Positions 1 to 64,000 of a stretch of 64,000 nucleotides of DNA are shown in pieces. The notes under the pieces are model-generated. The model made no database searches. It saw only the letters and a list, made by a program, of their open reading frames with translations, and was not told the origin of the DNA. The DNA comes from Chloroflexota bacterium (GTDB taxonomy: Bacteria; Chloroflexota; Anaerolineae; Aggregatilineales; Phototrophicaceae): NCBI GenBank assembly GCA_016223085.1, contig JACRPS010000010.1:62001-126000 (forward strand), written 5' to 3'. Each line of letters starts with the position of its first letter. The first letter of the stretch is position 1. A program made the translations under genes and the position numbers.

Positions 1-1015
1 TCGGTAGGCCGGTGCTTGGTCCCATGCGTGTTACGTCCCAGACGACAATCGGGATTTCGGCGAAGTAGGCCAGACCGGCAAACTCCGACATCAGGCTGAT
101 GCCGGGGCCGCTGGTGGCAGTCATCGCCCGCGCGCCGGCCCAGCCTGCGCCAACGATCATACCGATGGCCGCGATTTCATCTTCCGCCTGCACGATGGCG
201 ACGGTATCCTTGCCGGTCACGGGGTCGCGGCGCAGGTGTTTGTAGTCCAACATCGCATCCACGAGGCTGGTGGACGGGGTGATCGGATACCAGGCGGTCA
301 CTGTCACACCGCCGAACAGCGCACCCAGCGCCGCCGCTTCGTTACCGGTGATGATGATTTTGCCTTTGGTTTTATCCATCGGCTCGATATGGAAACGGTC
401 AAGCTTTTGCAGGTTATCAGCCGCCCAGTGGTACGCTGCTTCCACCACCTGATAGTTCATCTGCACCGGCTTTGGCTTGCCGTTAAACTGGTCACTCAAC
501 GCCTGATGAATCGTCTCCAGCGGGATGTCGTACAGCTTCGCCACCACGCCGACGTAAACCATGTTGCTGACTTGTTCGCGGCGTTCGGTCGGGATGTCAA
601 ACTGCCGGACGGTATCCTTGACCGGTACTTCGTAATAAATGATGTCCGAACGCGATTTGGTCCAGTTCCATTCCTGCGGCAGAATACACACGCCGCCGGG
701 CGGCAGGTTAACAATATCCTCAGCAGCGGTCATTTCGTTAAAGGTGACGACGATTTCCACCCGCGACCGCCGGGCCGTATACCCATCCTTGCTGACGCGA
801 ATGGTGTACCACGTGGGCAGCCCCTTGATGTTCGACGGGAACAGGTTCTTGCCGTTGACCGGGATACCCATCTTAAACAGCGCCCGTACGATGGTGCTGT
901 TGGAAGTCTGGCTGCCGGAGCCGTTTTTGGTGGCAACCATAAACGAGAAGTCGTTCACAATCCGTTCGCCGGTCTGCTGCATCTGCGACTCGGCAGGTAG
1001 ATCAATAACGCCCAT
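1..1015 (-). CDS. korA: 2-oxoacid:ferredoxin oxidoreductase alpha subunit, KorA type (partial, runs off the left edge)
   Basis: Oxidatively decarboxylates a 2-oxoacid (2-oxoglutarate or pyruvate) to the acyl-CoA and passes electrons to ferredoxin in the cytoplasm. Only the first ~338 residues are in the window. They show a gamma-type domain fused at the N-terminus (about 20-190, with GSGSQTSNS and PSNIKGLPTW) followed by the thiamine-diphosphate PYR domain, carrying the signature YPITPST near residue 240 and MGPSTGLP at the edge. The gamma-alpha fusion is the usual KorA layout; the beta subunit would lie beyond the left edge. The ATG at 1015 is preceded by AAGGGG six bases upstream. It follows the GntR gene by 41 bp in the same direction, so the two are probably co-transcribed. 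The substrate cannot be decided from this fragment. Confidence 0.88.
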   Translation of the reverse strand, partial: MGVIDLPAESQMQQTGERIVNDFSFMVATKNGSGSQTSNSTIVRALFKMGIPVNGKNLFPSNIKGLPTWYTIRVSKDGYTARRSRVEIVVTFNEMTAAEDIVNLPPGGVCILPQEWNWTKSRSDIIYYEVPVKDTVRQFDIPTERREQVSNMVYVGVVAKLYDIPLETIHQALSDQFNGKPKPVQMNYQVVEAAYHWAADNLQKLDRFHIEPMDKTKGKIIITGNEAAALGALFGGVTVTAWYPITPSTSLVDAMLDYKHLRRDPVTGKDTVAIVQAEDEIAAIGMIVGAGWAGARAMTATSGPGISLMSEFAGLAYFAEIPIVVWDVTRMGPSTGLP

Positions 1016-1056
1016 TGTTTTCCCCTTGCGCGGCGTCCGCGCTGCACTCCATGAAC

Positions 1057-1779
1057 CTATTCGGTGACTTCAGACGATAATGCAACCGCGCCGTTCTCCA
1101 TGCCCTGCATTCGCGGCTGGTGACGAAGCAGGCGCGTGTGCTCCATGAACGCTGCCCTGGCCGCGTCGAAATCACCGGCACAAATCGCGTCGAGAATGCG
1201 TTCATGATAATCCCAGACGGTGGTATGGTAAGCGTAATCGGCATAGCGGTTCAGTTCGACCGCTTCATAAGCGTCCCAGTAGGCTTCCAGCAGCCCCAGG
1301 ACAAACGGATTTTCCAGCCGCCTGAAGATGCCCAGGTGGAAGGCGCGGTGTTCTTCGGATGGTATGCGGATCCACTGGCTGCTTAGTTTCACCCGCGCTG
1401 CTACAATCGTCTGCCGCAGGTCGGCGAGGTCATCTGCTGTCAGCCGGGAACACGCTTCGTTCCAGAAGGACACTTCCAGGTGCGTCCGCAAGGCGCTGAA
1501 CTGCTCAAAGAAGTGGAGATCGGTCGCCAACGCGTAAAACAGGCTCAGACGCACCGCCGGGGTAAAGCTGTATTCTTTCAGCCGGGTGCCGGTTTTCGAG
1601 CGTACTTCCACTAACCCTAACGCTCGTGCCACCTCCAGCTGTTCCCGGACCTTGCTCACACTGATGCCCAGGTTGTTCGGGTCCTGCAGTTCGCTGATGG
1701 TTGGCAGACGGTCACCCGGCTGAAAGCCATGTTTGATAATGTAATTCAGGAGATCAGACTCAAGTTCGATGTCGGCCAT
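1057..1779 (-). CDS. GntR/FadR-family transcriptional regulator (FCD domain)
   Basis: DNA-binding metabolite-responsive regulator of 240 residues, a normal length for the FadR subgroup. Residues 1-70 form the winged helix (PGDRLPTISEL, then a recognition helix around SVSKVREQLEVARALGLVEV and the wing RSKTGTRL). Residues 80-230 are an all-helical FCD ligand domain with histidines in EEHRAFHLGIF, WDYHERILDAI and EHTRLL that fit the metal/carboxylate ligand positions of that family. It is the first gene of a leftward unit that continues into the 2-oxoacid oxidoreductase, so it may control 2-oxoacid or organic acid catabolism and itself. The effector is unknown. A good promoter and a repeated TGATGAAT motif lie directly upstream. 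Confidence 0.88.
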   Translation of the reverse strand: MADIELESDLLNYIIKHGFQPGDRLPTISELQDPNNLGISVSKVREQLEVARALGLVEVRSKTGTRLKEYSFTPAVRLSLFYALATDLHFFEQFSALRTHLEVSFWNEACSRLTADDLADLRQTIVAARVKLSSQWIRIPSEEHRAFHLGIFRRLENPFVLGLLEAYWDAYEAVELNRYADYAYHTTVWDYHERILDAICAGDFDAARAAFMEHTRLLRHQPRMQGMENGAVALSSEVTE

Positions 1780-1790
1780 CCGGTTTCATT

Positions 1791-1820
1791 TCATCTGATG
1801 AATCATATTGATTGATGAAT
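1791..1820. promoter_or_regulatory. candidate operator of the GntR regulator
   Basis: TGATGAAT occurs twice 17 bp apart (1796-1803 and 1813-1820), and TCATC-T-GATGA at 1791-1801 is a perfect palindrome around a central base. The block lies just downstream of the promoter at 1823-1851, between it and the start codon, where a repressor would block transcription. That this regulator binds it is inference. Confidence 0.35.
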
Positions 1821-1822
1821 AG

Positions 1823-1851
1823 AGTTTAACACGGATTGGCGTTTCTGTCTA
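1823..1851 (-). promoter_or_regulatory. promoter of the GntR-korA unit
   Basis: On the minus strand TAGACA (1846-1851) and TAAACT (1823-1828) are separated by 17 bp, a good match to a housekeeping sigma promoter, about 45 bp upstream of the GntR start. Confidence 0.55.
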
Positions 1852-1978
1852 TATCATGAGGCGCTGTTTTTATGAGAAATGCACGAACTTTAAGGACAGC
1901 GGTTAGTAGCAGTTGGGGAATAACCAATTAATTGCCCCCGCGCGGCGCTTCGTCGGCGCGGCGGCTTCGCACAACCAG

Positions 1979-2614
1979 TTAACTATGCACCGCCAGCGCA
2001 GCCTGTACGCTATCCGCGATTTGGACAAAATGCCCGTTGTTAAACTGGAAGTCCAGGTTATCCATGTCAATTCGCAGCACCGGGCAGGCCGTCCAGTCGT
2101 CTATCCAGCGGTTGTAGAGGCGGTTCAGGCGTTCCAGATATTCCGGCGAAATGTTGCGCTCGAACTCGCGCCCGCGCTTGTTGATGTGCGCCAGCAGTGT
2201 GTCTACGCTGGCCTGCAAATAGATGATGAGATCGGGCGGCGGCACAAACGCACGAATCGCATCGTACAGCCGGCGGTAAGCGTCGTAATCACGTTCGGCC
2301 ATGTGCCCCTGCTCGTACAGGTTGCAGGCGAACACTTCCGCATCCTCATACACCGTCCGGTCCTGTACGACGCTGCCGGGATGCTGCAACAGTTGGTGAT
2401 GGTGTTCCAGCCGCTTGCCGAGGAAAAACACCTGCGAATGAAAGCTCCACCGCGTCATATCGGCGTAGAAGTCGGCCAGATACGGGTTTTCGGCGTTGGC
2501 CTCGTAGAACGGCTGCCAGCCGAACACCTCTGCCAGCCTGCCGGTCAGCGTGCTTTTGCCCGCGCCGATATTGCCGGCGATGGCGACAAAATAGGTCGGT
2601 TGTGGGTTGTGCAT
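1979..2614 (-). CDS. deoxynucleoside kinase (dGK/dAK-like)
   Basis: Phosphorylates deoxynucleosides from ATP for dNTP salvage in the cytoplasm. The 211-residue protein has the P-loop GNIGAGKS at about 13-20, the substrate-contact motif QDRTVYEDAEVF near 90-105 (the D-R-[ST] family motif followed by YEDAxVF) and a LID-type KRGREFERN segment near 150-160. Length and motif order match bacterial deoxyguanosine/deoxyadenosine kinases; which base is preferred is not visible. The ATG is preceded by AGGA with a 7-base gap. It is read leftward as a single gene, separated from the divergent transsulfuration gene by a repeat-filled 198 bp. Confidence 0.88.
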   Translation of the reverse strand: MHNPQPTYFVAIAGNIGAGKSTLTGRLAEVFGWQPFYEANAENPYLADFYADMTRWSFHSQVFFLGKRLEHHHQLLQHPGSVVQDRTVYEDAEVFACNLYEQGHMAERDYDAYRRLYDAIRAFVPPPDLIIYLQASVDTLLAHINKRGREFERNISPEYLERLNRLYNRWIDDWTACPVLRIDMDNLDFQFNNGHFVQIADSVQAALAVHS

Positions 2615-2644
2615 GGATAATTCCTGTTTTTGAATAATTCATAT

Positions 2645-2674
2645 GTAGGGACGGGTTTATAAACCCGCCCCTAC
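2645..2674. repeat. dispersed palindrome, copy 1
   Basis: 30 bp; left arm GTAGGGACGGGTTTA, right arm its near-complete reverse complement ending CCCCTAC. Outer arms are shared with 13 other copies, inner arms are specific to this one. Lies between the divergent deoxynucleoside kinase and transsulfuration genes. Confidence 0.85.
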
Positions 2675-2708
2675 GGACAATCGAGGTTACGAAGACTGCG
2701 AAAAGGGC

Positions 2709-2763
2709 ATCACTGAAAGCTGATGGCTGATTGCCACTGACCAATCGCTAACAGCCAACCGCC
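2709..2763. repeat. ACTGA-type low-complexity repeat
   Basis: Degenerate tandem of ACTGAAAGCTGATGGCTGA-like units upstream of the transsulfuration gene. Similar units occur near 6541, 40449 and 47747. Confidence 0.5.
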
Positions 2764-2812
2764 ACTTGCTGTTATACTTCTGCCCGGCTTATTTGACAAG
2801 TGGATTGGGACT

Positions 2813-3946
2813 ATGACTCAAGACTATCACTTTGACACGCTCGCCATTCACGCGGGGCAGGAACCCGACCCGACCACCGGCGCGATCATGACGCCGATTT
2901 ACCAGACTTCGACCTACGTGCAGGCCGCACCCGCCGAACACAAGGGCTACGAGTACAGCCGCACCGATAACCCCACTCGCGCCGCGCTGGAAAATTGTGT
3001 CGCGGTCATCGAAGGCGGGCGCTATGGTCTGGCCTTCAGCAGCGGCATGGCCGCGATTGACACCGTGCTGCGCCTGTTTAACCCCGGCGATCACATCCTC
3101 GTCGGCAGCGACGTGTATGGCGGCACGTATCGGCTGTTTGAGCGTGTTTACGCCCGCTACGGCCTGCGCTTTAGCTGGGTGGATTTATCGAACGTGGATG
3201 CCGTGCGCGCGGCTATCACACCCCAAACCAAACTGCTCTGGCTGGAAACGCCCACCAATCCGCTGATGTCCATCGCCGACATCGCGGCGCTGGCGGAACT
3301 GAAGGCGCAGCAGGTGCTGGTCGGCGTGGACAACACCTTCGCCAGCCCGGCCATTCAGCAACCGCTTTTGCTCGGCGCGGACATCGTGATGCACAGCAGC
3401 ACCAAGTATCTCGGCGGCCACAGCGACGTGGTGGGCGGCGTGCTGGCGCTCAACGACGACAAACTGTACGCCGATCTCAAGTTCCTGCAAAATGCCGTCG
3501 GCGCGGTTCCCGCGCCGCTGGACTGCTTTCTGGTGCTGCGCGGCATCAAAACGCTGCACGTCCGTATGGAACGCCACAGCGCCAACGCCCTGCAAATTGC
3601 GCGCTTTCTGGACGATCATCCCGCCGTGCAAAAGGTGCTGTACCCCGGCCTCGAATCGCACCCGGGCTATGAGATTGCGAAGCGCCAGATGCGCGGCTTC
3701 GGCGGCATGATCTCGTTTATCCTGGACAGCCCCGAAGCCGCCAAACGGATGGTCAGTCGTACTAAAATCTTTGCGCTGGCGGAAAGCCTCGGCGGGGTGG
3801 AAAGCCTGATCGAACACCCCTACAGCATGACGCACGCCAGCACCGCCACCAGCCCGATTGCGGTACCGCCGGCGCTGGTGCGCCTCAGCGTCGGCATCGA
3901 ACACGTGGATGACCTAATTGACGACTTGCGTCAGGCGTTGAGTTAA
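2813..3946 (+). CDS. PLP-dependent transsulfuration enzyme (cystathionine gamma-synthase/gamma-lyase family)
   Basis: Cytoplasmic Cys/Met metabolism enzyme of 377 residues, the normal length. It has the full family pattern: FDTLAIHAGQEPD at the N-terminus, the phosphate/substrate segment YSRTDNPTR near 45, SSGMAAI near 80, and the PLP lysine at about K198 in HSSTKYLGGHSD. Sequence alone does not separate gamma-synthase, gamma-lyase and beta-lyase activity in this family. A cystathionine beta-synthase 2.6 kb away suggests it could act as the lyase in a reverse transsulfuration route from homocysteine to cysteine; that is inference. A TATACT at 2773-2778 may be its -10 box. Confidence 0.88.
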   Translation: MTQDYHFDTLAIHAGQEPDPTTGAIMTPIYQTSTYVQAAPAEHKGYEYSRTDNPTRAALENCVAVIEGGRYGLAFSSGMAAIDTVLRLFNPGDHILVGSDVYGGTYRLFERVYARYGLRFSWVDLSNVDAVRAAITPQTKLLWLETPTNPLMSIADIAALAELKAQQVLVGVDNTFASPAIQQPLLLGADIVMHSSTKYLGGHSDVVGGVLALNDDKLYADLKFLQNAVGAVPAPLDCFLVLRGIKTLHVRMERHSANALQIARFLDDHPAVQKVLYPGLESHPGYEIAKRQMRGFGGMISFILDSPEAAKRMVSRTKIFALAESLGGVESLIEHPYSMTHASTATSPIAVPPALVRLSVGIEHVDDLIDDLRQALS

Positions 3947-4038
3947 TGAGTTTTGATACAATCAAATGACACGAAGTTAGGTGTTTTTTAGAGACAGGCT
4001 GATAAGGGCAGGGGATAAAGCTGGAACTTGTTCCCTAA

Positions 4039-4959
4039 CTAACTTCTCAAATTCAGTATATCTCTTGCAGAGACGAAGGAGGTACCACGTCTGGAAAATC
4101 CCGATATTTTGTTACGTAACAAGTCCTGAAGTGTAAGATTTGTTCTTGGATCCAGTGTGAGGTAAAGATCGTCACCATCCATCAAGATAATGCACTTTGA
4201 GTCGTTTGCAGTGCGGATTGCTCCTTCGGTAAATCCGGTAATTGAGATCATAAGTCCCCTGGTCCCCTTCATGCGGCGCTCAATTTTAGTCTGAAACCAA
4301 GAAACTTCTTTAGGTTCTACCTTACTCTGTGTCCATTTGGCCTCAACTAAATAATGTACTTTGTCAAGTTCAAATGCTCCGTCTATTTGTTCGTCCTTTA
4401 GTGCAAACGCCTCTTGCGGATTCAGATTCTCAAATTCGAAAAAATCGTGCAACAGGTTTTCAAATTCATGACCTCTTCTGTGAGGATCAGACAACAAAAC
4501 CAAGCCTGCATATCTATTACATAACGCTTCCCTTTTTTGAAATTGTAACACTGTTTCATTCTGAATCTGAACCTGCTTTGCGCGTGTTTCTATTTCGGTC
4601 TGTTTCTCCTTTTGCTTTTTATCATGTTCCTCTACCAGACGCGCCAATTCAATAACACATTGTCTTGCATCTTCAACAGAGTCAGCCGTACTAAAACTTG
4701 ACCACTTAACTAACTGTTGGAGCATACGCCGAAGTGGACCAAAACCTTGACTATCCGGCAATATCAATAGATTTTCAATTAGCTCATCTACAGCAACACG
4801 CTTTGAATTCTCTCTCAGTGTACCTCGTGCTTTGTCAAGTAGTGGTTTTGGCACATCACAACTTTGCAAAAACTGTAAAAGCGCATCTTTATACCAAAAT
4901 ACTGTAATCAATGTCTTTTTTAGTTGAAACTGGATTTCAATAGGGAATTCATGTCTCAT
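4039..4959 (-). CDS. Mrr-like restriction endonuclease-fold protein
   Basis: 306 residues. The C-terminal part (about 165-270) looks like a PD-(D/E)XK nuclease of the Mrr_cat kind: RRGHEFENLLHDFFE, then the catalytic pattern EQIDGAF...VHYLVEAKW (Asp and Glu-x-Lys), then a QTKIERRMKGTRGLMIS strand-helix segment. The middle (115-160) is charged and probably coiled coil (EEHDKKQKEKQTEIETRAK). The first 100 residues I do not recognise. Its base composition is strikingly AT-rich next to its GC-rich neighbours, and it stands alone with its own promoter, both suggesting horizontal transfer. It could be a type IV-like modified-DNA nuclease or an orphan defence/repair nuclease; no methylase is next to it. 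Confidence 0.72.
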   Translation of the reverse strand: MRHEFPIEIQFQLKKTLITVFWYKDALLQFLQSCDVPKPLLDKARGTLRENSKRVAVDELIENLLILPDSQGFGPLRRMLQQLVKWSSFSTADSVEDARQCVIELARLVEEHDKKQKEKQTEIETRAKQVQIQNETVLQFQKREALCNRYAGLVLLSDPHRRGHEFENLLHDFFEFENLNPQEAFALKDEQIDGAFELDKVHYLVEAKWTQSKVEPKEVSWFQTKIERRMKGTRGLMISITGFTEGAIRTANDSKCIILMDGDDLYLTLDPRTNLTLQDLLRNKISGFSRRGTSFVSARDILNLRS

Positions 4960-4995
4960 TTGATACAGCCTCGAAGAGTTAACAAACTAAGAAAC

Positions 4996-5023
4996 ATTAT
5001 AATACTTTTATGGTCAACAACAA
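4996..5023 (-). promoter_or_regulatory. promoter of the Mrr-like gene
   Basis: On the minus strand TTGTTG (5018-5023) and a perfect TATAAT (4996-5001) are separated by 16 bp, about 37 bp before the start codon, in an AT-rich leader. Confidence 0.55.
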
Positions 5024-5074
5024 CTTTGAAATTACAAGAGTACGGCGCGCCTTGCCTCTAAAACATATAGTCCT

Positions 5075-5539
5075 TCAATTCCCAGCCTTCTCATACCCAT
5101 ACAGCGGAAAGCCGTCGAGTTCATACGCCCGCACCTTCACGTAGCCGAACTTCTCGTAAAAGTGCTGGTTGCGGACAGCATACTGCGGCGTGTCCAGCGT
5201 CCATAGGCGGGCGGGATACGTTCGCTCAAGGAACTGCATCGCCTGCGAACCGATTCCGCGATTATGAAAAGCGGGGTCAACGAAAATCACGTCCAGGTGA
5301 TAATGCCCCTGTCCCCTGTCAAACACGACAATTCCGCCGATACACTGTCCATCACAGACAATCTTGTATGTCTCGTCCTGCTCGATCTTCGCTCGCATCT
5401 CGTTAACCGAGTCGTAACCTGGCGGGCCGCCGATTTCGACCCCAGGGTAAATCTCAGCGTCACTATGGAACGCCGCGATCTGTGCCCTGACCAGGGCTTC
5501 CGCGTCAGCAGCAGTTGCCCGTTCAATAGAAAGGTTCAT
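5075..5539 (-). CDS. GNAT family N-acetyltransferase
   Basis: Acetyl-CoA dependent acyltransferase of 154 residues. The acetyl-CoA binding motif A is clear in VIFVDPAFHNRGIGSQAMQF (about 90-109), preceded by the beta strand GGIVVFDRGQGHYHLDVIFV and followed by NQHFYEKFGYVK, the usual motif B. The substrate cannot be predicted. It stands between the AT-rich Mrr-like gene and a 370-bp noncoding stretch, with no clear operon partner. Confidence 0.85.
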   Translation of the reverse strand: MNLSIERATAADAEALVRAQIAAFHSDAEIYPGVEIGGPPGYDSVNEMRAKIEQDETYKIVCDGQCIGGIVVFDRGQGHYHLDVIFVDPAFHNRGIGSQAMQFLERTYPARLWTLDTPQYAVRNQHFYEKFGYVKVRAYELDGFPLYGYEKAGN

Positions 5540-5909
5540 AACCGCTGTCTTTCGTGAAAATCAAAAAAAAACGAGAACAAATGTTCACCGCCGCTTCGCT
5601 TTTTTGGCTTACAATGAGGGTATGACCACACCTGTTTGCACCCCAAACCCCTTACCCAAACCCGCCGCCTTCCGCTGGCGCGGCGTGAATATCTTACCGG
5701 TTTCAACATTTTGCAGCAAACTCGGCAAAGTCAGCAGCAGCTACCCCTCCCCTCCGCCGCTGCTGAAATTGCAGATCATGAGTTGCCGCCGCAATCCCCC
5801 GGCGGCAGCAGCAAATCGTATTTCTGTTCTCTGTACCTCCGCGCCTCTGCGTCTCCGTGTTACGTTTTTTTTCTTTCCCTTCGCGCCTTTGCCCCTTTGC
5901 AGCTTTGCG
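5540..5909. other. 370-bp stretch without a convincing gene; possible gene remnant plus two low-complexity repeats
   Basis: On the plus strand TACAATGAGGGT precedes an ATG at 5622 that opens a short proline-rich frame; a second plus frame stays open beside it, as a frameshifted remnant might, but I recognise no family. From about 5824 to 5909 there are two repetitive tracts. Read on the minus strand they are AACACGGAGACGCAGAGG-like and AACGCAAAGCTGCAAAGG-like runs, directly after the stop codon of the pseudouridine synthase. Confidence 0.4.
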
Positions 5910-6503
5910 TTACGTTTTTCTCCCCAACGCGCTGGCCCACAGCATATCGGCTTCGGGCTTCGTTAGTTCCCGCCATTCGCCCGGCTGCAAGCCTTCCAGC
6001 GTCACCGGCCCAACAGCCCAGCGCACCAGCCGCAGCGCGGGATGGCCGACCGCTGCCGTCATGCGCCGCACCTGTCGGTTGCGTCCTTCGGTAATGGTCA
6101 TCTTCAGCCAGCAGTCCGGCACGTTCTTGCGAAAGCGAATCGGCACGGGGCGTTCCGGCAGATCAGGCGGGGTTTCCAAAAGTTCGACCTGCGCCGGGCG
6201 TGTCCGGCCATCGTTCAGGTCAACGCCGGTACGCAGTTTGTCGAGCGCCGCCTCGTTGGGAATCCGCTCGACCTGCACCAGATAGGTACGCGGGTGATGA
6301 TATTCCGGGTTCAGCAGACGGGTTTTCAGCCGCGCCGAGTCGGTCAGAATCAACAGCCCTTCGCTGTCGAAGTCCAGCCGACCCGCCGCGTATACACCTT
6401 TCACCGTCACGAAATCGGCCAGCGTTGGGCGTCCCTGCGGGTCGGTGAACTGCGTCAGCACGCCATACGGCTTCCAGAATTTGATGATTTTGACAGGTTG
6501 CAT
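5910..6503 (-). CDS. rRNA pseudouridine synthase, RsuA/RluE type
   Basis: Isomerises a specific uridine in rRNA. From the chosen start the protein is 197 residues with no S4 domain, as in RluE. Motifs: FWKPYGVLTQF (K-P-x-G), the catalytic aspartate in AAGRLDFDSEGLLILT near residue 45, RTYLVQV, and the C-terminal EGRNRQVRRM typical of the family. An in-frame ATG at 6524 exists, but it lies inside a dispersed palindrome (6516-6542) and adds only seven unconserved residues, so I take MQPVKIIKFWKPYG at 6503. It follows the cystathionine beta-synthase gene in the same direction with a repeat between them. Confidence 0.87.
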   Translation of the reverse strand: MQPVKIIKFWKPYGVLTQFTDPQGRPTLADFVTVKGVYAAGRLDFDSEGLLILTDSARLKTRLLNPEYHHPRTYLVQVERIPNEAALDKLRTGVDLNDGRTRPAQVELLETPPDLPERPVPIRFRKNVPDCWLKMTITEGRNRQVRRMTAAVGHPALRLVRWAVGPVTLEGLQPGEWRELTKPEADMLWASALGRKT

Positions 6504-6515
6504 GATGGATATAAC

Positions 6516-6542
6516 AGGGGACATGGCACACCATGTCCCTAC
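6516..6542. repeat. dispersed palindrome, copy 2
   Basis: 27 bp; arms AGGGGACATGG and CCATGTCCCTAC around a 4-base centre. It lies just upstream of the pseudouridine synthase start and is followed at once by an ACTGAAAACCGATAACTGA-type repeat (6541-6569). Confidence 0.8.
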
Positions 6543-6569
6543 TGAAAACCGATAACTGAAAACTGATCA
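6541..6569. repeat. ACTGA-type low-complexity repeat
   Basis: Three degenerate units of the ACTGAAAAC kind abut the stop codon of the cystathionine beta-synthase gene. Confidence 0.5.
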
Positions 6570-8021
6570 CTATCTGCTTGCCAGAAAATCCAGCAAATCA
6601 ATCTGCGTGATGATGCCGACCACGCGCCGGTCGTCGCTGTTGGGAATTGGCTCGGTCACGAGCGCCACTTTCTCGGTGGTAAACACACTCATCATGACTT
6701 CAACCGGCGTTTCCGGCGCAAGGGTCGGCACGTTACTGACCACCACGCCCGCGTCCTGAATCGCCACCTTCGACGCCTCGCCGCCCGGCTGGCGCAGCAG
6801 GTAATTGAGCAGGCCGACTTCCGTCACCACGCCGAGCAGTTGGTCGCGTTCGCCCACCACCGGCAGTTGCGAGACATCCGCCTGCTTCAGCTTGGCGATC
6901 ACATCGCCTACCGACTCATCGCACCGCGCCACGATCAGTTCGTGCCGTGCCTTGCGCTCAAGCACCGCTTCGATGGGCGTTTCCACCCATTCGCTTTCGA
7001 GGAAGCGGTTTTCGCGCATCCAGTTGTCGTCAAAAACTTTACTCAAATAGCGCGAGCCGCTGTCCGGCAGGAGCACGATCACCAGCTTATCGGTTCCCAG
7101 GTTGCGGTCGCTGGCGTAGCGGAGCGCCCCGGCCACCGCGAAGCCACCGGACCCGCCGACGAACATGCCTTCTTCGCGCACCAGCCGCCGGGTCATCAGG
7201 AACGACTCTTTGTCGTTGACCTTCACCATGTCGTCAATCACGCTGAAGTCGTACACCGACGGGATAAAATCTTCGCCCACGCCTTCGACCTTGTAGGCGT
7301 GCGCCTCGGTCATTTTGCCGGTGTAGAAGTAGTCGTAAAGAATCGAGCCGATGGGGTCAACGCCGACGATCTGAATCTTGGGGTTCATCTGTTTCAGATA
7401 ACGCCCCACGCCGGTAATCGTGCCACCCGTGCCCATGCCGGCCACAAATACGTCAATCTTGCCCGCCGTCTGCCGCCAGATTTCCGGCCCGGTGGTTTCG
7501 TAATGCGTCTGTGGATTAACCGGGTTATGGTACTGGTTGGCGAGGATGCTGTTGGGTGTATCTTCCACAATCTGCCGGGCGACACTGTAATAGCTGCGCG
7601 GGTCGTCCGGCTCGACGTTAGTCGGCGTGACCACGACTTTCGCGCCGTAAGCGCGCAGCACGCGGATTTTTTCCTCCGACATTTTGTCCGGCATCACAAA
7701 CACACATTTGTAGCCTTTGATAGCTGCCGCGATTGCCAGCCCGACGCCGGTATTGCCGGACGTAGACTCAACAATCGTGCCGCCCGGTTTCAGCCTGTCC
7801 GCGCGTTCGGCATCTTCAATGATCGTAATGCCGATACGGTCTTTGACCGAGCCGCCCGGATTAAAATATTCAACCTTTGCCACAACCGAACAGCGTACGC
7901 CACGCGCCACGCGGTTCAGGCGCACCAGCGGAGTGTTGCCCATTGTGCCCAGGATATTGTCATAAATCTGCGGTTGAGTGGGAATATCCGTTGTTTGTTG
8001 GAGTCCATCGTTGATAACCAT
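6570..8021 (-). CDS. cbs: cystathionine beta-synthase with C-terminal CBS-domain pair
   Basis: PLP enzyme condensing serine and homocysteine to cystathionine, or acting as a cysteine synthase. Of 483 residues, 18-335 form the fold-type II catalytic domain: MGNTPLVRL, the PLP lysine K60 in NPGGSVKDR, STSGNTG for substrate binding, and GTGGTITGVGRYLK binding the PLP phosphate. Residues 350-483 are a tandem CBS pair (ARCDESVGDVIAKLKQADVS...VVGIITQIDLLDF) that normally binds adenosyl ligands and regulates activity. No heme domain is present, as in other bacterial forms. The domain pair separates it from plain CysK. Possible pathway partner: the transsulfuration enzyme at 2813-3946. Confidence 0.9.
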   Translation of the reverse strand: MVINDGLQQTTDIPTQPQIYDNILGTMGNTPLVRLNRVARGVRCSVVAKVEYFNPGGSVKDRIGITIIEDAERADRLKPGGTIVESTSGNTGVGLAIAAAIKGYKCVFVMPDKMSEEKIRVLRAYGAKVVVTPTNVEPDDPRSYYSVARQIVEDTPNSILANQYHNPVNPQTHYETTGPEIWRQTAGKIDVFVAGMGTGGTITGVGRYLKQMNPKIQIVGVDPIGSILYDYFYTGKMTEAHAYKVEGVGEDFIPSVYDFSVIDDMVKVNDKESFLMTRRLVREEGMFVGGSGGFAVAGALRYASDRNLGTDKLVIVLLPDSGSRYLSKVFDDNWMRENRFLESEWVETPIEAVLERKARHELIVARCDESVGDVIAKLKQADVSQLPVVGERDQLLGVVTEVGLLNYLLRQPGGEASKVAIQDAGVVVSNVPTLAPETPVEVMMSVFTTEKVALVTEPIPNSDDRRVVGIITQIDLLDFLASR

Positions 8022-8055
8022 ACCCGTTGCCCTTTATTCGCCAGACTGTTTTCAC

Positions 8056-8084
8056 AGTTTAATCGGCTCTCCGTGTCGCCACAA
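8056..8084 (-). promoter_or_regulatory. promoter of the cystathionine beta-synthase gene
   Basis: Minus-strand TTGTGG (8079-8084) and TAAACT (8056-8061) with 17-bp spacing, 35 bp upstream of the start codon. Confidence 0.5.
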
Positions 8085-8136
8085 GTGCTGACCAGGCCCA
8101 GGCATGGTACAATCAGCGCAGATTAAGGAGACTGCC

Positions 8137-8817
8137 GTGTCCTTCAACAACAATCCCCCTGGCTTTAAGCTGCCCGTGAACATCCCCGATGCTCCGGAAC
8201 GAGTAACGTGGCCGGAGCTGGTCGCCACTGCTGTACCGCTGCTGCGCACCAGTTTTGACGCTTTCCGGCGCAAGCCGGGCGCTTACGAAACCGCATTGGG
8301 GCAGGCGACGTGGTGGCACTTCTGGGTGCTGGTGGGCGCGGCCAGCCTTATCAGTGGGGTCGCTACCGCCTTCACATTGCTGATTATCGAAGTGCAGCTT
8401 GCGGCCATATTTGCCGGCTATCAGGCCGATTTCCTGCGACCGATTCTCGGTCTCATCCTGGGCATCCCGGTCAGCTTCTTCGCGTTTTACGGCGGGAGTT
8501 ATGCCTCGTACTGGTGGGCGATCAACCAGGCCGGCGGGCGCGCCCGGCTGATCGAACACAGCTACGCGCTGGCGGTCATTTGGGCGGCGGAAAACATCAT
8601 CGCAGCGCTGGTCACGCTGGCGCTGTCCATGATCGGGCTGGCAGGAATCGCGCTACTGATTTCGGTCGGCGTGGTCATCTACGCGCTGGTGGTGATGACC
8701 GGCCACCTCAGCCGCCTGTACCAGTTCCCCAATCGCAGCCAGACCTGGATTACCGCCGGGGTGATGGTCGTCACCAGTTGGATGATTTCGGTACTGTTGC
8801 AGAGTTTTCTGCTGTAA
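8137..8817 (+). CDS. YIP1-family integral membrane protein
   Basis: 226-residue membrane protein of unknown role. After a ~65-residue cytoplasmic part there are about five hydrophobic segments: ALGQATWWHFWVLVGAASLI, TAFTLLIIEVQLAAIFAGY, FLRPILGLILGIPVSFFAF, IWAAENIIAALVTLALSMIG and a C-terminal pair. The pattern fits the Yip1 domain (PF04893). I place the start at GTG 8137 because AAGGAG lies six bases before it; the upstream in-frame ATG at 8104 overlaps what looks like a -10 box (TACAAT, 8107-8112). It diverges from the cystathionine beta-synthase gene. Confidence 0.75.
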   Translation: MSFNNNPPGFKLPVNIPDAPERVTWPELVATAVPLLRTSFDAFRRKPGAYETALGQATWWHFWVLVGAASLISGVATAFTLLIIEVQLAAIFAGYQADFLRPILGLILGIPVSFFAFYGGSYASYWWAINQAGGRARLIEHSYALAVIWAAENIIAALVTLALSMIGLAGIALLISVGVVIYALVVMTGHLSRLYQFPNRSQTWITAGVMVVTSWMISVLLQSFLL

Positions 8818-8819
8818 TT

Positions 8820-8850
8820 ACTTGGCTGACTTGGCGTCTTGGCGGTTCAA
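8820..8850. repeat. CCGCCAAG-type repeat
   Basis: Reads AACCGCCAAGACGCCAAG-like on the minus strand, between the converging membrane-protein and aminotransferase genes and touching both stop codons. The same unit occurs at 47709-47742 and 51491-51556. Confidence 0.6.
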
Positions 8851-10017
8851 TTACTTCCGTAGACGCGCCAGCTTTTCGCCTGCCTGTTTCAGCAAATCGT
8901 CGCTCTTGCAAAAGGCGAAGCGCGCCTGCTTGCGCGCGATGTGCGCGTGCCTGGTGCTGTAAAACGGGGATGGCGGGATGCAGGCCACGCCGATTTCCTT
9001 AACCAGATACTGCGCAAATTCCACGTCGTCACCGTCGAACACGTCCGAGAAGTCGGCCATCACGAAGTACGTGCCCTCCGGCGGGCGCGCCTTCAACCCG
9101 GCGGCGGTTAACCCGTTCATGATAAGGTCGCGCTTGACCATGTACATCGCCTGCAATTCCTCGAAGTAGCTGCCCGGCAGGGTAAACGCAAACGCGCCGG
9201 CTGCCTGCGCCGGGTGGTTAACGGCAAAGGTGATAAACTGGTGCGCCCGCGCCACGCCCTGCACCAGTTCCGGGTGGCCGTACACCCAGCCGACCTTCCA
9301 GCCGGTGACGCTGTAACTTTTGCCCAGGCTGCCTATCGTCACGGTGCGTTCAAACATGCCGGGCAGAGTCGCAAGCGGGATATGGCGCGCCGTGTCGAAT
9401 ACCAGGTGTTCGTACACCTCGTCGGAAATCACCGTCACGTCGTGTTCGATGCACAGTTCCGCGATCAACCCTATTTCTTCCCGCGTGAAGACGCGCCCGG
9501 TCGGATTGTGCGGTGTGTTGAAGATCAGCGCCCGTGTTTTGGGCGTGAACGCCCGCCGCAGTTCGTCGGGGTCGAACGTCCACTCTGGAGGGTGCAGCGG
9601 GACGTAGACCGGCATCGCGTTCGCCATGATGATGTTCGGCACGTAGCTGTCAAAAAACGGCTCAATGACAATCACCTCGTCACCAGGATCCACCAGCCCC
9701 AGCACCGATGCAAACACGGCTTCGGTCGCGCCCGCCGTGACGACAACGCCCGCGTTGGGGTCAATGTCGAGGTTGTAATAGGCAGCCGCATGGGTAGCGA
9801 TGCCCTGTTTGAGCGCGGGCAGTCCCGGCCCCGGTGCGTACTGGTTGTGCTGGCCGTCCTGCAAGGCACGTACTGCCGCCGCCACTACGTCCGCCGGGCC
9901 GTCAAAATCCGGCTTGCCCTGGCCGAGATTGATGGCGTTATGCTGCGTGGCCAGGGTGTTAATCTCGGTGAAAATCGTCGTGCCGAAGGTTGAGACACGG
10001 TTGGCGGCGGTGGACAT
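8851..10017 (-). CDS. class I/II PLP-dependent aminotransferase (methionine/kynurenine aminotransferase-like)
   Basis: Fold-type I aminotransferase of 388 residues. Markers: INLGQGKPDFDGP near 28, YAPGPGLPALKQGI near 63, NTPHNPTGRVF near 165 (Asn contacting PLP), DEVYEHLVFD near 200, and the PLP lysine at about K233 in IGSLGKSYSVTGWKVGW. It resembles the YbdL/kynurenine aminotransferase subgroup; the amino donor cannot be fixed from sequence. A longer frame reaches 10086, but its extra 23 residues are mostly the translation of a dispersed palindrome (10041-10068), and a GGAG sits eight bases before the ATG at 10017, so I use that start. Confidence 0.9.
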   Translation of the reverse strand: MSTAANRVSTFGTTIFTEINTLATQHNAINLGQGKPDFDGPADVVAAAVRALQDGQHNQYAPGPGLPALKQGIATHAAAYYNLDIDPNAGVVVTAGATEAVFASVLGLVDPGDEVIVIEPFFDSYVPNIIMANAMPVYVPLHPPEWTFDPDELRRAFTPKTRALIFNTPHNPTGRVFTREEIGLIAELCIEHDVTVISDEVYEHLVFDTARHIPLATLPGMFERTVTIGSLGKSYSVTGWKVGWVYGHPELVQGVARAHQFITFAVNHPAQAAGAFAFTLPGSYFEELQAMYMVKRDLIMNGLTAAGLKARPPEGTYFVMADFSDVFDGDDVEFAQYLVKEIGVACIPPSPFYSTRHAHIARKQARFAFCKSDDLLKQAGEKLARLRK

Positions 10018-10040
10018 GGGATAAACTCCGGGCAAACAGG

Positions 10041-10068
10041 GTAGGGACACGATATATCGTGTCCCTAC
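10041..10068. repeat. dispersed palindrome, copy 3
   Basis: 28 bp, perfect; left arm GTAGGGACACGATA. Identical to the copy inside a coding region at 62809-62836. Sits upstream of the aminotransferase. Confidence 0.9.
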
Positions 10069-10115
10069 GTGACGGTCAACGGGCACAAACTATACCACAT
10101 TCAGTCGGAAGGGGG

Positions 10116-10565
10116 TTATGACCGGCGCAGCTTTTCCCGCGCCTCGGTCGCCAGTTCGTCCACGCGATTGTTGTAGGCGTTGGTGGAATGGCCGCGCACC
10201 CAGCGCCAGTGAATGGTGTGGCGCCTGGTGGCCGCGTACAGCCGTACCCACAAGTCCTGATTGGCGACCGGCTTTTTGTTGCTGGTGCGCCAGTCGTTGC
10301 GCACCCAGGTGGGCAACCACTGGGTAATGCCGTTGCGCAGGTAGGTGCTGTCCGTATAAAACTCAACTTCGCACGGCTGCTTGAGGGCTTCCAGCGCTTC
10401 GCAGGCGGCGGTAAGTTCCATGCGGTTGTTGGTCGTGGCCAGCGCGCCGCCGCTGAGTTCCTTCTGATGGTCGCCGTAGATGAGCAGCGCAGCCCAGCCG
10501 CCAGGCCCGTTGGGATTCGGCTTCGCGCCGCCGTCACTGTAGATTGTTACGCGGGGTTTTTCCAT
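10116..10565 (-). CDS. rnhA: ribonuclease HI
   Basis: Cleaves the RNA strand of RNA-DNA hybrids during replication and R-loop removal. At 149 residues it has the normal length and all four carboxylates of the active site: D11 (YSDGG), E50 (NNRMEL), D72 (YTDSTY) and D136 (NNRVDELA), plus H126 in the flexible RGHS loop. The basic handle region (WRTSNKKPVANQDLW) is also present, as in the E. coli enzyme. It has its own promoter at 10575-10603 and diverges from the DinB-like gene across a MITE. Confidence 0.95.
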   Translation of the reverse strand: MEKPRVTIYSDGGAKPNPNGPGGWAALLIYGDHQKELSGGALATTNNRMELTAACEALEALKQPCEVEFYTDSTYLRNGITQWLPTWVRNDWRTSNKKPVANQDLWVRLYAATRRHTIHWRWVRGHSTNAYNNRVDELATEAREKLRRS

Positions 10566-10574
10566 AGTGTTAAC

Positions 10575-10603
10575 ATTATCTTCGCAAATCTGCTTACCGG
10601 CAA
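10575..10603 (-). promoter_or_regulatory. promoter of rnhA
   Basis: Minus-strand TTGCCG (10598-10603) and GATAAT (10575-10580), 17 bp apart, immediately before the start codon; the short leader implies almost no 5' untranslated region. Confidence 0.5.
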
Positions 10604-10610
10604 CCCCATT

Positions 10611-10719
10611 TTAGATTATGGGTGCATTTCAAGTTATTGGGTGCGTTGCTGCCGTTTATGCTCAAAATACCTTGATTCAGGCTGAATCCCCAAAATATTG
10701 AAATGCACCCTTAGATTAT
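10611..10719. mobile_element. 91-bp MITE with 9-bp target site duplication
   Basis: The element itself is 10620-10710. Its ends GGGTGCATTTCAA and TTGAAATGCACCC are perfect 13-bp inverted repeats that extend imperfectly to about 22 bp. It is flanked by a 9-bp direct repeat TTAGATTAT at 10611-10619 and 10711-10719. No open reading frame fits inside, so it depends on a transposase elsewhere. It lies between the -35 boxes of two divergent promoters. Confidence 0.85.
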
Positions 10720-10727
10720 TAACGCAA

Positions 10728-10756
10728 TTGACAAATCAGAAAATATGTTCTAATAT
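10728..10756 (+). promoter_or_regulatory. promoter of the DinB-like gene
   Basis: Consensus TTGACA (10728-10733), 17-bp spacer, TAATAT (10751-10756); a strong-looking promoter 31 bp before the start codon. Confidence 0.7.
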
Positions 10757-10787
10757 AGAAGTATGGAACTTCGCCTGAGGGGGAAAT

Positions 10788-11267
10788 ATGACCAACAGCT
10801 TTGTACAGCAGCATTTTCCGGTTTTCACCAGCACTCAGAAAATGCGCGACCAGTTGATGAGCATCCTGAGGGATGATGATCTACGTTTTAGCCTTGGCGG
10901 TGACACCATGACGCTGGGCGAACTTTGCCGCGAGATGGGGGAGGTTGAATATTCATATCTCCAATCTTTTAAGACCGGTAAGCAGGACTGGTCGTACCGC
11001 AACACCGAACCCGGGCTGTATTCCAGTGTCGAAAAACTCCAGGCTTGGTTTAAGGCGCTGGATGAAGAGTTAAACGCCACTGTCAGCGGTTATTCCGAGG
11101 ACGAGATCAACCAGACCATTGACCGAGGCGGCGGTTTTATCATTCCTCGGAGCGTTCAGGCCCATATTTACCGCGAGGCGCTGCTGATTTTCTACGGCAA
11201 AGCCAGCGTCTATCTGAGAGCGATGTGCAAGCCGCTGCCCGAGCAGTGGCGGGATTGGATTGGGTAG
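10788..11267 (+). CDS. DinB-like four-helix-bundle protein
   Basis: 159 residues, all helical by pattern, with the layout of the DinB/YfiT superfamily: helix 1 (TSTQKMRDQLMSIL), helix 2 after LGELCREMGEVEYSYL, and a last helix starting VQAHIYREALLIFYGKASVYL, ending LPEQWRDWIG, a tail common in this superfamily. Family members often bind a metal through histidines and act as thiol-dependent transferases. Here only one histidine of the usual set (in QAHIYRE) can be placed, so metal binding may be lost. Start ATG has an excellent GAGGGGG site. It converges on aconitase across a palindrome. Confidence 0.65.
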   Translation: MTNSFVQQHFPVFTSTQKMRDQLMSILRDDDLRFSLGGDTMTLGELCREMGEVEYSYLQSFKTGKQDWSYRNTEPGLYSSVEKLQAWFKALDEELNATVSGYSEDEINQTIDRGGGFIIPRSVQAHIYREALLIFYGKASVYLRAMCKPLPEQWRDWIG

Positions 11268-11280
11268 GCAATAGCATGGG

Positions 11281-11308
11281 GAGGGACATGGCGCCGCCAT
11301 GTCCCTAC
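11281..11308. repeat. dispersed palindrome, copy 4
   Basis: 28 bp; arms GAGGGACATGGC and GCCATGTCCCTAC. Between the converging DinB-like and aconitase genes, where it could also serve as a two-way terminator hairpin. Confidence 0.8.
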
Positions 11309-11319
11309 AAAGATGCCGC

Positions 11320-14031
<2,712 letters not shown>

Positions 14032-14073
14032 GATTCTGTCCTCGATAGGGGAAAAACTGCCTAAACCGGTCAC

Positions 14074-14102
14074 ATTCTACCTGAAACCGCTGAAGTTGTC
14101 AG
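14074..14102 (-). promoter_or_regulatory. promoter of acnA
   Basis: Minus-strand CTGACA (14097-14102), 17-bp spacer, TAGAAT (14074-14079), about 43 bp upstream of the chosen start. Confidence 0.6.
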
Positions 14103-14128
14103 GCTGACAATCCGTACAGGATAGGTGA

Positions 14129-14156
14129 GTAGGGATACGGCATGCCGTGTCCGTAC
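14129..14156. repeat. dispersed palindrome, copy 5
   Basis: 28 bp; left arm GTAGGGATACGGCA, right arm TGCCGTGTCCGTAC with two mismatched pairs. Between the divergent aconitase and DsbA-like genes. Confidence 0.8.
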
Positions 14157-14196
14157 AACGTCCGGTATACCCCCGTGAGAAGCGCGTGAAAAGCAG

Positions 14197-14224
14197 TTGC
14201 GCTTTGCCCGTGACGTTGTAAACT
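14197..14224 (+). promoter_or_regulatory. promoter of the DsbA-like gene
   Basis: TTGCGC (14197-14202), 16-bp spacer, TAAACT (14219-14224), about 45 bp before the start codon. Confidence 0.45.
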
Positions 14225-14268
14225 CGTCACCCGTAACCACCGCTGTCAATATGAGGAGTGAATCATCC

Positions 14269-15093
14269 ATGAGTCGCAATCGAACCGTCGAGCGCCGCCG
14301 CGAACGTGAACGCGAAAAGCGCCGCCAGCAGCAGATTACCGGCGTGGTAATCCTGGTAGCGTTAGCCGTGATCGCGGCGCTGGCGCTCATTCTGGCGAAC
14401 CAGCCGGCGGAAGCGCCGATTTCGGCAGAATCCGCCGAACGTTACGCCGGTATTCCCCTGGGGAAAACGGACGAGGGCTTTCCCCGCCTGGGCAACCCCG
14501 ACGCGCCCGTGAAAGTGGTTGAGTATTCGAGTTTTTCGTGTACCGCCTGTAAATCCTTCCACGATGCGGTCACGCCGAGCATTATCGAACGGGTGCGCGC
14601 GGGTGAAGTGGTCTTTACCTACGTGCCGATGTACACGACCGGCAGTGTTCAGAACGGCCAGGGCGCGGCACTGGCCGCCGTGTGCGCCGGGGAACAGGAC
14701 AAGTTCTGGGAGTTCCACGACGCGCTGTTTGACTGGCAGGGGCTGTATGCCAACCAGGCCTTCGCCAATAATCGGCTCGAAACTGGCATTGATAACCTGG
14801 GCATCAATCGCGGTCAATGGGATCAGTGCATGGGCAGCGAACTGCCCGGACGGGTGATTCGGGAAGCGGAGCAGTCGGCGCGCAATCTACCCGGTTTTGA
14901 AGGAACCCCGACGATTACGGTCAACGGCATCCTCGTAACGCCCGACCTTGCCAGCGTGACCCGCGCCATTGACGAAGAACTGGCTAAACTGGGCGGCGTC
15001 CCGGAAGCCACTGTTGAAGCCACCACAGAAGCGACCGCGCCGACGGTTGAGACAACGCCAGAAGCGACAGCGGAAGCCACTACCGCGCCGTAA
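14269..15093 (+). CDS. membrane-anchored DsbA-like thiol-disulfide oxidoreductase
   Basis: 274 residues. A very basic N-terminus (RTVERRREREREKRRQQQ) precedes one transmembrane anchor (ITGVVILVALAVIAALALIL), so the catalytic domain lies outside the membrane. The thioredoxin-like DsbA domain has the redox pair C91-T-A-C94 in FSCTACKSFHD, the helical insert with FWEFHDALFDWQ, and the cis-proline loop GTPTITVNG. The last ~30 residues are a Glu/Ala/Thr/Pro low-complexity tail (VEATTEATAPTVE). Likely role: disulfide formation or isomerisation in exported proteins. Start ATG 14269 has AGGAG ten bases upstream; the longer frame from 14197 overlaps the promoter. Confidence 0.88.
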   Translation: MSRNRTVERRREREREKRRQQQITGVVILVALAVIAALALILANQPAEAPISAESAERYAGIPLGKTDEGFPRLGNPDAPVKVVEYSSFSCTACKSFHDAVTPSIIERVRAGEVVFTYVPMYTTGSVQNGQGAALAAVCAGEQDKFWEFHDALFDWQGLYANQAFANNRLETGIDNLGINRGQWDQCMGSELPGRVIREAEQSARNLPGFEGTPTITVNGILVTPDLASVTRAIDEELAKLGGVPEATVEATTEATAPTVETTPEATAEATTAP

Positions 15094-15103
15094 ATTTACG
15101 TGT

Positions 15104-15131
15104 GTAGGGACACGGTATACCGTGTCCCTAC
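15104..15131. repeat. dispersed palindrome, copy 6
   Basis: 28 bp, perfect; left arm GTAGGGACACGGTA. Between the converging DsbA-like and HIT genes, three bases before the HIT stop codon. Confidence 0.9.
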
Positions 15132-15134
15132 GGG

Positions 15135-15485
15135 TTAATCGCGCTTTGCCAGCATCGGCCCCAGCCGCCGTCCGCCGAGCAGGTGCATGTGCAGGTGGTA
15201 AATCTCCTGCCCGCCGTCGTGGTTGCAGTTGACAATCAGCCGGTAGCCGCTGCTGGCGATACCCATCTGTTCAGCAACCTTGCGGGCAACCGTAAACAGA
15301 CGGCCAAGCATGGGTTCGTCTTCCGGCGTAACGTCGTTCACCGTCGGGATTTCCTTGTTGGGCACGATCAGAATATGCACCGGCGCGGCGGGATGGATGT
15401 CCTTAAACGCCGTCACCCATTCGTCCTGGTAGACAATCTCCGCCGGTGCCTGCCGGGCGATGATTTTGGAGAAAATCGTCGGCAT
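15135..15485 (-). CDS. HIT-family nucleotide-binding hydrolase (Hint type)
   Basis: 116-residue cytoplasmic protein of the histidine-triad superfamily, the size of Hint/HinT phosphoramidases. It opens with the typical [20 protein letters not shown], has [16 protein letters not shown] near 33-48, and the catalytic triad [10 protein letters not shown] near 97-106. The family hydrolyses adenosine 5'-phosphoramidate-type substrates; the physiological substrate is not visible here. Single gene with a repeat on each side. Confidence 0.93.
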
Positions 15486-15509
15486 GATTCCGCTTCCTGC
15501 TCAGTCTGA

Positions 15510-15628
15510 TGAAGTAACGAGTAATGCGGTATGAGGGATGAGTTTGCCGCTGATTCGGCAGGAACGCCGCATTATTGATAACTTCCTTCTCAACTCATCC
15601 CTCATTACTCATCCCTCAGCACTACTCA
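15510..15628. repeat. ATGAGGGATGAG-type inverted repeat block
   Basis: GTAATGCGGTATGAGGGATGAG on the left faces CTCATCCCTCATTACTCATC on the right, forming an imperfect inverted repeat about 120 bp across. It ends at the fabG stop codon. Confidence 0.55.
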
Positions 15629-15629
15629 C

Positions 15630-16382
15630 TTACATCGCCATACCGCCGTCCACGTTCAGCACATGGCCGGTAATATAGGCGGCATCCTCGGACACGAGGA
15701 AGGCAACGGCCCTCGCAATATCTTCGACCGTGCCCCAGCGCCCCAGCGGGATAAGCTGGTTAAGCTGTTTGGTCAGTTCTTCCGGCAGGTCTTTGGTGAG
15801 ATCGGTGAGTACAAAACCGGGCGCGACCGCGTTCACCGTGACGTTGCGCGAGGCGACTTCGCGCGCCAGCGCCTTGGTGAAGCCAATGATGCCAGCCTTG
15901 CTGGCGCTGTAGTTGGTCTGCCCGGCCTGTCCCAGAATACCGCTGACACTGGCGATATTCACGATTCGCCCGTAGCGTTTCCGCATCATGCTCCGCACCG
16001 CTGCCCGCGAACACAGCCAGGTGCTGCGGAGATTCACGTTAATCACGGCATCAAAGTCTTCCGGTTTCATCATCATAATCAGATTATCGCGGGTAATACC
16101 GGCGTTGTTCACCAGGATATCAATCCTGCCATAGGCGTCGGTCGCCGCCTTAATCAGGTTGGATGAGCCGTCTTCGGTGCTGACATCCCCCGGCACAAGC
16201 ATACCGTTGGAGCCAGCGGCCTGAATCGCCGTCAGCGTCTCGTTGGCGTTGTCAAGCTGGCTCTCGTTCAGATAATTCACAACAATCGTAGCGCCGCGCC
16301 GGGCCAGTTCCAACCCAATCGCTCGTCCAATGCCCCGGCTGCCCCCCGTAACGACCGCAACCTGATCTGTGAGTTGTGACAT
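15630..16382 (-). CDS. fabG: 3-oxoacyl-ACP reductase
   Basis: NADPH-dependent short-chain dehydrogenase of 250 residues that reduces 3-oxoacyl-ACP in fatty acid synthesis. Motifs: the cofactor loop VTGGSRGIGRAIG, NNAGITRDNLIMMM (the FabG-specific continuation after NNAG), the catalytic Ser in IASVSGILGQAGQ, and Tyr/Lys in NYSASKAG, ending TGHVLNVDGGMAM. This start (MSQLTDQVAVVTGG) has GGGAGGGG just upstream; a frame extending to 16415 is less likely. It is not in a fab cluster here, so a role for another acyl or PHA substrate cannot be excluded. Confidence 0.92.
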   Translation of the reverse strand: MSQLTDQVAVVTGGSRGIGRAIGLELARRGATIVVNYLNESQLDNANETLTAIQAAGSNGMLVPGDVSTEDGSSNLIKAATDAYGRIDILVNNAGITRDNLIMMMKPEDFDAVINVNLRSTWLCSRAAVRSMMRKRYGRIVNIASVSGILGQAGQTNYSASKAGIIGFTKALAREVASRNVTVNAVAPGFVLTDLTKDLPEELTKQLNQLIPLGRWGTVEDIARAVAFLVSEDAAYITGHVLNVDGGMAM

Positions 16383-16478
16383 ACATCCCCTCCCGAAAGT
16401 GAAATCCGTTGCCAAAGCAGGAGCGACCGATCAGGTAGCCCCTACCATCCAACACCCAACTATACCGCGAGTTATGGC

Positions 16479-18023
16479 TTACTGCCCACCAACCCAGCCC
16501 AGTAGGGTGATCGTGCCCTTCAGGCTGCCGGTCAGGTTAGCGGCACTCTGACCGTTGAAGTTGCCGGCGTACACGTCTACCCGGCCATCTACGTTCGGGA
16601 CGACGCCGGTAAAAGCGAGAAATTGGCCGTCCGGCGAATACATCGGTTCACACATGCTGGGGGGCGGCACGCGCCGACCGACAAACGTCAGCGTCCGGTC
16701 GAACACGGAAACACCGTTAGGGCACTGGCCGCCCGCGCCGCCAATCGCCACCCGCTGCCCATCGGGCGACCAGGCTGCCGCCATACCAAAGCGGGCGAAC
16801 GTCAATTCGCTGGTGCGCCCCAGCAGCGCGCCATCGGCGCCGGCGGCGATGATTTCGGTGGTGGCGCCGGCGCTCTGGTATACCACCGCGCTGCCGTCCG
16901 GCGACCAGGCTTCTGACAGCCGTAGTGGGCTGTCCGTACCGTCGGCCAGTTTGACTTCACGCGCCTCTCCCGTTGCCAAGTCTGCAATCCATAGGGTGCG
17001 CTCCGGGTCGCCCAGTGTCGGGTCGCCGCTGGCGAATGTTACCTGGCGATTGTTCAGCCAGCGCGGCGGTTCTGTCACCCACTGGTCGGAAAGCTGGGTC
17101 AGCTCGCCGCTGGCAAGTTCCAGCACGAAGATGTTGCCGCCGGTCGGCGGTTCGGGCGTCAGCAGCGCATCACAGGCGCCAGGTTCGCCGGGAATCCAGC
17201 TTGGACAGCGGTTGCGGTCCGAAACAAACAGCAGGCGCGTGCCGTCCGGCGACCACGCCGGCCAAAACTCATACGCGCCGCTGTTGGTCAGGTTTTCCGG
17301 GTTCGTCCCGTCGCGCCCGATAGCAAAAATATCCATGTCATAGCCGGTTGCCAGCGCCAGTGCCAGCCGTTCGCCGTCCGGCGACCAGACCGGCTGGCTG
17401 ATCTTGCCGCGCTGCACCAGCGACCCCAGCGGCAGAATCCGACCGCTGATACCGCTGGCAACGTCCAGCACGTACAGGCCGGTGGTTTGCGGGGTATCCG
17501 TATCCAGAAAATAAGCGACTGACAGGCCGTTGGTGGAAATAAAGACCTGCCGCCCGGTGGATGATGGCGTCTGTAACACGGCAATACGCCCGGCGGAGTT
17601 GGTCGGCGGTACGTAATACAGCGTTTGAATGTCGGTGGCGGGCTGCGGCGTGCGCGTGTCGCCCAAGCCGTCGCGGTCGTTGGTGTTGATAAATGCCAGC
17701 ACCGGCGTTTGCAGCAGGGACAGAATGTTGGCGGGAAGCTGCACCAGCTTCCAGTTGTCAAACACAAACCCGGCGACCGGCTGCGGCGTGAGCGAAGGCG
17801 TCGGCGACAGCGTGGGCGTCGGCGTGATTGTCGGCGTATCCGTCACCGTTGGTGTGAGCGATGGGGTAGCGGTTGCCGGAATCGGCGTCGGCGTATCGGT
17901 CGGGGCCGAGGTTGGAGTCAAGCTGGGGGTCAAGGTTAGCGTTGCGGTGGGCGTAGGCGTGGGCGACGTCAGCGCCTGGCACGAAGCGCCCAACAGAACG
18001 AGAAAAAGCACAAAGCGTCGCAT
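16479..18023 (-). CDS. TolB-like beta-propeller lipoprotein with Thr/Pro stalk
   Basis: 514 residues. N-terminal signal [12 protein letters not shown] ends in a lipobox-like cysteine. Residues 19-83 are a Thr/Pro-rich stalk of TPTPTATLT-like repeats that probably spans the wall. The rest is a propeller with five recognisable PD40 units: [40 protein letters not shown] and [10 protein letters not shown]. Such propellers usually bind proteins or glycans; no enzyme motif is visible. It is the last of four leftward genes after Lon, the AlbA_2-type protein and the LysM lipoprotein, but 133 bp separates it from the LysM gene, so it may be independent. Confidence 0.8.
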
Positions 18024-18156
18024 AAACGTCCTGAATCAATGGCAGTTAACGTTGATCGTGGCCGTCCGTGCCAATCCGACGGGCGGCAGTCAGCCGACAA
18101 GCATACCACGCCCGCCCCCGGCAAACTATGCGGAAACCCCACGCTTGCCCGCCATC

Positions 18157-19374
18157 CTACGGAATCGTGCTGCCCGGAACGTCGGTTGCTTTGGGCGGGT
18201 TGGTCGGCGGCACGCGCTTTGCCGGTTCAGTGGGCAGGGGTGTCCAGGTCGGGGTCGGGGTGAACGTCGCGCGCGGCAGCGTCGGCACGACGACCGTTGG
18301 CGCGGTTGGCTGAAGCACAAACGGCACACGGATGACCTGCCCCGGCAGTATCACGTTGGGGTTCAAAATGCAGTTGGCCTGCTGGAGTTCGGCCAGTGTG
18401 ACGCGGAAGCGCTGCGCGATGCTGAACAGGGTGTCACCGCGCTGGATAGTGTAGGTGGCTGTCCAATCGGGGCGTGGCACACACGGCAGCGCCGTGGGCT
18501 GCGACGGGATAATCGGTCGGGCGATGGTTGCCGTTGGCAGCGGGGTACTGGTGACACGGGCAATCGGCGCGGGGATATTCACCGGGCGTTCCAGCAGCGA
18601 CAGCGGCGCGCGCTGAATCGCGGCGGCGTCAAACGGCTGCGGCTCTGACGGTGGCCCGATCACCTGCAAGCCGTCGGTCGCGCCTAGTGGTAGCGTCACC
18701 TGTGCGCCGGGCAGCACCACCCGCGTGGTATTGAAGGCGCTGACAATGGCGCTGCCCTCGATGGTGGCAATCGTCAGCAGGCCGTTGGGGGTGGCCGTAA
18801 GATGCAGTGTTGAACCCAGCGTCAGACTCGCGCCGTTGAGATTGATCGTCACCGATGTACCCTGCGGCGATTGCAGCAGCATGGCGGAGGGCGGCGCTTC
18901 GGCGCAGGGCAGCGGCCCGATGCCGGTGCGCAGGCGGACGGCGTTCATCGGCGGTGAGATGCCATCCAGCGCCGTGTCACCGTAGAGTAGGAAGGTCACA
19001 CCCTGACCGGGCAGCGTATCCGGGATGTTGACCAGCGCCTTGAGCAGGGCGATACCCCATGTCTGGGCAGTTTCGTCCAGCGGCGATGTTTCGAGGCGTT
19101 GCACCGCCAGCAGTTCGATCCGATCACCGGACACGCTGAACTGCGGGGCGCTGCCCGGCTGGAACGCGGCCTGAACCAGCCGGTTGCCGTAACACACGGT
19201 ATCACGGCTGAGTTCGCTGCACACCGCGCCAACGGTTTGCACTGCCTGGCTGACAATCTGCGCGCACGCCAGACGCTGCGGGGTAAGGGCGGTCTGCTGC
19301 GTCGGCGGGACAGTTGAGAGATTGCAGCCTCCCAGAAGCACGATCACCAGCGCCAGCAGTCCCCAGCGGGCCAT
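18157..19374 (-). CDS. LysM lipoprotein
   Basis: 405 residues. MARWGLLALVIVLLGGC is a clean lipoprotein signal. Residues ~190-265 contain a FecR-like beta segment (GTSVTINLNGASL, GSAIVSAFNTTRVVLPGAQV). A single LysM (YTIQRGDTLFSIAQRFRVTL, then PGQVIRVPF) lies near 310-355 and should bind peptidoglycan or a related glycan. The tail is Thr/Pro-rich (ATFTPTPTWTPLPTEP). The start at 19374 is fixed by AGAGGAATAAC before the ATG and by the signal peptide; a frame to 19431 overlaps the upstream gene. It begins two bases before that gene's stop codon region ends, so translation is probably coupled. Confidence 0.85.
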   Translation of the reverse strand: MARWGLLALVIVLLGGCNLSTVPPTQQTALTPQRLACAQIVSQAVQTVGAVCSELSRDTVCYGNRLVQAAFQPGSAPQFSVSGDRIELLAVQRLETSPLDETAQTWGIALLKALVNIPDTLPGQGVTFLLYGDTALDGISPPMNAVRLRTGIGPLPCAEAPPSAMLLQSPQGTSVTINLNGASLTLGSTLHLTATPNGLLTIATIEGSAIVSAFNTTRVVLPGAQVTLPLGATDGLQVIGPPSEPQPFDAAAIQRAPLSLLERPVNIPAPIARVTSTPLPTATIARPIIPSQPTALPCVPRPDWTATYTIQRGDTLFSIAQRFRVTLAELQQANCILNPNVILPGQVIRVPFVLQPTAPTVVVPTLPRATFTPTPTWTPLPTEPAKRVPPTNPPKATDVPGSTIP

Positions 19375-19375
19375 G

Positions 19376-20821
19376 TTATTCCTCTCGAACGGGTACGGCT
19401 TCGGGCTGGTTGAGGATGTAATACGAGCCACGCTTCTGGCCCATTTTCCGTAGAATGGCCTTTGTCACCAGATCGGCCAGATCGCGCCGGATGGTTTCCG
19501 GGTGCACGTCCGGGCACAGGCTTTGCAGGTCGCTGTTGGTGATGCGGGCGTTGTTTCTGGCATCATGCAGGTATGTTAGCGCCACTTCCTGGCGCGGGTT
19601 TAACTCCACGCCCTGATACAGGCTGCGAAAGGCGAAGGTGGGGGCGGCGGGTTTGGCTTCCGGCTGGATTTCCTCACCCTCGTTGTACAGCACCACGCGG
19701 AAGCTGCCAGCGCGTTCTTCAAACGACGGCGCGCGAAGCTGCTTCTGCCGCATCAGGTCAATCACGCGGTCTACGCCGTAACCCAGCCGTTCGATGAAGC
19801 CCATGTCCGACAGCACCTGCACGATCACCGGGTTGCGGGAGAACCGTTCGTCCTTGATGTTGTCAATTGTCACCGGGCCGGGCAATCCACCGGGGCTGGT
19901 GACTTCCATGCGGTTGTTAAACAGGAACAGGCGAATGCCGTCACCGGTAATCTGGTAATCGCGGTGGGCGACGGCGTTCACCACCAGTTCGCGGGCGGCT
20001 TCCAGCGGGTATTCAAACTGCTCGTCGCGCGCCATCGTCTGCCCAAGCTGGACACCTTTGCGCAGGTGGTCAATCAGAAACATCTCGGCGCGTTTGATCT
20101 GGTCGGGCAGCGTCCCCAGAATGTCCTGCCGGGTGAAGTGGTCGCTCATGGTGGAACCCGCAAAGCGGGCAGCGGTGATGTCCGCACCGCGCAGGTGGCG
20201 CTGTGGCTCCTTGCCAAACAGCAGGATACCGGCATTGGTCGGGCGCAGCGCGCCGTCATATTCAACCAGACAACCGCGTTTGAGCAGCGCCTTTTCCACG
20301 CTGATGTCGCCCATGCCGCTGAGGTTGGCGACGTACATCTTGGCTTTGTTCCAGTCAATATCGCCCAGTCCCGCCCCGCGCGCGATTTCGGTTTCAAAGC
20401 TGGTTTCGCTGCGGCGGACGATCAGCAGCCGCAGCTCGCGGGAGGGCAGCACGTCGTTGTCGGCGCTCTCGCGCCGCAGGTAGCGCCCACTGGCAGCGTA
20501 GACATGGGGCATTCCTGGCGGCACACGCGCCACGACGACCGTTTTCCCGTCCAGCGATACGGTTTCGGGCACGGGGATAATCAGCGGCGGGTCGAGCGCC
20601 AGCGCCGCCTGCAGCAGCCGGTCAACTGCGTCAGCAGGGTCGGCAACGCCTTCAACCGAACCATCAGGGTTCAGGCCAAGCAGCACCAGCCCGCCCCGGC
20701 TGTTGGCCATCGCGCCTAGGGTTGGCATCAACTGTCCAACGGTAGCCTCAGCGTTATACCAGTCCAGTTCCGCGCCGCGCCCGTTCTGAATCTGCCGGCG
20801 AATGTCGTCCGCATCGGTCAT
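19376..20821 (-). CDS. AlbA_2 (Schlafen AAA-4-like) ATP-binding transcriptional regulator
   Basis: 481-residue cytoplasmic protein of the family often annotated as RecG-like or 'putative DNA binding domain-containing'. Residues 10-130 are the AlbA_2 domain (RGAELDWYN, GAMANSRGGLVLLGL, GMPHVYAASGRYLRRES). Residues 260-370 are a GHKL-like ATPase (ARELVVNAVAHRDYQ with the N-box Asn, then NNRMEVTSPGGLPGPVT). A helix-turn-helix region (ARITNSDLQSLCPDVHPETI) and wing follow near 425-470. Known members bind DNA; targets are unknown here. Its ATG overlaps the Lon stop by four bases, so both are on one transcript, with the LysM lipoprotein next. Confidence 0.85.
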   Translation of the reverse strand: MTDADDIRRQIQNGRGAELDWYNAEATVGQLMPTLGAMANSRGGLVLLGLNPDGSVEGVADPADAVDRLLQAALALDPPLIIPVPETVSLDGKTVVVARVPPGMPHVYAASGRYLRRESADNDVLPSRELRLLIVRRSETSFETEIARGAGLGDIDWNKAKMYVANLSGMGDISVEKALLKRGCLVEYDGALRPTNAGILLFGKEPQRHLRGADITAARFAGSTMSDHFTRQDILGTLPDQIKRAEMFLIDHLRKGVQLGQTMARDEQFEYPLEAARELVVNAVAHRDYQITGDGIRLFLFNNRMEVTSPGGLPGPVTIDNIKDERFSRNPVIVQVLSDMGFIERLGYGVDRVIDLMRQKQLRAPSFEERAGSFRVVLYNEGEEIQPEAKPAAPTFAFRSLYQGVELNPRQEVALTYLHDARNNARITNSDLQSLCPDVHPETIRRDLADLVTKAILRKMGQKRGSYYILNQPEAVPVREE

Positions 20822-23277
20822 GGTTCGCTCGCTGTCTCCAGGGCTTCCTCGGTTTTGTCGTCTTCCATCTGTCGGTCGGCGTCGCGTTTGCGGCCTTCCG
20901 GCGGTGGCTCCAACAGTACCTTGTCAATCACCTGCTGCATATCATCCACAAAGTGGAACGTGAGATCGCGGAGCGCCTCGTGGGGGATGTCCACCAGGTC
21001 TTTTCTGTTGGGTATGGGCAGAATCACATTGCGGATACGCGCCCGCCGTGCCGCCAGCACCTTTTCCTTGATGCCGCCCACCGGCAGCACCTTGCCGCGC
21101 AGGGTGATTTCCCCGGTCATGGCGAAATTGCTGCGGATTTTGCGTTCGGTGAAGGCGGAGAGGATAGCCGCCGCCAGCGTGATACCGGCGGATGGCCCAT
21201 CCTTCGGCACCGCGCCTTCCGGCAGGTGGATATGCACGTCATAGTTTTCAAAATCGTCGTGTGGCAGGTCGAAGTCGGCGGCGCGGGAGCGCACGTAACT
21301 GAGCGCCGTCTGCGCCGACTCCTGCATCACCTCGCCCAGTTGGCCAGTCATGGTCAGCGTGCCTTTGCCCGCCAGAATTGCCACTTCAATCACGGCGATG
21401 TCGCCGCCATCGTAGGACCAGACCAGACCGGTCGCCAGACCAACCGTGTCTTCCTGGTGCACCAGTTGGTGGGTGTACAGCGGCGGCCCCAGCAGTTCGA
21501 TCACCTTCGCGGCGGTGATACGCTGCGGGATCGGCTTGCCTTCCGCGACCCGCCGCGCGATCTTACGGCACACGTTGGCGATTTCGCGGTTGAGATTGCG
21601 GACGCCGCCCTCATAAGTGTATTCCCGGATCAGCTCCTGCAGGGCGCGGTTGTCCAGCGTCAGTTTCACGTCCTTCAGGCCGTGCGCCTCAAGCTGGTTA
21701 GGAATCAGGAAGTGGCGGGCGATTTCCACTTTTTCTTCTTCGGTATAACCGGAGAACTCGATCACTTCCAGCCGGTCCAGTAACGCCGGTGGCAGGGGGT
21801 CAAGGTCGTTCGCGGTAGTGACAAACAGCACCTTCGACAGATCGTAAGGGACTTCGAGGTAGTGGTCGGAATAGGCGTTGTTTTGCTCCGGGTCGAGCAC
21901 TTCCAGCAGCGCCGATGCCGGGTCGCCCCGGAAGTCCATGCCCAGCTTGTCAATCTCGTCGAGAATAAAAACCGGATTGATTGTCCCAGCGCGGCGCATC
22001 GTCTGGATGATGCGCCCCGGCATCGCGCCGATGTAGGTGCGCCGGTGGCCGCGTATTTCGGCTTCGTCGCGCACGCCGCCCAAGCTGACACGCACAAACT
22101 CCCGCCCCAGCGCCCGTGCGATGCTCTTGCCCAGCGAGGTTTTGCCTACACCGGGCGGCCCGACAAAACACAGAATCGGGCTTTTCATGTGGCTGCCGGC
22201 CAGCTTCCGCACCGCGATATATTCGAGGATGCGTTCCTTCACCTTCCGCAGGCCGTAGTGATCGGCATCCAGCACGCGCTGAGCGTGTGCCACATCCAGG
22301 TTGTCCTCGCTGATTTTCGTCCAGGGCAGGCCGGTGAGCCAGTCAATATAGGTGCGGATCATGCCAACTTCCGGCGCCATCGGCGGCATCATCATCAGCC
22401 GTGATAGCTCTTTCATCGCCTTGTCGTGAATTTCCGGCGGCAGTTTGGCGTTGAAGATTTGCTCACGGACTTCGTTTGCTTCCTGCTGGAAAAAATCCTG
22501 CTCGCCCAGTTCGGTCTGGATGACCCGCATCTGCTCGCGGAGGTAAACCTCGCGCTGGCTGCGGTCCATCTCCTGCTGCACCTGGCTGTTGATTTCATCC
22601 TTCAGTTCCAGCACCTTGAGTTCCTGACCGAGCAGCGTGGCAAGCTGCTGCAGGCGTTTGTTTTCGTCTACGGTTTCCAGCAGGCGCTGGCGTTCCTCAA
22701 AGGGCAAGGTCAGCGTGGAGGCGATCAGGTCGGCCAGGATACCAGGGTTCTGGACATTCAGGGCGTAGGCCAGTACCTCATCGGAAATCGAAGGATTGAG
22801 TTCGGCAGCGCGTTTGAAGCGGTCCAGCACCGTCCGCACCGCGCCGGTCGCTTCGTCCGCTGCTGGCGGAATTTCGATCAGTGCCCTGGCTTTCACCACC
22901 GGAAACGGCACCTTTTGCGTGATTTCGACAAGCTGAACCCGCCGCCGCCCCTGAACCAGCGCGTTACGGCGGTCATCCGGCAGCCGCATCAGATGGCCGA
23001 CCGCAATCTCCGTACCGACCGGGTACAGGTCTTCCAGCGAAAGATCGGCCAGCGCCACCGGGTTACGCGGCGCGACCGCGATCAGCGTTTGTTGTTTGAG
23101 CAGGCCGTCCTGAATGGCGGACAGCACGGGGGGCGTGGGCACGTCTATTGGCGTGACAGTGTGGGGGAAAATCACCATGCCGCGTAGCAGAATCACCGGG
23201 CGCTCGAACAGACCATTTTCATCCGGTGTTGCATTCTGGACTTTGAAAAAATCGCTCGTTCTGGTCTGGTTTGCCAT
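20818..23277 (-). CDS. lon: ATP-dependent protease Lon
   Basis: Homo-oligomeric AAA+ serine protease that degrades misfolded and regulatory proteins in the cytoplasm. The 819 residues show the N-terminal substrate domain (ILLRGMVIFPHTVTPI), a coiled-coil middle, Walker A GPPGVGKTS near 374, Walker B FILDEIDKLG near 440, and the protease domain with catalytic Ser near 691 in PKDGPSAGITLA and Lys about 43 residues later in GGIKEKVLAARRA. Length and order match LonA. First gene of a leftward operon; the acidic C-terminal tail (DDKTEEALETASEP) is unconserved. Confidence 0.96.
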   Translation of the reverse strand: MANQTRTSDFFKVQNATPDENGLFERPVILLRGMVIFPHTVTPIDVPTPPVLSAIQDGLLKQQTLIAVAPRNPVALADLSLEDLYPVGTEIAVGHLMRLPDDRRNALVQGRRRVQLVEITQKVPFPVVKARALIEIPPAADEATGAVRTVLDRFKRAAELNPSISDEVLAYALNVQNPGILADLIASTLTLPFEERQRLLETVDENKRLQQLATLLGQELKVLELKDEINSQVQQEMDRSQREVYLREQMRVIQTELGEQDFFQQEANEVREQIFNAKLPPEIHDKAMKELSRLMMMPPMAPEVGMIRTYIDWLTGLPWTKISEDNLDVAHAQRVLDADHYGLRKVKERILEYIAVRKLAGSHMKSPILCFVGPPGVGKTSLGKSIARALGREFVRVSLGGVRDEAEIRGHRRTYIGAMPGRIIQTMRRAGTINPVFILDEIDKLGMDFRGDPASALLEVLDPEQNNAYSDHYLEVPYDLSKVLFVTTANDLDPLPPALLDRLEVIEFSGYTEEEKVEIARHFLIPNQLEAHGLKDVKLTLDNRALQELIREYTYEGGVRNLNREIANVCRKIARRVAEGKPIPQRITAAKVIELLGPPLYTHQLVHQEDTVGLATGLVWSYDGGDIAVIEVAILAGKGTLTMTGQLGEVMQESAQTALSYVRSRAADFDLPHDDFENYDVHIHLPEGAVPKDGPSAGITLAAAILSAFTERKIRSNFAMTGEITLRGKVLPVGGIKEKVLAARRARIRNVILPIPNRKDLVDIPHEALRDLTFHFVDDMQQVIDKVLLEPPPEGRKRDADRQMEDDKTEEALETASEP

Positions 23278-23315
23278 GTCCTAAGGTGACGCTCTCGCCC
23301 GTGTCTAGGTGGCAC

Positions 23316-23344
23316 AGTTTACCGCACATCGGGGGTGGCGTAAA
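23316..23344 (-). promoter_or_regulatory. promoter of the lon operon
   Basis: Minus-strand TTTACG (23339-23344), 17-bp spacer, TAAACT (23316-23321), about 39 bp before the lon start. Confidence 0.45.
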
Positions 23345-23420
23345 GATAGCGTCAGGCGGGCGGTGGGAACACACCGTTGGCGGAGGGTGGCTTCTGGGTT
23401 AGACTTCGCCTGTATGAAAC

Positions 23421-23447
23421 GTAGGACACGGCACGCCGTGTCCCTAC
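23421..23447. repeat. dispersed palindrome, copy 7
   Basis: 27 bp; one G of the outer left arm is missing (GTAGGACACGGCA facing GCCGTGTCCCTAC). Between the divergent lon and Ig-like genes. Confidence 0.85.
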
Positions 23448-23474
23448 AAGTGTTACGAGGATGCAAAAACGAGA

Positions 23475-24872
23475 ATGCGACTCTCAATCTGGCTGACGGG
23501 GCTGGTCGCGCTGCTGGCGTTGGGGATAGTGCTGGCCGCCGGGACGCTGCTCATCAACCCGGAACGCCCGCTCATTACCGAAGCGGCGCTGTCGCTCGAT
23601 ACCATCACCCCCAACGCCGATGGCAGCGACGATGTTACGGTTGTGTCATACGGCCTGTCGCGCAGCGCTCGTGTGTCCCTCCGGTTTGAAGATAATCAGG
23701 GGCGGCAGTTTGTGTTCCGTAACGAAGAACTGCGCGCGCCGGGAGATTATCAGGTGGAGTTTAGCGGTGTGGTGGATGGTTACACGCTGCCGGGCGAAGC
23801 CGTTCAGGGCGAGGTGCTGCGCCGCCTGCTGCCGGACGGTACGTATACCTGGCGGCTGACCGCCGAACCGATTGAAGGTGGCGAACCCGCCGAACAGTCC
23901 GGCACGCTGACGGTGAAGGACGCGGATACCACCCTGCCGGAGCTGGCGACCTTCACCGTTTCGCCGGACATCTTCACGCCGAATCAGGATGGTATCGCCG
24001 ACCGGACGCGCGTCAACGTGTATCTCACCAAGCCGTCGCAGCTAACCGCCTGGCTGGAGGGCGCGGACGGCCTGCAAATTTATCTGGCGGAGCGCACGGA
24101 AGGCCGCGAACCGGGCGAACCCGGTCGTCACGATTTTGACTACGACGGCGGTGTTGATTTGGGCGCTGACCCGCCCCCTGACGGTACGTATACGGTGGTT
24201 GCGCTGGCGGAAGATACGGAAGGCCAGCAGGTGCGGCGTACCAGCACCCTGACGATTCAGGACGGCGGCGACCCGCAGGCGGAAATCGCGCCGCAGGCGG
24301 TCGGCGTGGACGTGGTGTTTGCTCATGTGCCGTATGACGCGCGTTATTTCGGCCCGGATGCAGCGTTGGTTGTGCCGCCGGATGACCCGCAGGACCTGAA
24401 CTTCATGGCGGTCAACATCCCGCTGGGCGATTTGCTGGTGTTTAAGCTGACGGTGGACAACTACGGCGAAGTGCCGATCCGCACCAGCGGTCCGCCGCCG
24501 GGCACAGTCTACGAGCAGGAGCAGGTCGCGGCCACGCTGGGATGGATAGACGAATCGGGCGCGTGGCGTGTAGGCATTCACTGTGATACCTCCATTACGG
24601 ACTTTCCCTGGCGTTGGGCAGTCGGTTCAGAAGATGATCTCGTGGCAATCGAAGACCCGGCCAGCGGCAACACCTATTATTATCTGCCGCCAGGTAAACA
24701 GGCGGTGGTGTGGGGGGCGGTGCGCATGACCGAACTGAACAGGTCGCGCAATCCGCAAAAGTGCTGGGCCGGGCTGATACACGAGGACGTGGAAGTTAGC
24801 GTCCGCAATTCCCGCGTTGGCGCGCGTGACATCGAATTGATTGACCCGTCCGGGCAGGCAGACGGCTCTTGA
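23475..24872 (+). CDS. exported protein with two FlgD-type Ig-like domains
   Basis: 465 residues with an N-terminal hydrophobic signal or anchor (IWLTGLVALLALGIVLAAGTLL). Two Ig-like domains of the FlgD/gliding-protein kind follow: the first begins LDTITPNADGSDDVT near 37, the second FTVSPDIFTPNQDGIADRT near 158; the TPNxDG loop is a typical calcium/turn motif. Each ends with a DGTY(T)W/V edge strand. Residues ~275-455 form a further beta-rich domain I do not recognise, with two cysteines (HCDTS and KCWAG). No enzyme motif. Probably a surface structural protein, first in a rightward unit with a PhnD-like lipoprotein and two GT2 enzymes. Confidence 0.72.
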   Translation: MRLSIWLTGLVALLALGIVLAAGTLLINPERPLITEAALSLDTITPNADGSDDVTVVSYGLSRSARVSLRFEDNQGRQFVFRNEELRAPGDYQVEFSGVVDGYTLPGEAVQGEVLRRLLPDGTYTWRLTAEPIEGGEPAEQSGTLTVKDADTTLPELATFTVSPDIFTPNQDGIADRTRVNVYLTKPSQLTAWLEGADGLQIYLAERTEGREPGEPGRHDFDYDGGVDLGADPPPDGTYTVVALAEDTEGQQVRRTSTLTIQDGGDPQAEIAPQAVGVDVVFAHVPYDARYFGPDAALVVPPDDPQDLNFMAVNIPLGDLLVFKLTVDNYGEVPIRTSGPPPGTVYEQEQVAATLGWIDESGAWRVGIHCDTSITDFPWRWAVGSEDDLVAIEDPASGNTYYYLPPGKQAVVWGAVRMTELNRSRNPQKCWAGLIHEDVEVSVRNSRVGARDIELIDPSGQADGS

Positions 24873-24903
24873 TTCCGGCGGGTGACTGATCGGGGTTATA
24901 ATA

Positions 24904-24931
24904 GTAGGGACATGGTATGCCGTGTCCCTAC
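24904..24931. repeat. dispersed palindrome, copy 8
   Basis: 28 bp; left arm GTAGGGACATGGTA faces TGCCGTGTCCCTAC. The two unpaired positions would be U-G wobbles in a plus-strand transcript. Between two rightward genes. Confidence 0.8.
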
Positions 24932-24963
24932 CCGGATTTGCCTTTTCGTGATGGGATAACGCC

Positions 24964-25926
24964 GTGTACACACCCGTGTATTTCCGACTCGTGCTTCTGA
25001 TCGTCTGCCTGCTGGGGCTGGCGGCCTGCCGTGAACAGGCGGCGCAGGTCGCGCCGGTGATCGCGCCCACGCTGACCCCTACGCCGCGTTCGACGCCACT
25101 GCCCGCCGTACCGACCGCGATTCCGCCCGGCGACGAAGGCAACGCTATCCGCATGGTGATTCGCCCGCTAGGGCCGGCGGCGGACGCCCGCAGCGCCGCG
25201 TCGGATTTTGAGGCTGCCGTTCTCGAACGTTCCGGCGTGGTGATTGAGGTGGAGCTGGTGGACCGCTACGCCGAAGGGCTGGCCGCGTTGTGCGGTTCGG
25301 CAGGCGGGCAGGTGTCGATTGCCTGGCTCAACGGCCCGGCGTATATCGCGGCGCGGGCGCAGAACTGCGGCGTGCCGGCGCTGCAAGTGGAACGCGACGG
25401 CGCAACCGGCGAAGCCGGCAGTATCATCGTGAGCGCGGACAGCCGCCAGCAGGGTTTGCAGCAGCTACGGGGCAGCACCTTCTGCCGCCTGGGGAATGAC
25501 GATTTTTACTCATGGTTCGTGCCATCATTGGTGATTCGCGCCAACGGCCTTGACGCGGCCAATACGCCTCAGGAAGTGGTTGAGCAGGACGATCTGCCCG
25601 CGCTCGTCCGCGCGGTGGGCGAGGGCGATTGTGACGCCGCCGGCGCTCCCGCCAGCGCCGTTAACGAGGACGACCCGGTGAAGGTGATCGAAACGACGAT
25701 TCCGTTCCCCTATGCCGTGTTGATGATTCCAAGCGAAGTGCCGCTGGGCAAGCGGCTGGCGCTGGTGGACGCGCTGACCGAGACGGCCGCCGACCGCGGC
25801 GACGCGATTACGATGCGGCTGCTGCTAGCGCAGGACGCGCTGGTGCCCGCTTCCGTGGACGATTTCGCCGAACTGACGGACTATCTGAACAGCACCGGGC
25901 TGGACTTCGCCCAACTGGGGAATTGA
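24964..25926 (+). CDS. PhnD-like phosphate/phosphonate-type substrate-binding lipoprotein
   Basis: 320 residues. Lipoprotein signal LVLLIVCLLGLAAC and a Thr/Pro linker (APTLTPTPRSTPLP) lead into a type II periplasmic-binding fold of the PhnD/SsuA-like group: IRMVIRPLGPAADAR at the first strand, VSIAWLNGPAYIAAR, GSIIVSADSRQQGLQQLRGSTFCR, then EGDCDAAGAPASAV. Usual partners PhnC/PhnE are absent here, so it may be a solitary sensor or surface binding protein rather than a transporter component. Start is GTG at 24964. Its stop overlaps the next ATG by one base (TGATG), indicating coupling to the GT2 genes. Confidence 0.78.
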   Translation: MYTPVYFRLVLLIVCLLGLAACREQAAQVAPVIAPTLTPTPRSTPLPAVPTAIPPGDEGNAIRMVIRPLGPAADARSAASDFEAAVLERSGVVIEVELVDRYAEGLAALCGSAGGQVSIAWLNGPAYIAARAQNCGVPALQVERDGATGEAGSIIVSADSRQQGLQQLRGSTFCRLGNDDFYSWFVPSLVIRANGLDAANTPQEVVEQDDLPALVRAVGEGDCDAAGAPASAVNEDDPVKVIETTIPFPYAVLMIPSEVPLGKRLALVDALTETAADRGDAITMRLLLAQDALVPASVDDFAELTDYLNSTGLDFAQLGN

Positions 25927-26876
25927 TGCCCGAGCTGGCTGTTATCATCGTCACGTGGAACGTGCGCGATCTGGCGCTGGACGCCCTGCGCAGCCTGTAC
26001 GCCGATCTGGAGACCAGCGGCCTGTCGTATGAGGTAATCGTCGTGGACAGCGCCTCTTCCGACGGCACGCCGCAGGCGGTTGCCGCCGCTTTCCCCCAGG
26101 TCAAGCTGATTGCCAGCGCCGACAATCCGGGGTTTGGCCGCGCCAATAATCTGGCGCTACGGCAGCTTGGCTTCGGCCAGCCGGACGCCCTTGATCTGCC
26201 CAAAGCGGTTTATCTGCTGAATCCTGACACCATCACCCAGCCGGGCGCGACGCGCACGCTTTACGAGGCGCTGTTGGCGGATGACCGGGTCGGGCTGGTC
26301 GGCGCTCAACTGGCGTATGGCGACGGCAGCTTCCAGCATGGCGCGTTTGCCTTTCCGGGGCTGCGGCAGTTGTGGGTGGAGTTCTTCCCAGCACCGGGGC
26401 GTTTGATCGAAGGCCGCTTTAACGGACGGTATCCGCGCAGTTTATACACATCCGGCCAGCCGTTTTCGGTAGACTTCACGCTCGGCGCGACGATGATGCT
26501 GCGGCGCGAGGTTATCCAGCAGACCGGCCTGTTTGACGAGCAGTTTTTTATGTACTGCGAAGAAATTGACTGGGCGTGGCGCATCCACAAGGTCGGCTGG
26601 GACGTGCGCTGCGTACCCTCGGCGCGGGTGGTTCATCTGGGCGGGCAGAGCACCGGGCAGGTGCGCCCGCGCAGTCTGGTGGACCTGTGGACGAGCCGTA
26701 TCAGGCTGTTCCGCAAGCATTATCCAGTCTGGAAGTTCGCGCTGGCGCGGCTGATGATCGCGCTTGGCATGTGGTTGAAACTGCGGCAGGCGCGGCATTC
26801 TTCCCCTGATGCTGCTGAAAAGAGCGCGCTGCTCGATGCTTACCGGACGATCTATCACCTGGCGCTGCGACCATGA
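25926..26876 (+). CDS. family 2 glycosyltransferase (rhamnosyltransferase-like)
   Basis: 316 residues, GT-A fold, cytoplasmic face of the membrane. AVIIVTWNVRDLALDALRSL opens the nucleotide-sugar domain, VDSASSDGT and ASADNPGFGRANNLAL follow, YLLNPDT carries the DxD-equivalent, and FMYCEEIDWAWRIHKVGW is the catalytic-base region typical of WbbL-like enzymes. The C-terminus has amphipathic basic helices (RIRLFRKHYPVWKFALARL). It transfers a sugar to a lipid-linked or surface glycan; donor unknown. Overlaps the PhnD-like gene by one base and the next GT2 by four. Confidence 0.9.
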   Translation: MPELAVIIVTWNVRDLALDALRSLYADLETSGLSYEVIVVDSASSDGTPQAVAAAFPQVKLIASADNPGFGRANNLALRQLGFGQPDALDLPKAVYLLNPDTITQPGATRTLYEALLADDRVGLVGAQLAYGDGSFQHGAFAFPGLRQLWVEFFPAPGRLIEGRFNGRYPRSLYTSGQPFSVDFTLGATMMLRREVIQQTGLFDEQFFMYCEEIDWAWRIHKVGWDVRCVPSARVVHLGGQSTGQVRPRSLVDLWTSRIRLFRKHYPVWKFALARLMIALGMWLKLRQARHSSPDAAEKSALLDAYRTIYHLALRP

Positions 26877-27628
26877 CGACCTTAGCCGCGATCATCCTCA
26901 CTTATAACGAAGCCCGCCATATCACCGACTGCATCGAGAGCGTCCGCTTTGCCGATTTTGTGATCGTGTTTGATTCGTTCAGCACCGATGCGACGGTCAA
27001 ACTGGCGCGGGCCGCCGGCGCGGAAGTGATCCAGCGGCGGTTTGACCATTACGCCGGGCAGCGCAACGCGGCGCTGGCGGCGGTGACGGGCCGCGCCGAC
27101 TGGGTGCTGTTTGTGGATGCCGACGAGCGTGTGACGCCGGAACTGGCTGCTGAAGTGCGTGCCGTGATCGAGCGCGATGCCTGCGCCGGTTATCGCATCC
27201 CGCGTTACAACTACATCTTCGGCAGATTGACACGCGGCGCGGGCTGGTATCCCGATTATCAGACGCGGCTGCTGAAGGCCGGCGCGGCGCGGTATGACCC
27301 GGAACGCCAGGTGCATGAACTGGTGCTGCTTGACGGCGACGAGGGTACGCTATGCCAGCATTTCATCCACTATAACTACGACAAGCTGGAACAGTTCATC
27401 CGCAAGCAGCAGCGGTATACGGCCTACGACGCCCGCATCCTGTACGAGCAGGGTATCCGCCCGAAGCCACAAAATTATATTTTGCAGCCCTGGCGGCAGT
27501 TCTGGTGGCGCTTTGTCACGCTGAAAGGCTATCGGGATGGCTGGCACGGCGCGCGCCTCAGTTTGTTGATGGCGTGGTACGAGTTCCGCAAGTACGTGCT
27601 GCTGCGTGGTCTGTGGCGGAAACAATAG
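26873..27628 (+). CDS. family 2 glycosyltransferase, WaaE/KdtX type
   Basis: 251 residues. AAIILTYNEARHITDCIES, VFDSFSTDATVKLA, GQRNAAL and the DxD-containing WVLFVDADERV place it in the WaaE-like GT2 group; FHYNY-like HFIHYNYDKLEQF and a basic C-terminal region (YRDGWHGARLSLLMAWYEF) match the membrane-proximal tail of that group. Adds a hexose or heptose to a core-like acceptor; the acceptor is unknown. Starts within the last codons of the previous GT2 (ATGA). Its stop codon TAG is the first triplet of a dispersed palindrome. Confidence 0.9.
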   Translation: MTTLAAIILTYNEARHITDCIESVRFADFVIVFDSFSTDATVKLARAAGAEVIQRRFDHYAGQRNAALAAVTGRADWVLFVDADERVTPELAAEVRAVIERDACAGYRIPRYNYIFGRLTRGAGWYPDYQTRLLKAGAARYDPERQVHELVLLDGDEGTLCQHFIHYNYDKLEQFIRKQQRYTAYDARILYEQGIRPKPQNYILQPWRQFWWRFVTLKGYRDGWHGARLSLLMAWYEFRKYVLLRGLWRKQ

Positions 27629-27653
27629 GGGCATGTCACCGACATGCCCCCTA
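27626..27653. repeat. dispersed palindrome, copy 9 (CACCG-loop subtype)
   Basis: 28 bp; TAGGGGCATGT, loop CACCG, ACATGCCCCCTA. Shares the asymmetric loop with the copy at 53816. Contains the stop codon of the preceding glycosyltransferase. Confidence 0.85.
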
Positions 27654-27661
27654 CAATGGCG

Positions 27662-27689
27662 GTAGGGACACGGCATGCCGTGTCCCTAC
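27662..27689. repeat. dispersed palindrome, copy 10
   Basis: 28 bp, perfect; left arm GTAGGGACACGGCA. Eight bases from the previous copy and eight bases from the hpf stop, between converging genes. Confidence 0.9.
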
Positions 27690-27696
27690 GTAACGA

Positions 27697-28311
27697 TTAC
27701 TCCACGCGTGGCACCAGCACGCCATAGCCGCCGGAGGCACGTTTGTACAGCACGTTCACGCCGCCGGTAGCATCGTTGAAGAAAACAAAGAAGCTGTGGC
27801 CGAGCAGTTCCATCTGTTCAATCGCTTCGGCCTCGTTCATCGTCGTGACGGTGATTTCCTTGCGGCGGACAATCTCCGGTGTGGTTGCGGCCTCAACAGT
27901 TTCCGTGGTTTCAATCCCCGGCGTTTCCTCAATGTATTCCTCCACGTCCGGGATTTGTTCGGCCTGGCTCAGTTCTTCAATCGTGGCAGTAAAACGTTCA
28001 CGGCCTTTGCGCTGGCGTTTGCCCTTAAAGCGTTGAATGCGGCGGTACATGTTATCAACGGCGGAGTTGATGGCGGCGTGCATGTCACCGGGGACGCGCT
28101 CCTCGGCGCGTAAGATGGCGCCGCGCTGGTGCCGGATGGTAATCTGGGCAATCGCCACATCCTCGCCCCGGCGGCTGCGCTGCTGCGACAGGTCCACACG
28201 CACGTCGCTGATGTTGGGCAGGTAGCGGTCGAGCTTGTCGAGCTTTTTCCGGGCGTAGGTTGCAAGAGCATCAGTGATCTTGATGTTATTGCCGTGAATG
28301 GTAACGTCCAT
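27697..28311 (-). CDS. hpf: ribosome hibernation promoting factor, long form
   Basis: Binds the decoding centre of 30S subunits and dimerises 70S ribosomes into inactive 100S particles in stationary phase. 204 residues: the S30AE domain at 1-100 (VTIHGNNIKITDALATYARKK, then VDNMYRRIQRFKG), an acidic linker of about 45 residues (VEEYIEETPGIETTETVE), and the C-terminal dimerisation domain (MELLGHSFFVFFNDATGG, VLYKRASGGYGVLVP). Two ATGs lie six bases apart; AAGGAG is only one base before the first but seven before the second, so I use 28311. Confidence 0.94.
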   Translation of the reverse strand: MDVTIHGNNIKITDALATYARKKLDKLDRYLPNISDVRVDLSQQRSRRGEDVAIAQITIRHQRGAILRAEERVPGDMHAAINSAVDNMYRRIQRFKGKRQRKGRERFTATIEELSQAEQIPDVEEYIEETPGIETTETVEAATTPEIVRRKEITVTTMNEAEAIEQMELLGHSFFVFFNDATGGVNVLYKRASGGYGVLVPRVE

Positions 28312-28335
28312 GACCATGCTCCTTGTGTAAATAGG

Positions 28336-29064
28336 TTACTGTCGTGCTACAGATACGGTTAACCCGTAAACGGCTGTAGCGCCGGCCTGCAGCAGAGCCT
28401 CGGCGCATGTGCTAAGCGTCGCGCCGGTGGTGTACACATCGTCTACCAGGAGAACCGTCCGGTTTTGAACGAGCAGGGGATTGGCTTCAAACGCATCCCT
28501 GACGTTTTCCAGCCGTTCGGCGCGCCCCAGGCCGACCTGCGACGGCGTGAAGCGCCAGCGTCGGACGGCCTCCGGCGCGCAGGGCAGCCCCGCCTGCTGT
28601 GCCAGTTGTTCGGCCAGCAAGTGCGCCTGGTTGTAACCACGTTCGGCCAGTCGGCTGGCGTGCATCGGCACGGGGGCGATCAGGTCAACCGGCCACGTCA
28701 GTCCGGCGAAGTACGCGGCCAGTCGTTCGCCAAGTGGTTCGGCCAGCGCGCGCGCGTTTTCGTATTTCAGCGACCAGATGGCCTGCTGGATTTTGCCATC
28801 GTGAACGCCGGTTGACGCCATGCCGGACAGCGGCGGCAGCGGCTGTACGTGCCGGGGTGGGGGGATAAGCTCCAGCTCGCGCTGGCAGCGGTCGCACCAG
28901 ATGGTATCAACCCGTCCGCAGCCAGTGCAGCGCGGGGGAAAGACCAGATCAAGGATGGCGGCCAGCGCCGTGTGTACCAGACGTTTGGGCGCAAAAAGCC
29001 CAGGATGCCCCCGGGCTTCGGTTTCAGTCTGGTCGAACGATAAACGTTGTACGATACCTGGCAT
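28336..29064 (-). CDS. comF: ComF-family phosphoribosyltransferase-like protein
   Basis: 242 residues. The N-terminus has the ComF zinc ribbon (FPPRCTGCGRVDTIWCDRC), the middle a conserved KYENARALAEPLG segment, and the C-terminus a type I PRTase fold with PVPMHASRLAERGYNQA and the PRPP loop VLLVDDVYTTGATLSTC. ComF is associated with DNA uptake in competent bacteria, so its position directly after tadABC is suggestive, though Tad systems are not normally uptake machines. A frame extends to 29184, overlapping tadC; MPGIVQRLSF at 29064 is preferred because it lies after the tadC stop. Confidence 0.85.
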   Translation of the reverse strand: MPGIVQRLSFDQTETEARGHPGLFAPKRLVHTALAAILDLVFPPRCTGCGRVDTIWCDRCQRELELIPPPRHVQPLPPLSGMASTGVHDGKIQQAIWSLKYENARALAEPLGERLAAYFAGLTWPVDLIAPVPMHASRLAERGYNQAHLLAEQLAQQAGLPCAPEAVRRWRFTPSQVGLGRAERLENVRDAFEANPLLVQNRTVLLVDDVYTTGATLSTCAEALLQAGATAVYGLTVSVARQ

Positions 29065-29117
29065 GGTGACTGTCCCAGGCAGCGATAGAAAGATCAGTTG
29101 GGAGCGAAACGCGCGTG

Positions 29118-30044
29118 TTAAACCATTCCCAATGCGCCGCTGCCCAGCAGGAACACCAGCGCCGGCCCCAGCAGCACAATCCACAGCGACGGGAAAATCA
29201 GCAGTACCATCGGGATCATCATTTTCACCGGCGCCTGATGCGCTTTTTCCTGGGCGCGCTGGCGGCGTTTGACGCGCATCTGGTCAGACTGCACGCGCAG
29301 GATTTTGGTCATGCTCACGCCAAGCTGGTCGGCCTGGATGACGGCGGCGGTGAAGGCGGTTACGTCCGGCACATCCATGCGGTCGGCCATATCGCGCAGG
29401 GCTTCACGGCGCATCTTGCCAAGCTGGATTTCCCGCAGGACGCGGCCAAAAGCGACGGCCAGATCATTGTCCCACTTTTCGTAAACCTTACCCATCGCCT
29501 GATCGAAGCCCAGACCGGCTTCCACGCAGATGGTCAGCAGGTCGAGCGCATCCGGCAGCGCGCGGACGATGTTGTCCTGCCGCCGGCTGATCTTGCTTTT
29601 CAGCCACAGGACGGGGAAGTAGTAGCCCAGCACTGCGCCGCCGATGACGTAAAAGATGGCGTTGGAGTTTTTCGACAGCACGAAGAACACCATAAAGGCT
29701 GCCAGCCCCAGGCCGATGGTCGCGCCGATACGCATGGCAAAAAACGTTGTCGGCTCCATCGAACCGGCCAGGCCGGCCAGTTCGATCTGGTGGCGGGTTT
29801 CTTCAAGCTGCTTTTCCGGCGTGAACCGCACTACCACGTCCGCCAGCCGCCGCATCATTGGCAGCAGCACGCGGTCCTTAAACGGCAGCGACAGTTCGAT
29901 TTCTTCCAGCGATTCCGGCAGTTCGCGCTCGCCAAACTGCGCCAGTCGTTCCTGCAGGGGATCGCGGTTGCGGTCGTCGCGCATCCCGACATAGACCAAG
30001 CCCGCAACGACGACCAGAACAACGATAACGAGTATACCGATCAT
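29118..30044 (-). CDS. tadC: Tad pilus inner-membrane platform protein TadC
   Basis: Type II secretion F-domain protein of 308 residues that pairs with TadB under the assembly ATPase. One membrane segment at the N-terminus (ILVIVVLVVVAGLVYVG), a cytoplasmic T2SSF domain, further segments around IGATIGLGLAAFMVFFVLS and AIFYVIGGAVLGYYFPVLW, and a C-terminal pair. ICVEAGLGFDQAMGKVYEKW is the typical GxGxxxA region. AAGGA lies seven bases before the ATG. Twelve bases separate it from tadB. Confidence 0.9.
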   Translation of the reverse strand: MIGILVIVVLVVVAGLVYVGMRDDRNRDPLQERLAQFGERELPESLEEIELSLPFKDRVLLPMMRRLADVVVRFTPEKQLEETRHQIELAGLAGSMEPTTFFAMRIGATIGLGLAAFMVFFVLSKNSNAIFYVIGGAVLGYYFPVLWLKSKISRRQDNIVRALPDALDLLTICVEAGLGFDQAMGKVYEKWDNDLAVAFGRVLREIQLGKMRREALRDMADRMDVPDVTAFTAAVIQADQLGVSMTKILRVQSDQMRVKRRQRAQEKAHQAPVKMMIPMVLLIFPSLWIVLLGPALVFLLGSGALGMV

Positions 30045-30056
30045 GCTGCGTTCCTT

Positions 30057-31046
30057 CTAAATCTCAATGTTCACGATCTTCTGGATGGCAGCCATACCCA
30101 GCCCGATCAGCGCCAGGCCAATGCCGAGCATCGGCCAGCCGCACATCCGGTTTTCAAACATGGGGTTCATAAAGCCCGGCTGGATGACCGACAGGAACAG
30201 CGCTACGATGATAGGCAGCAGGCTGATGAGCCAGCCGGTGATGCGCCCCTGCGACGTCAACACGCGGATTTCGCCTTTCAGCTTCACGCGCTCACGGATG
30301 GTGTGGCTGATGACTTCCAGGATTTCCGCCAGATTGCCACCGACCTCACGCTGGATGTTCACTGCCGTCACCACCAGATCAAGGTCTTCACTTTCCACGC
30401 GCGCCAGCAGGTGTTCCAGGGCGTCTTCCACGTCAATACCAAGCTGGACTTCCTGCACCACGCGCTTGAACTCCGTCGAAGTGGGTTCCGGCGCATCGCG
30501 GGAGATGGCTTCCATCGCCTGCATGACGCTGAAGCCGGAGCGCAGCGCGTTCACCCACAGGCCCAGCGTGTCCGGCAACTGCTGCTCGAAGCGCAGCAGG
30601 CGCTTGCTGGTGGCACGCGCGACGTAAATGCGCGGGAAAAACAGGCCGATAAACCCGGCAACGATGGACATAATCAGGTCGCCGCGAAACAGGACAAAAT
30701 ACCCCGCCGCAAAAAAACCAATTACCGACACCACGTGCAGGGCAGCATATTCGGCTACCGTCAGCTTCATATCGGCGCGGGCAAGCTGCTGTTTCCATTT
30801 CTGGGCAAACGGGCGTTTGCCGATGGCCCGGTCAATGGCGTCCAGGGCTTTGCGCCGTTCCTGTTCGTCCTTTTCCTGGGCATCCTCGTCAATTTCGAGA
30901 TAGGACTGGAAGCCCGATTCGTAGCGCCCCAGCCGTTCCTCGACCAGGTTACGCTCCGAACGGACGCTGATGACGCCGATGATGATTACCGCGATAGCGG
31001 CGATTCCTGCGATACCAATAATGATGGGTAGAAGGGCTTCAGGCAC
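30057..31046 (-). CDS. tadB: Tad pilus inner-membrane platform protein TadB
   Basis: 329 residues, T2SSF family. Membrane segment at 4-25 (LLPIIIGIAGIAAIAVIIIG), a charged cytoplasmic stretch, a paired segment (YAALHVVSVIGFFAAGYFVL, LIMSIVAGFIGLFFP), the F domain with LPDTLGLWVNALRSGFSV and VVTAVNIQREVGGNLAEIL, and a final hydrophobic pair. Start is GTG at 31046 with GGAGG eight bases upstream. Together with TadC it forms the platform on which TadA drives pilin polymerisation. Confidence 0.9.
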   Translation of the reverse strand: MPEALLPIIIGIAGIAAIAVIIIGVISVRSERNLVEERLGRYESGFQSYLEIDEDAQEKDEQERRKALDAIDRAIGKRPFAQKWKQQLARADMKLTVAEYAALHVVSVIGFFAAGYFVLFRGDLIMSIVAGFIGLFFPRIYVARATSKRLLRFEQQLPDTLGLWVNALRSGFSVMQAMEAISRDAPEPTSTEFKRVVQEVQLGIDVEDALEHLLARVESEDLDLVVTAVNIQREVGGNLAEILEVISHTIRERVKLKGEIRVLTSQGRITGWLISLLPIIVALFLSVIQPGFMNPMFENRMCGWPMLGIGLALIGLGMAAIQKIVNIEI

Positions 31047-31150
31047 ACTAACGTCCTCCGCTACTCAATCCTTATTTACATTCTATGGGCAATATGGAAA
31101 GCGCGTCAAGATGACGCACTTCCCACAAGTCTAAAGTTGTTGATTCGTAA

Positions 31151-32584
31151 CTAATAGCCGCGCCCAATACCAAACACTGCCGGCGGCAGGTGGATACCAG
31201 CCTGCTCAATCCGGTCAATAAATTTGGGGCGCAGCCCGGTTGGGCGAATGCGGCCAATGATCTTGCCGCTTTCGATGCCCGTCTGCTCAAACTCGAAGAT
31301 ATCGGACATGGTGATGATTTCACCTTCCATGCCCTGCACTTCAGCGATTTTTTCGATCTTGCGCGAACCATCGCGCAGGCGGCTTTGCTGGCAGATGGCA
31401 TCAATCGCGCTGGCAACCTGTTCGCGGATGGCGCGTACCGGCAAATCCATGCCGGACATCAGGCACATGACTTCCAGACGCGCCAGCGCATCGCGCGGGC
31501 TGTTGGCGTGCAGGGTTGTCAGCGAACCGTCGTGGCCGGTGTTCATCGCCTGGAGCATGTCCAGCGCCTCGCCCGCGCGGCACTCCCCAACCACAATCCG
31601 GTCGGGGCGCATACGCAGCGAGTTCACGACCAGGTCCTGGATGCTGATCGCGCCTTTGCCTTCGATGTTCGGTGGGCGCGATTCAAGCGTCACGACATGC
31701 TCCTGACGAAGTTGGAGTTCCGCCGCGTTTTCGATAGTGACGATGCGCTCGTTATTGGGGATGAAGCTGGATAGCACGTTCAGCAGCGTGGTTTTGCCGG
31801 AACCCGTGCCGCCGGACACGATGATGTTCAGCCGGGCGATGATGCAGGCGCGCAGAAATTCCGCGATTTCCTTCGTTAACGAACCGAAGCGAATCAGGTC
31901 ATCTACCGTCAGCGGCTTCTTGGAGAATTTTCGGATGGTGATGGTCGGGCCGCACAGGGCAATCGGGCGGATAACGGCGTTCACGCGGGAGCCGTCCGGT
32001 AGACGGGCGTCCACCAGCGGTGAACTCTCGTCAATACGGCGGCCCAGCGGCGCGACGATGCGGTCAATGATACGCATCACATGTTCATCATTTTCGAACG
32101 TCGCGTTCGCGCGGGAGATATTACCCTTCTGCTCGATAAACACGTTTTTCGGGCCGTTAACCATGATTTCGGTGATGGTTTCGTCGGCCAGCAGGGGTTC
32201 CAGCGGGCCATAGCCCAGGATTTCCGCGACGATGGCTTCAAACAGGTTCTGGCGTTCGCTGCGGGCCAGCACCATGCTTTCGTCCGCCAGGATGGCGTTA
32301 AACAGTTCCTCGATGTGTTCCCGCACTTCGGCCTTGCGGGAAACGTCCATCGCCTGATGGTCGAGTTCGGACAGCAGCTTGTTCTGCACGCGGGCTTTCA
32401 GATCAAGGTAGTTGTTCCCCTTGCCGGGGCGGGCCGCGCCGGAGTCGCCAATGGACGTGCGGCGCATCCGTGCCAGTTTTGACTCTTCACTCTCCGGCGC
32501 CGGGTTATTCGGGTTGTCAGGCGTGCGGCCACCAGATTCACCACCACTGCCACTGCCGCGTTCGATACGACGTAATAAAGACAT
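31151..32584 (-). CDS. tadA: Tad pilus assembly ATPase TadA/CpaF
   Basis: Hexameric secretion ATPase of the VirB11/CpaF group, 477 residues. Residues 1-70 are a disordered Gly/Ser-rich head (GSGSGGESGGRTPDN). The N-terminal domain includes GYGPLEPLLADETITEIMVNG; the ATPase core has Walker A SGGTGSGKTTLLN near 265, the Asp box (TIENAAELQL), Walker B RIVVGECRAGEALDML near 335 and the His box SLTTLHANSPRDAL. It powers pilus extension and, in systems without TadT-like partners, retraction. A 104-bp gap to tadB holds a GCGTCA-AGA-TGACGC hairpin without a T tract. Confidence 0.94.
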   Translation of the reverse strand: MSLLRRIERGSGSGGESGGRTPDNPNNPAPESEESKLARMRRTSIGDSGAARPGKGNNYLDLKARVQNKLLSELDHQAMDVSRKAEVREHIEELFNAILADESMVLARSERQNLFEAIVAEILGYGPLEPLLADETITEIMVNGPKNVFIEQKGNISRANATFENDEHVMRIIDRIVAPLGRRIDESSPLVDARLPDGSRVNAVIRPIALCGPTITIRKFSKKPLTVDDLIRFGSLTKEIAEFLRACIIARLNIIVSGGTGSGKTTLLNVLSSFIPNNERIVTIENAAELQLRQEHVVTLESRPPNIEGKGAISIQDLVVNSLRMRPDRIVVGECRAGEALDMLQAMNTGHDGSLTTLHANSPRDALARLEVMCLMSGMDLPVRAIREQVASAIDAICQQSRLRDGSRKIEKIAEVQGMEGEIITMSDIFEFEQTGIESGKIIGRIRPTGLRPKFIDRIEQAGIHLPPAVFGIGRGY

Positions 32585-32603
32585 ACCTCATTCCTCCGGT
32601 AAA

Positions 32604-33935
32604 CTAGGCCTTACCCAAGCGCAAACCCAGTCCCGGCTTGCGTTGTTTGGCTTTGTCGGCGGGTGATTCCGCCAATTCTTCTTCCTGAGCGCCCTCCAGC
32701 CGGGTGTGGAGCATGTCGGCCAATCCCATGAGTTCCTTGATCGGCGACCGGCTTTTGTCGCGGCGCGCCACGATGGGAACGCCTTTGCTCATGGCTTCCA
32801 GCGCGGTCATTTCGTCGGCGGGAATTTCCAGTTCGATGGGGCGCTTCAGGAAACGGGCGATTTTTTCCGTTGGGATTAAAAACTTCTGCCGGTTGCGGTC
32901 GTCGGGGACGCGGTTCAGCACCAGCATGGTTTTATCAGGCGCGTAGTTGAGCTGGTCGAACAGGTCAAGCACAAACCGCATGTTTTTCACGCAGGCCAGC
33001 GTGGGCATACCGACCAGAACGATTTTGGCGGCGAGATCGAACAGCGACAGCACCGTTTCATCCAGCGCATGGCTGGTATCCACGACGATAAAATCATAAT
33101 TGCCGCTGATTTTTTCCAGCATCTGCGCGACGGCGGTCGGGTTGTCCTGCTCGATCACTTCAGCAAATTCGGGTCGGGCCGGCCCCATCAGCACCTTCAG
33201 GCCGCTGTCGTGGGTGAACACGATGCTGTCAAACAGTTCGGTGTCCAGATCGTGGATGTTGTCCACCAGATCAACCATTGTGGACTGGGACTGGATGTTC
33301 AGCAGCACTCCCACGTCGCCGAACTGCAAATCGGAATCAACCAGCAGCACGCGGACGCCCTCTTTCATCAGAGCCGAGGCGACATTGGTGGCAATCGTCG
33401 TAACGCCGACGCCACCCTGCGGGCTGTAGACGACAATGACGTGGCCGGAACGGTTCTCCGTGCCTTCCGCCTGCACCACCGAGCGCACGTTTTCAACTAC
33501 CGGCGTATCGCGGAAACGCTGCGCCACAACTTTGTGCTGTGCATAGACGGTGCGGATGGTGTTGTACAGTTCGTCCGGGGAAATCGGCTTGGTCAGGAAG
33601 TTGCGCGCGCCGGCCAGCATGGCGCGGCGCAGATAGTCGGGGTCGTTCTGCACGGACATCATGATGACGGCGGCGGTCGGCACCGACTCCGTAATGAGCG
33701 AAGTCGCCTGGATGCCGTCCATATCCGGCATGTTGATGTCCATGATGATGATGTTGGGCTTTAGCTCTTTCGCCATTGCCACGCCTTCGCGGCCCGTGCC
33801 GACCGACCCGACCACGCGCAGATCGGGTTCAAAGGCGAGTAGTTTCTTGATATTTTCGCGGGCTTCGGGGATGTCGTCTACCAGCAGGATGGTGATGACT
33901 TCACCCTCGGCCTGTGGGCTGCCCGGTCGATTCAT
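32604..33935 (-). CDS. cpaE: CpaE/TadZ-like receiver plus MinD-like ATPase
   Basis: 443 residues. Residues 15-130 are a response-regulator receiver with the phospho-acceptor region IIIMDINMPDMDG and the conserved Lys in FLTKPIS. Residues 165-400 are a ParA/MinD-type domain (VLLVDSDLQFGDVGVLLNI, VVDTSHALDE, LVLNRVPDDRNRQKFL). The P-loop reads SPQGGVGVTTIA: both lysines of the canonical KGGxGKT are replaced, as in atypical TadZ proteins. In Tad systems this protein localises the pilus machine at a pole or site. GGAGG five bases before the ATG. The receiver suggests input from a kinase, possibly the one encoded at 35446-36525. Confidence 0.9.
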   Translation of the reverse strand: MNRPGSPQAEGEVITILLVDDIPEARENIKKLLAFEPDLRVVGSVGTGREGVAMAKELKPNIIIMDINMPDMDGIQATSLITESVPTAAVIMMSVQNDPDYLRRAMLAGARNFLTKPISPDELYNTIRTVYAQHKVVAQRFRDTPVVENVRSVVQAEGTENRSGHVIVVYSPQGGVGVTTIATNVASALMKEGVRVLLVDSDLQFGDVGVLLNIQSQSTMVDLVDNIHDLDTELFDSIVFTHDSGLKVLMGPARPEFAEVIEQDNPTAVAQMLEKISGNYDFIVVDTSHALDETVLSLFDLAAKIVLVGMPTLACVKNMRFVLDLFDQLNYAPDKTMLVLNRVPDDRNRQKFLIPTEKIARFLKRPIELEIPADEMTALEAMSKGVPIVARRDKSRSPIKELMGLADMLHTRLEGAQEEELAESPADKAKQRKPGLGLRLGKA

Positions 33936-34040
33936 TTAAACCTCCACCACTCCGTCACAGTACACGGGAATCGGGCGCTCCTTGCACAGCGCGGTCGCTA
34001 CGCACCGTACGGAAGCGCAGCGGGCCGCTGCACGTTACTA

Positions 34041-34066
34041 ACAGGTGGGCGAACAGGCCCACCTGT
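34041..34066. repeat. hairpin-forming palindrome (possibly related to the dispersed family)
   Basis: Perfect 10-bp stem ACAGGTGGGC / GCCCACCTGT with a 6-base loop, in the 183-bp gap between cpaB and cpaE. The outer GTAGGG arms are missing, so it may be a separate family or an attenuator. A T-rich run follows only on the plus strand, which has no gene here. Confidence 0.6.
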
Positions 34067-34118
34067 ATTTCTATTATAGTCGAATTCATCCGCAACCGCT
34101 GAACCTCATCCTGCCGCG

Positions 34119-35297
34119 CTAGGGCGTAGTGGGCTGAGCGCTCCCAGCCGTCAGGCTGATCTCGTCACCGGCCAGCAACTGCCGGATGCTGCGGATTGCC
34201 GGTTCAATTGTATAGTCGCGTCTGCCGGGCAGGGTGATGCGGAATTCGTTCATGATGTAATCCAGCGTCACCGGCTCGGTTGTCGTGCGGGAAGCGTCGG
34301 TTGCAGAGCGCAGCGCCAGCGTCAGCGGCAGTTTCGCCTCAATCGCCCAGGTCAGGAAGACGGCATACTGCGGCGTCACACCGAGCGTCACGATGTCCGG
34401 TGGTGGTACGGGGGTCGGCGGCACGGGCGTCGCGCCACCGGCACCGGTATCCTGTGCCTGGTCCTGCTGCGGCACGGGCGTGGGTGTGGGCGCTACACCA
34501 ATGTAGTCACCACGCAGCGGGAAGTCGCCCACCCAGACCACCAGCGCATCCTGAATCGTACGCTGCGTGACGAGGCGCGGGCGCTGCCGTTCGGACGGGC
34601 CGATGATGGCCGGGCCAAGCTGCGTCTGCTCCGGACGGCCCTCGATGCCCTCGATAAACTCAATCGTGCCGTCGTCCTTGATGCTGAACAGGGTAATGCG
34701 GTTGGGCGAAAGGCTCTGGAAGACTTCATCCACGTCTACAAACAGCATGGAGATGATAACATCCACCCGGTCGCCGGGACGGATACCATAGGCGACGCTG
34801 GTCTGCCGGTTGATCGGAATGGCGACCGCTACCCGGTCGCTGGGCAGGATGGCCGCGGCGTCCGAGCCAACATTGGCGATTTCGGACAGGTTATCCACCA
34901 GCAGGTTGGACAGCACCGGCTGCTCGCGGAACATATCCGTCCGCGCGATTTTACCCAGCACGGTTTCCAGGCCGCCGTCTTCTTCCTTCAGTGCGTTAAA
35001 TGGCACGGCGTCTTCCGGCCAGGGGAAGTAAGCGACTACATTTTGCAGTTCCTCAATCGTGGTGGGGAAGCGATAACCGCGCGGCAGATTTTGCAGCGCC
35101 ACCACGATGTTCACGAAGCGAATCGGCGTTGGTGTTGGGCCGGCAGTTGGCACCTGGGCCACGTTCTGCCCCACGCCGGGGGTGGTCGCCGGGGTGTTGG
35201 GCCGGGTTCCCGGCAGCCCGCCGCTCAAAAATACAACGGCAACAATAACAACCAGCAGGATGACTAATCCAACCAGGATTAGCAAGCGTCCGCGCAT
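34119..35297 (-). CDS. cpaB: Flp pilus assembly protein CpaB/RcpC
   Basis: 392 residues. N-terminal membrane segment (LLILVGLVILLVVIVAVVFL), a Pro/Thr linker, an SAF-like domain beginning VNIVVALQNLPRGYRF near 60, and the RcpC/CpaB core (SDRVAVAIPINRQTSVAYGIRPGDRVDVI near 155-185). Residues 285-315 are a Pro/Gln/Gly-rich insert (PTPTPVPQQDQAQ). Homologues stabilise or gate the pilus channel outside the cytoplasmic membrane. GGAGG precedes the ATG. It lies 183 bp before cpaE and is the first tad gene after the putative promoter at 35382-35409. Confidence 0.88.
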   Translation of the reverse strand: MRGRLLILVGLVILLVVIVAVVFLSGGLPGTRPNTPATTPGVGQNVAQVPTAGPTPTPIRFVNIVVALQNLPRGYRFPTTIEELQNVVAYFPWPEDAVPFNALKEEDGGLETVLGKIARTDMFREQPVLSNLLVDNLSEIANVGSDAAAILPSDRVAVAIPINRQTSVAYGIRPGDRVDVIISMLFVDVDEVFQSLSPNRITLFSIKDDGTIEFIEGIEGRPEQTQLGPAIIGPSERQRPRLVTQRTIQDALVVWVGDFPLRGDYIGVAPTPTPVPQQDQAQDTGAGGATPVPPTPVPPPDIVTLGVTPQYAVFLTWAIEAKLPLTLALRSATDASRTTTEPVTLDYIMNEFRITLPGRRDYTIEPAIRSIRQLLAGDEISLTAGSAQPTTP

Positions 35298-35381
35298 GGG
35301 TTCCTCCGTTGGTATTCAGGTATCTGCGTGCGAGTTGTGTTTGCCAGCAGACAACAAAGATTGAGTGAAGACACAATTCTA

Positions 35382-35409
35382 AGTGTAGTCGTTTGGCGAC
35401 GACTGTCAA
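35382..35409 (-). promoter_or_regulatory. promoter of the tad operon
   Basis: Minus-strand consensus TTGACA (35404-35409), 16-bp spacer, TACACT (35382-35387), about 85 bp upstream of cpaB and just after the end of the kinase gene. Confidence 0.6.
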
Positions 35410-35445
35410 ATAGGCTTATGGTTTGAAAATCCTTATCCCGTCGCA

Positions 35446-36525
35446 TTACAGGCTGTCGTCGCTGGCCGGTAATTCGAGGTGAACGTTGGTGCCTTCGGTT
35501 TCGCTACTCGTGACAGCGACGCTGCCGCCGACCAGCTCAAATTTCTCCCTCAGCGTTATGATGGCCTGCCCGCGTGCTTCCAGATGCGGCGAGTCCTCAC
35601 CCATGAAAATTGCCTCGGCGTCGAAGCCCCGGCCATTATCCTCCACATCAACCTTGATGCGGTCGGTGGACATGTCCATCCGCACACTGATCGTGGTCGC
35701 ATTGGCATAATCGCGGGCGTGGCCGAGCAGGTCCTGGATGGCACGGAACAGCATCACTTCGCGGTGGTTTTGCAGGCGGCGCTCCTCGCCCAGAATGTCC
35801 AGCCGCGTATCAATGTCACTTTTGTCCTTAAACGAATCGATATAGCGGCGGACGGTGGGCACCACACCCAGATCATCCAGCATCATCGGACGCAGGTCAA
35901 AGATGAAATCGCGCACCTTCTGGAAGGTGACGCTGGCGGTGGTTTTGAGATTGTTCAGTTCCTCTGCCGCGCGGGCGGGGTCACGGTCAAACAAGCGCTG
36001 GCAGATTTCTGTCTGAAGGATGAAGTTGGTCAGCGATTGCGCCGGGCCATCGTGCATCAGGCGCGCCAGACGCAGCTTTTCTTCTTCCTGCGCCTGCACA
36101 ATGCGCACGATATTCAGGCTGGCCTTGGGGTTCGTCGTTGTGGTTTCTTCCGCGCCGTTGCTTAAAACATCCACGCCCTGCACGATGTTCAGCAACTGGC
36201 CGAGCAGCGTCTGCTGCTTTTCCAGAATCTCGCGGTTGGACTGGAATTTTTCAAGCTGGCCGCGCATGGTAGTCAGGCGGAAGCGGGCGTCCAGCGCCTC
36301 GTCGTATTTCACGCGGATGTCCTGACGGGGCACGGTTTCGATATTATCCTGAATGGTGCGCAGTTCGGTGGCGATGTCGGCATTGCGCTGCTGTTCGCGG
36401 TCTACCACCAGTTGAAGCTGGTCAATCTGGTTTTTGATCTCGGCCAGCCGGTCCTTAACGCGCTTCATCTCCTGCGAGACAAAATCAACAAGCTGCTCTT
36501 TCGGGTCAACTTTTTCTCGATCCAT
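35446..36525 (-). CDS. DegS-like soluble sensor histidine kinase
   Basis: 359 residues without membrane segments. Residues 1-125 are coiled coil (QEMKRVKDRLAEIKNQIDQL...), exactly the DegS layout. A HisKA_3 dimerisation domain carries the phospho-acceptor His in LARLMHDGPAQSLTNF near 155. The HATPase domain shows the G1 box VEDNGRGFDAEAIF and a C-terminal KFELVGGSVAV segment. The N-box reads RAIQDLLGHARDYANA: the usual Asn that binds magnesium is a His. This raises doubt about kinase activity. It follows its cognate regulator by three bases and precedes the tad operon. Confidence 0.88.
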   Translation of the reverse strand: MDREKVDPKEQLVDFVSQEMKRVKDRLAEIKNQIDQLQLVVDREQQRNADIATELRTIQDNIETVPRQDIRVKYDEALDARFRLTTMRGQLEKFQSNREILEKQQTLLGQLLNIVQGVDVLSNGAEETTTTNPKASLNIVRIVQAQEEEKLRLARLMHDGPAQSLTNFILQTEICQRLFDRDPARAAEELNNLKTTASVTFQKVRDFIFDLRPMMLDDLGVVPTVRRYIDSFKDKSDIDTRLDILGEERRLQNHREVMLFRAIQDLLGHARDYANATTISVRMDMSTDRIKVDVEDNGRGFDAEAIFMGEDSPHLEARGQAIITLREKFELVGGSVAVTSSETEGTNVHLELPASDDSL

Positions 36526-36528
36526 AGC

Positions 36529-37251
36529 CTATACCTTGTTCGAACGCCCGTCCTCAAGCCGTACCCAACCCCGGCGCAGCGCATTCACAGCCGCCTGGGT
36601 GCGATCTTCAACATTGAGCTTTTTCAGGATAGAGGTCATGTGGTTTTTAACGGTCTGCTGGCTGATACGCAGTTTGAGCGCGATTTCCTTGTTGCTCAGA
36701 CCATGCGTGACAAATTGCAGGATTTCCATCTCACGCGGGCTGAGGGGAACAAAATGCTCTTCGGCGTCAATCACGTAAGGCCCGCTCATGGCCTCGATGG
36801 TGGCCTGAATCCAGCTTTCCAGTGACCGGTGGTCCAGTTTCTCGCCGCCGACGATGTAATAGCCATGCACCACGTCGCGCACAATTTCGATCAGTTCGTC
36901 CGGGGTAACTTCTTTGGAGCAGTAAGCGGACGCCCCGGCACGCATGGCGTGAATCACCTGCTGCACATCGTGGTAGGCGGTTAACACGACCACTGCCAGG
37001 TCAGGCCGTTCGGCCTTGATCTGCCGGGCGACCTGGAAACCGTTCATGCCGGGCAGGTTGATGTCCAGCAGAATCACATCCGGTTGCAGTTGGCGTGCTT
37101 TTTTGATCGCATCTTCGCCTTCATCACTGTAACCAACAACATGGATGTCATCTTCCAGTTCTAGCGCCTGCTTGAGACCGTCCCGGAACAGGGGATGGTC
37201 GTCCACAATTAATACCGAAATACCTGCCGGGCGCTGTCTGCTATCATTCAT
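36529..37251 (-). CDS. NarL/DegU-type response regulator
   Basis: 240 residues. Receiver domain 10-130 with VLIVDDHPLFRDGL, the acceptor Asp in VILLDINLPGMNG, and Lys in YCSKEVT. The C-terminal LuxR helix-turn-helix spans 172-230 (LSPREMEILQFVTHGLSNKEI, then SQQTVKNHMTSILKKL). Between them is a ~35-residue linker. It pairs with the DegS-like kinase downstream and is the best candidate to control the adjacent tad genes; that link rests on position only. Confidence 0.92.
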   Translation of the reverse strand: MNDSRQRPAGISVLIVDDHPLFRDGLKQALELEDDIHVVGYSDEGEDAIKKARQLQPDVILLDINLPGMNGFQVARQIKAERPDLAVVVLTAYHDVQQVIHAMRAGASAYCSKEVTPDELIEIVRDVVHGYYIVGGEKLDHRSLESWIQATIEAMSGPYVIDAEEHFVPLSPREMEILQFVTHGLSNKEIALKLRISQQTVKNHMTSILKKLNVEDRTQAAVNALRRGWVRLEDGRSNKV

Positions 37252-37584
37252 CTCGACCCTCGTGCTCGGATGTCCTCCTCATTGCGGGGAGGCAGAAGAA
37301 ACCTGACCAGCATGGTGAATAACCGGTGAGCGCCGCCCCCGGCCCTGCATAATCCTGCCTGCGTGTGCTGCAACGCGCACCGCGCGTCTGGTCAGTTTCG
37401 TGAAGTGCTGTGCTCACTAACTCAAAGTCGGCAATGACTCCCGCCTTTATCGGCAGTATACACCCTAATCCCCGCGCGCCGCAAGAAATGTTCATAAAGG
37501 TTACGCAGTTCGTAAATGGAGATTGGGACTTGGGTGGTTCAAAATGTGGTTTAGAATGGTGGGGAGCCAGCATGACGGAGGGAT
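37252..37584. promoter_or_regulatory. 333-bp divergent intergenic region with promoter candidates
   Basis: For the leftward two-component genes, TTGCGG (37479-37484), 18-bp spacer and TATACT (37455-37460) give a candidate promoter with a ~200-nt leader. For the rightward pgeF gene a TAGAAT follows TTGGGT at 16 bp near 37529-37556. No gene or strong hairpin is seen in the long leader. Confidence 0.4.
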
Positions 37585-38364
37585 ATGGTGAGACGGTTGG
37601 CGGATGGGGAACTCGTTTATTACCAATTTGTGCAATGGCCGGAACTCAAACATGGTATCTTCACCCGGCACGGCGGTGTCAGTGCCGCGCCCTGGGCGTC
37701 CCTGAATCTGGGTGGCAACGTGGGCGACGACCCGGCTGCCGTGCGCCATAACCATGAGCGCATGTACGCGGCGCTGGAGGTGGATGGCTCACGTGCCTGC
37801 ACGGTGTGGCAGGTGCACAGCGGCGATACCGTGCTGGCGAACGGCCCGGTACGCGGGCGACGCTGGCTGGCGCTGGCCGACGGCATAATTACCGACCGAC
37901 CGGATACCCCATTAGCCATGCGGTTTGCCGACTGCACGCCGCTGCTGTTCTTCGACCCGGTGCGGGGCGTGATCGGCATTGCCCATGCCGGTTGGCGCGG
38001 CACGGTACAGGGCATCGGCGCGAACACGGTGCGGGCGATGGCGCAGGCGTTCGGCTGCAAACCGGCGAACATTCAGGCCGGCATTGGGCCAAGCATCGGC
38101 CCGCGCCGTTATCAGGTGGGCGAAGAAGTAGTCGCTGCCGTTCAGACGTATTTTGGCACCACCGGCGGCCTCATCCGGCGCGACCCGGCTGACGGCAGCG
38201 CCTATCTTGACCTGTGGGAAGCCAACCGCCGTGACCTTCAGCGCGCTGGAGTGGAGCAGATCGAAGTGGCGGGCATCTGCACGGCGGAACGGACGGACGA
38301 GTTTTTCTCGCACCGGGCGGAGAAAGGCCGTACCGGACGCTTTGGGGCGGTGTTGAGTCTATGA
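37585..38364 (+). CDS. pgeF: PgeF/YlmD-type laccase-domain protein
   Basis: 259 residues of the COG1496 family (polyphenol oxidase-like name, peptidoglycan editing factor in E. coli, purine nucleoside phosphorylase-type activity in characterised relatives). Motifs with the metal ligands are intact: TVWQVHSGDTV (His), RFADCTPLLFFDP (Cys) and GIAHAGWRGTVQGI (His), plus GPSIGPRRYQVG and the C-terminal RTDEFFSHRAEKGRTGRFGA. GGAGG sits just before the ATG. First gene of a rightward unit with yggS and yggT, the ylmD-ylmE-ylmG order found near division genes in Gram-positives. Confidence 0.92.
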   Translation: MVRRLADGELVYYQFVQWPELKHGIFTRHGGVSAAPWASLNLGGNVGDDPAAVRHNHERMYAALEVDGSRACTVWQVHSGDTVLANGPVRGRRWLALADGIITDRPDTPLAMRFADCTPLLFFDPVRGVIGIAHAGWRGTVQGIGANTVRAMAQAFGCKPANIQAGIGPSIGPRRYQVGEEVVAAVQTYFGTTGGLIRRDPADGSAYLDLWEANRRDLQRAGVEQIEVAGICTAERTDEFFSHRAEKGRTGRFGAVLSL

Positions 38365-39086
38365 CGATAGCAACCAATATCCTGCGCGTGCGGGAAACGA
38401 TTGCCGAAGCCTGCGACCGCGCCGGTCGTGACCCATCGGCAGTGACGTTGATCGCCGTCAGCAAAACCCATCCACCGGAGACGGTGCTGGAAGCGGTGGC
38501 CGCCGGAGTGCAACATTTTGGCGAAAACCGCGTAGAAGAAGCAGGCACAAAGATTCCGGCGGTCAACGGCCTTACGCCGCGCCCGCTGGTCTGGCACATG
38601 ATCGGCCATATCCAGAGCCGCAAGGCAAAAGACGTGCTGCCGCTGTTCCAGTACGTGCAGTCGGTGGACAGCGTGAAACTGGCCGGCAAACTGTCCGGGC
38701 TGGCGGTGACGCAGGGCTGCACGCTTGACGTGCTGCTGGAAGTGAACGTTTCCGGTGAGGAGGCGAAGTACGGGCTGGTGGCCTCTGGCTGGCAGACGGA
38801 CGTGGACACCCGCCGCCGGTTATGGGCAGACATGGAGGCGATCCTGGCGCTACCGGGGCTGAACGTGCGCGGCCTGATGACGATGGCGCCCATCGTGGAC
38901 GACATGGAACAGGCGCGCCCGGTGTTCGCCTCGCTGGCGGCGCTGCGGAACGCGCTGGCCGAGGCGTTTCACAGGCCGCTGCCCGACCTGAGCATGGGCA
39001 TGACCGACGATTATCCGGTTGCCGTTGAAGAAGGCGCGACGATGGTTCGCGTTGGACGAGCGATTTTTGGCGAACGCCAGAGTTGA
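38361..39086 (+). CDS. yggS: YggS/YlmE-type pyridoxal phosphate homeostasis protein
   Basis: 241 residues, single-domain fold-type III PLP-binding protein without known catalysis that buffers PLP and affects amino-acid and vitamin B6 balance. The PLP lysine is in LIAVSKTHPPE near residue 35; HFGENRVEEA, WHMIGHIQSRKAKDV, LLEVNVSGEEAKYGL, VRGLMTMAPI and SMGMTDDYPVAVEEGATMVRVG are all canonical. It overlaps pgeF by four bases (ATGA). Confidence 0.94.
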   Translation: MTIATNILRVRETIAEACDRAGRDPSAVTLIAVSKTHPPETVLEAVAAGVQHFGENRVEEAGTKIPAVNGLTPRPLVWHMIGHIQSRKAKDVLPLFQYVQSVDSVKLAGKLSGLAVTQGCTLDVLLEVNVSGEEAKYGLVASGWQTDVDTRRRLWADMEAILALPGLNVRGLMTMAPIVDDMEQARPVFASLAALRNALAEAFHRPLPDLSMGMTDDYPVAVEEGATMVRVGRAIFGERQS

Positions 39087-39099
39087 GGATGATGGGACG

Positions 39100-39342
39100 A
39101 TGATTCTCCAGTTGATCTTTTACGTGTTGTGGATTTTTGAGTTGGTGCTGCTGGCGCGGGTGCTGTTAAGCTGGTTCCCGAACGTTGATCGCAGCAACCC
39201 GCTGATCCAGTTGGTTTACAACATCACCGAGCCGGTGCTGCGCCCCGTCCGCGATCTGCTGCCGCAGACCGGCATGATGGACCTCAGCCCGCTGATCGTG
39301 TTCCTGATTATCCAGGTACTGATGCGGCTGCTGTCGTTTTAG
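39100..39342 (+). CDS. yggT: YggT/YlmG-family membrane protein
   Basis: 80 residues with two membrane segments (LQLIFYVLWIFELVLLARVL and LIVFLIIQVLMRLL) and the family loop SWFPNVDRSNPLIQLVYNIT followed by EPVLRPVRDLLP. Family members act at the membrane in envelope or division contexts. The ATG at 39100 gives the usual length; a frame from 39019 would overlap yggS with unconserved residues. Thirteen bases separate it from yggS. Confidence 0.88.
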   Translation: MILQLIFYVLWIFELVLLARVLLSWFPNVDRSNPLIQLVYNITEPVLRPVRDLLPQTGMMDLSPLIVFLIIQVLMRLLSF

Positions 39343-39369
39343 AACGGGCTTCATCTGGCAAGGTCTTTC

Positions 39370-39397
39370 GTAGGGGCGCACGACCTTGCGCCCCTAC
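39370..39397. repeat. dispersed palindrome, copy 11
   Basis: 28 bp; arms GTAGGGGCGCA and TGCGCCCCTAC around CGACCT. Lies after yggT in a 255-bp gap that otherwise shows no gene. Confidence 0.85.
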
Positions 39398-39597
39398 ACA
39401 GCCGATTTTGACTGTCAAATTTCATCAGGACACGGCGCCACCTCGTCTACAGCGTGAAGCCTTTCTCCTTCTATAGCGCAACCTGCCAACTCCGAGTAAA
39501 GTAGAAGCAGGCGAGCTGATGCGAGGTCGCCTCAAGGCTTAACCTTTATTCTGAGTATTCTCAGCGATAATGAGGGGAATACGAGAGGTTGATAACC

Positions 39598-39918
39598 ATG
39601 TCGCAAAACCGCAAATTTGAAATCACCGATGCCCGGGGTGGGGCTGCCTTTACCGTTCGTGTCGTTACGCGGGCGGTCGCGCCGGAAATCGTGGGCACGC
39701 AGGAAGATGGAATGCTGAAGGTACGGCTGGTGTCATCACCGGCAGGCGACCCGGCGGCCAACGAAGAACTGGTGAATTTGCTGGCGCAGCAGCTTGGAGT
39801 TCCGGTCGAGCGGATTGAAATTGTAGCCGGAGCGAATGGGCGTGAAAAAATCATCAGCGTCGAAGGGATTACGACGGCGGATGTGGAAGAAAAACTGGGC
39901 GGTAAACTGGCGGATTGA
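39598..39918 (+). CDS. DUF167/YggU-family protein
   Basis: 106 residues. The C-terminal two thirds fit the compact DUF167 fold: MLKVRLVSSPAGDPAANEELVNLLAQQLGVPVERIEIVAGANGREKIISV, shown here as pieces LKVRLVSSPAGDPAANEEL, LLAQQLGVPVERIEIVAGAN and GREKIISVEG. The function is unknown; it commonly follows yggT, as here. ATG 39598 has GAGAGG nine bases upstream; an in-frame TTG at 39589 is less likely. The gene overlaps the following lipoprotein gene. Confidence 0.85.
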   Translation: MSQNRKFEITDARGGAAFTVRVVTRAVAPEIVGTQEDGMLKVRLVSSPAGDPAANEELVNLLAQQLGVPVERIEIVAGANGREKIISVEGITTADVEEKLGGKLAD

Positions 39919-40414
39919 GGGCCTGATTCTGCTGGGCCTGGCAGTGGCGGGGATGGCCGCCTGTACACCGGGCGAGGCCGTTACGCCGCCACCCACGCTG
40001 ACGCTCATCCCGGCGACGCTGACCTTCACCCCGCCGCCACCGCCGCCGACCCCCACCCGCGAGGCGTTGCCCGGCCCGGAAGACATCGCCACCCCCGCTA
40101 CGGAAGGCGTGGTGCCGGACGAAACACCGGAATTAGACCCGGTGGCCGGGGAGTTGGTGCGGCTGGCAATGCGCCGTCTGGGTGACGAACTTGACCTGCC
40201 CACACGCCGGATGCGCGTAGTGGAAGTGCGTCCGGTGCAGTGGACGGACACCAGCCTGGGCTGCCCGCAGGCCGGACAGACCTACACGCCGCTGCGGATT
40301 GACGGCTACCGGATTGTGGTCGCGGCGGGTGACGGCGAATACATCTTCCACAGCGACTTCGACCGCGTTTTGCCCTGTGACCCCGACGACGAACAGCTCC
40401 CTGAAGCTGAATAA
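39881..40414 (+). CDS. small Pro/Thr-rich lipoprotein
   Basis: 177 residues from the ATG at 39881. The hydrophobic stretch IEGLILLGLAVAGMAAC ends in a lipobox cysteine; a Thr/Pro linker follows (TLIPATLTFTPPPPPPTPT). The C-terminal ~80 residues form a conserved-looking small domain: LVRLAMRRLGDELD, then VRPVQWTDTSLGCPQAGQTY and PLRIDGYRIVVAAGDGEYIF, a pattern seen in other uncharacterised exported proteins (a W-x-D-x-S-L-G-C-P core). Two cysteines (LGCPQ, VLPCD) may pair. It overlaps the DUF167 gene by 38 bases in another frame, implying coupled translation. Confidence 0.7.
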   Translation: MWKKNWAVNWRIEGLILLGLAVAGMAACTPGEAVTPPPTLTLIPATLTFTPPPPPPTPTREALPGPEDIATPATEGVVPDETPELDPVAGELVRLAMRRLGDELDLPTRRMRVVEVRPVQWTDTSLGCPQAGQTYTPLRIDGYRIVVAAGDGEYIFHSDFDRVLPCDPDDEQLPEAE

Positions 40415-40476
40415 ACCCTTTTTATTAAACAGTATCCCGTTTTTACCTCTGGCAACTGATGACTGGAAACTGTTAC

Positions 40477-43149
40477 TCAGGCTACCGGCAGTGGCCTGCC
40501 GATCTGGAACTGTAGCTCGGCCAGCGCGCGGTAGGCCGTATCGCGGATGTCCGCCTGCCTGTCACGCAGCGCCGCGTACAGCGTCTTGCCGACCGATGCC
40601 AGCCCCATCTGTCCGATGACCGCCGCCGCCAGTTGGCGCGTTTCCGGCTCACCCTCCTGCAAAGCGCGCATCAGCATATGCATCGCGCCTTCGCCAGCGG
40701 GCAGATTTTCGCCGCGCTGGGCCGCCCATTCCGCCAGCCAGGGCAGGGCATCTGGCAGCGGATAGCCTTTCACGCCCCGGTCACCGCCGTACTGCAATTC
40801 CTGGAATGCCATCTGCGCGGCAGAGCGCACGTACCACTGCGAGTCTTCGAGAAAAGCGCGGTAAATGGCGGTCAGCGCCCAGGGGGCGCGGACCCGGCGC
40901 AGGCCAAACACCGCTGCCCGCCGCAGCAGCATATCCTGATCCTGAATCGCGTCGTATAGGATGGGATAACCCTCCTCCGGGATGGCCGCGAACGTTTCCG
41001 CAACCGCCTGCCGAAGTTGCTCCGATCCCTCGGTAAAGGCGCCGACCAGCGCCTCAATCGCTTCTTCCGTGCCAATTGCGCCCAGTGCCAGCCCGGCGGC
41101 CAACTGTGTCTCGCTGTCATCGTCGTCGAGCAGCGGCACGATGTCCGTGACCGCGTCGGGATTGCCCATCGCGCCTAGTCCAAGCGCCGCGATCTGCTTC
41201 AGGCGCGGCTGCGGGCTGCGGATAGCCTGTCGGAAAACAACCGCCGCGTTTCTGTCGCGGGTGGTCAGCAGTGCCGCCGCCGCCCGTTCCCGCAGATACG
41301 GGTGCTGGGTGGGCGCGATCAGGAGATTGCCGAGGGCTTTCAAGTACAGGTTGCGCCAGGGCACGTCACCGCTGGCATAGGCCAGCCAGTTGGCGATCTC
41401 CAGTACGTGATTGTGCAGCACATCGGGTGGCGCGCCAAGCCGGGCGCGCACGGCTGCCTCAACCGGCGTGTGGAGCGCGGCGTACCGAATGGCCTGGCTC
41501 CACGCCGGCTGCATGGCTTTCTCCGCCAGCAGTTCGGGCTGGTCTTTCAGCATCAGGCTGGCGAGATAAGCCGCCAGCAGCGGGTGCGCGAAGCGGTAGC
41601 GCCCGCCCACATAACGCACCACTAGCCGGCTGCGCCGCAGCAGCGTCAGGAACTTCGACGCGGCGCTGACATCTTCCTTTTTGTCCGGTTGGCCCTGTTT
41701 GCTGCCCTTTTTCGCGGGCGGTTCGATTTCGTCCGGCTCGGCCTCGCCTTCGCTGATGTGGAACGCTGGCCGTCCAGCGAATAACGCTTCCATCTGTGCC
41801 AGCGTGATCGCGCTCTCGTCCAGTTGCAGCGCCGCCGTCTGCGCCAGCGGCAGCAGATCGCTTTCCAGCGGCTGGTCGGCGGGCAGGTGGCGCGAGATCA
41901 GCCCGCGCAGCCAGCCTTCCATACCGGCGGCTTCGGCATCACCGGCATAGTTACCCCAGATTTTGAGTGTTAGCTCAAATGGGGACAGCGCCCGGCTGTT
42001 GGTTCTGGCGCGGGTGACTGCCGCTGCGTCCACGTCGGGCGCCGGCTGCCGCCGCGTTCCGGCCAGACGCGGCCAGGCGGCGGCCCACTGGTCGGCGGCG
42101 CGGGTAACGTCCATGTCCGTCCAGGGGCGCAGAAAGACCGGGGTCAGTCCCAGCCGCAGTAGCGGCCCGTAACCGACCACCGGCCCGGTCACGATAAAAA
42201 AATTCTGCGGATACTGGTCCATCAGGGCTTGCAGCCAGCCTAGTTTTAAGCCGCGTTCGGCTTCCGGCAGTTCGTCGCTGCCGTCCACCAGCAGCAGCAC
42301 GCCGCCGCGCCCCAACCGTTCGTACAGGTTTCGCGGAATCGTGCTGGCGGTGATGCGCCCAACCTGCCGCTGCACCGCGCGCACCAGTGGTTCGGCGGGG
42401 TCAACCGCTTTGCCATATTCGGGGTCTTTCACGTCCACGTCCAGCAGATGCACGTACACCGGCATCAACCGGTTAAACCGGGACAGGCCGGCAGGGATAT
42501 CGGTCGCCGTTTCAAACGTCGCCCCCTGTTCCTCTGCCAGCCGTTCTTTGGCGCGCTGTTCGATGGTCAGCCGTTCTTTCACGCGCACTGCCCGCTGCTT
42601 GTCGGTCAGCGCCGCATCCTCGGCGTCAATCCGCTGCTGGACTTTATCAATCGGCTGCTCGAAGTGGAGCCGGCCCAGGCTGCGGAGCGCGATTGCCATC
42701 AGCGCCGTCGTGCGCCCGCTGCCGGGACGCCCCAGCAGCGCGAGCGCCCGTTCGCCGGTGCTGAGATCGTCAATCGAGAGCGTTTCCAGATTGTACGGCG
42801 CGTGCAGATAGGGGTGGTCATGAACCTGCGGCACGACATGAAACACGCTGCGAACCACGTCGTCACTCGGCGGCGCGGCCAGCGGTGGCGGGGGGAGAAA
42901 GCGCGGCTCGACCAGAATGTCCGACAGGTTGGCGAAACGCCCGGCCAGGTGAGTGCTTTCGGCCAGCCGCACGATGTCGGTGATGTAGCGGTTGTCGGCG
43001 CTCTGCGTGGCAAAACTCTGCGCCGATTCAACCTGGCCGCGCACCGACCGTACCGCCGCCCGGATGCGGTGTCGGGCGCGGTACACGCCATAGGCGGTCG
43101 CCCAGCCGGTTAACAGACCGAGGCCGAAGTTTTCAACATCGAATCCCAT
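40477..43149 (-). CDS. membrane-tethered NACHT-like protein with C-terminal HEAT repeats
   Basis: 890 residues. A short hydrophobic N-terminus (FGLGLLTGWATAYGVYRA) may anchor it. An NTPase module follows: P-loop LGRPGSGRTTALM near 140-150, in which the usual Lys is Arg, a charged helical insert (~165-210), and a NACHT-like Walker B GGVLLLVDGSDELPEAERG near 285. A helical region with an acidic-basic linker (EIEPPAKKGSKQGQPDKKED) lies near 465-490. From about 640 to the end there are HEAT repeats (LGAMGNPDAVTDIVPLLDDD, ALGAIGTEEAIEALVGAF, AVIGQMGLASVGKTLYAAL). STAND-type scaffold by architecture; function unknown. Three bases from the zinc-ribbon gene upstream. Confidence 0.72.
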   Translation of the reverse strand: MGFDVENFGLGLLTGWATAYGVYRARHRIRAAVRSVRGQVESAQSFATQSADNRYITDIVRLAESTHLAGRFANLSDILVEPRFLPPPPLAAPPSDDVVRSVFHVVPQVHDHPYLHAPYNLETLSIDDLSTGERALALLGRPGSGRTTALMAIALRSLGRLHFEQPIDKVQQRIDAEDAALTDKQRAVRVKERLTIEQRAKERLAEEQGATFETATDIPAGLSRFNRLMPVYVHLLDVDVKDPEYGKAVDPAEPLVRAVQRQVGRITASTIPRNLYERLGRGGVLLLVDGSDELPEAERGLKLGWLQALMDQYPQNFFIVTGPVVGYGPLLRLGLTPVFLRPWTDMDVTRAADQWAAAWPRLAGTRRQPAPDVDAAAVTRARTNSRALSPFELTLKIWGNYAGDAEAAGMEGWLRGLISRHLPADQPLESDLLPLAQTAALQLDESAITLAQMEALFAGRPAFHISEGEAEPDEIEPPAKKGSKQGQPDKKEDVSAASKFLTLLRRSRLVVRYVGGRYRFAHPLLAAYLASLMLKDQPELLAEKAMQPAWSQAIRYAALHTPVEAAVRARLGAPPDVLHNHVLEIANWLAYASGDVPWRNLYLKALGNLLIAPTQHPYLRERAAAALLTTRDRNAAVVFRQAIRSPQPRLKQIAALGLGAMGNPDAVTDIVPLLDDDDSETQLAAGLALGAIGTEEAIEALVGAFTEGSEQLRQAVAETFAAIPEEGYPILYDAIQDQDMLLRRAAVFGLRRVRAPWALTAIYRAFLEDSQWYVRSAAQMAFQELQYGGDRGVKGYPLPDALPWLAEWAAQRGENLPAGEGAMHMLMRALQEGEPETRQLAAAVIGQMGLASVGKTLYAALRDRQADIRDTAYRALAELQFQIGRPLPVA

Positions 43150-43152
43150 TGT

Positions 43153-43866
43153 TCACCCCCTCGCAGTCTTGCGCACCAGAATCCGCCCGCAGCTTAAACA
43201 CTTCGCCAGCGTCGCGCCCCGGTCGGTTTCGCTGATGATCGCTCTGGTTTGCTCAACGCCGCAGGCCGAGCAGGTATCACCCTCCAGCACCGCCACCGGT
43301 TGGTTCTGCTTGCGCGGTTTCAGCGCGTTGTACACCGCCAGACTGTCCGCGTCCACCGCTTCCAGTGCCTGTTTGCGCTGCTGGTGCAGCCGCGCCTGTT
43401 CGGCTTTCAGGCGGGTTTGTTCGTCCACCAACTGCCGGTTCTGGTTCTCCCAGTCCGCCGTGACCTGCTGCAACTGCGCCTGCGCGGCCTGCAAGCGCGC
43501 TTCAGCCTCCTCGACAGCCAGCATCACGTCCAGCAGCGTGTCTTCCAGGTTCGCGCCGCGTTTCTTCAGCGACTGGATTTCCTGCTGCATGTCCTGCATC
43601 TCTTTGGGATTACGCACCCGCCCGCTGTACAGGTGTTCGTCGGTCGCGCGGATTTTGTCGGCGTTGGACTGGATTTCCAGTTCCAGCTGGCGGGTGCGGG
43701 CTTGCAGCGGCGCCAGCGCCTGCTGCGTGGCCTCGGCCTGGCTGCGGGCCTCCGCCACCGCGTGGCTGTCCGCCAGAATCGCCGTAATCTCATTCAGACG
43801 TTTCTGGTTGCGCAGCAGCGCGAGTTCGATTTCCTGAAGGCGATACAACGCCTGTGCCGATGACAT
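43153..43866 (-). CDS. coiled-coil protein with C4 zinc ribbon (COG1579 type)
   Basis: 237 residues. Residues 1-175 are nearly continuous heptad-rich coiled coil (LYRLQEIELALLRNQKRLNEI...). YSGRVRNPKEMQDMQQEIQSL near 85-105 is the signature of the family. The C-terminus is a zinc ribbon with CSACGVEQ and KCLSCGRILV. Described as nucleic-acid-binding by annotation; in Chlamydia-type homologues it has envelope-related roles. Start MSSAQALYRLQEIE at 43866 matches the family better than the ATG at 43893. It is the first gene of a two-gene unit with the NACHT-like/HEAT protein. Confidence 0.85.
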   Translation of the reverse strand: MSSAQALYRLQEIELALLRNQKRLNEITAILADSHAVAEARSQAEATQQALAPLQARTRQLELEIQSNADKIRATDEHLYSGRVRNPKEMQDMQQEIQSLKKRGANLEDTLLDVMLAVEEAEARLQAAQAQLQQVTADWENQNRQLVDEQTRLKAEQARLHQQRKQALEAVDADSLAVYNALKPRKQNQPVAVLEGDTCSACGVEQTRAIISETDRGATLAKCLSCGRILVRKTARG

Positions 43867-44025
43867 CACAGCCTGCCTTTGCTGGCGCATCAACCAAGTG
43901 GGAGTAAAATGGGCAATGGCCTTAATCGCTTGAAACCAATAATTGAGTTATCGTTTAAACAGTAGTGATTATACACGCTGCCGAAATCGTGCGGCAACCC
44001 GCGCACCGGTAACGAAGGGGTCTGG

Positions 44026-45615
44026 ATGCAATCACGGGAATCCATTCACATTACACCCGCCGAATGGCGCTGGGTCGTCGTGTTCGGCGGGGCGCTGGTC
44101 GCCCTGGCGTTTGTACCATTTTTGTGGGTGGCGGTAAGCGGTGCTGCTGGCACGCAGTGGCAGTTTATGGGTATCCTTAATAATTACCGCGATGGCGCCA
44201 CCTACCTGTCGAAAATGGGATTGGGCATGGAAGGCTCGTGGCTGGTGTACTTCCGCCACACGCCGGAAACCCACAGCGGCGCGCTGATTCAGGTGATCTA
44301 TCCCGCGTTAGGACAGCTTGCCCGGCTGGTAAATCTTCAGCCCATCGCGCTGTTCCATGCGGCGCGGGTGGTCGCCTCGTTTGTGATGTACATGGCGTTG
44401 TACCAGTTTGGGGCGAGTGTCTGGGTGCGCCTGCGCACGCGGCGGCTGTTTTTTGTGATCGCTGCGATTGGCTCTGGCCTCGGCTGGCTGTTTTACCCGT
44501 TAACCGGCGACCCGAATTTCCCCGACCTGACCATCCCGGAGATGTTCCCGTTTTACAGCAGTCTGGTGAACGTGCATTTCCCACTGGCGCTGGCCTGTCT
44601 GGCGCTGGTTGCCAGCGTGGTAATCGTGGCGTTCCGCCCTGGCGAAACCGAAGACCCGACTGTCAATAACGGCGGGCTGCTGGCCGGGGTGTTAAGTTTT
44701 GCGCTGGCGCTGCTGTACCCGCAGGCGCTGCTGCCCATCGGACTGGCGATGGTGATCGTGGTAGGAATGGCGTGGGTGCGCCACCGCCAGCTTAACGTGC
44801 GGGAACTGCGCTGGCTGCTGGTGATTCTGCTGCCTGCCGTGCCGATGGCTGCCTACTATTGGGCTGTCGTGACCTATAACCCGGCCATGAGTGAGTGGGC
44901 GCGACAGAACGTGACACCCGCACCGTCACCGTTGCTGCTGGTCCTGGGACTGGGCGTGCCGCTGCTGATCGCGCTGCCCGGCATCTACCGCGCCATCCGC
45001 CGCTTCGAGCCGGATGGCGATCAGTTTATACTGGTCTGGCTGGTGATGATGCTGGTGCTGATTTACCTGCCGACGACCATCCAACGCCGTTTTGCGGTCG
45101 GTATGATGATCCCGATAGCCTATTTTGCGACGCGCTCGCTGGAAGATTTCTGGTTTCGTCGAATCAATCGCCGCTGGCGTTACCGGCTGGCGGCTGCCGT
45201 CGCGCCGGTGATGACGCTCAGCTTCGCCCTGCTGCTGTTGATAAACATGCGGGTGACCACCGGCCCGTTTCTCGACCGGGATTATGCCGGGGCGCTGCGC
45301 TGGCTGCATGATCGCGTTCATGCCGGTGACGTGATTCTGGCATCAGAAACGGTCAGCATCTGGGTGCCGGGCTGGGCCGGGGCGCGGGTAGTGTACGGGC
45401 ATCCGTATGAAACGCTGGACGCCGCCGCCAAACAACAAGCCGTCGAAACCTGGTACAGTGGCGGGCAGGCCGACTGCCGCACCCTGATTGACCAGTACCA
45501 CGTGCGTTACGTGCTGTATGGCCCGTTGGAGCAGGAGCTGGGCCGCCCGACCTGTCTGGATGATCTGCGGCTGGTTGCCCGTTCCGGTGATGTGATGATC
45601 TATGCGACGGAATGA
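44026..45615 (+). CDS. polytopic membrane protein, GT-C-like
   Basis: 529 residues with about ten membrane segments. The first extracellular loop contains NNYRDGATYLSKMGLGMEGS and HTPETHSGALIQVIYPALG, the acidic first-loop layout of GT-C glycosyltransferases, and the C-terminal ~110 residues are a soluble domain (ASETVSIWVPGWAGARVVYG). It is a clear paralogue of the protein at 62158-63834, sharing the D/N-x-YLxKM motif, the T-x-QRR motif (LPTTIQRRFAVGMMIPIAYF) and the C-terminal domain. Start ATG has AAGGGG nearby. First gene of the surface-polysaccharide region; acceptor and donor unknown. Confidence 0.75.
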   Translation: MQSRESIHITPAEWRWVVVFGGALVALAFVPFLWVAVSGAAGTQWQFMGILNNYRDGATYLSKMGLGMEGSWLVYFRHTPETHSGALIQVIYPALGQLARLVNLQPIALFHAARVVASFVMYMALYQFGASVWVRLRTRRLFFVIAAIGSGLGWLFYPLTGDPNFPDLTIPEMFPFYSSLVNVHFPLALACLALVASVVIVAFRPGETEDPTVNNGGLLAGVLSFALALLYPQALLPIGLAMVIVVGMAWVRHRQLNVRELRWLLVILLPAVPMAAYYWAVVTYNPAMSEWARQNVTPAPSPLLLVLGLGVPLLIALPGIYRAIRRFEPDGDQFILVWLVMMLVLIYLPTTIQRRFAVGMMIPIAYFATRSLEDFWFRRINRRWRYRLAAAVAPVMTLSFALLLLINMRVTTGPFLDRDYAGALRWLHDRVHAGDVILASETVSIWVPGWAGARVVYGHPYETLDAAAKQQAVETWYSGGQADCRTLIDQYHVRYVLYGPLEQELGRPTCLDDLRLVARSGDVMIYATE

Positions 45616-47584
45616 CGGGTTCATCGCGCTGGTGGTGAGCCTGTTCCTGCTGCTGGCCGGGCTGCGACCGGATGCTCTGCCGTACCTCAGCCGGGGGGCG
45701 CGGTATTCCGACGCCGCGATCAGCCATTGGCCGAGCGCGCTGTTTCTGCGCCAATCGGTGCTGGAACGCGACCAGTTCCCGCTGTGGCGTGAAACGATCA
45801 TGGCCGGGCAGCCCTTCGCCGCCAACCCCCTGAACAAAACTGCCTATCCACCGCAGTGGCTGGTTCTGCTGCTGCCGCCCGCGCTGCACCTGAACGTGAT
45901 GATCGGGCTGCACCTGTTGATCGCGGGCATGGGGATGAATCGCTGGGCGCTGGCGCTGGGACTGCGCGCCGAATCGGCGCTTTTCGCCGCCCTGGCCTAC
46001 GTGCTGTCGCCGCCGTTGATCGCGCATACCGGCGCGGGGCATCTGGACATCCTGTATGCGCTGGCGTGGTGGCCCTGGCTGATGTGGTCGGTCAGGCGTC
46101 TGCTGGCGGAGATCGGTGTCGCGCCTGTCCTGCAAATGGCGCTGTCCGCTGCGCTGGTGTTTCTATCGGACGTGCGGGTGAGTCTGTTTGCGTTCATCAC
46201 GGCGGGAGGATATACCGTCTGGAAGCTACGCCGCATTCGTCCGGCGCTGCCGCGTCTGGTACTGGTCGGGGCGCTGTTCCTGCTGCTGACCGCCAGCGTG
46301 ACCGTTCCACTGCTGGCGTGGAGTCCCTATCTCAGCCGCGCCGGGCTGACGCCGGACGACGCCGGCGTGCTGGCCCTTCAACCGGGGAATTTACTCGGTT
46401 TATTACTGTTCGCCGTGCCGCCCGGTGTGGAAACGCTGACCTACCTGGGGCTGCCCGTGCTGGTACTGGCGGTGGCTGGCCTGTGGACGCGCGGGCGGGC
46501 AGCGCGCATTTTGGGGATAGTCGTGTTTGTGGTTGTTGCTTTGTATGCGCTGGGGCCAAATGGGCCACTGTGGCCGCTGCTGGTGCGGTTGTTCCCGGCG
46601 CTGCTGTGGTTCCGCGTGCCTTCCCGCGCCTGGCTGGTGCTGGCGCTGCTGGCGCCACCGCTGGCAGGCTTCGGGCTGGAACGGCTGGTGCTGCTGGCGC
46701 GGCGATTACGCACCGGCGAAACGGTCGCCGGGCTAAAACGGCTTCGGCTGGCGGTGGCCGGTTTCGCGGTGGCGCTGGTGGCAGCGGGAGTGTTTATACT
46801 GGCGCTGCCTGATCTACCGCCAGTGATTGGTGTCGGCGTGGGGCTGGCCGGCGGCGCGTTGGGTCTTATCCTGCTGCTGGCGCTGACCGGGCGGCTGGCG
46901 CCGGAACGAGTCGCGCCGGTCCTGATCGCGCTGACGCTGCTGGAACTGGCGGGTGTCGGTTTACAGTGGCTGACGTGGCGCGGGCCGGAGGTGTGGTTAG
47001 AGCCGCAGCGCGCGCTGGCCGAACGCTTGGTCGCTGAGGGGGCCAGCCGCGTCTATTCGCCGTCCTACAGCCTGGAACAGCAGGTCGCGGAAGTTTACGG
47101 CCTGCGTCTGTTCGGCGGGGTTGATCCGTTCCAGTTAACCGGCGTCGTTCAGGCGGTGGAACAGGGTAGCGGCGTGCCGGTTCGGGGTTACAGTGTGATT
47201 CTGCCGCCAGTGGATGATGTCACCGGGGATGATCTGTCACAGGCTAACCGCGATGCCGTCATCAACAGCCGCGTGCTGGCTGAATGGGACGTGAGCCACG
47301 TCGTCGCCGCCTATACGATTGTCCATCCCCGCCTCGAATACGTTGGCACGCTTGATGACGTAAACATTTATCGCAACCGGGATTACGGACCCGAAACAGC
47401 ATCGCGCGCCGTACCCGGTTGGCCCACAAACTGGCCGAACCTGCCGGATGCAGCGACGGTAAAAAACCTGAATGATTTAACGGCAGCCGCCGCGCTTGTT
47501 TCCGGTGTAACATTTTGGGTGTGCGTGTTTGCCCTGGTGTTTATCCTTAAATCCGGTTCTCGCCAGTCTGCCGCCAGATGCTGA
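45602..47584 (+). CDS. YfhO-like polytopic membrane protein
   Basis: 660 residues, about twelve membrane segments. LRQSVLERDQFPLWRETIMAG then GQPFAANPLNKTAYPPQW is the loop typical of YfhO-like proteins, a GT-C-related group implicated in glycosylation of wall or lipoteichoic polymers. HTGAGHLDILYALAWWPWLMW is the matching second loop. A C-terminal extracellular domain of ~180 residues (RVYSPSYSLEQQVAEVYGLR) precedes a last membrane segment. It overlaps the upstream gene by 14 bases in another frame. Confidence 0.78.
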   Translation: MRRNDGFIALVVSLFLLLAGLRPDALPYLSRGARYSDAAISHWPSALFLRQSVLERDQFPLWRETIMAGQPFAANPLNKTAYPPQWLVLLLPPALHLNVMIGLHLLIAGMGMNRWALALGLRAESALFAALAYVLSPPLIAHTGAGHLDILYALAWWPWLMWSVRRLLAEIGVAPVLQMALSAALVFLSDVRVSLFAFITAGGYTVWKLRRIRPALPRLVLVGALFLLLTASVTVPLLAWSPYLSRAGLTPDDAGVLALQPGNLLGLLLFAVPPGVETLTYLGLPVLVLAVAGLWTRGRAARILGIVVFVVVALYALGPNGPLWPLLVRLFPALLWFRVPSRAWLVLALLAPPLAGFGLERLVLLARRLRTGETVAGLKRLRLAVAGFAVALVAAGVFILALPDLPPVIGVGVGLAGGALGLILLLALTGRLAPERVAPVLIALTLLELAGVGLQWLTWRGPEVWLEPQRALAERLVAEGASRVYSPSYSLEQQVAEVYGLRLFGGVDPFQLTGVVQAVEQGSGVPVRGYSVILPPVDDVTGDDLSQANRDAVINSRVLAEWDVSHVVAAYTIVHPRLEYVGTLDDVNIYRNRDYGPETASRAVPGWPTNWPNLPDAATVKNLNDLTAAAALVSGVTFWVCVFALVFILKSGSRQSAARC

Positions 47585-47757
47585 AAGCATCCGGCTGCCG
47601 GGTTTCGGTGGGAAGCAGGCTTCAAGCCTGCTCGAACCCGCCGAGGAAAAGCCAACTCAGATATGGGTATGCAAGGGTCATGGATAGGTTTTTACCCTTC
47701 CTGAACCGTTCTCTTGGCGCTCTTGGCGTCATGGCGGTTCGCCAAAACTGACGACTG
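47585..47757. repeat. 173-bp repeat-filled gap
   Basis: Holds an odd-length palindrome AGCAGGCTT-C-AAGCCTGCT (47614-47632), a CCGCCAAG-type repeat in the opposite sense (47709-47742, CTTGGCGCTCTTGGCGTCAT) and the start of an ACTGA-type repeat (47747 onward) that continues into the next gene. Confidence 0.6.
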
Positions 47758-50061
47758 ATGACTGAAGACTATAGACTAAAGACTAATCGCTCCTCCCGCG
47801 TGCCACTCGTCCTGCTGGTGCTGACGCTCGCGGTGGTGTTTTACCGCCTGCTGCTGGGCGAGGTATTTTTCTGGGGGCTGCCGGCGCTGCAATTTGTCCC
47901 CTGGCGGCAGTTCGCGTTTGATGTACTGCACGCTGGCGGTCTGCCGCTGTGGAATCCCTACAATGGCGCGGGCGCGCCGCTGTTTGCCAACTACCAGTCG
48001 GCGCTGCTGTACCCGTTGAACTGGCCTGGCTTCGTCCTGCCGCTGGCGTGGCAGATGAGTATCACGGCGGTGCTGCACCTGTTCCTCGCAGGGTGGGGCA
48101 TGTGGCGCTTCGCCGGACGGCTGGGCGTTCCCGAACTTGGGCGCGGCCTGAGCGCGCTGTCCTTCGGCCTGACCGGCTATCTGGTCGCCCGCCTCGGCAC
48201 ATACCCGACCATCAGCGCGGCGGCCTGGCTGCCCTGGCTGCTGTGGGCGGCGCTAGGGGTTCTGGCGGACAATCGCCGCCGGGATATGGGCTGGCTGGCG
48301 CTGTTCGCCGCGCTGCAACTGCTGGCCGGTCATGCCCAAACGACGTGGTACAGCCTGCTGCTGGTGAGCGCGTTTGTGCTGTGGTGGACGCTCACGCACC
48401 GTCCGTTTGCATGGCATCGCCCGGCGCTGGTTGCTGGCGCGCTGCTGCTGGGCGCGGGTATTGCTGGGCTGCAACTGCTGGCGACGGGCGAACTGCTGCT
48501 GCAATCACAGCGTTCCGGCGGCGTGGATTACGACTTTGCCATGAACTTCAGCTACGCGCCGACGCGGATTTTGAATCTGCTGTCGCCCAACGTGTTTGGC
48601 ACGCCCGCCGATGGCTCGTACATCACAAAGGGCGCGTTTTTTGAGGATGCCGTTTATATCGGCCTGATTCCGCTGCTGTCGGCGCTGGCGGCGGTGATCG
48701 CCTGGCTGTGGTGGAAACTGCGCCGCGTGGAGCGCCCGGCAGCTTTTGCGACCGTCCCGTTCTGGCTGCTGGTCGTCGTTATCGGTTTTGTTTTGGCATT
48801 AGGCAAGCATTCGCCCATCTTTCCCTTTCTGTACAACCATGTGCCAACCTTTGACCTGTTTCAGGCCCCCGTGCGCTGGCATCTGTGGACGGTGTTTGGC
48901 CTGAGTGTGCTGGCCGGAATCGGGGTCAGTGTGTGGGGGCGCGGCAAATGGCTCCTGTTCGGGACGCGGCTGCTGACGGCGGCCTGCCTGGGCGCGGTCG
49001 TGCTGGCGCTGCTGGCACCGCGCGCACTGCCGCCAGACGTAGCGAATAACGGCGGTGTGCGCGTGATTATTCAGGCAGTGATTTTTACCGGAATCATCGG
49101 CGCGCTGGCAGGCAATTTGACTCTCGTTCAGCCGGAAGCGGGTACGCGGCGTTATCGCTGGTGGTCGCTGGCGGTGCTGGTGGTTGTCGTGGTTGATCTT
49201 GGTCTGGCGGCGCGAGGACTGAATCCAACCGTTCCGGCAGCATTTTTTGACCGGAGAGAAGCTGGAGCCGATATGTCGCGGGCATACTGGCCGAAAGCCG
49301 AACAGGAAGAAGTGATGTATGAACACTTCCTGCCGTTTGACGATTACCGGATTGCCAGTCGAGATTGGCAAGCGTTCCGCGACAGCGAGTTGCCGAACCT
49401 GAACCTGCTTGACCGCCAACCCGTGCTGAACAATTTTGACCCGCTGCTGGTCGGGCACTTTGCGGAATATATTAATCGCGTTGAGCGCAGCAACGGCACG
49501 GCGCGCCATAATCTGCTGCTGGCGGCGGGTGTAGACGGACAGTATTATCTGGATGGCATCTTCCGCGAGTGGGAAGAACCGGCGGGGTTCGAGGCTCTGT
49601 TTATGCAGTCGGTTTGCTGGCATTCGGACGAAAAACTGATACCGTATGCTCTCCTCGACCCTGATTGGATACCTTGGCGGCAGGTACACTTGATTGGGCC
49701 AGGGGACTGCCCGCCGCTGCCACTGCCTCCTGCAAGCCATGACATCGGCAGTATCGTCCAATCAGTCGAGATGACGCAATCGCCAAATCAAGTGACGATT
49801 CAGGTTCAGACCACAACCGGCGGCCTGGTGTACATCCCGCGCACCGACTATCCCGGCTGGCAGGCGTTTGTAGATGGCAAGCCTGCGCGCATCCTGCGGG
49901 CGAATCTGGCGTTTATGGCGGTGGAAGTTCCCGCCGGGGCGAACGCGGTGCGCCTGGAATATCGTCCCTGGTGGCTGCTGCCGGGAACGTTCATCAGCCT
50001 GCTGTCACTGCTGCTTCTGCTGATTGTGTTTCGCTCCAGAAATCCCGGTCAGGAAGGGTAG
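47758..50061 (+). CDS. YfhO-family membrane protein
   Basis: 767 residues with about twelve membrane segments and a large C-terminal extracellular beta domain. Signatures: QFVPWRQFAFDVLHAGGLPL with NPYNGAGAPLFANYQSA, RLGTYPTISAAAWLPWLLW, and near the end TDYPGWQAFVDGKPARIL, the beta-sandwich motif common at the C-terminus of YfhO proteins. Probably adds sugars to an extracytoplasmic glycan. The first ten residues (TEDYRLKTN) are the translation of an ACTGA-type repeat, so the repeat probably supplies the start codon, unless a GTG at 47800 is used; no good ribosome site is visible for either. Confidence 0.82.
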   Translation: MTEDYRLKTNRSSRVPLVLLVLTLAVVFYRLLLGEVFFWGLPALQFVPWRQFAFDVLHAGGLPLWNPYNGAGAPLFANYQSALLYPLNWPGFVLPLAWQMSITAVLHLFLAGWGMWRFAGRLGVPELGRGLSALSFGLTGYLVARLGTYPTISAAAWLPWLLWAALGVLADNRRRDMGWLALFAALQLLAGHAQTTWYSLLLVSAFVLWWTLTHRPFAWHRPALVAGALLLGAGIAGLQLLATGELLLQSQRSGGVDYDFAMNFSYAPTRILNLLSPNVFGTPADGSYITKGAFFEDAVYIGLIPLLSALAAVIAWLWWKLRRVERPAAFATVPFWLLVVVIGFVLALGKHSPIFPFLYNHVPTFDLFQAPVRWHLWTVFGLSVLAGIGVSVWGRGKWLLFGTRLLTAACLGAVVLALLAPRALPPDVANNGGVRVIIQAVIFTGIIGALAGNLTLVQPEAGTRRYRWWSLAVLVVVVVDLGLAARGLNPTVPAAFFDRREAGADMSRAYWPKAEQEEVMYEHFLPFDDYRIASRDWQAFRDSELPNLNLLDRQPVLNNFDPLLVGHFAEYINRVERSNGTARHNLLLAAGVDGQYYLDGIFREWEEPAGFEALFMQSVCWHSDEKLIPYALLDPDWIPWRQVHLIGPGDCPPLPLPPASHDIGSIVQSVEMTQSPNQVTIQVQTTTGGLVYIPRTDYPGWQAFVDGKPARILRANLAFMAVEVPAGANAVRLEYRPWWLLPGTFISLLSLLLLLIVFRSRNPGQEG

Positions 50062-50068
50062 GGCGGGT

Positions 50069-51487
50069 ATGATTTTTTCCCCATCACCGGACAGGCGGCT
50101 GCAACTCCGGCTGTCCGAACGGCGCTGGCTGCTGATCGCTGGCGATGTGCTGGCCGTGCTGATCGCCGTGTTGATCGCGCTGTTTACCTGGTCGGTCGTC
50201 GGGCGCTACCGCTTCGATCTGGAGTTTATCTGGCCGCGCAGTTTCTGGTTTGTGGTGCTGGTCGGGCTGTGGCTGCTGCTCGCCAGCGCCAACGACTTTT
50301 ATGATGTGCGTGTGCTGTCTAACCGCGCGGTCACGTTCCAGCGGCTGGTGGTCATCACACTGCAACTGCTGGTGCTTTACCTGATCGTGTTTTTCCTGGC
50401 CGGGCCGCTGCGGCTGCCGCGCCTGTTTATCCTGTACTACGGTGTCGCCTCATTTGTGCTGATCGCGCTGTTCCGGCTGTTGAACCCGGCGCTGGCGCGC
50501 TGGGCCAGCGCCCGCCGGCGCGTGTTAATTGTCGGTACGGATGAAGCGACTGCCGTGATCGTCAGCACCATCGCGCGGTATGCCGGACATGTCTACGACG
50601 TGCGTGGCATCATCGGCGAAATCCGCGAAGGGCAGACTGCGATAGGCGACGTGCCGATACGCGGCACGGGCAAGATGCTGCTGCGGCTGGCACGGCAGGA
50701 AGATGTAACCGAACTGATTGTTACCTCCACTCACGAACTGGACGGTGAAACGTTCCAGGGGGTGATGGACGCCTACGAGGCCGGGCTGACGATTGTCCCC
50801 ATGCCGCTGCTGTACGAACGCCTGACGGGGCAGGTGCCGGTGGAATACGTGATGAAGAACTGGTCGGTGGTGCTGCCGATTGAAGGCGGCTCGATCTTCA
50901 ACCTGTACGCGTTGTTTAAACGCGTGCTGGACGTGCTGCTGGCGCTGGTCGGCTTTGCTGTCTTCCTGCTGCTGCTGCCGCTGCTGGCGCTGCTCATCAA
51001 GCTCGATTCGCCAGGGAGCGTATTTTATTCGCAGGAGCGCGTCGGCCTGAATGGGCGCATCTTCCGCATCTATAAATTTCGCTCGATGCGCGCCGACGCG
51101 GAAGCGCAAACCGGCGCGGTTTTCAGCCAGGAAGGTGACCCGCGTGTGACCCGCGTCGGACGTGTGATGCGCAAAACGCGGCTGGACGAACTACCGCAGC
51201 TTATCAATGTACTGCGTGGCGATATGAGTATCGTCGGGCCGCGCCCGGAACGCCCGGAGCACGTGCGGCGGCTGGTCGAAAAAATCCCGTTTTACCGCAC
51301 GCGCCACGTGATTCGCCCCGGCCTGACCGGCTGGGCGCAGGTGCGTTACAACTACGGCTCGACCGACGAAGACGCGCTGGTGAAGCTGCAATACGACCTG
51401 TATTACATCCGTCACCAATCGCTGGCGCTCGACCTTAACATCATCGTGCGGACAATCGGCAAGATCATCAAAATGAGTGGTGTTTAG
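50069..51487 (+). CDS. polyprenyl-phosphate sugar phosphotransferase (WbaP/WcaJ type)
   Basis: 472 residues. Transfers a sugar-1-phosphate to undecaprenyl phosphate, the first step of exopolysaccharide repeat-unit assembly at the inner membrane. Four N-terminal membrane segments ([20 protein letters not shown] and on), a CoA-binding-like Rossmann domain ([15 protein letters not shown]), one more hydrophobic hairpin ([20 protein letters not shown]) and the catalytic domain: [41 protein letters not shown] and [18 protein letters not shown] 50069 has GGGCGGGT before it and gives the normal N-terminus; the upstream in-frame start overlaps the YfhO gene. Confidence 0.93.
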
Positions 51488-51490
51488 GAA

Positions 51491-51556
51491 ACCAACCGCC
51501 AAGAACGCCAAGATTTATTCAGGAATTTCTTGACGTCCTTCGCGTCTTGGCGGTTA
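51491..51556. repeat. CCGCCAAG-type inverted repeat
   Basis: AACCGCCAAGAACGCCAAGA faces TCTTGACGTCCTTCGCGTCT plus TGGCGGTTA between two converging genes. It starts four bases after one stop codon and its last bases contain the stop of the other gene, so it may also act as a two-way terminator. Confidence 0.65.
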
Positions 51557-52651
51557 TATCAGGGTGAAGGCAAACAGCAGCGTGACCAGCCAGATGGTAC
51601 TGTTACGCAGGGCGCGGAAGCGGCGCTGGTCGGCGGCGTACAGGATGACGGCGATTTGCAGGCCGACGATAAAGCGCAGGATGCCCAGTGGTTCGCGGTA
51701 GGTCGAAAATGGCACAAATGGCATGATGGCCGCGTTGGTGAACAGCAGAAACGTGTACGCCGACCAGTTCGGCCAGGCATGCCAGCAGCGCCACAGCGCC
51801 CACAGCGTCGGCACGATTACAAACGGGACAAGAAACGCGCTGAAAATCAGCAGCAAAGCGGCACGCGCTGCTGGTGGCGTTTCGAAGATGATGCGGGCGA
51901 CTCCGGCGAAAGGGATGATCTCAAACGGCGTTGCCATCGCCCCGCCGCTGTTGATACCCAACATGCCGAAGTGTTGATATAAAACAATCTGCCAGACGGC
52001 GAAGGGAATTAGCGTGACTGCGCCGAATATCAGCGCCGTTTTGAGTTGCTTTCGTGACAGCAGATACAATCCGTAACCGAATGGAAACAGCAGTGTGGTT
52101 TCCCGTGCCAGCGCCGCCAGCGCAAATAACACAGCGCTCCACAGCCAGCGTTCGCGCTGCGCCAGTGCGATGCCGCCGAGCACGAGCGCGTAGGCCAGTG
52201 GTTCGGGTAAGCTGAGGCGCACCGCGCCAAACGTGCCAATGGTGAGGCCGTAGGTGAGCGCGTACCACCGGCTGACCCGTTGCTGGACGAGCAGGTGTTC
52301 CAGCAGCGCCGTGCCGGCAGCCAGCGCCACCAGATTGACGATCAGCAGCGCCCAGGGAATCAGCGGCGTTTGGCCTAACGCCAGGGCGCGCCCTAGCATC
52401 GGCAGCAAAATGCGCTGGAAGCGGTAGGCAGATACGTCAATGTACTGCGCGGCGGTGCCGGGGTCACGCGCGATGTAGTATACAAACTGGCCGTCGTACC
52501 CTTCCGTCCCGGCGGGGTCGCGCTCACTGAAGTGCGTGCCGAGCGTAACCAGCGCCAGCGGGTCGCCGCCATTCCGTGCCAGGACAAGCCCAACGTAAAG
52601 CAGGCACAGCGCGGCGGCCACCATCCAGGGACGGATGCGAGTCTTGAGCAT
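51554..52651 (-). CDS. polytopic membrane protein of the surface-glycan region
   Basis: 365 residues, about nine membrane segments. After the first segment comes GTEGYDGQFVYYIARDPG, a loop found in uncharacterised GT-C-like membrane proteins, then YRFQRILLPMLGRALALG. Conserved charged residues within segments (LARETTLLFPFGYG) fit the same group. No catalytic proof is visible. It is the only leftward gene in the polysaccharide region and diverges from the O-antigen ligase gene across 48 bp. Confidence 0.7.
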   Translation of the reverse strand: MLKTRIRPWMVAAALCLLYVGLVLARNGGDPLALVTLGTHFSERDPAGTEGYDGQFVYYIARDPGTAAQYIDVSAYRFQRILLPMLGRALALGQTPLIPWALLIVNLVALAAGTALLEHLLVQQRVSRWYALTYGLTIGTFGAVRLSLPEPLAYALVLGGIALAQRERWLWSAVLFALAALARETTLLFPFGYGLYLLSRKQLKTALIFGAVTLIPFAVWQIVLYQHFGMLGINSGGAMATPFEIIPFAGVARIIFETPPAARAALLLIFSAFLVPFVIVPTLWALWRCWHAWPNWSAYTFLLFTNAAIMPFVPFSTYREPLGILRFIVGLQIAVILYAADQRRFRALRNSTIWLVTLLFAFTLI

Positions 52652-52699
52652 CAGGTGTATCCTTTCCAGCAGATTGATTCTACTACAAGGTTTCCAAAC

Positions 52700-55051
52700 G
52701 TGAGAAAACCGTCGGAACTGCTCACCCGCGCGGTGGTTATCATCCTGTGCAGTTTCATCCTGGGGAACGCCGCCACCTTTAACGGCGTGCTGAATCCCGG
52801 CGTCGGGGCGCTGACGCTGGGCATCACCGCCATCACCGTAGTTGCGTGGCTGCTGGTTCGCTGGCGGCGCGGCTGGCAGTGGTATCGAACGCCGCTGGAT
52901 GGCGCGTTCCTGCTGTGGGGGCTGGCGTTTGGGGTGTCGTTGCTGGCGAACCCGGAAGTGTGGCGGCGCAGCGCGATTGGCCTATGGTACGCGGGCGCTT
53001 ACATCGGCGTGTGGTACGTGCTGCTGGACGCGCTGGCGAACGGCGGCCTCAAACGTGACATGCTGGTGGACGGTCTGCTCGTGACCGGTGTGGTGGTGCT
53101 GCTGTTTGGCTTCTTGCAGCTTGTTAACTGGGTCGGTGCGTATGGCCTGAACGGCGTGCCGCGCCCGGTGAGCCTGTTTGGTAATCCCAATTTCCTGGGC
53201 GCGTTTTTGATCGTGCTGATTCCGCTGGCGCTGTCGCGTATTGCGGCCAGTCGCAGTCAGTTTATTCAGATCGTGATGAGCATCTACACTGCGCTTGCGC
53301 TGGTGCTGCTGTTCCTGTCGAATTCGCGCGGCGCGTGGCTGGGCTTTGTTGCCGCGTTTGTCGTATGGACGGCGCTGCTGTTGGCGTTACGACGGCAGCT
53401 CTCATTCCGTTACTGGCGCGGCTGGTGGAACGCGCGGCGCGGCGGCACCAGGGCGCTGGTGCTGCTGGCTGTCGTTAGCGCGCTAGTAGTCGCCGTAGGT
53501 GCAGCCGTGCTGTTTGTGCGGTCATTCACGGTCAGCGGGCGCGATACCGGGCTGCGGACCGAATTGTACGCGGCGGCGGTGCAGATGTTTGCCGAAAAGC
53601 CAATCACGGGACAGGGTTTATTTACCTATGGGCGCGAACTGGTGCGCCTGCCGGGCATCGAACCCGACAAGCCGCACAGCCACGCGCATAACGTGCTGCT
53701 GCAAGTGGCCGCCGAACTGGGATTGATCGGGCTAGTGGCACTGGCGGTGACGCTGGTGATGATCGTGAGGGTGGTTAGAGAGAATTGGCAGGTGCTTGAA
53801 TCATCAGGAACCGGAAGGGGCCTGTCACCGACAGGTCCCTACAGATCGGGCAATAGAATCATGCTGGCCGGGGCAACTGCCGCTGTTGCTGCGTTTGCGG
53901 TTCACCAGTTGACTGACGTGCCGGCGATGATGCCGTCCATTGCGCTGACGGGGCTGATCGCGCTGGTGCTGGCGGTCGCGCCAGTTGAGCCGCAGCCAAT
54001 CACAGCCAACTGGCGGCGCGTGGGGCAGCCGGTCGGTGTGGCCACGCTGTGGCTGATGGTGTTAGCCAGCGGCCTGTGGAGCAACCGAGTTTATGGCGAT
54101 TATTTCGCGGCGCTGAAATACGCGGTAGATACCGACGATTACCGGGGCGGGGCGGAACGCTTACAGCCGGTCATCAATGCCGATTTGAATTTCAGCCTGT
54201 ACCATCTCGAACAGGGTTTTTTGTATGGCATGGCGGCGAACGCGGGTGATAGGGACGCGGCGCAGCAGGCCATCGCTGCTTATCAGCACTTTCTCGAACT
54301 TGACCCCGGCTATGCGCTCGGCTGGGCGAACCTGGCCGCGTTGCGCTGGCAGGTCGGAGAGCGCGAGGGCGCGGTAGAGGCGATGTCCCGCGCCGCCGAG
54401 CTTGACCCGGAAATCTGGCAGTATGCGTTCAATCTGGGTCTGTACGCCGAAGCAATAGGTGATACCGACGCGGCGGAAGTCGCTTACCGGCAGGCATTAA
54501 CGGTCTATCCCGATATTGTGCTGTATCCTGAATGGCAGGGGTCGGCGCTGCGCGTACAGGTGGGCAACGTGTACGAAATCGGCCTGAGCGCGCCGGCGAT
54601 GACGGCCTATCAGATCGCTGTCAAGCGGCTGGACAATGCGCGAATCGCGTGGCAGACCAACGGGCTGCCGGACTCAGTGCAGCGCGACGGCATGGAATTG
54701 ATTCTGGCGCTGGAAGGGCGCGACCGGGAGAGTGCCTTAAGGCTGTTGGCGAACATGGAGCGCCGTGCTGTAACCAAAGCCGATCAGGCGTGGGTCCACC
54801 TGGGACGAGCGCGGGTAGCGCGCTACGACGGCAACGACGCACTGGCCGAGGAGGAACTGGACGCGGCGCGGGAAGTGCTGAAGCGTAAGCCGCTGGACAA
54901 CGACGACGAGGACGCGCTCAACATCGCCTACGCGCAGTTCTTGCGGCTGGCGATTCCGCGCTGGTTCCTGCCACAGGTGTATTATCCAGTGGATAACCCG
55001 GTGCTGGTGTATATGATTGAAAATACTTACCACACCTTGATTGCTAGTTGA
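52700..55051 (+). CDS. O-antigen ligase/polymerase-family membrane protein with TPR tail
   Basis: 783 residues. About twelve membrane segments with the Wzy_C core: LFLSNSRGAWLGF, then GQGLFTYGRELVRLPG and PHSHAHNVLLQVAAELGLIG, the loop histidines used by WaaL/Wzy enzymes that join or polymerise lipid-linked glycans. The C-terminal ~280 residues are TPR-like (HFLELDPGYALGWANLAALR, AAELDPEIWQYAFNLGLYAE). I use GTG 52700 (AAGG nine bases upstream), because a longer frame runs antisense into the neighbour. Residues ~372-382 (RGLSPTGPY) are an in-frame dispersed palindrome. The last codons and stop come from the left end of the IS982 element. Confidence 0.85.
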   Translation: MRKPSELLTRAVVIILCSFILGNAATFNGVLNPGVGALTLGITAITVVAWLLVRWRRGWQWYRTPLDGAFLLWGLAFGVSLLANPEVWRRSAIGLWYAGAYIGVWYVLLDALANGGLKRDMLVDGLLVTGVVVLLFGFLQLVNWVGAYGLNGVPRPVSLFGNPNFLGAFLIVLIPLALSRIAASRSQFIQIVMSIYTALALVLLFLSNSRGAWLGFVAAFVVWTALLLALRRQLSFRYWRGWWNARRGGTRALVLLAVVSALVVAVGAAVLFVRSFTVSGRDTGLRTELYAAAVQMFAEKPITGQGLFTYGRELVRLPGIEPDKPHSHAHNVLLQVAAELGLIGLVALAVTLVMIVRVVRENWQVLESSGTGRGLSPTGPYRSGNRIMLAGATAAVAAFAVHQLTDVPAMMPSIALTGLIALVLAVAPVEPQPITANWRRVGQPVGVATLWLMVLASGLWSNRVYGDYFAALKYAVDTDDYRGGAERLQPVINADLNFSLYHLEQGFLYGMAANAGDRDAAQQAIAAYQHFLELDPGYALGWANLAALRWQVGEREGAVEAMSRAAELDPEIWQYAFNLGLYAEAIGDTDAAEVAYRQALTVYPDIVLYPEWQGSALRVQVGNVYEIGLSAPAMTAYQIAVKRLDNARIAWQTNGLPDSVQRDGMELILALEGRDRESALRLLANMERRAVTKADQAWVHLGRARVARYDGNDALAEEELDAAREVLKRKPLDNDDEDALNIAYAQFLRLAIPRWFLPQVYYPVDNPVLVYMIENTYHTLIAS
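53816..53842. repeat. dispersed palindrome, copy 12, inside a coding region
   Basis: 27 bp; AGGGGCCTGT, loop CACCG, ACAGGTCCCTAC. In frame in the O-antigen ligase gene, in a loop between two membrane segments. Same loop as the copy at 27626. Confidence 0.85.
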
Positions 55052-55937
55052 AGTCGTTCAGGCCACGTTCGTTAGAATGGAAGTACCCCTACTTTCATGA
55101 AACGAGCGTAGACCATGAACGACCACTATATTGTAACGGTTTATGTGATGATTGATGACCTACTGAAAGCCATGCAACACAAAACCGATGTCCGGGCTGG
55201 GTGCAGTGACGCCGAAATCCTGACGGTGGGCATCGTAGCGGCTCAAGCGTTTCAGAATCATCATGAACGGGCGTTGGGAGTGCTGCAACGGTTGGGCTAT
55301 ATCGGCAAGGTGAGTCTCTCGCGCTTCAACCGCCGTCTGCATCGCTTGTTGCAGGTGTTGTATCAGCTGGGTTGGCTGGTGGGCGAAGCCTTTCAGGGCG
55401 GGAAGGTCTACATCATTGATACCTGTCCGCTGCCGGTTTGTAAGCGTGTGCGAGCGCGCCGTTGTCGCAAGGTGAAGGGGCGGGAATTCTACGGCTATTG
55501 TGCCAGCCGCGACGAGCATTACTTTGGCTGGCAGTTGCACCTGGTGTGCAACACGGACGGTATCCCAATTGCTTTTGACCTGTTGCCCGCTAAATGGGAT
55601 GAACTGGTGGGTGTGCAGGAGTTGCTGGCTGGCTTGCCGGAAGGCAGTGTTGTGGTAGCTGACAAAGGCTACATTAGCCAGAAGGATGAAATCTTGGCCT
55701 ACGTCTATGGCGGTGTGCGTCTGGTGCCGCGTTATCGCAACAATATGCGCGGCAACAGTGCTGAAGATACCGCCTTGCTCGACGCCCATCGTCGCCAGAT
55801 TGAAGCGGTCAACAGCCAGTTGGAGAAAATGGGACTTCAGCGCCTGCACGCCAGCACCAATGACGGCTTTGCCTTTAAGGTCCTGGCTTCGCTGCTCGCG
55901 CTGGCCTTTCATAATGCCCTCAAATAGCAATCAAGGT
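55034..55937 (+). mobile_element. complete IS982-family insertion sequence, 904 bp
   Basis: The ends are 18-bp inverted repeats: left ACCTTGATTGCTAGTTGA, right the reverse complement with one mismatch (TATTTGA for TAGTTGA). They are flanked by a 7-bp target duplication TTACCAC at 55027-55033 and 55938-55944. One transposase fills the element. Intact ends, duplication and frame point to a recent insertion. Confidence 0.93.
55115..55927 (+). CDS. IS982-family transposase
   Basis: 270 residues, DDE-type. Catalytic residues are in place: D102 in VYIIDTCPLPVCK, D183 in SVVVADKGYISQK and E230 in RRQIEAVNSQLEKMG. CSDAEILTVGIVAAQAF near 30-46 and FYGYCASRDEHYFGWQLH near 128-145 are typical of the family. 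The reading frame is uninterrupted and the gene ends ten bases before the element's right edge, so it is probably active or recently so. Confidence 0.93.
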   Translation: MNDHYIVTVYVMIDDLLKAMQHKTDVRAGCSDAEILTVGIVAAQAFQNHHERALGVLQRLGYIGKVSLSRFNRRLHRLLQVLYQLGWLVGEAFQGGKVYIIDTCPLPVCKRVRARRCRKVKGREFYGYCASRDEHYFGWQLHLVCNTDGIPIAFDLLPAKWDELVGVQELLAGLPEGSVVVADKGYISQKDEILAYVYGGVRLVPRYRNNMRGNSAEDTALLDAHRRQIEAVNSQLEKMGLQRLHASTNDGFAFKVLASLLALAFHNALK

Positions 55938-56025
55938 TTACCACAGAGAATTAGAGGTTCAGAGACACAGAGAATAATGCAATGCTCGGTACCTCTGTGT
56001 CTCCGAGCCTCCGTGTTATGCTTTT
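55938..56025. repeat. CAGAG-type inverted repeat (IS target)
   Basis: TTACCACAGAGAATTAGAGG and AGAGACACAGAGAATAATGC face GGTACCTCTGTGTCTCCGAG downstream. The IS982 element inserted into its left border. A related tract lies at 5824-5858. Confidence 0.6.
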
Positions 56026-56050
56026 ATTCTTTCTTTTCTTCTGAGGGCTT

Positions 56051-57511
56051 ATGCGGCAACTGACGATTGAACGCGCCGCCGTCATCATCCTGTTCGCGCT
56101 GCTGTTCGCGCTGGCCGCGCGCATTCCGACAGACACCGATACGTGGTGGCACATCCGCAGCGGCGAATACACGCTCACACACGGCATGATCTACGCCGAC
56201 CCGTTTTCGTTCACGAAGGCGGGTCAACCCTGGATTAACCATAGTTGGGGCGCGCAGATTATCCTGTATGCCGTGTGGCGGCTGGCGGGTAATTTCGGGC
56301 TGGCGGTGTACGTAGCCGCGCTGGCGACGGTCGGCATGGTTTTCGTCTACAAAATGTCGCCCGGCAATGTCTATCTTCGCGCCTTCACGCTGGTGATCGG
56401 CGCGGCAGCGGCGGCGGTGTTCTGGTCGCCGCGCCCGCAAATGCTGTCGTTCGCCCTCAGCGCGGCTGTGCTGTATTTGCTGTACCTGTACAAACGGCGC
56501 GGCCTGGATCGCCTGTGGCTGATTCCGGTCATCATCGGCGTGTGGGGCAATCTGCACGCCGGGTTTTCGATTGCCTTCATCTTCCTGCTAGGCTTCATCG
56601 CCGGCGAAGTGCTGAATAACCTCTTTCGGCCATCGGCTGAAAACGTGATCGGCTGGCGCGGCATTCGCAGGCTGGCGCTGGTCACGCTGGTATCGGCGGC
56701 GGCGCTGGTCATCAACCCCTATGGCCTGCAAATGCTCGCCGTGCCATTCCAGACGGTCAGCATCGGCGCGCTGCAAAACTTCATCCAGGAGTGGAATTCG
56801 CCCAACTTCCACGACCGTTCGACGTGGCCGTTTATCGCGCTGCTGCTGGGCTTGTTCGGCGCGGCAGGGGCAAGTAAAAAGCGGCTGGATTGGACGGATT
56901 TCGTGCTGGCGTCCGGCACGGCGTTTATGGCGCTGCTGGCCGGGCGGAATATCGCCGTGTTCGCCGTCGTTGCCACGCCGATGTTGACCGATCACCTCGA
57001 CGCGCTGCTGGCCGAACGCGGCTGGGTGGTGCAGCCGGTGCGCCGGGTGACGCCTGGTATGGCGCGTTTGAACGCGGTATTGGTTGCCGTGATTGTGCTG
57101 GCCGCGGCGCTCAAAGTGCTGCTGGTGCTGGACGCCGAAACGGTGCGGCAGGCACAGGAAGACTTTTTGCCTGTCCGGGTGGCGGAGTATTTGCAGGCGG
57201 AACAGCCGCCGGGGCCGATGTTCAACAGCTATAACTGGGGCGGCTACCTGCTGTTCGCGCTGCCGGACGAGCCGGTGTTTGTAGATGGGCGAACCGACCT
57301 GTACGGCGACGACTTTTTGACGAACGCCTATCTGAAAACAGCCACCGGCGGCGAGGGCTGGCAGGACGTGCTGAACCAGTACGGCATCCGGCTGGTAGTG
57401 GTGGAGGCTAACAGCGGCCTGGCGCGGCGGCTGCGCGATGCGTCCGGCTGGACGCTGGCCTATGAAGACAAGCAGGCAGTGGTGTTCACGCGGGAAAAAG
57501 AAAATGGTTAA
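56051..57511 (+). CDS. polytopic membrane protein (TDTWWHI family)
   Basis: 486 residues, about ten membrane segments and a C-terminal extracellular part. The first loop RIPTDTDTWWHIRSGEYTLT, then DPFSFTKAGQPWINHSWGAQ, marks a widespread uncharacterised GT-C-like family of glycan regions. NSYNWGGYLLFALPDEPVFVDG is the typical C-terminal-domain motif. It lies just after the IS element and its adjacent CAGAG-type repeat, with no clear promoter. It overlaps the next gene by eight bases. Confidence 0.75.
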   Translation: MRQLTIERAAVIILFALLFALAARIPTDTDTWWHIRSGEYTLTHGMIYADPFSFTKAGQPWINHSWGAQIILYAVWRLAGNFGLAVYVAALATVGMVFVYKMSPGNVYLRAFTLVIGAAAAAVFWSPRPQMLSFALSAAVLYLLYLYKRRGLDRLWLIPVIIGVWGNLHAGFSIAFIFLLGFIAGEVLNNLFRPSAENVIGWRGIRRLALVTLVSAAALVINPYGLQMLAVPFQTVSIGALQNFIQEWNSPNFHDRSTWPFIALLLGLFGAAGASKKRLDWTDFVLASGTAFMALLAGRNIAVFAVVATPMLTDHLDALLAERGWVVQPVRRVTPGMARLNAVLVAVIVLAAALKVLLVLDAETVRQAQEDFLPVRVAEYLQAEQPPGPMFNSYNWGGYLLFALPDEPVFVDGRTDLYGDDFLTNAYLKTATGGEGWQDVLNQYGIRLVVVEANSGLARRLRDASGWTLAYEDKQAVVFTREKENG

Positions 57512-58817
57512 AACCCCTCCCCCTAACCCCCACTTCTCTCAGGGGACAAATGTCCCCGTTCGAGTCGCCGTACACGGAGAGGGGGAGCGGAAAGCGAATT
57601 TGAGTGGCCTGCTGGGCGACTTTCGCCTGCTGCTGATTTTGTTTATCGCCCTGCGGGTCATGCTGCTGATGGCCTACCAGCCGCTTTTGCTCGACGGCGG
57701 TGAACGCGGCATCACCGCCGGTGGCGATTACCAGACGTACTTTAACATCGCGTCGCTGTCGGACAGCCTCGGCGCGCCGTTCCGGGATTGGTGGAGCGAG
57801 TTCCCGCCCGTGTGGACGTTCCTCTCGGTGTTGATCTACCAGATGACCAACGCTACCTACAGCAGTTATGCGTTTCTGCTGGGGCTGGTGATGATCGCGT
57901 TTGATGCGGGCAATCTGGTGCTGGTGCGGAATATCGGCGCGAGGCTGCACGGCGCAAATACCGGCATGGCGCTGGCGTGGATTTACGCCGTTTTACTCGC
58001 GCCGCTGGCGTTCACGTTCTGGACGTTTGAGCCGCTGGTGGCGTTCTGGCTGCTGCTGGGCCTGTGGTGGCTGCTGCGCGGGCGCGACATTCCTTCGGCG
58101 GTGGCGGCGGTGGTTGGCGCGCTGACGAAGTTCACCCCGGCGCTGCTGCTGGGGGCGGTCTGGCGCTTCCGCGACACACGCCGCGCGGGGCTGTACACAA
58201 CGGTCGTGGTCGGGATGTTCGCGCTGGCCTACCTGCCGCTGCTGGCGCAGAACGCCGCCATGACGCTGCCCTCGCTGACGGCGCAGTTTAACAAAGCCTC
58301 GTACCAATCGGTATGGGCGCTCATTGACCGCAACTATCGCACCGGCAATTTTGGCCCGTTGGAAGACCGGGCCGACCCGGCCAGAGCCGCCAATGTGCAG
58401 GGCAATCCGGCGGTGATTCCCGGCTGGCTGCGACTCGGTGTAGCGACAGTCATCGGCCTGTTTATTTTTGCACGCACGCGACGGTTTGATGATCGCGGGC
58501 TGGTGGCCTTTGTAACCATTACCCTGCTGATCTTCTTCCTTCAGGCGCAGGGTTGGAGTCCGCAGTGGCTGGCGCAGATCGTGCCGCTGGTGCTGCTGTG
58601 TTTCCCTAACCGCAACGGCGTGCTGATCGTGGTGATTCTGAGCGCGGTGACGTTCACGGAATACCCGTTCCTGTTTATCCGCACCGGCGACACGGGCGGC
58701 GAAATCACCGGCGCGCTGGTGCTGCCGTTTGTGGTGCTGGTGCTGGCACGCACCGTGATTCTGATTGGCCTGTGTGTGGCGCTGTATCAGAAGCTGCGGC
58801 AGCAGCCGGTGGACTAA
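57504..58817 (+). CDS. GT87-like polytopic glycosyltransferase with repeat-derived N-terminus
   Basis: 437 residues from ATG 57504. About ten membrane segments begin near residue 37 (LLGDFRLLLILFIALRVMLL). The first outer loop GGDYQTYFNIASLSDSL with FPPVWTFLSVLIYQ has the acidic residue expected of a GT-C catalytic loop. Residues ~4-28 (TPPPNPHFSQGTN...HGEGE) are the translation of a C-rich dispersed repeat. A TTG at 57599 could be the real start, giving a protein that begins right before the first membrane segment. It overlaps the upstream gene by eight bases. Confidence 0.75.
   Translation: MVKTPPPNPHFSQGTNVPVRVAVHGEGERKANLSGLLGDFRLLLILFIALRVMLLMAYQPLLLDGGERGITAGGDYQTYFNIASLSDSLGAPFRDWWSEFPPVWTFLSVLIYQMTNATYSSYAFLLGLVMIAFDAGNLVLVRNIGARLHGANTGMALAWIYAVLLAPLAFTFWTFEPLVAFWLLLGLWWLLRGRDIPSAVAAVVGALTKFTPALLLGAVWRFRDTRRAGLYTTVVVGMFALAYLPLLAQNAAMTLPSLTAQFNKASYQSVWALIDRNYRTGNFGPLEDRADPARAANVQGNPAVIPGWLRLGVATVIGLFIFARTRRFDDRGLVAFVTITLLIFFLQAQGWSPQWLAQIVPLVLLCFPNRNGVLIVVILSAVTFTEYPFLFIRTGDTGGEITGALVLPFVVLVLARTVILIGLCVALYQKLRQQPVD
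57512..57586. repeat. C-rich dispersed repeat with nested palindrome, inside a coding region
   Basis: Begins AACCCCTCCCCCTAACCCC and ends TACACGGAGAGGGGG, the same borders as the copies at 59880 and 62764. It holds an extra palindrome GGGGACAAATGTCCCC (57542-57557). In frame at the N-terminus of the GT87-like gene. Confidence 0.75.
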
Positions 58818-58838
58818 GTGTCTATCCATAAACCCTTC

Positions 58839-58866
58839 GTAGGGGCACGGCATGCCGTGCCCCTAC
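58839..58866. repeat. dispersed palindrome, copy 13
   Basis: 28 bp, perfect; left arm GTAGGGGCACGGCA. In the 178-bp gap after the GT87-like gene, itself flanked by TCTATCCATAAACCC and an inverted GGTTTACGGATAGG, which make a larger imperfect hairpin. Confidence 0.9.
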
Positions 58867-58995
58867 CGACAAATAAAAGCGGTTTACGGATAGGTTCTAA
58901 ACCAAAGATTCACAAAAAATCAACATTTTCTTGAGGCTGAACAACGGTTGCTCAATGGTAGTCTTAAGCATAGACCCGGTACACAGGAGCATCCG

Positions 58996-59412
58996 ATGCG
59001 ACCCGAACTCGAAATCGCGCGGCAGTTGATCGAAGAAAAGCAGTTTGACCGAGCGCGGACGATTTTGCTGAAAGCCAGCGACGACCCGACCGCGCTGAAG
59101 TGGCTGGCGAGGCTGGAAGAGATGACGCCGAAGCCGATCCAGAAGCTGAATGGCAATGGGAACGGCAACGGCCATTCCGGCTGGCAGTATGCGGCGCTGG
59201 AAGTGAAACGCTCCTACGGCACGCAGTACCGCTTTAATGGCAGCGCCATGCCGGACTGGAAAGACCAGCCGATCTTTTACGCGCTGAATGAGTTGGGGCG
59301 GGATGGCTGGGAACTGGTCAGCTTCGACGGCAGGGAGGAAACAACCGTCTATATCCTCAAGAAACAGGGCGCGGCGCTGGAAAACAGGAAGGTTGAGGTC
59401 TGGGATCAATAG
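58996..59412 (+). CDS. small protein with C-terminal DUF4177-like domain
   Basis: 138 residues, no signal or membrane segment. Residues 1-45 look like one TPR-type helix pair (ELEIARQLIEEKQFDRARTIL, then DPTALKWLARLEEM). After a Gly/Asn linker (LNGNGNGNGHSG), residues 62-125 match the DUF4177 pattern: WQYAALEVKRSYG, then LNELGRDGWELVSFDGREE and VYILKKQG. Function unknown. ATG 58996 has AGGAG six bases upstream; a frame from 58948 is ignored. It has its own leader and precedes the GT39 gene by 26 bp. Confidence 0.8.
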   Translation: MRPELEIARQLIEEKQFDRARTILLKASDDPTALKWLARLEEMTPKPIQKLNGNGNGNGHSGWQYAALEVKRSYGTQYRFNGSAMPDWKDQPIFYALNELGRDGWELVSFDGREETTVYILKKQGAALENRKVEVWDQ

Positions 59413-59438
59413 TTCATCGTCTGCGAACCGATGATCGC

Positions 59439-60962
59439 GTGGTGCTGGCATTGATTCTGCTGCTGGCGCTGATGTTACGCCTGGTCAATCTGGGGACTCG
59501 CTCCCTGTGGTATGACGAGGCGTTTGCCGTGTTATTCAGCGAAAAAGGGCTGGACGCGATGCTGGCCGGCACGCTGACGCCGGTTGCCGGCGGCGCGGCG
59601 GATATTCACCCGCTGCTGTATTACAGCACGCTCAATCTGTGGATGGCCGTATTCGGGCAGAGTCCGGCAGCCGTGCGGCTGTGGAGCGTGTTACTGGGTG
59701 TGGCGACGGTCGGCGTGATGTACCTGCTGGGGCGCGATTTGTTCGGCGCTAGAACCGGGCTGGTGGCAGCACTCATCACAGCAGTCGCGCCATTCCATGT
59801 CCAGTATTCGCAGGAAACGCGGATGTACGCGCTGCTCGGCCTGCTGCTGCTGCTGGCGACGTGGTGTTTTGTGCGGGGCAACCCCTCCCCCCAACCCCCT
59901 CCCCGTATACGGAGAGGGGGAGTAGGCTGGTGGCTGGCGTTTGGGGTGCTGGCGGCGCTGGCGATGTACACGCAGCAGTTGGCGGCGTTTTATCTGATCG
60001 CGCTGGGACTGGTGCCGGTGCTGGCGCGGCGGCGCGACCTGTTGGTGCGGGTGGCCCTTGGCACGGCAGTGGCGGTCATTTTGTACCTGCCCTGGCTGGT
60101 GAACCTGCCGAGTCAGTTTGGCAAGGTGCAGTCATATTACTGGCTGTCCCCCCCCAACATCGGCCAACTGCTGCTGACCATTCGCTCATTTCTGGTAGTG
60201 CATCTGGAAATCCCTGCGCCGGCTTCGACGCTGGGCTTCCTCGGTTCGATTTTCCTGATTGCATTCCTGATGATCCAGGTGGTTATTGTGCTGCGCGGGC
60301 GGCGCAGCCGAGGCGAACGCACACCGCTGCTGCTCGTGCTGTGGCTGGCTGCCGCGCCGGTGGCGCTGCTGTGGCTGGTGTCGCAGCTTCAGCCGGTGTA
60401 TCTCATCCGGGCGCTGCTGCCGTCGGCCCTGATGCTGTATCTGGCGCTGGCGTGGCTGTTCAACCGCGCCGGGCTGCCGCGCCCGATTGCTGCCGTGATT
60501 GGAGGGGGGGCGCTGGCGCTGGCGGTGGTCGGCCTGTATCACCAGTATACATGGTCAACCTTCCCCAATTCGCCATATCCGGCTGCCGTTGCCGCCATTC
60601 GCGCCGAATGGCAGGCTGGTGACGTGGTGATTCACCAGGACAAACTGTCGGCACTGCCGATGATTTATTACGAGCGCGATCTGCCGCAGCGTTACCTGCG
60701 CGATCTGCCGGGCAGCGGCGACGATACGCTGGCGCTGCCGACGCAGCAGGCGCTGGGTTTGCTGGCGGACGAGTCGGTGGAGCAGGCGGCAGCGGGCGCG
60801 CGCCGGGTGTGGTGGGTGGTGTTCGACTTTGCCGAACGCCAGTATGCGGCGGCGGGGCGTCCTGAACTGCGCGAAGCGGTCGCCTGGCTGGACGAACAGT
60901 ATGCTGAAACCGGGCGCTGGACGTTCAACGATCTGATACTGGTTCGCTATGAGGAGCGATGA
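59439..60962 (+). CDS. GT39-family glycosyltransferase (ArnT/PMT-like)
   Basis: 507 residues, about eleven membrane segments. Transfers a sugar from a polyprenyl-phosphate donor outside the cytoplasmic membrane. Motifs: LGTRSLWYDEAFAVLF with the catalytic D-E, ADIHPLLYYSTLNLW, and APFHVQYSQETRMYALLG. Start is GTG at 59439 or 59442. Residues ~147-161 (NPSPQPPPRIRRGG) are an in-frame C-rich dispersed repeat in a loop between two membrane segments. Its C-terminal ~110 residues are extracellular. It overlaps the next gene by four bases. Confidence 0.9.
   Translation: MVLALILLLALMLRLVNLGTRSLWYDEAFAVLFSEKGLDAMLAGTLTPVAGGAADIHPLLYYSTLNLWMAVFGQSPAAVRLWSVLLGVATVGVMYLLGRDLFGARTGLVAALITAVAPFHVQYSQETRMYALLGLLLLLATWCFVRGNPSPQPPPRIRRGGVGWWLAFGVLAALAMYTQQLAAFYLIALGLVPVLARRRDLLVRVALGTAVAVILYLPWLVNLPSQFGKVQSYYWLSPPNIGQLLLTIRSFLVVHLEIPAPASTLGFLGSIFLIAFLMIQVVIVLRGRRSRGERTPLLLVLWLAAAPVALLWLVSQLQPVYLIRALLPSALMLYLALAWLFNRAGLPRPIAAVIGGGALALAVVGLYHQYTWSTFPNSPYPAAVAAIRAEWQAGDVVIHQDKLSALPMIYYERDLPQRYLRDLPGSGDDTLALPTQQALGLLADESVEQAAAGARRVWWVVFDFAERQYAAAGRPELREAVAWLDEQYAETGRWTFNDLILVRYEER
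59880..59922. repeat. C-rich dispersed repeat inside a coding region
   Basis: AACCCCTCCCCCCAACCCCC on the left, CCCGTATACGGAGAGGGGGA on the right; in frame in the GT39 gene. Confidence 0.8.
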
Positions 60963-62161
60963 TGGCGCAACGCCGCGCTGATGGTTTAATTTTCCTGCTG
61001 GCGATAATCGTCGTCCTGGCGGTGATGGTTATCATCACGCACAACGCTTTCACCGCGCCATACCCCGGCCTCAACGATTTTATGTCACGCTGGGAAGGCG
61101 CGCGCTCCTACTGGGTTGATCGGCTGAATCCGTATGGCGAACAGGCCAGCCTGAATATTCAGCAGCGCATTTACGGGCGGCCAGTCGTGGAAGGGGAAGA
61201 CCCCGGTTATTTCGCCTATCCGTTTTATACACTGTTCGTGGTCTGGCCGCTGGTGGTGCTGCCGTATAGCTGGGCGTCGGCAGTCTGGATGGTGCTGCTG
61301 GAAGTCAGTCTGGTTGTTTCGCTGTTCCTGCTGCTCGATCTATTCCGCTGGAAACCCCGGCCAACCCTGCTGGCGGTGCTCATGGTATGGACGTTGGTGT
61401 TTTATTTCTCGTCGCGCGGGTTAATCCTGGGTCAGCCGGGGCTGCTGGTCGCTTTTCTTGAGATTTTGGCGGTGTGGGCGCTGGTCAAACAATGGGATGG
61501 CCTCGCGGGGGTGGCGCTGGCGCTGTCCACGATTAAGCCGCAGATGGGCTTTTTGATCGTGCCGTTCCTGCTGCTGTGGGGGCTGCGGGCGCGGCGCTGG
61601 CGTCTTGTCGGCGCGTTCGCCGCCGTGTTGGGCGCGCTGCTGCTGGCCTCGTTCCTGCTGCAACCGTCGTGGCTGTCCGACTGGCTGGCGCAACTGGCGC
61701 TGTATCCGTCCTACACGGCGCTGGGGTCGCCGGTGTGGATTATCACCCGGTATTATCTCGGCCTGGGGGACGCGGCGGAACTGGCTGTTGCCGCCGCGCT
61801 GGTCGCGCTGCTGCTGTGGGCATGGTATACCGTGCTGGTACAGGCGAGGCAGGAGCGCTTCCTGTGGACGGTTGCGCTGACGCTGACCGTCACGCACCTG
61901 ATCGCGCCGCGCACGGCCACGCCGCATTACGTCGTGTTCCTGCTGCCGCTGATCTTTTATCTGGCGCTGATTGCCCGTAAACGGCGCAGCGGGCTGTGGG
62001 TTGGCCTGGTGTTGCTGGCGCTGCTGGTGCTGCCCTGGCTGCACTTTGTAGCGACGGTCGAGGGCGAGTTTGAGCATCCGACCGTGTATCTGCCGCTGCC
62101 GTTCGGGATGCTGGCGCTGTTGTGGCTGACCCGGCGGCGGTGGTGGGAGCGCGCCACGTGA
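60959..62161 (+). CDS. GT87/DUF2029-type polytopic glycosyltransferase
   Basis: 400 residues, about ten membrane segments. The first loop PYPGLNDFMSRWEGARSYW with RLNPYGEQASLNIQQRIYG and FAYPFYTLFVVWPLVVLPY is the standard layout of the alpha-mannosyltransferase-like GT87 family; LSTIKPQMGFLIVPFLLLW is its second signature. It uses a polyprenyl-phosphate sugar donor. Start ATG 60959 (or the second ATG at 60962) overlaps the GT39 stop; its own stop overlaps the next GTG by four bases. Confidence 0.85.
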   Translation: MMAQRRADGLIFLLAIIVVLAVMVIITHNAFTAPYPGLNDFMSRWEGARSYWVDRLNPYGEQASLNIQQRIYGRPVVEGEDPGYFAYPFYTLFVVWPLVVLPYSWASAVWMVLLEVSLVVSLFLLLDLFRWKPRPTLLAVLMVWTLVFYFSSRGLILGQPGLLVAFLEILAVWALVKQWDGLAGVALALSTIKPQMGFLIVPFLLLWGLRARRWRLVGAFAAVLGALLLASFLLQPSWLSDWLAQLALYPSYTALGSPVWIITRYYLGLGDAAELAVAAALVALLLWAWYTVLVQARQERFLWTVALTLTVTHLIAPRTATPHYVVFLLPLIFYLALIARKRRSGLWVGLVLLALLVLPWLHFVATVEGEFEHPTVYLPLPFGMLALLWLTRRRWWERAT

Positions 62162-63834
62162 AACGCTTTCCGCTGCCGGTCTGGCTGTTTGCGCTGGCGC
62201 TGGCGATTCTTACGTCGCTGCCGTATCTGGTCGGCTGGTGGAGCACGCCGGCAGGCTGGCAGTACAGCGGCGCGGCGGCAGTGCCGGTCGGCGCGCAGGT
62301 GGATTTTAACAGCCATCTCGCTAAAATGTGGCAGGGCAGTCGCGGCCAGTGGGACTATCACCTGCTGTTCACGCACGAGCCGCATCCCGGCCTGCCGCTG
62401 GTGCAGGGCTTTTACGTGGCGCTCGGCGCGCTGGCGCAGGTTACGCTGCTCAGCCTGCCCGCTGCGTACCATATCGCGCGGTTTATCCTCACAATTGGTC
62501 TGGTGCTGGCGCTGTGGGCGTTCGCCAGCCATTTTCTGGAAAAACGGAGCGAACGCTGGCTGGCGCTGCTGTTTGGCACCATCGCCAGCGGGTGGAGCTG
62601 GCTGCTGCTGGCGCTTGACCCGGCCATGACCGCGCAGCTTTCCCCGATTGAATTCTGGCTGACCGACGCCTTCAACCTGCTTGGCGCGTTTGTCATGCCG
62701 CACTTCGCTGCGGTGGTGATCGTGCAGATTGTGATCGTGCTGGCGTTCGAGGGGTGGGTCAGAACCCCTCCCCCTGACTCCCTCTCCATACATGGACAGG
62801 GGGGGCAGGTAGGGACACGATATATCGTGTCCCTACCGGTGATCGTACTGACTCTGGCGCTGGCGGCGCAGGCGATCATCCAGCCATATGCGGCGCTGCT
62901 GTTTGGGCCGCTGCTGGTGATACTGGCGGGCTACCACGTCTTTTCGACGCAAAAGTTGTCACTCCGCCGCGCGCTGTGGCTGCTGCTGCCGCTTAACATT
63001 TATGCGGCGCTGATGCTGTACCAGTACGTGGCGTTACACAGCCATCCGGTCTGGAGTAGCTTTGCCGAGCAGAACCAAACCCTGTCACCGCTGGTGACAT
63101 ATTACCTCCTGGGTTATCTGCCGTTCATCCTCCCGATGGCGTTTGGCCTGCGCACTTTCCTGATGGACAGACCAGATGATCGCTGGTGGATGCCGATTCT
63201 ATGGGTGGCGCTGGTGGCGATGCTGCTGTACGCGCCGTTTCCGACGCAGCGACGTTATCTGCTAGGCGTACAGACGCCGCTGGCGATGCTGGCGGCTTAC
63301 GGCTGGTCGCGGGCCGTGCTGCCGTGCCTGTCGAGAAGGCTGCGTCCGCTGGCGTCCATCGTCTACTTTGGGCTGGCCTCGGTCGGGCTGATGGCTGTGA
63401 TTGCCGTGAATGCTGTGGCGCTGTCTCAGCCTGAAAGGCACACCGACGTATTTTACCAGCCCGATGAAGCGCGAGCATTCGACTGGCTGCGGCAGGAAAC
63501 CAATGATCGGAACGCGCTGGTGCTGACGGTGGCGGACGAATCCGGGCGCGGCAGCGGCGGGCGGCTGGTGGCGGCGCTGGGGCTGCGGGTGTACCTGGGG
63601 CACTGGATTGAAACGGCGGACTTTGCCGACAAAGTGGCAAACGTGCGCCACTTTTACGACCAGGCGACGACGGACGAGTGGCGCAAAACATTTCTTAAGG
63701 ATACGGGTGTTGCCTACATCTGGTATGATGAGTATGCCCGCGCGGTGGGGGATTGGAATCCGGCAGGCGCGGACTATCTGGAGCCGGTATTTACGTCTGA
63801 AAAGGTGACGATTTACCGGGTGAGCGGCCTGTAG
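62158..63834 (+). CDS. polytopic GT-C-like membrane protein carrying two repeat insertions
   Basis: 558 residues from GTG 62158, which overlaps the upstream stop (GTGA). About ten membrane segments; first loop DFNSHLAKMWQGSRGQWDYH with FTHEPHPGLPLVQGF, TQRR motif in YAPFPTQRRYLLG, and a soluble C-terminal domain (DEARAFDWLRQETNDRNALV). It is a paralogue of the protein at 44026-45615. Residues ~203-227 (TPPPDSLSIHGQGG, then VGTRYIVSLP) are the translation of a C-rich repeat and a dispersed palindrome placed side by side in the loop after segment VVIVQIVIVLAFEG. The paralogue has a shorter, unrelated loop there. Confidence 0.78.
   Translation: MKRFPLPVWLFALALAILTSLPYLVGWWSTPAGWQYSGAAAVPVGAQVDFNSHLAKMWQGSRGQWDYHLLFTHEPHPGLPLVQGFYVALGALAQVTLLSLPAAYHIARFILTIGLVLALWAFASHFLEKRSERWLALLFGTIASGWSWLLLALDPAMTAQLSPIEFWLTDAFNLLGAFVMPHFAAVVIVQIVIVLAFEGWVRTPPPDSLSIHGQGGQVGTRYIVSLPVIVLTLALAAQAIIQPYAALLFGPLLVILAGYHVFSTQKLSLRRALWLLLPLNIYAALMLYQYVALHSHPVWSSFAEQNQTLSPLVTYYLLGYLPFILPMAFGLRTFLMDRPDDRWWMPILWVALVAMLLYAPFPTQRRYLLGVQTPLAMLAAYGWSRAVLPCLSRRLRPLASIVYFGLASVGLMAVIAVNAVALSQPERHTDVFYQPDEARAFDWLRQETNDRNALVLTVADESGRGSGGRLVAALGLRVYLGHWIETADFADKVANVRHFYDQATTDEWRKTFLKDTGVAYIWYDEYARAVGDWNPAGADYLEPVFTSEKVTIYRVSGL
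62764..62807. repeat. C-rich dispersed repeat inside a coding region
   Basis: ACCCCTCCCCCTGACTCCCT on the left, ATACATGGACAGGGGGG on the right. Directly followed by a dispersed palindrome. Confidence 0.75.
62809..62836. repeat. dispersed palindrome, copy 14, inside a coding region
   Basis: 28 bp, perfect; left arm GTAGGGACACGATA, identical to the intergenic copy at 10041-10068. In frame in the GT-C-like gene, read as VGTRYIVSLP. Confidence 0.92.
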
Positions 63835-63844
63835 AGACAGTATT

Positions 63845-64000
63845 GTGTCCATTTCGCTTCGAGAACGTAGCCTGTTCGCTCTGATCGCCCTGATCGGCGC
63901 GCTGATTATCACGCGCGGACTGGCTGCCGCGCCATCGTTCACCGACGCTTTTTATCATCTCAACGCGGCCAACCGGCTGGTAACAGGCCAGGGATTAACT
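63845..64000 (+). CDS. start of another polytopic membrane protein (partial, runs off the right edge)
   Basis: From GTG 63845 the frame stays open to the window end (52 codons): VSISLRERSLFALIALIG, then ITRGLAAAPSFTDAFYHLN and AANRLVTGQGLT. One membrane segment is followed by a first loop with D-A-F-Y-H, like the catalytic first loop of GT-C enzymes. It continues the polysaccharide region, ten bases after the preceding stop. Confidence 0.65.
   Translation, partial: MSISLRERSLFALIALIGALIITRGLAAAPSFTDAFYHLNAANRLVTGQGLT

Follow-up and report, generated by a model that had tools for sequence, protein, structure and literature searches.

How a short palindrome comes to be read in frame within the gene of a polytopic membrane protein is the question raised by an O-antigen ligase locus in the 64,000-nucleotide stretch of Chloroflexota DNA analyzed here (the window; Table 1). 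An earlier note on this DNA had described such a palindrome, read as RGLSPTGPY, between two membrane segments of the ligase. According to our preferred reading, to which we assign a probability of roughly 0.8, the palindrome represents one copy of a GTAG-ended, REP-like repeat, which survives inside genes where the frame is kept and the loop is permissive.

An in-frame palindrome in a predicted O-antigen ligase gene

Direct reading of the sequence confirmed that aggggcctgtcaccgacaggtccctac, at position 53816–53842, is translated in frame (codons AGG GGC CTG TCA CCG ACA GGT CCC TAC) as RGLSPTGPY, residues 429–437 of the listed open reading frame. The limits of the element are better taken as 53814–53842 (GAAGGGGCCTGTCACCGACAGGTCCCTAC on the plus strand), with a GTAG end bearing one T-to-A change. 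At the RNA level, folding of this element gave a stem of 11 pairs, including one G.U, with an ACC loop. The 81-nt stretch around it folds at −32.6 kcal/mol (z −2.8), and 2 of 200 shuffled sequences were equally good.

The product of the host gene is a predicted O-antigen ligase, as Pfam Wzy_C matches it (E 6.6e-21) and the top PDB match of its model in Foldseek is WaaL (7tpg, E 9.8e-6). The listed start is likely too early, since orthologues align from about residue 51–59 and several of them have stops upstream; the real start is probably the GTG at 52700. The 30 named relatives retrieved with the ligase carry titles that are mostly Anaerolineae or Chloroflexi, the closest being Aggregatilineales, an order of Chloroflexota.

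Table 1. Repeats and host genes in the window
Feature	Position	Strand	Remarks
Intergenic family member	2645–2674		GGGTTT core
Intergenic family member	6515–6542		weaker copy
Intergenic family member	10041–10068		
Intergenic family member	11280–11308		CATGGC core; convergent genes on either side
Intergenic family member	15104–15131		convergent genes on either side
Intergenic family member	24904–24931		
Family member, same subtype as the ligase copy	27625–27653		TAG (27626–27628) is the stop codon of gene 26873–27628
Intergenic family member	27662–27689		8 bp past the 27625 copy
Intergenic family member	39370–39397		
Predicted WaaL-type O-antigen ligase, C-terminal TPR domain	52532–55051	+	listed ORF of 839 aa; Pfam and fold
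GTAG-type palindrome, 29 bp	53814–53842		rare subtype, core CTGTCACCGACAG, end changed to GAAG
Intergenic family member	58839–58866		
PMT_2 (GT-C type) glycosyltransferase, polytopic	59439–60962	+	
CCCCTCCCC-type palindromic repeat	59880–59926		in frame in 59439–60962
Polytopic membrane protein	62122–63834	+	no Pfam match at E <= 0.001; hosts the 62763 and 62809 repeats
CCCCTCTCC-type palindromic repeat	62763–62807		in frame; adjoins the 62809 element
Perfect 28-bp family member ACACGATATATCGTGT	62809–62836		in frame as VGTRYIVSL in 62122–63834

The palindrome belongs to a dispersed repeat family

With up to 3 mismatches, the subtype RGGGRCNTGTCNNNGACANGYCCYY was found at 3 places in the window, two of which (27627 and 53816) match it exactly. 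These places match on both strands, giving 6 matches compared to 0.05 expected from shuffled sequences. The wider pattern AGGGRCN{6,22}GYCCCT was detected 10 times in the window (0.20 expected from shuffles). The copy at 27626, presented in the earlier note as intergenic, is of the same subtype as stated, but is not purely intergenic, as its TAG closes a gene. Genome-wide, the exact ligase-type subtype occupies five places, these two included.

The family follows the plan GTAGGGRC-core-GYCCCTAC, in which the outer arms are constant and the cores vary, most of them being self-complementary (ACGGCATGCCGT, ACGATATATCGT, GAACCGCCGGTTC, GGGTTTATAAACCC, and others). Our search with GTAGGGRCN{8,18}GYCCCTAC gave 631 matches in the 6.03-Mb genome and a single one with the reversed pattern. 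Within the genus, this pattern was counted 110 times in the nearest relative (G013) and 0–50 times in the other 15 genomes. At least one match was present in 105 of 301 genomes sampled across the phylum, our own counted, with 157 as the next highest count; some of the low counts may be due to chance, because the control pattern matches in a few genomes too.

In the sample used below for placement, 450 of 464 copies are 28–30 bp long. The GTAG pairs with CTAC at the opposite end of the repeat, GT...AC ends are found in 239 of 368 copies, and asymmetry is restricted to one base just outside the ends. At these flanks, A/G pairs were observed in 103 of 263 copies (75 expected), C/G in 57 (36 expected), and G/G in 10 (33 expected). 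The flank preferences are weak, and none of the target-site duplications of 1–6 bp tested on 368 copies was in clear excess. This end asymmetry hints, if weakly, at a polar, frame-preserving unit of 30 nt. The corresponding model, which we consider quite unlikely, is a frame-neutral unit in which the 28-bp palindrome is flanked on either side by a single non-palindromic base (C-GTAG...CTAC-A/C) and is inserted without target duplication, with polytopic loops serving as a shared sink for unrelated repeats of several families. As 28 bp and two end bases make 30 nt when no target is duplicated, each insertion would add ten codons.

A RAYT as the mobilizer of the family was not supported. Of three Y1 matches, one is in a long frame; the other two, small proteins tested with NCBIfam, are IS200-like (94 and 97 bits, cut-off 55) and stay below the cut-off for REP transposases (34.6 and 25.7 bits, cut-off 80). 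Moreover, small Y1 gene counts do not track element counts in the genus, as G013 with its 110 elements has no small Y1 match. A Y1_Tnp-like domain is located at G000:C8:173134–173466 (L003), in a frame of 1043 residues between stops, and Y1_Tnp-like matches in frames of at least 631 residues were seen in all 17 genus genomes searched.

The ligase loop is longer and carries repeat-like DNA in the nearest relatives

We aligned 15 same-genus orthologues to the ligase of the window genome (G000), leaving out G010, whose best hit (E 1.2e-6) was not a clear ligase orthologue. A conserved peptide at this site, which the earlier note had named as the observation that would speak against an inserted repeat, was not found, RGLSPTGPY being present in 0 of the 15 orthologues. 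Taken with the 0.05 matches expected in the window and the family count of 631 versus 1, this leaves a negligible probability for a chance palindrome within a conserved coding stretch.

The link from NW(Q) to the following helix has 7 residues in 10 of the 15 orthologues and about eleven in one, compared to 18–41 in the four nearest orthologues and 22 in G000. The G013 loop contains two CCTCCCC-type palindromes (one scored, the other recognized by eye), and the G005–G007 loops contain a worn CCCCTGACCCCCTCTC repeat, as read by eye. As the loops are longer and hold repeat-like DNA in the nearest relatives, the loop appears to have grown within this sub-clade and to have taken up unrelated repeats. 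The G000 loop exceeds the 7-residue form by 15 residues, of which the element covers only about nine, leaving ESSGTG and RSGN unaccounted for; its growth was thus not one clean insertion. None of the 15 orthologues offers an exact empty site for the palindrome, none being close enough.

An AlphaFold model of the ligase (26 sequences, pLDDT 89.4, pTM 0.87) places the peptide at model residues 376–384, flanked by helices 335–372 and 383–408, with pLDDT below 50 at 375–380. The position between two membrane segments therefore agrees with the model, where it is a loop between two predicted helices. From the WaaL layout, this loop would be on the cytoplasmic side.

Copies inside genes mostly avoid the TAG frame and are often found in polytopic membrane proteins

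Placement was analyzed in 1.93 Mb of the 6.03-Mb genome (all of contig C12, the window, and parts of C17 and C8), with genes called by our own codon-usage method instead of a standard gene finder. The 464 copies detected (5 in the reversed-sequence control) comprise 383 intergenic copies, 38 overlapping gene ends and 43 inside genes, while a random position of C12 falls inside a gene in 84% of cases. The 421 copies that are not inside genes lie in convergent (114), unidirectional (270), or divergent (37) settings. Convergent gaps are enriched, as they represent 16% of intergenic bases, and divergent gaps, with 29% of these bases, are depleted. Where the 3′ end of a gene lies in a copy, the TAG of the copy is the stop codon in 34 of 37 cases, the 27625 copy of the window among them.

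The in-gene set consists of 42 copies, C12:533089 having been dropped beforehand as a match judged to be due to chance. It includes six copies of score 3 (C12:746826, C12:1150092, C12:1314003, C17:214753, C17:259028, and C8:108910). C12:745866, C12:1314003, C17:212567, and C17:214753 fall in codons 1–14 of the called gene and may precede its real start. The TAG frame is avoided by 40 of the 42 copies, and in the two copies read at the TAG position the triplet is changed to GAG (C12:1373309) or CAG (the weak C8:108910). The 28-bp copies are read in the GTA frame (28), the AGG frame (3), or at the TAG position (1), the 29-bp copies in the AGG (6) or GTA (3) frame, and the one 25-bp copy at the TAG position. 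Among 28-bp copies with both frames open, GTA is used in 28 of 32 (p = 2e-5), a preference that is not explained by stop codons. The in-gene share is also higher for 28-bp copies (32/258) than for those of 29–30 bp (9/192; p = 0.005).

We observed that 25 of the 42 in-gene copies are in hosts with at least 4 predicted membrane segments, although such genes make up 18.9% of the coding length. Counted by gene, 15 of the 31 hosts are polytopic, compared to 5.9 expected (length-weighted permutation, p = 5e-5). Pfam analysis of 10 of these 15 identified six PMT_2 proteins, one of them under the curated cut-off, and one each of YfhO, DUF2298, and Wzy_C, with the 62122–63834 protein as the one lacking a match. 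In a YfhO-type membrane protein at C12:802496–805432 (L104:2496–5432, minus strand), five GTAG palindromes are read in frame, and a CTCAGCACT-type repeat lies close to the N-terminus.

The strong 11-pair hairpin and the bias toward polytopic hosts could suggest that the element has a function, its mRNA hairpin or its peptide slowing translation or tuning expression or membrane insertion, and that it is kept for this reason. In the same sense, the inner arms and stem are free of mismatches in 25 of the 42 copies inside genes; recent insertion, however, explains intact copies equally well. The element is not conserved at its site in the 15 orthologues, and the other 17 in-gene copies are in hosts with fewer than 4 predicted membrane segments. 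We thus consider a functional role very unlikely.

Other repeat families share hosts and loops

The earlier note counted the ligase as the third polytopic protein of the region with a repeat. This is true for the 52532–55051, 59439–60962, and 62122–63834 products, but the repeats are not all of one family: the glycosyltransferase holds a CCCCTCCCC palindrome, and the 62122–63834 protein holds both a GTAG copy and a repeat of another family. The CCCCTCTCC/CCCCTCCCC repeats, named here from the window, have no database name that we know of. Like the GTAG family, they are palindromic, dispersed, and in frame in the same or neighboring membrane proteins; they differ in sequence and are less numerous (23 places in 1.93 Mb with a narrow pattern, 6 of them inside genes). 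The loop at 59880–59926 varies in length among 8 syntenic orthologues. In G005–G007, the loop matching 62763–62836 contains CCCCTCTCC-like repeats and lacks the GTAG copy.

Among the GTAG host genes, 6 of 31 also hold another repeat family (1.1 expected, p = 1.5e-4), and 7 have at least two GTAG copies (1.65 expected). Such co-occurrence could reflect targeted insertion, in which the mobilizing machinery would prefer sites, such as other repeats or short sequences, that happen to be located in polytopic loops. The unrelated repeats within single loops (GTAG and CCCCTCTCC at 62763–62836, CCTCCCC in the G013 ligase loop) and the preference of 28-bp in-gene copies for one of two open frames point in the same direction. 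However, a host that tolerates one insertion would tolerate several, which produces the same co-occurrence. The flank preferences are weak, and the majority of copies lie between genes, which fits survival. We therefore regard targeting as doubtful and infer survival by selection.

Short CTCAGCACTCAG-type repeats in C12 and C17 (for instance at C12:957109–959343) are inside called genes at 17 of 19 places, and 11 places are in genes with at least 4 predicted membrane segments. The G013 loop that corresponds to the third element of C12:745843 contains a worn GTAG-like copy, recognized by eye, which may date from the same early insertion or from another.

Scored insertion sites lie in variable loops of their host families

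We measured length variability among orthologues at ten sites in five host families, which we chose from the 31 host genes and which are all polytopic. C12:746826 was left out (a weak copy that aligns without a gap), and the N-terminal copy in its host gene could not be scored. The ten sites have a mean percentile of 0.92, and of 0.88 without the closest sub-clade (p = 5e-6); the ligase site alone goes from 0.91 to 0.80. Judging from these alignments, the ten scored sites in the five chosen families are variable, indel-rich loops.

Avoidance of the membrane core was not detected by crude hydropathy, as 6 of 18 sites fell in the predicted core compared to 2.8 expected, nor for the ten sites, whose mean occupancy was 0.26 compared to 0.18. 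In our reading, 19-residue hydropathy windows fuse helices over short loops, and the result counts against either a strong loop claim or the method. The suggestion that insertion sites are always extramembrane loops is not supported here: hydropathy does not bear it out, and 17 of the in-gene copies are in hosts with few or no predicted segments.

Discussion

We propose that a mobile, GTAG-ended palindrome would have multiplied in this lineage of Anaerolineae (Chloroflexota). Copies falling inside genes would survive if the net insertion keeps the frame, the reading is free of stops and the extra residues are harmless. In the ligase, the harmless spot would be the short link joining two membrane helices, where the element lengthens the protein by some nine flexible residues and gives the mRNA a strong hairpin, apparently without harm.

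Part of this picture is already published. GTAG-tagged REPs, as excerpts of Di Nocera, De Gregorio and Rocco (2013; PMC3733652) describe them, are repeats of 20–40 bp with a high copy number and a GTAG end, reported in Chloroflexi and other phyla and located mostly downstream of genes, with TAG often being the stop codon; some copies are in genes, and inserts are suggested to be neutral in flexible linkers or loops. Our family resembles them in its size, its copy number, its GTAG end, its position mainly downstream of genes, in convergent or unidirectional settings, and its use of TAG as a stop. It differs in that GTAG is paired with CTAC in an almost fully self-complementary repeat, whereas in those excerpts GTAG tags one end only and stays unpaired. 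Their in-gene copies are noted for replication and repair genes (PMC3733652, same excerpts), whereas polytopic membrane proteins are over-represented here. GTAG REPs have an associated RAYT, whereas neither of the two small Y1 proteins tested here passes the REP cut-off. The Rickettsia palindromic elements, in the excerpted text of PMC2229807, are 105–146 bp long and fused in frame into protein genes, and a guanylate kinase with such an insert stays active. In-frame insertion is common to both (here 42 copies in 1.93 Mb), whereas our repeats are 28–30 bp long and belong to Chloroflexota.

The present family is thus a variant of the GTAG repeats in which the GTAG end is paired and polytopic membrane proteins are favored as hosts. 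The paired end, this bias and the repeated use of loops were not found in the excerpts of published descriptions examined. A literature search for “Aggregatilineales” with “palindromic” returned nothing, and no in-frame repeats in Aggregatilineales were found in a search that left most subscription papers aside. The passage of PMC4192349 that contains GTAGGGGC is a primer table and is irrelevant to the repeat.

For annotation, in-frame repeat peptides such as VGTRYIVSL, VGARHAVPL, and similar ones should not be taken for domains. Should the frame-neutral unit be true, the lineage would have a mobile repeat suited to decorating the loops of polytopic proteins. The case shows that membrane-protein loops of Chloroflexota can be extended by short palindromic repeats and that unrelated families share these loops. 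They flag sites where O-antigen ligases and GT-C type glycosyltransferases tolerate insertions, and permit a direct question, whether in-gene repeat insertions are targeted or merely filtered by selection.
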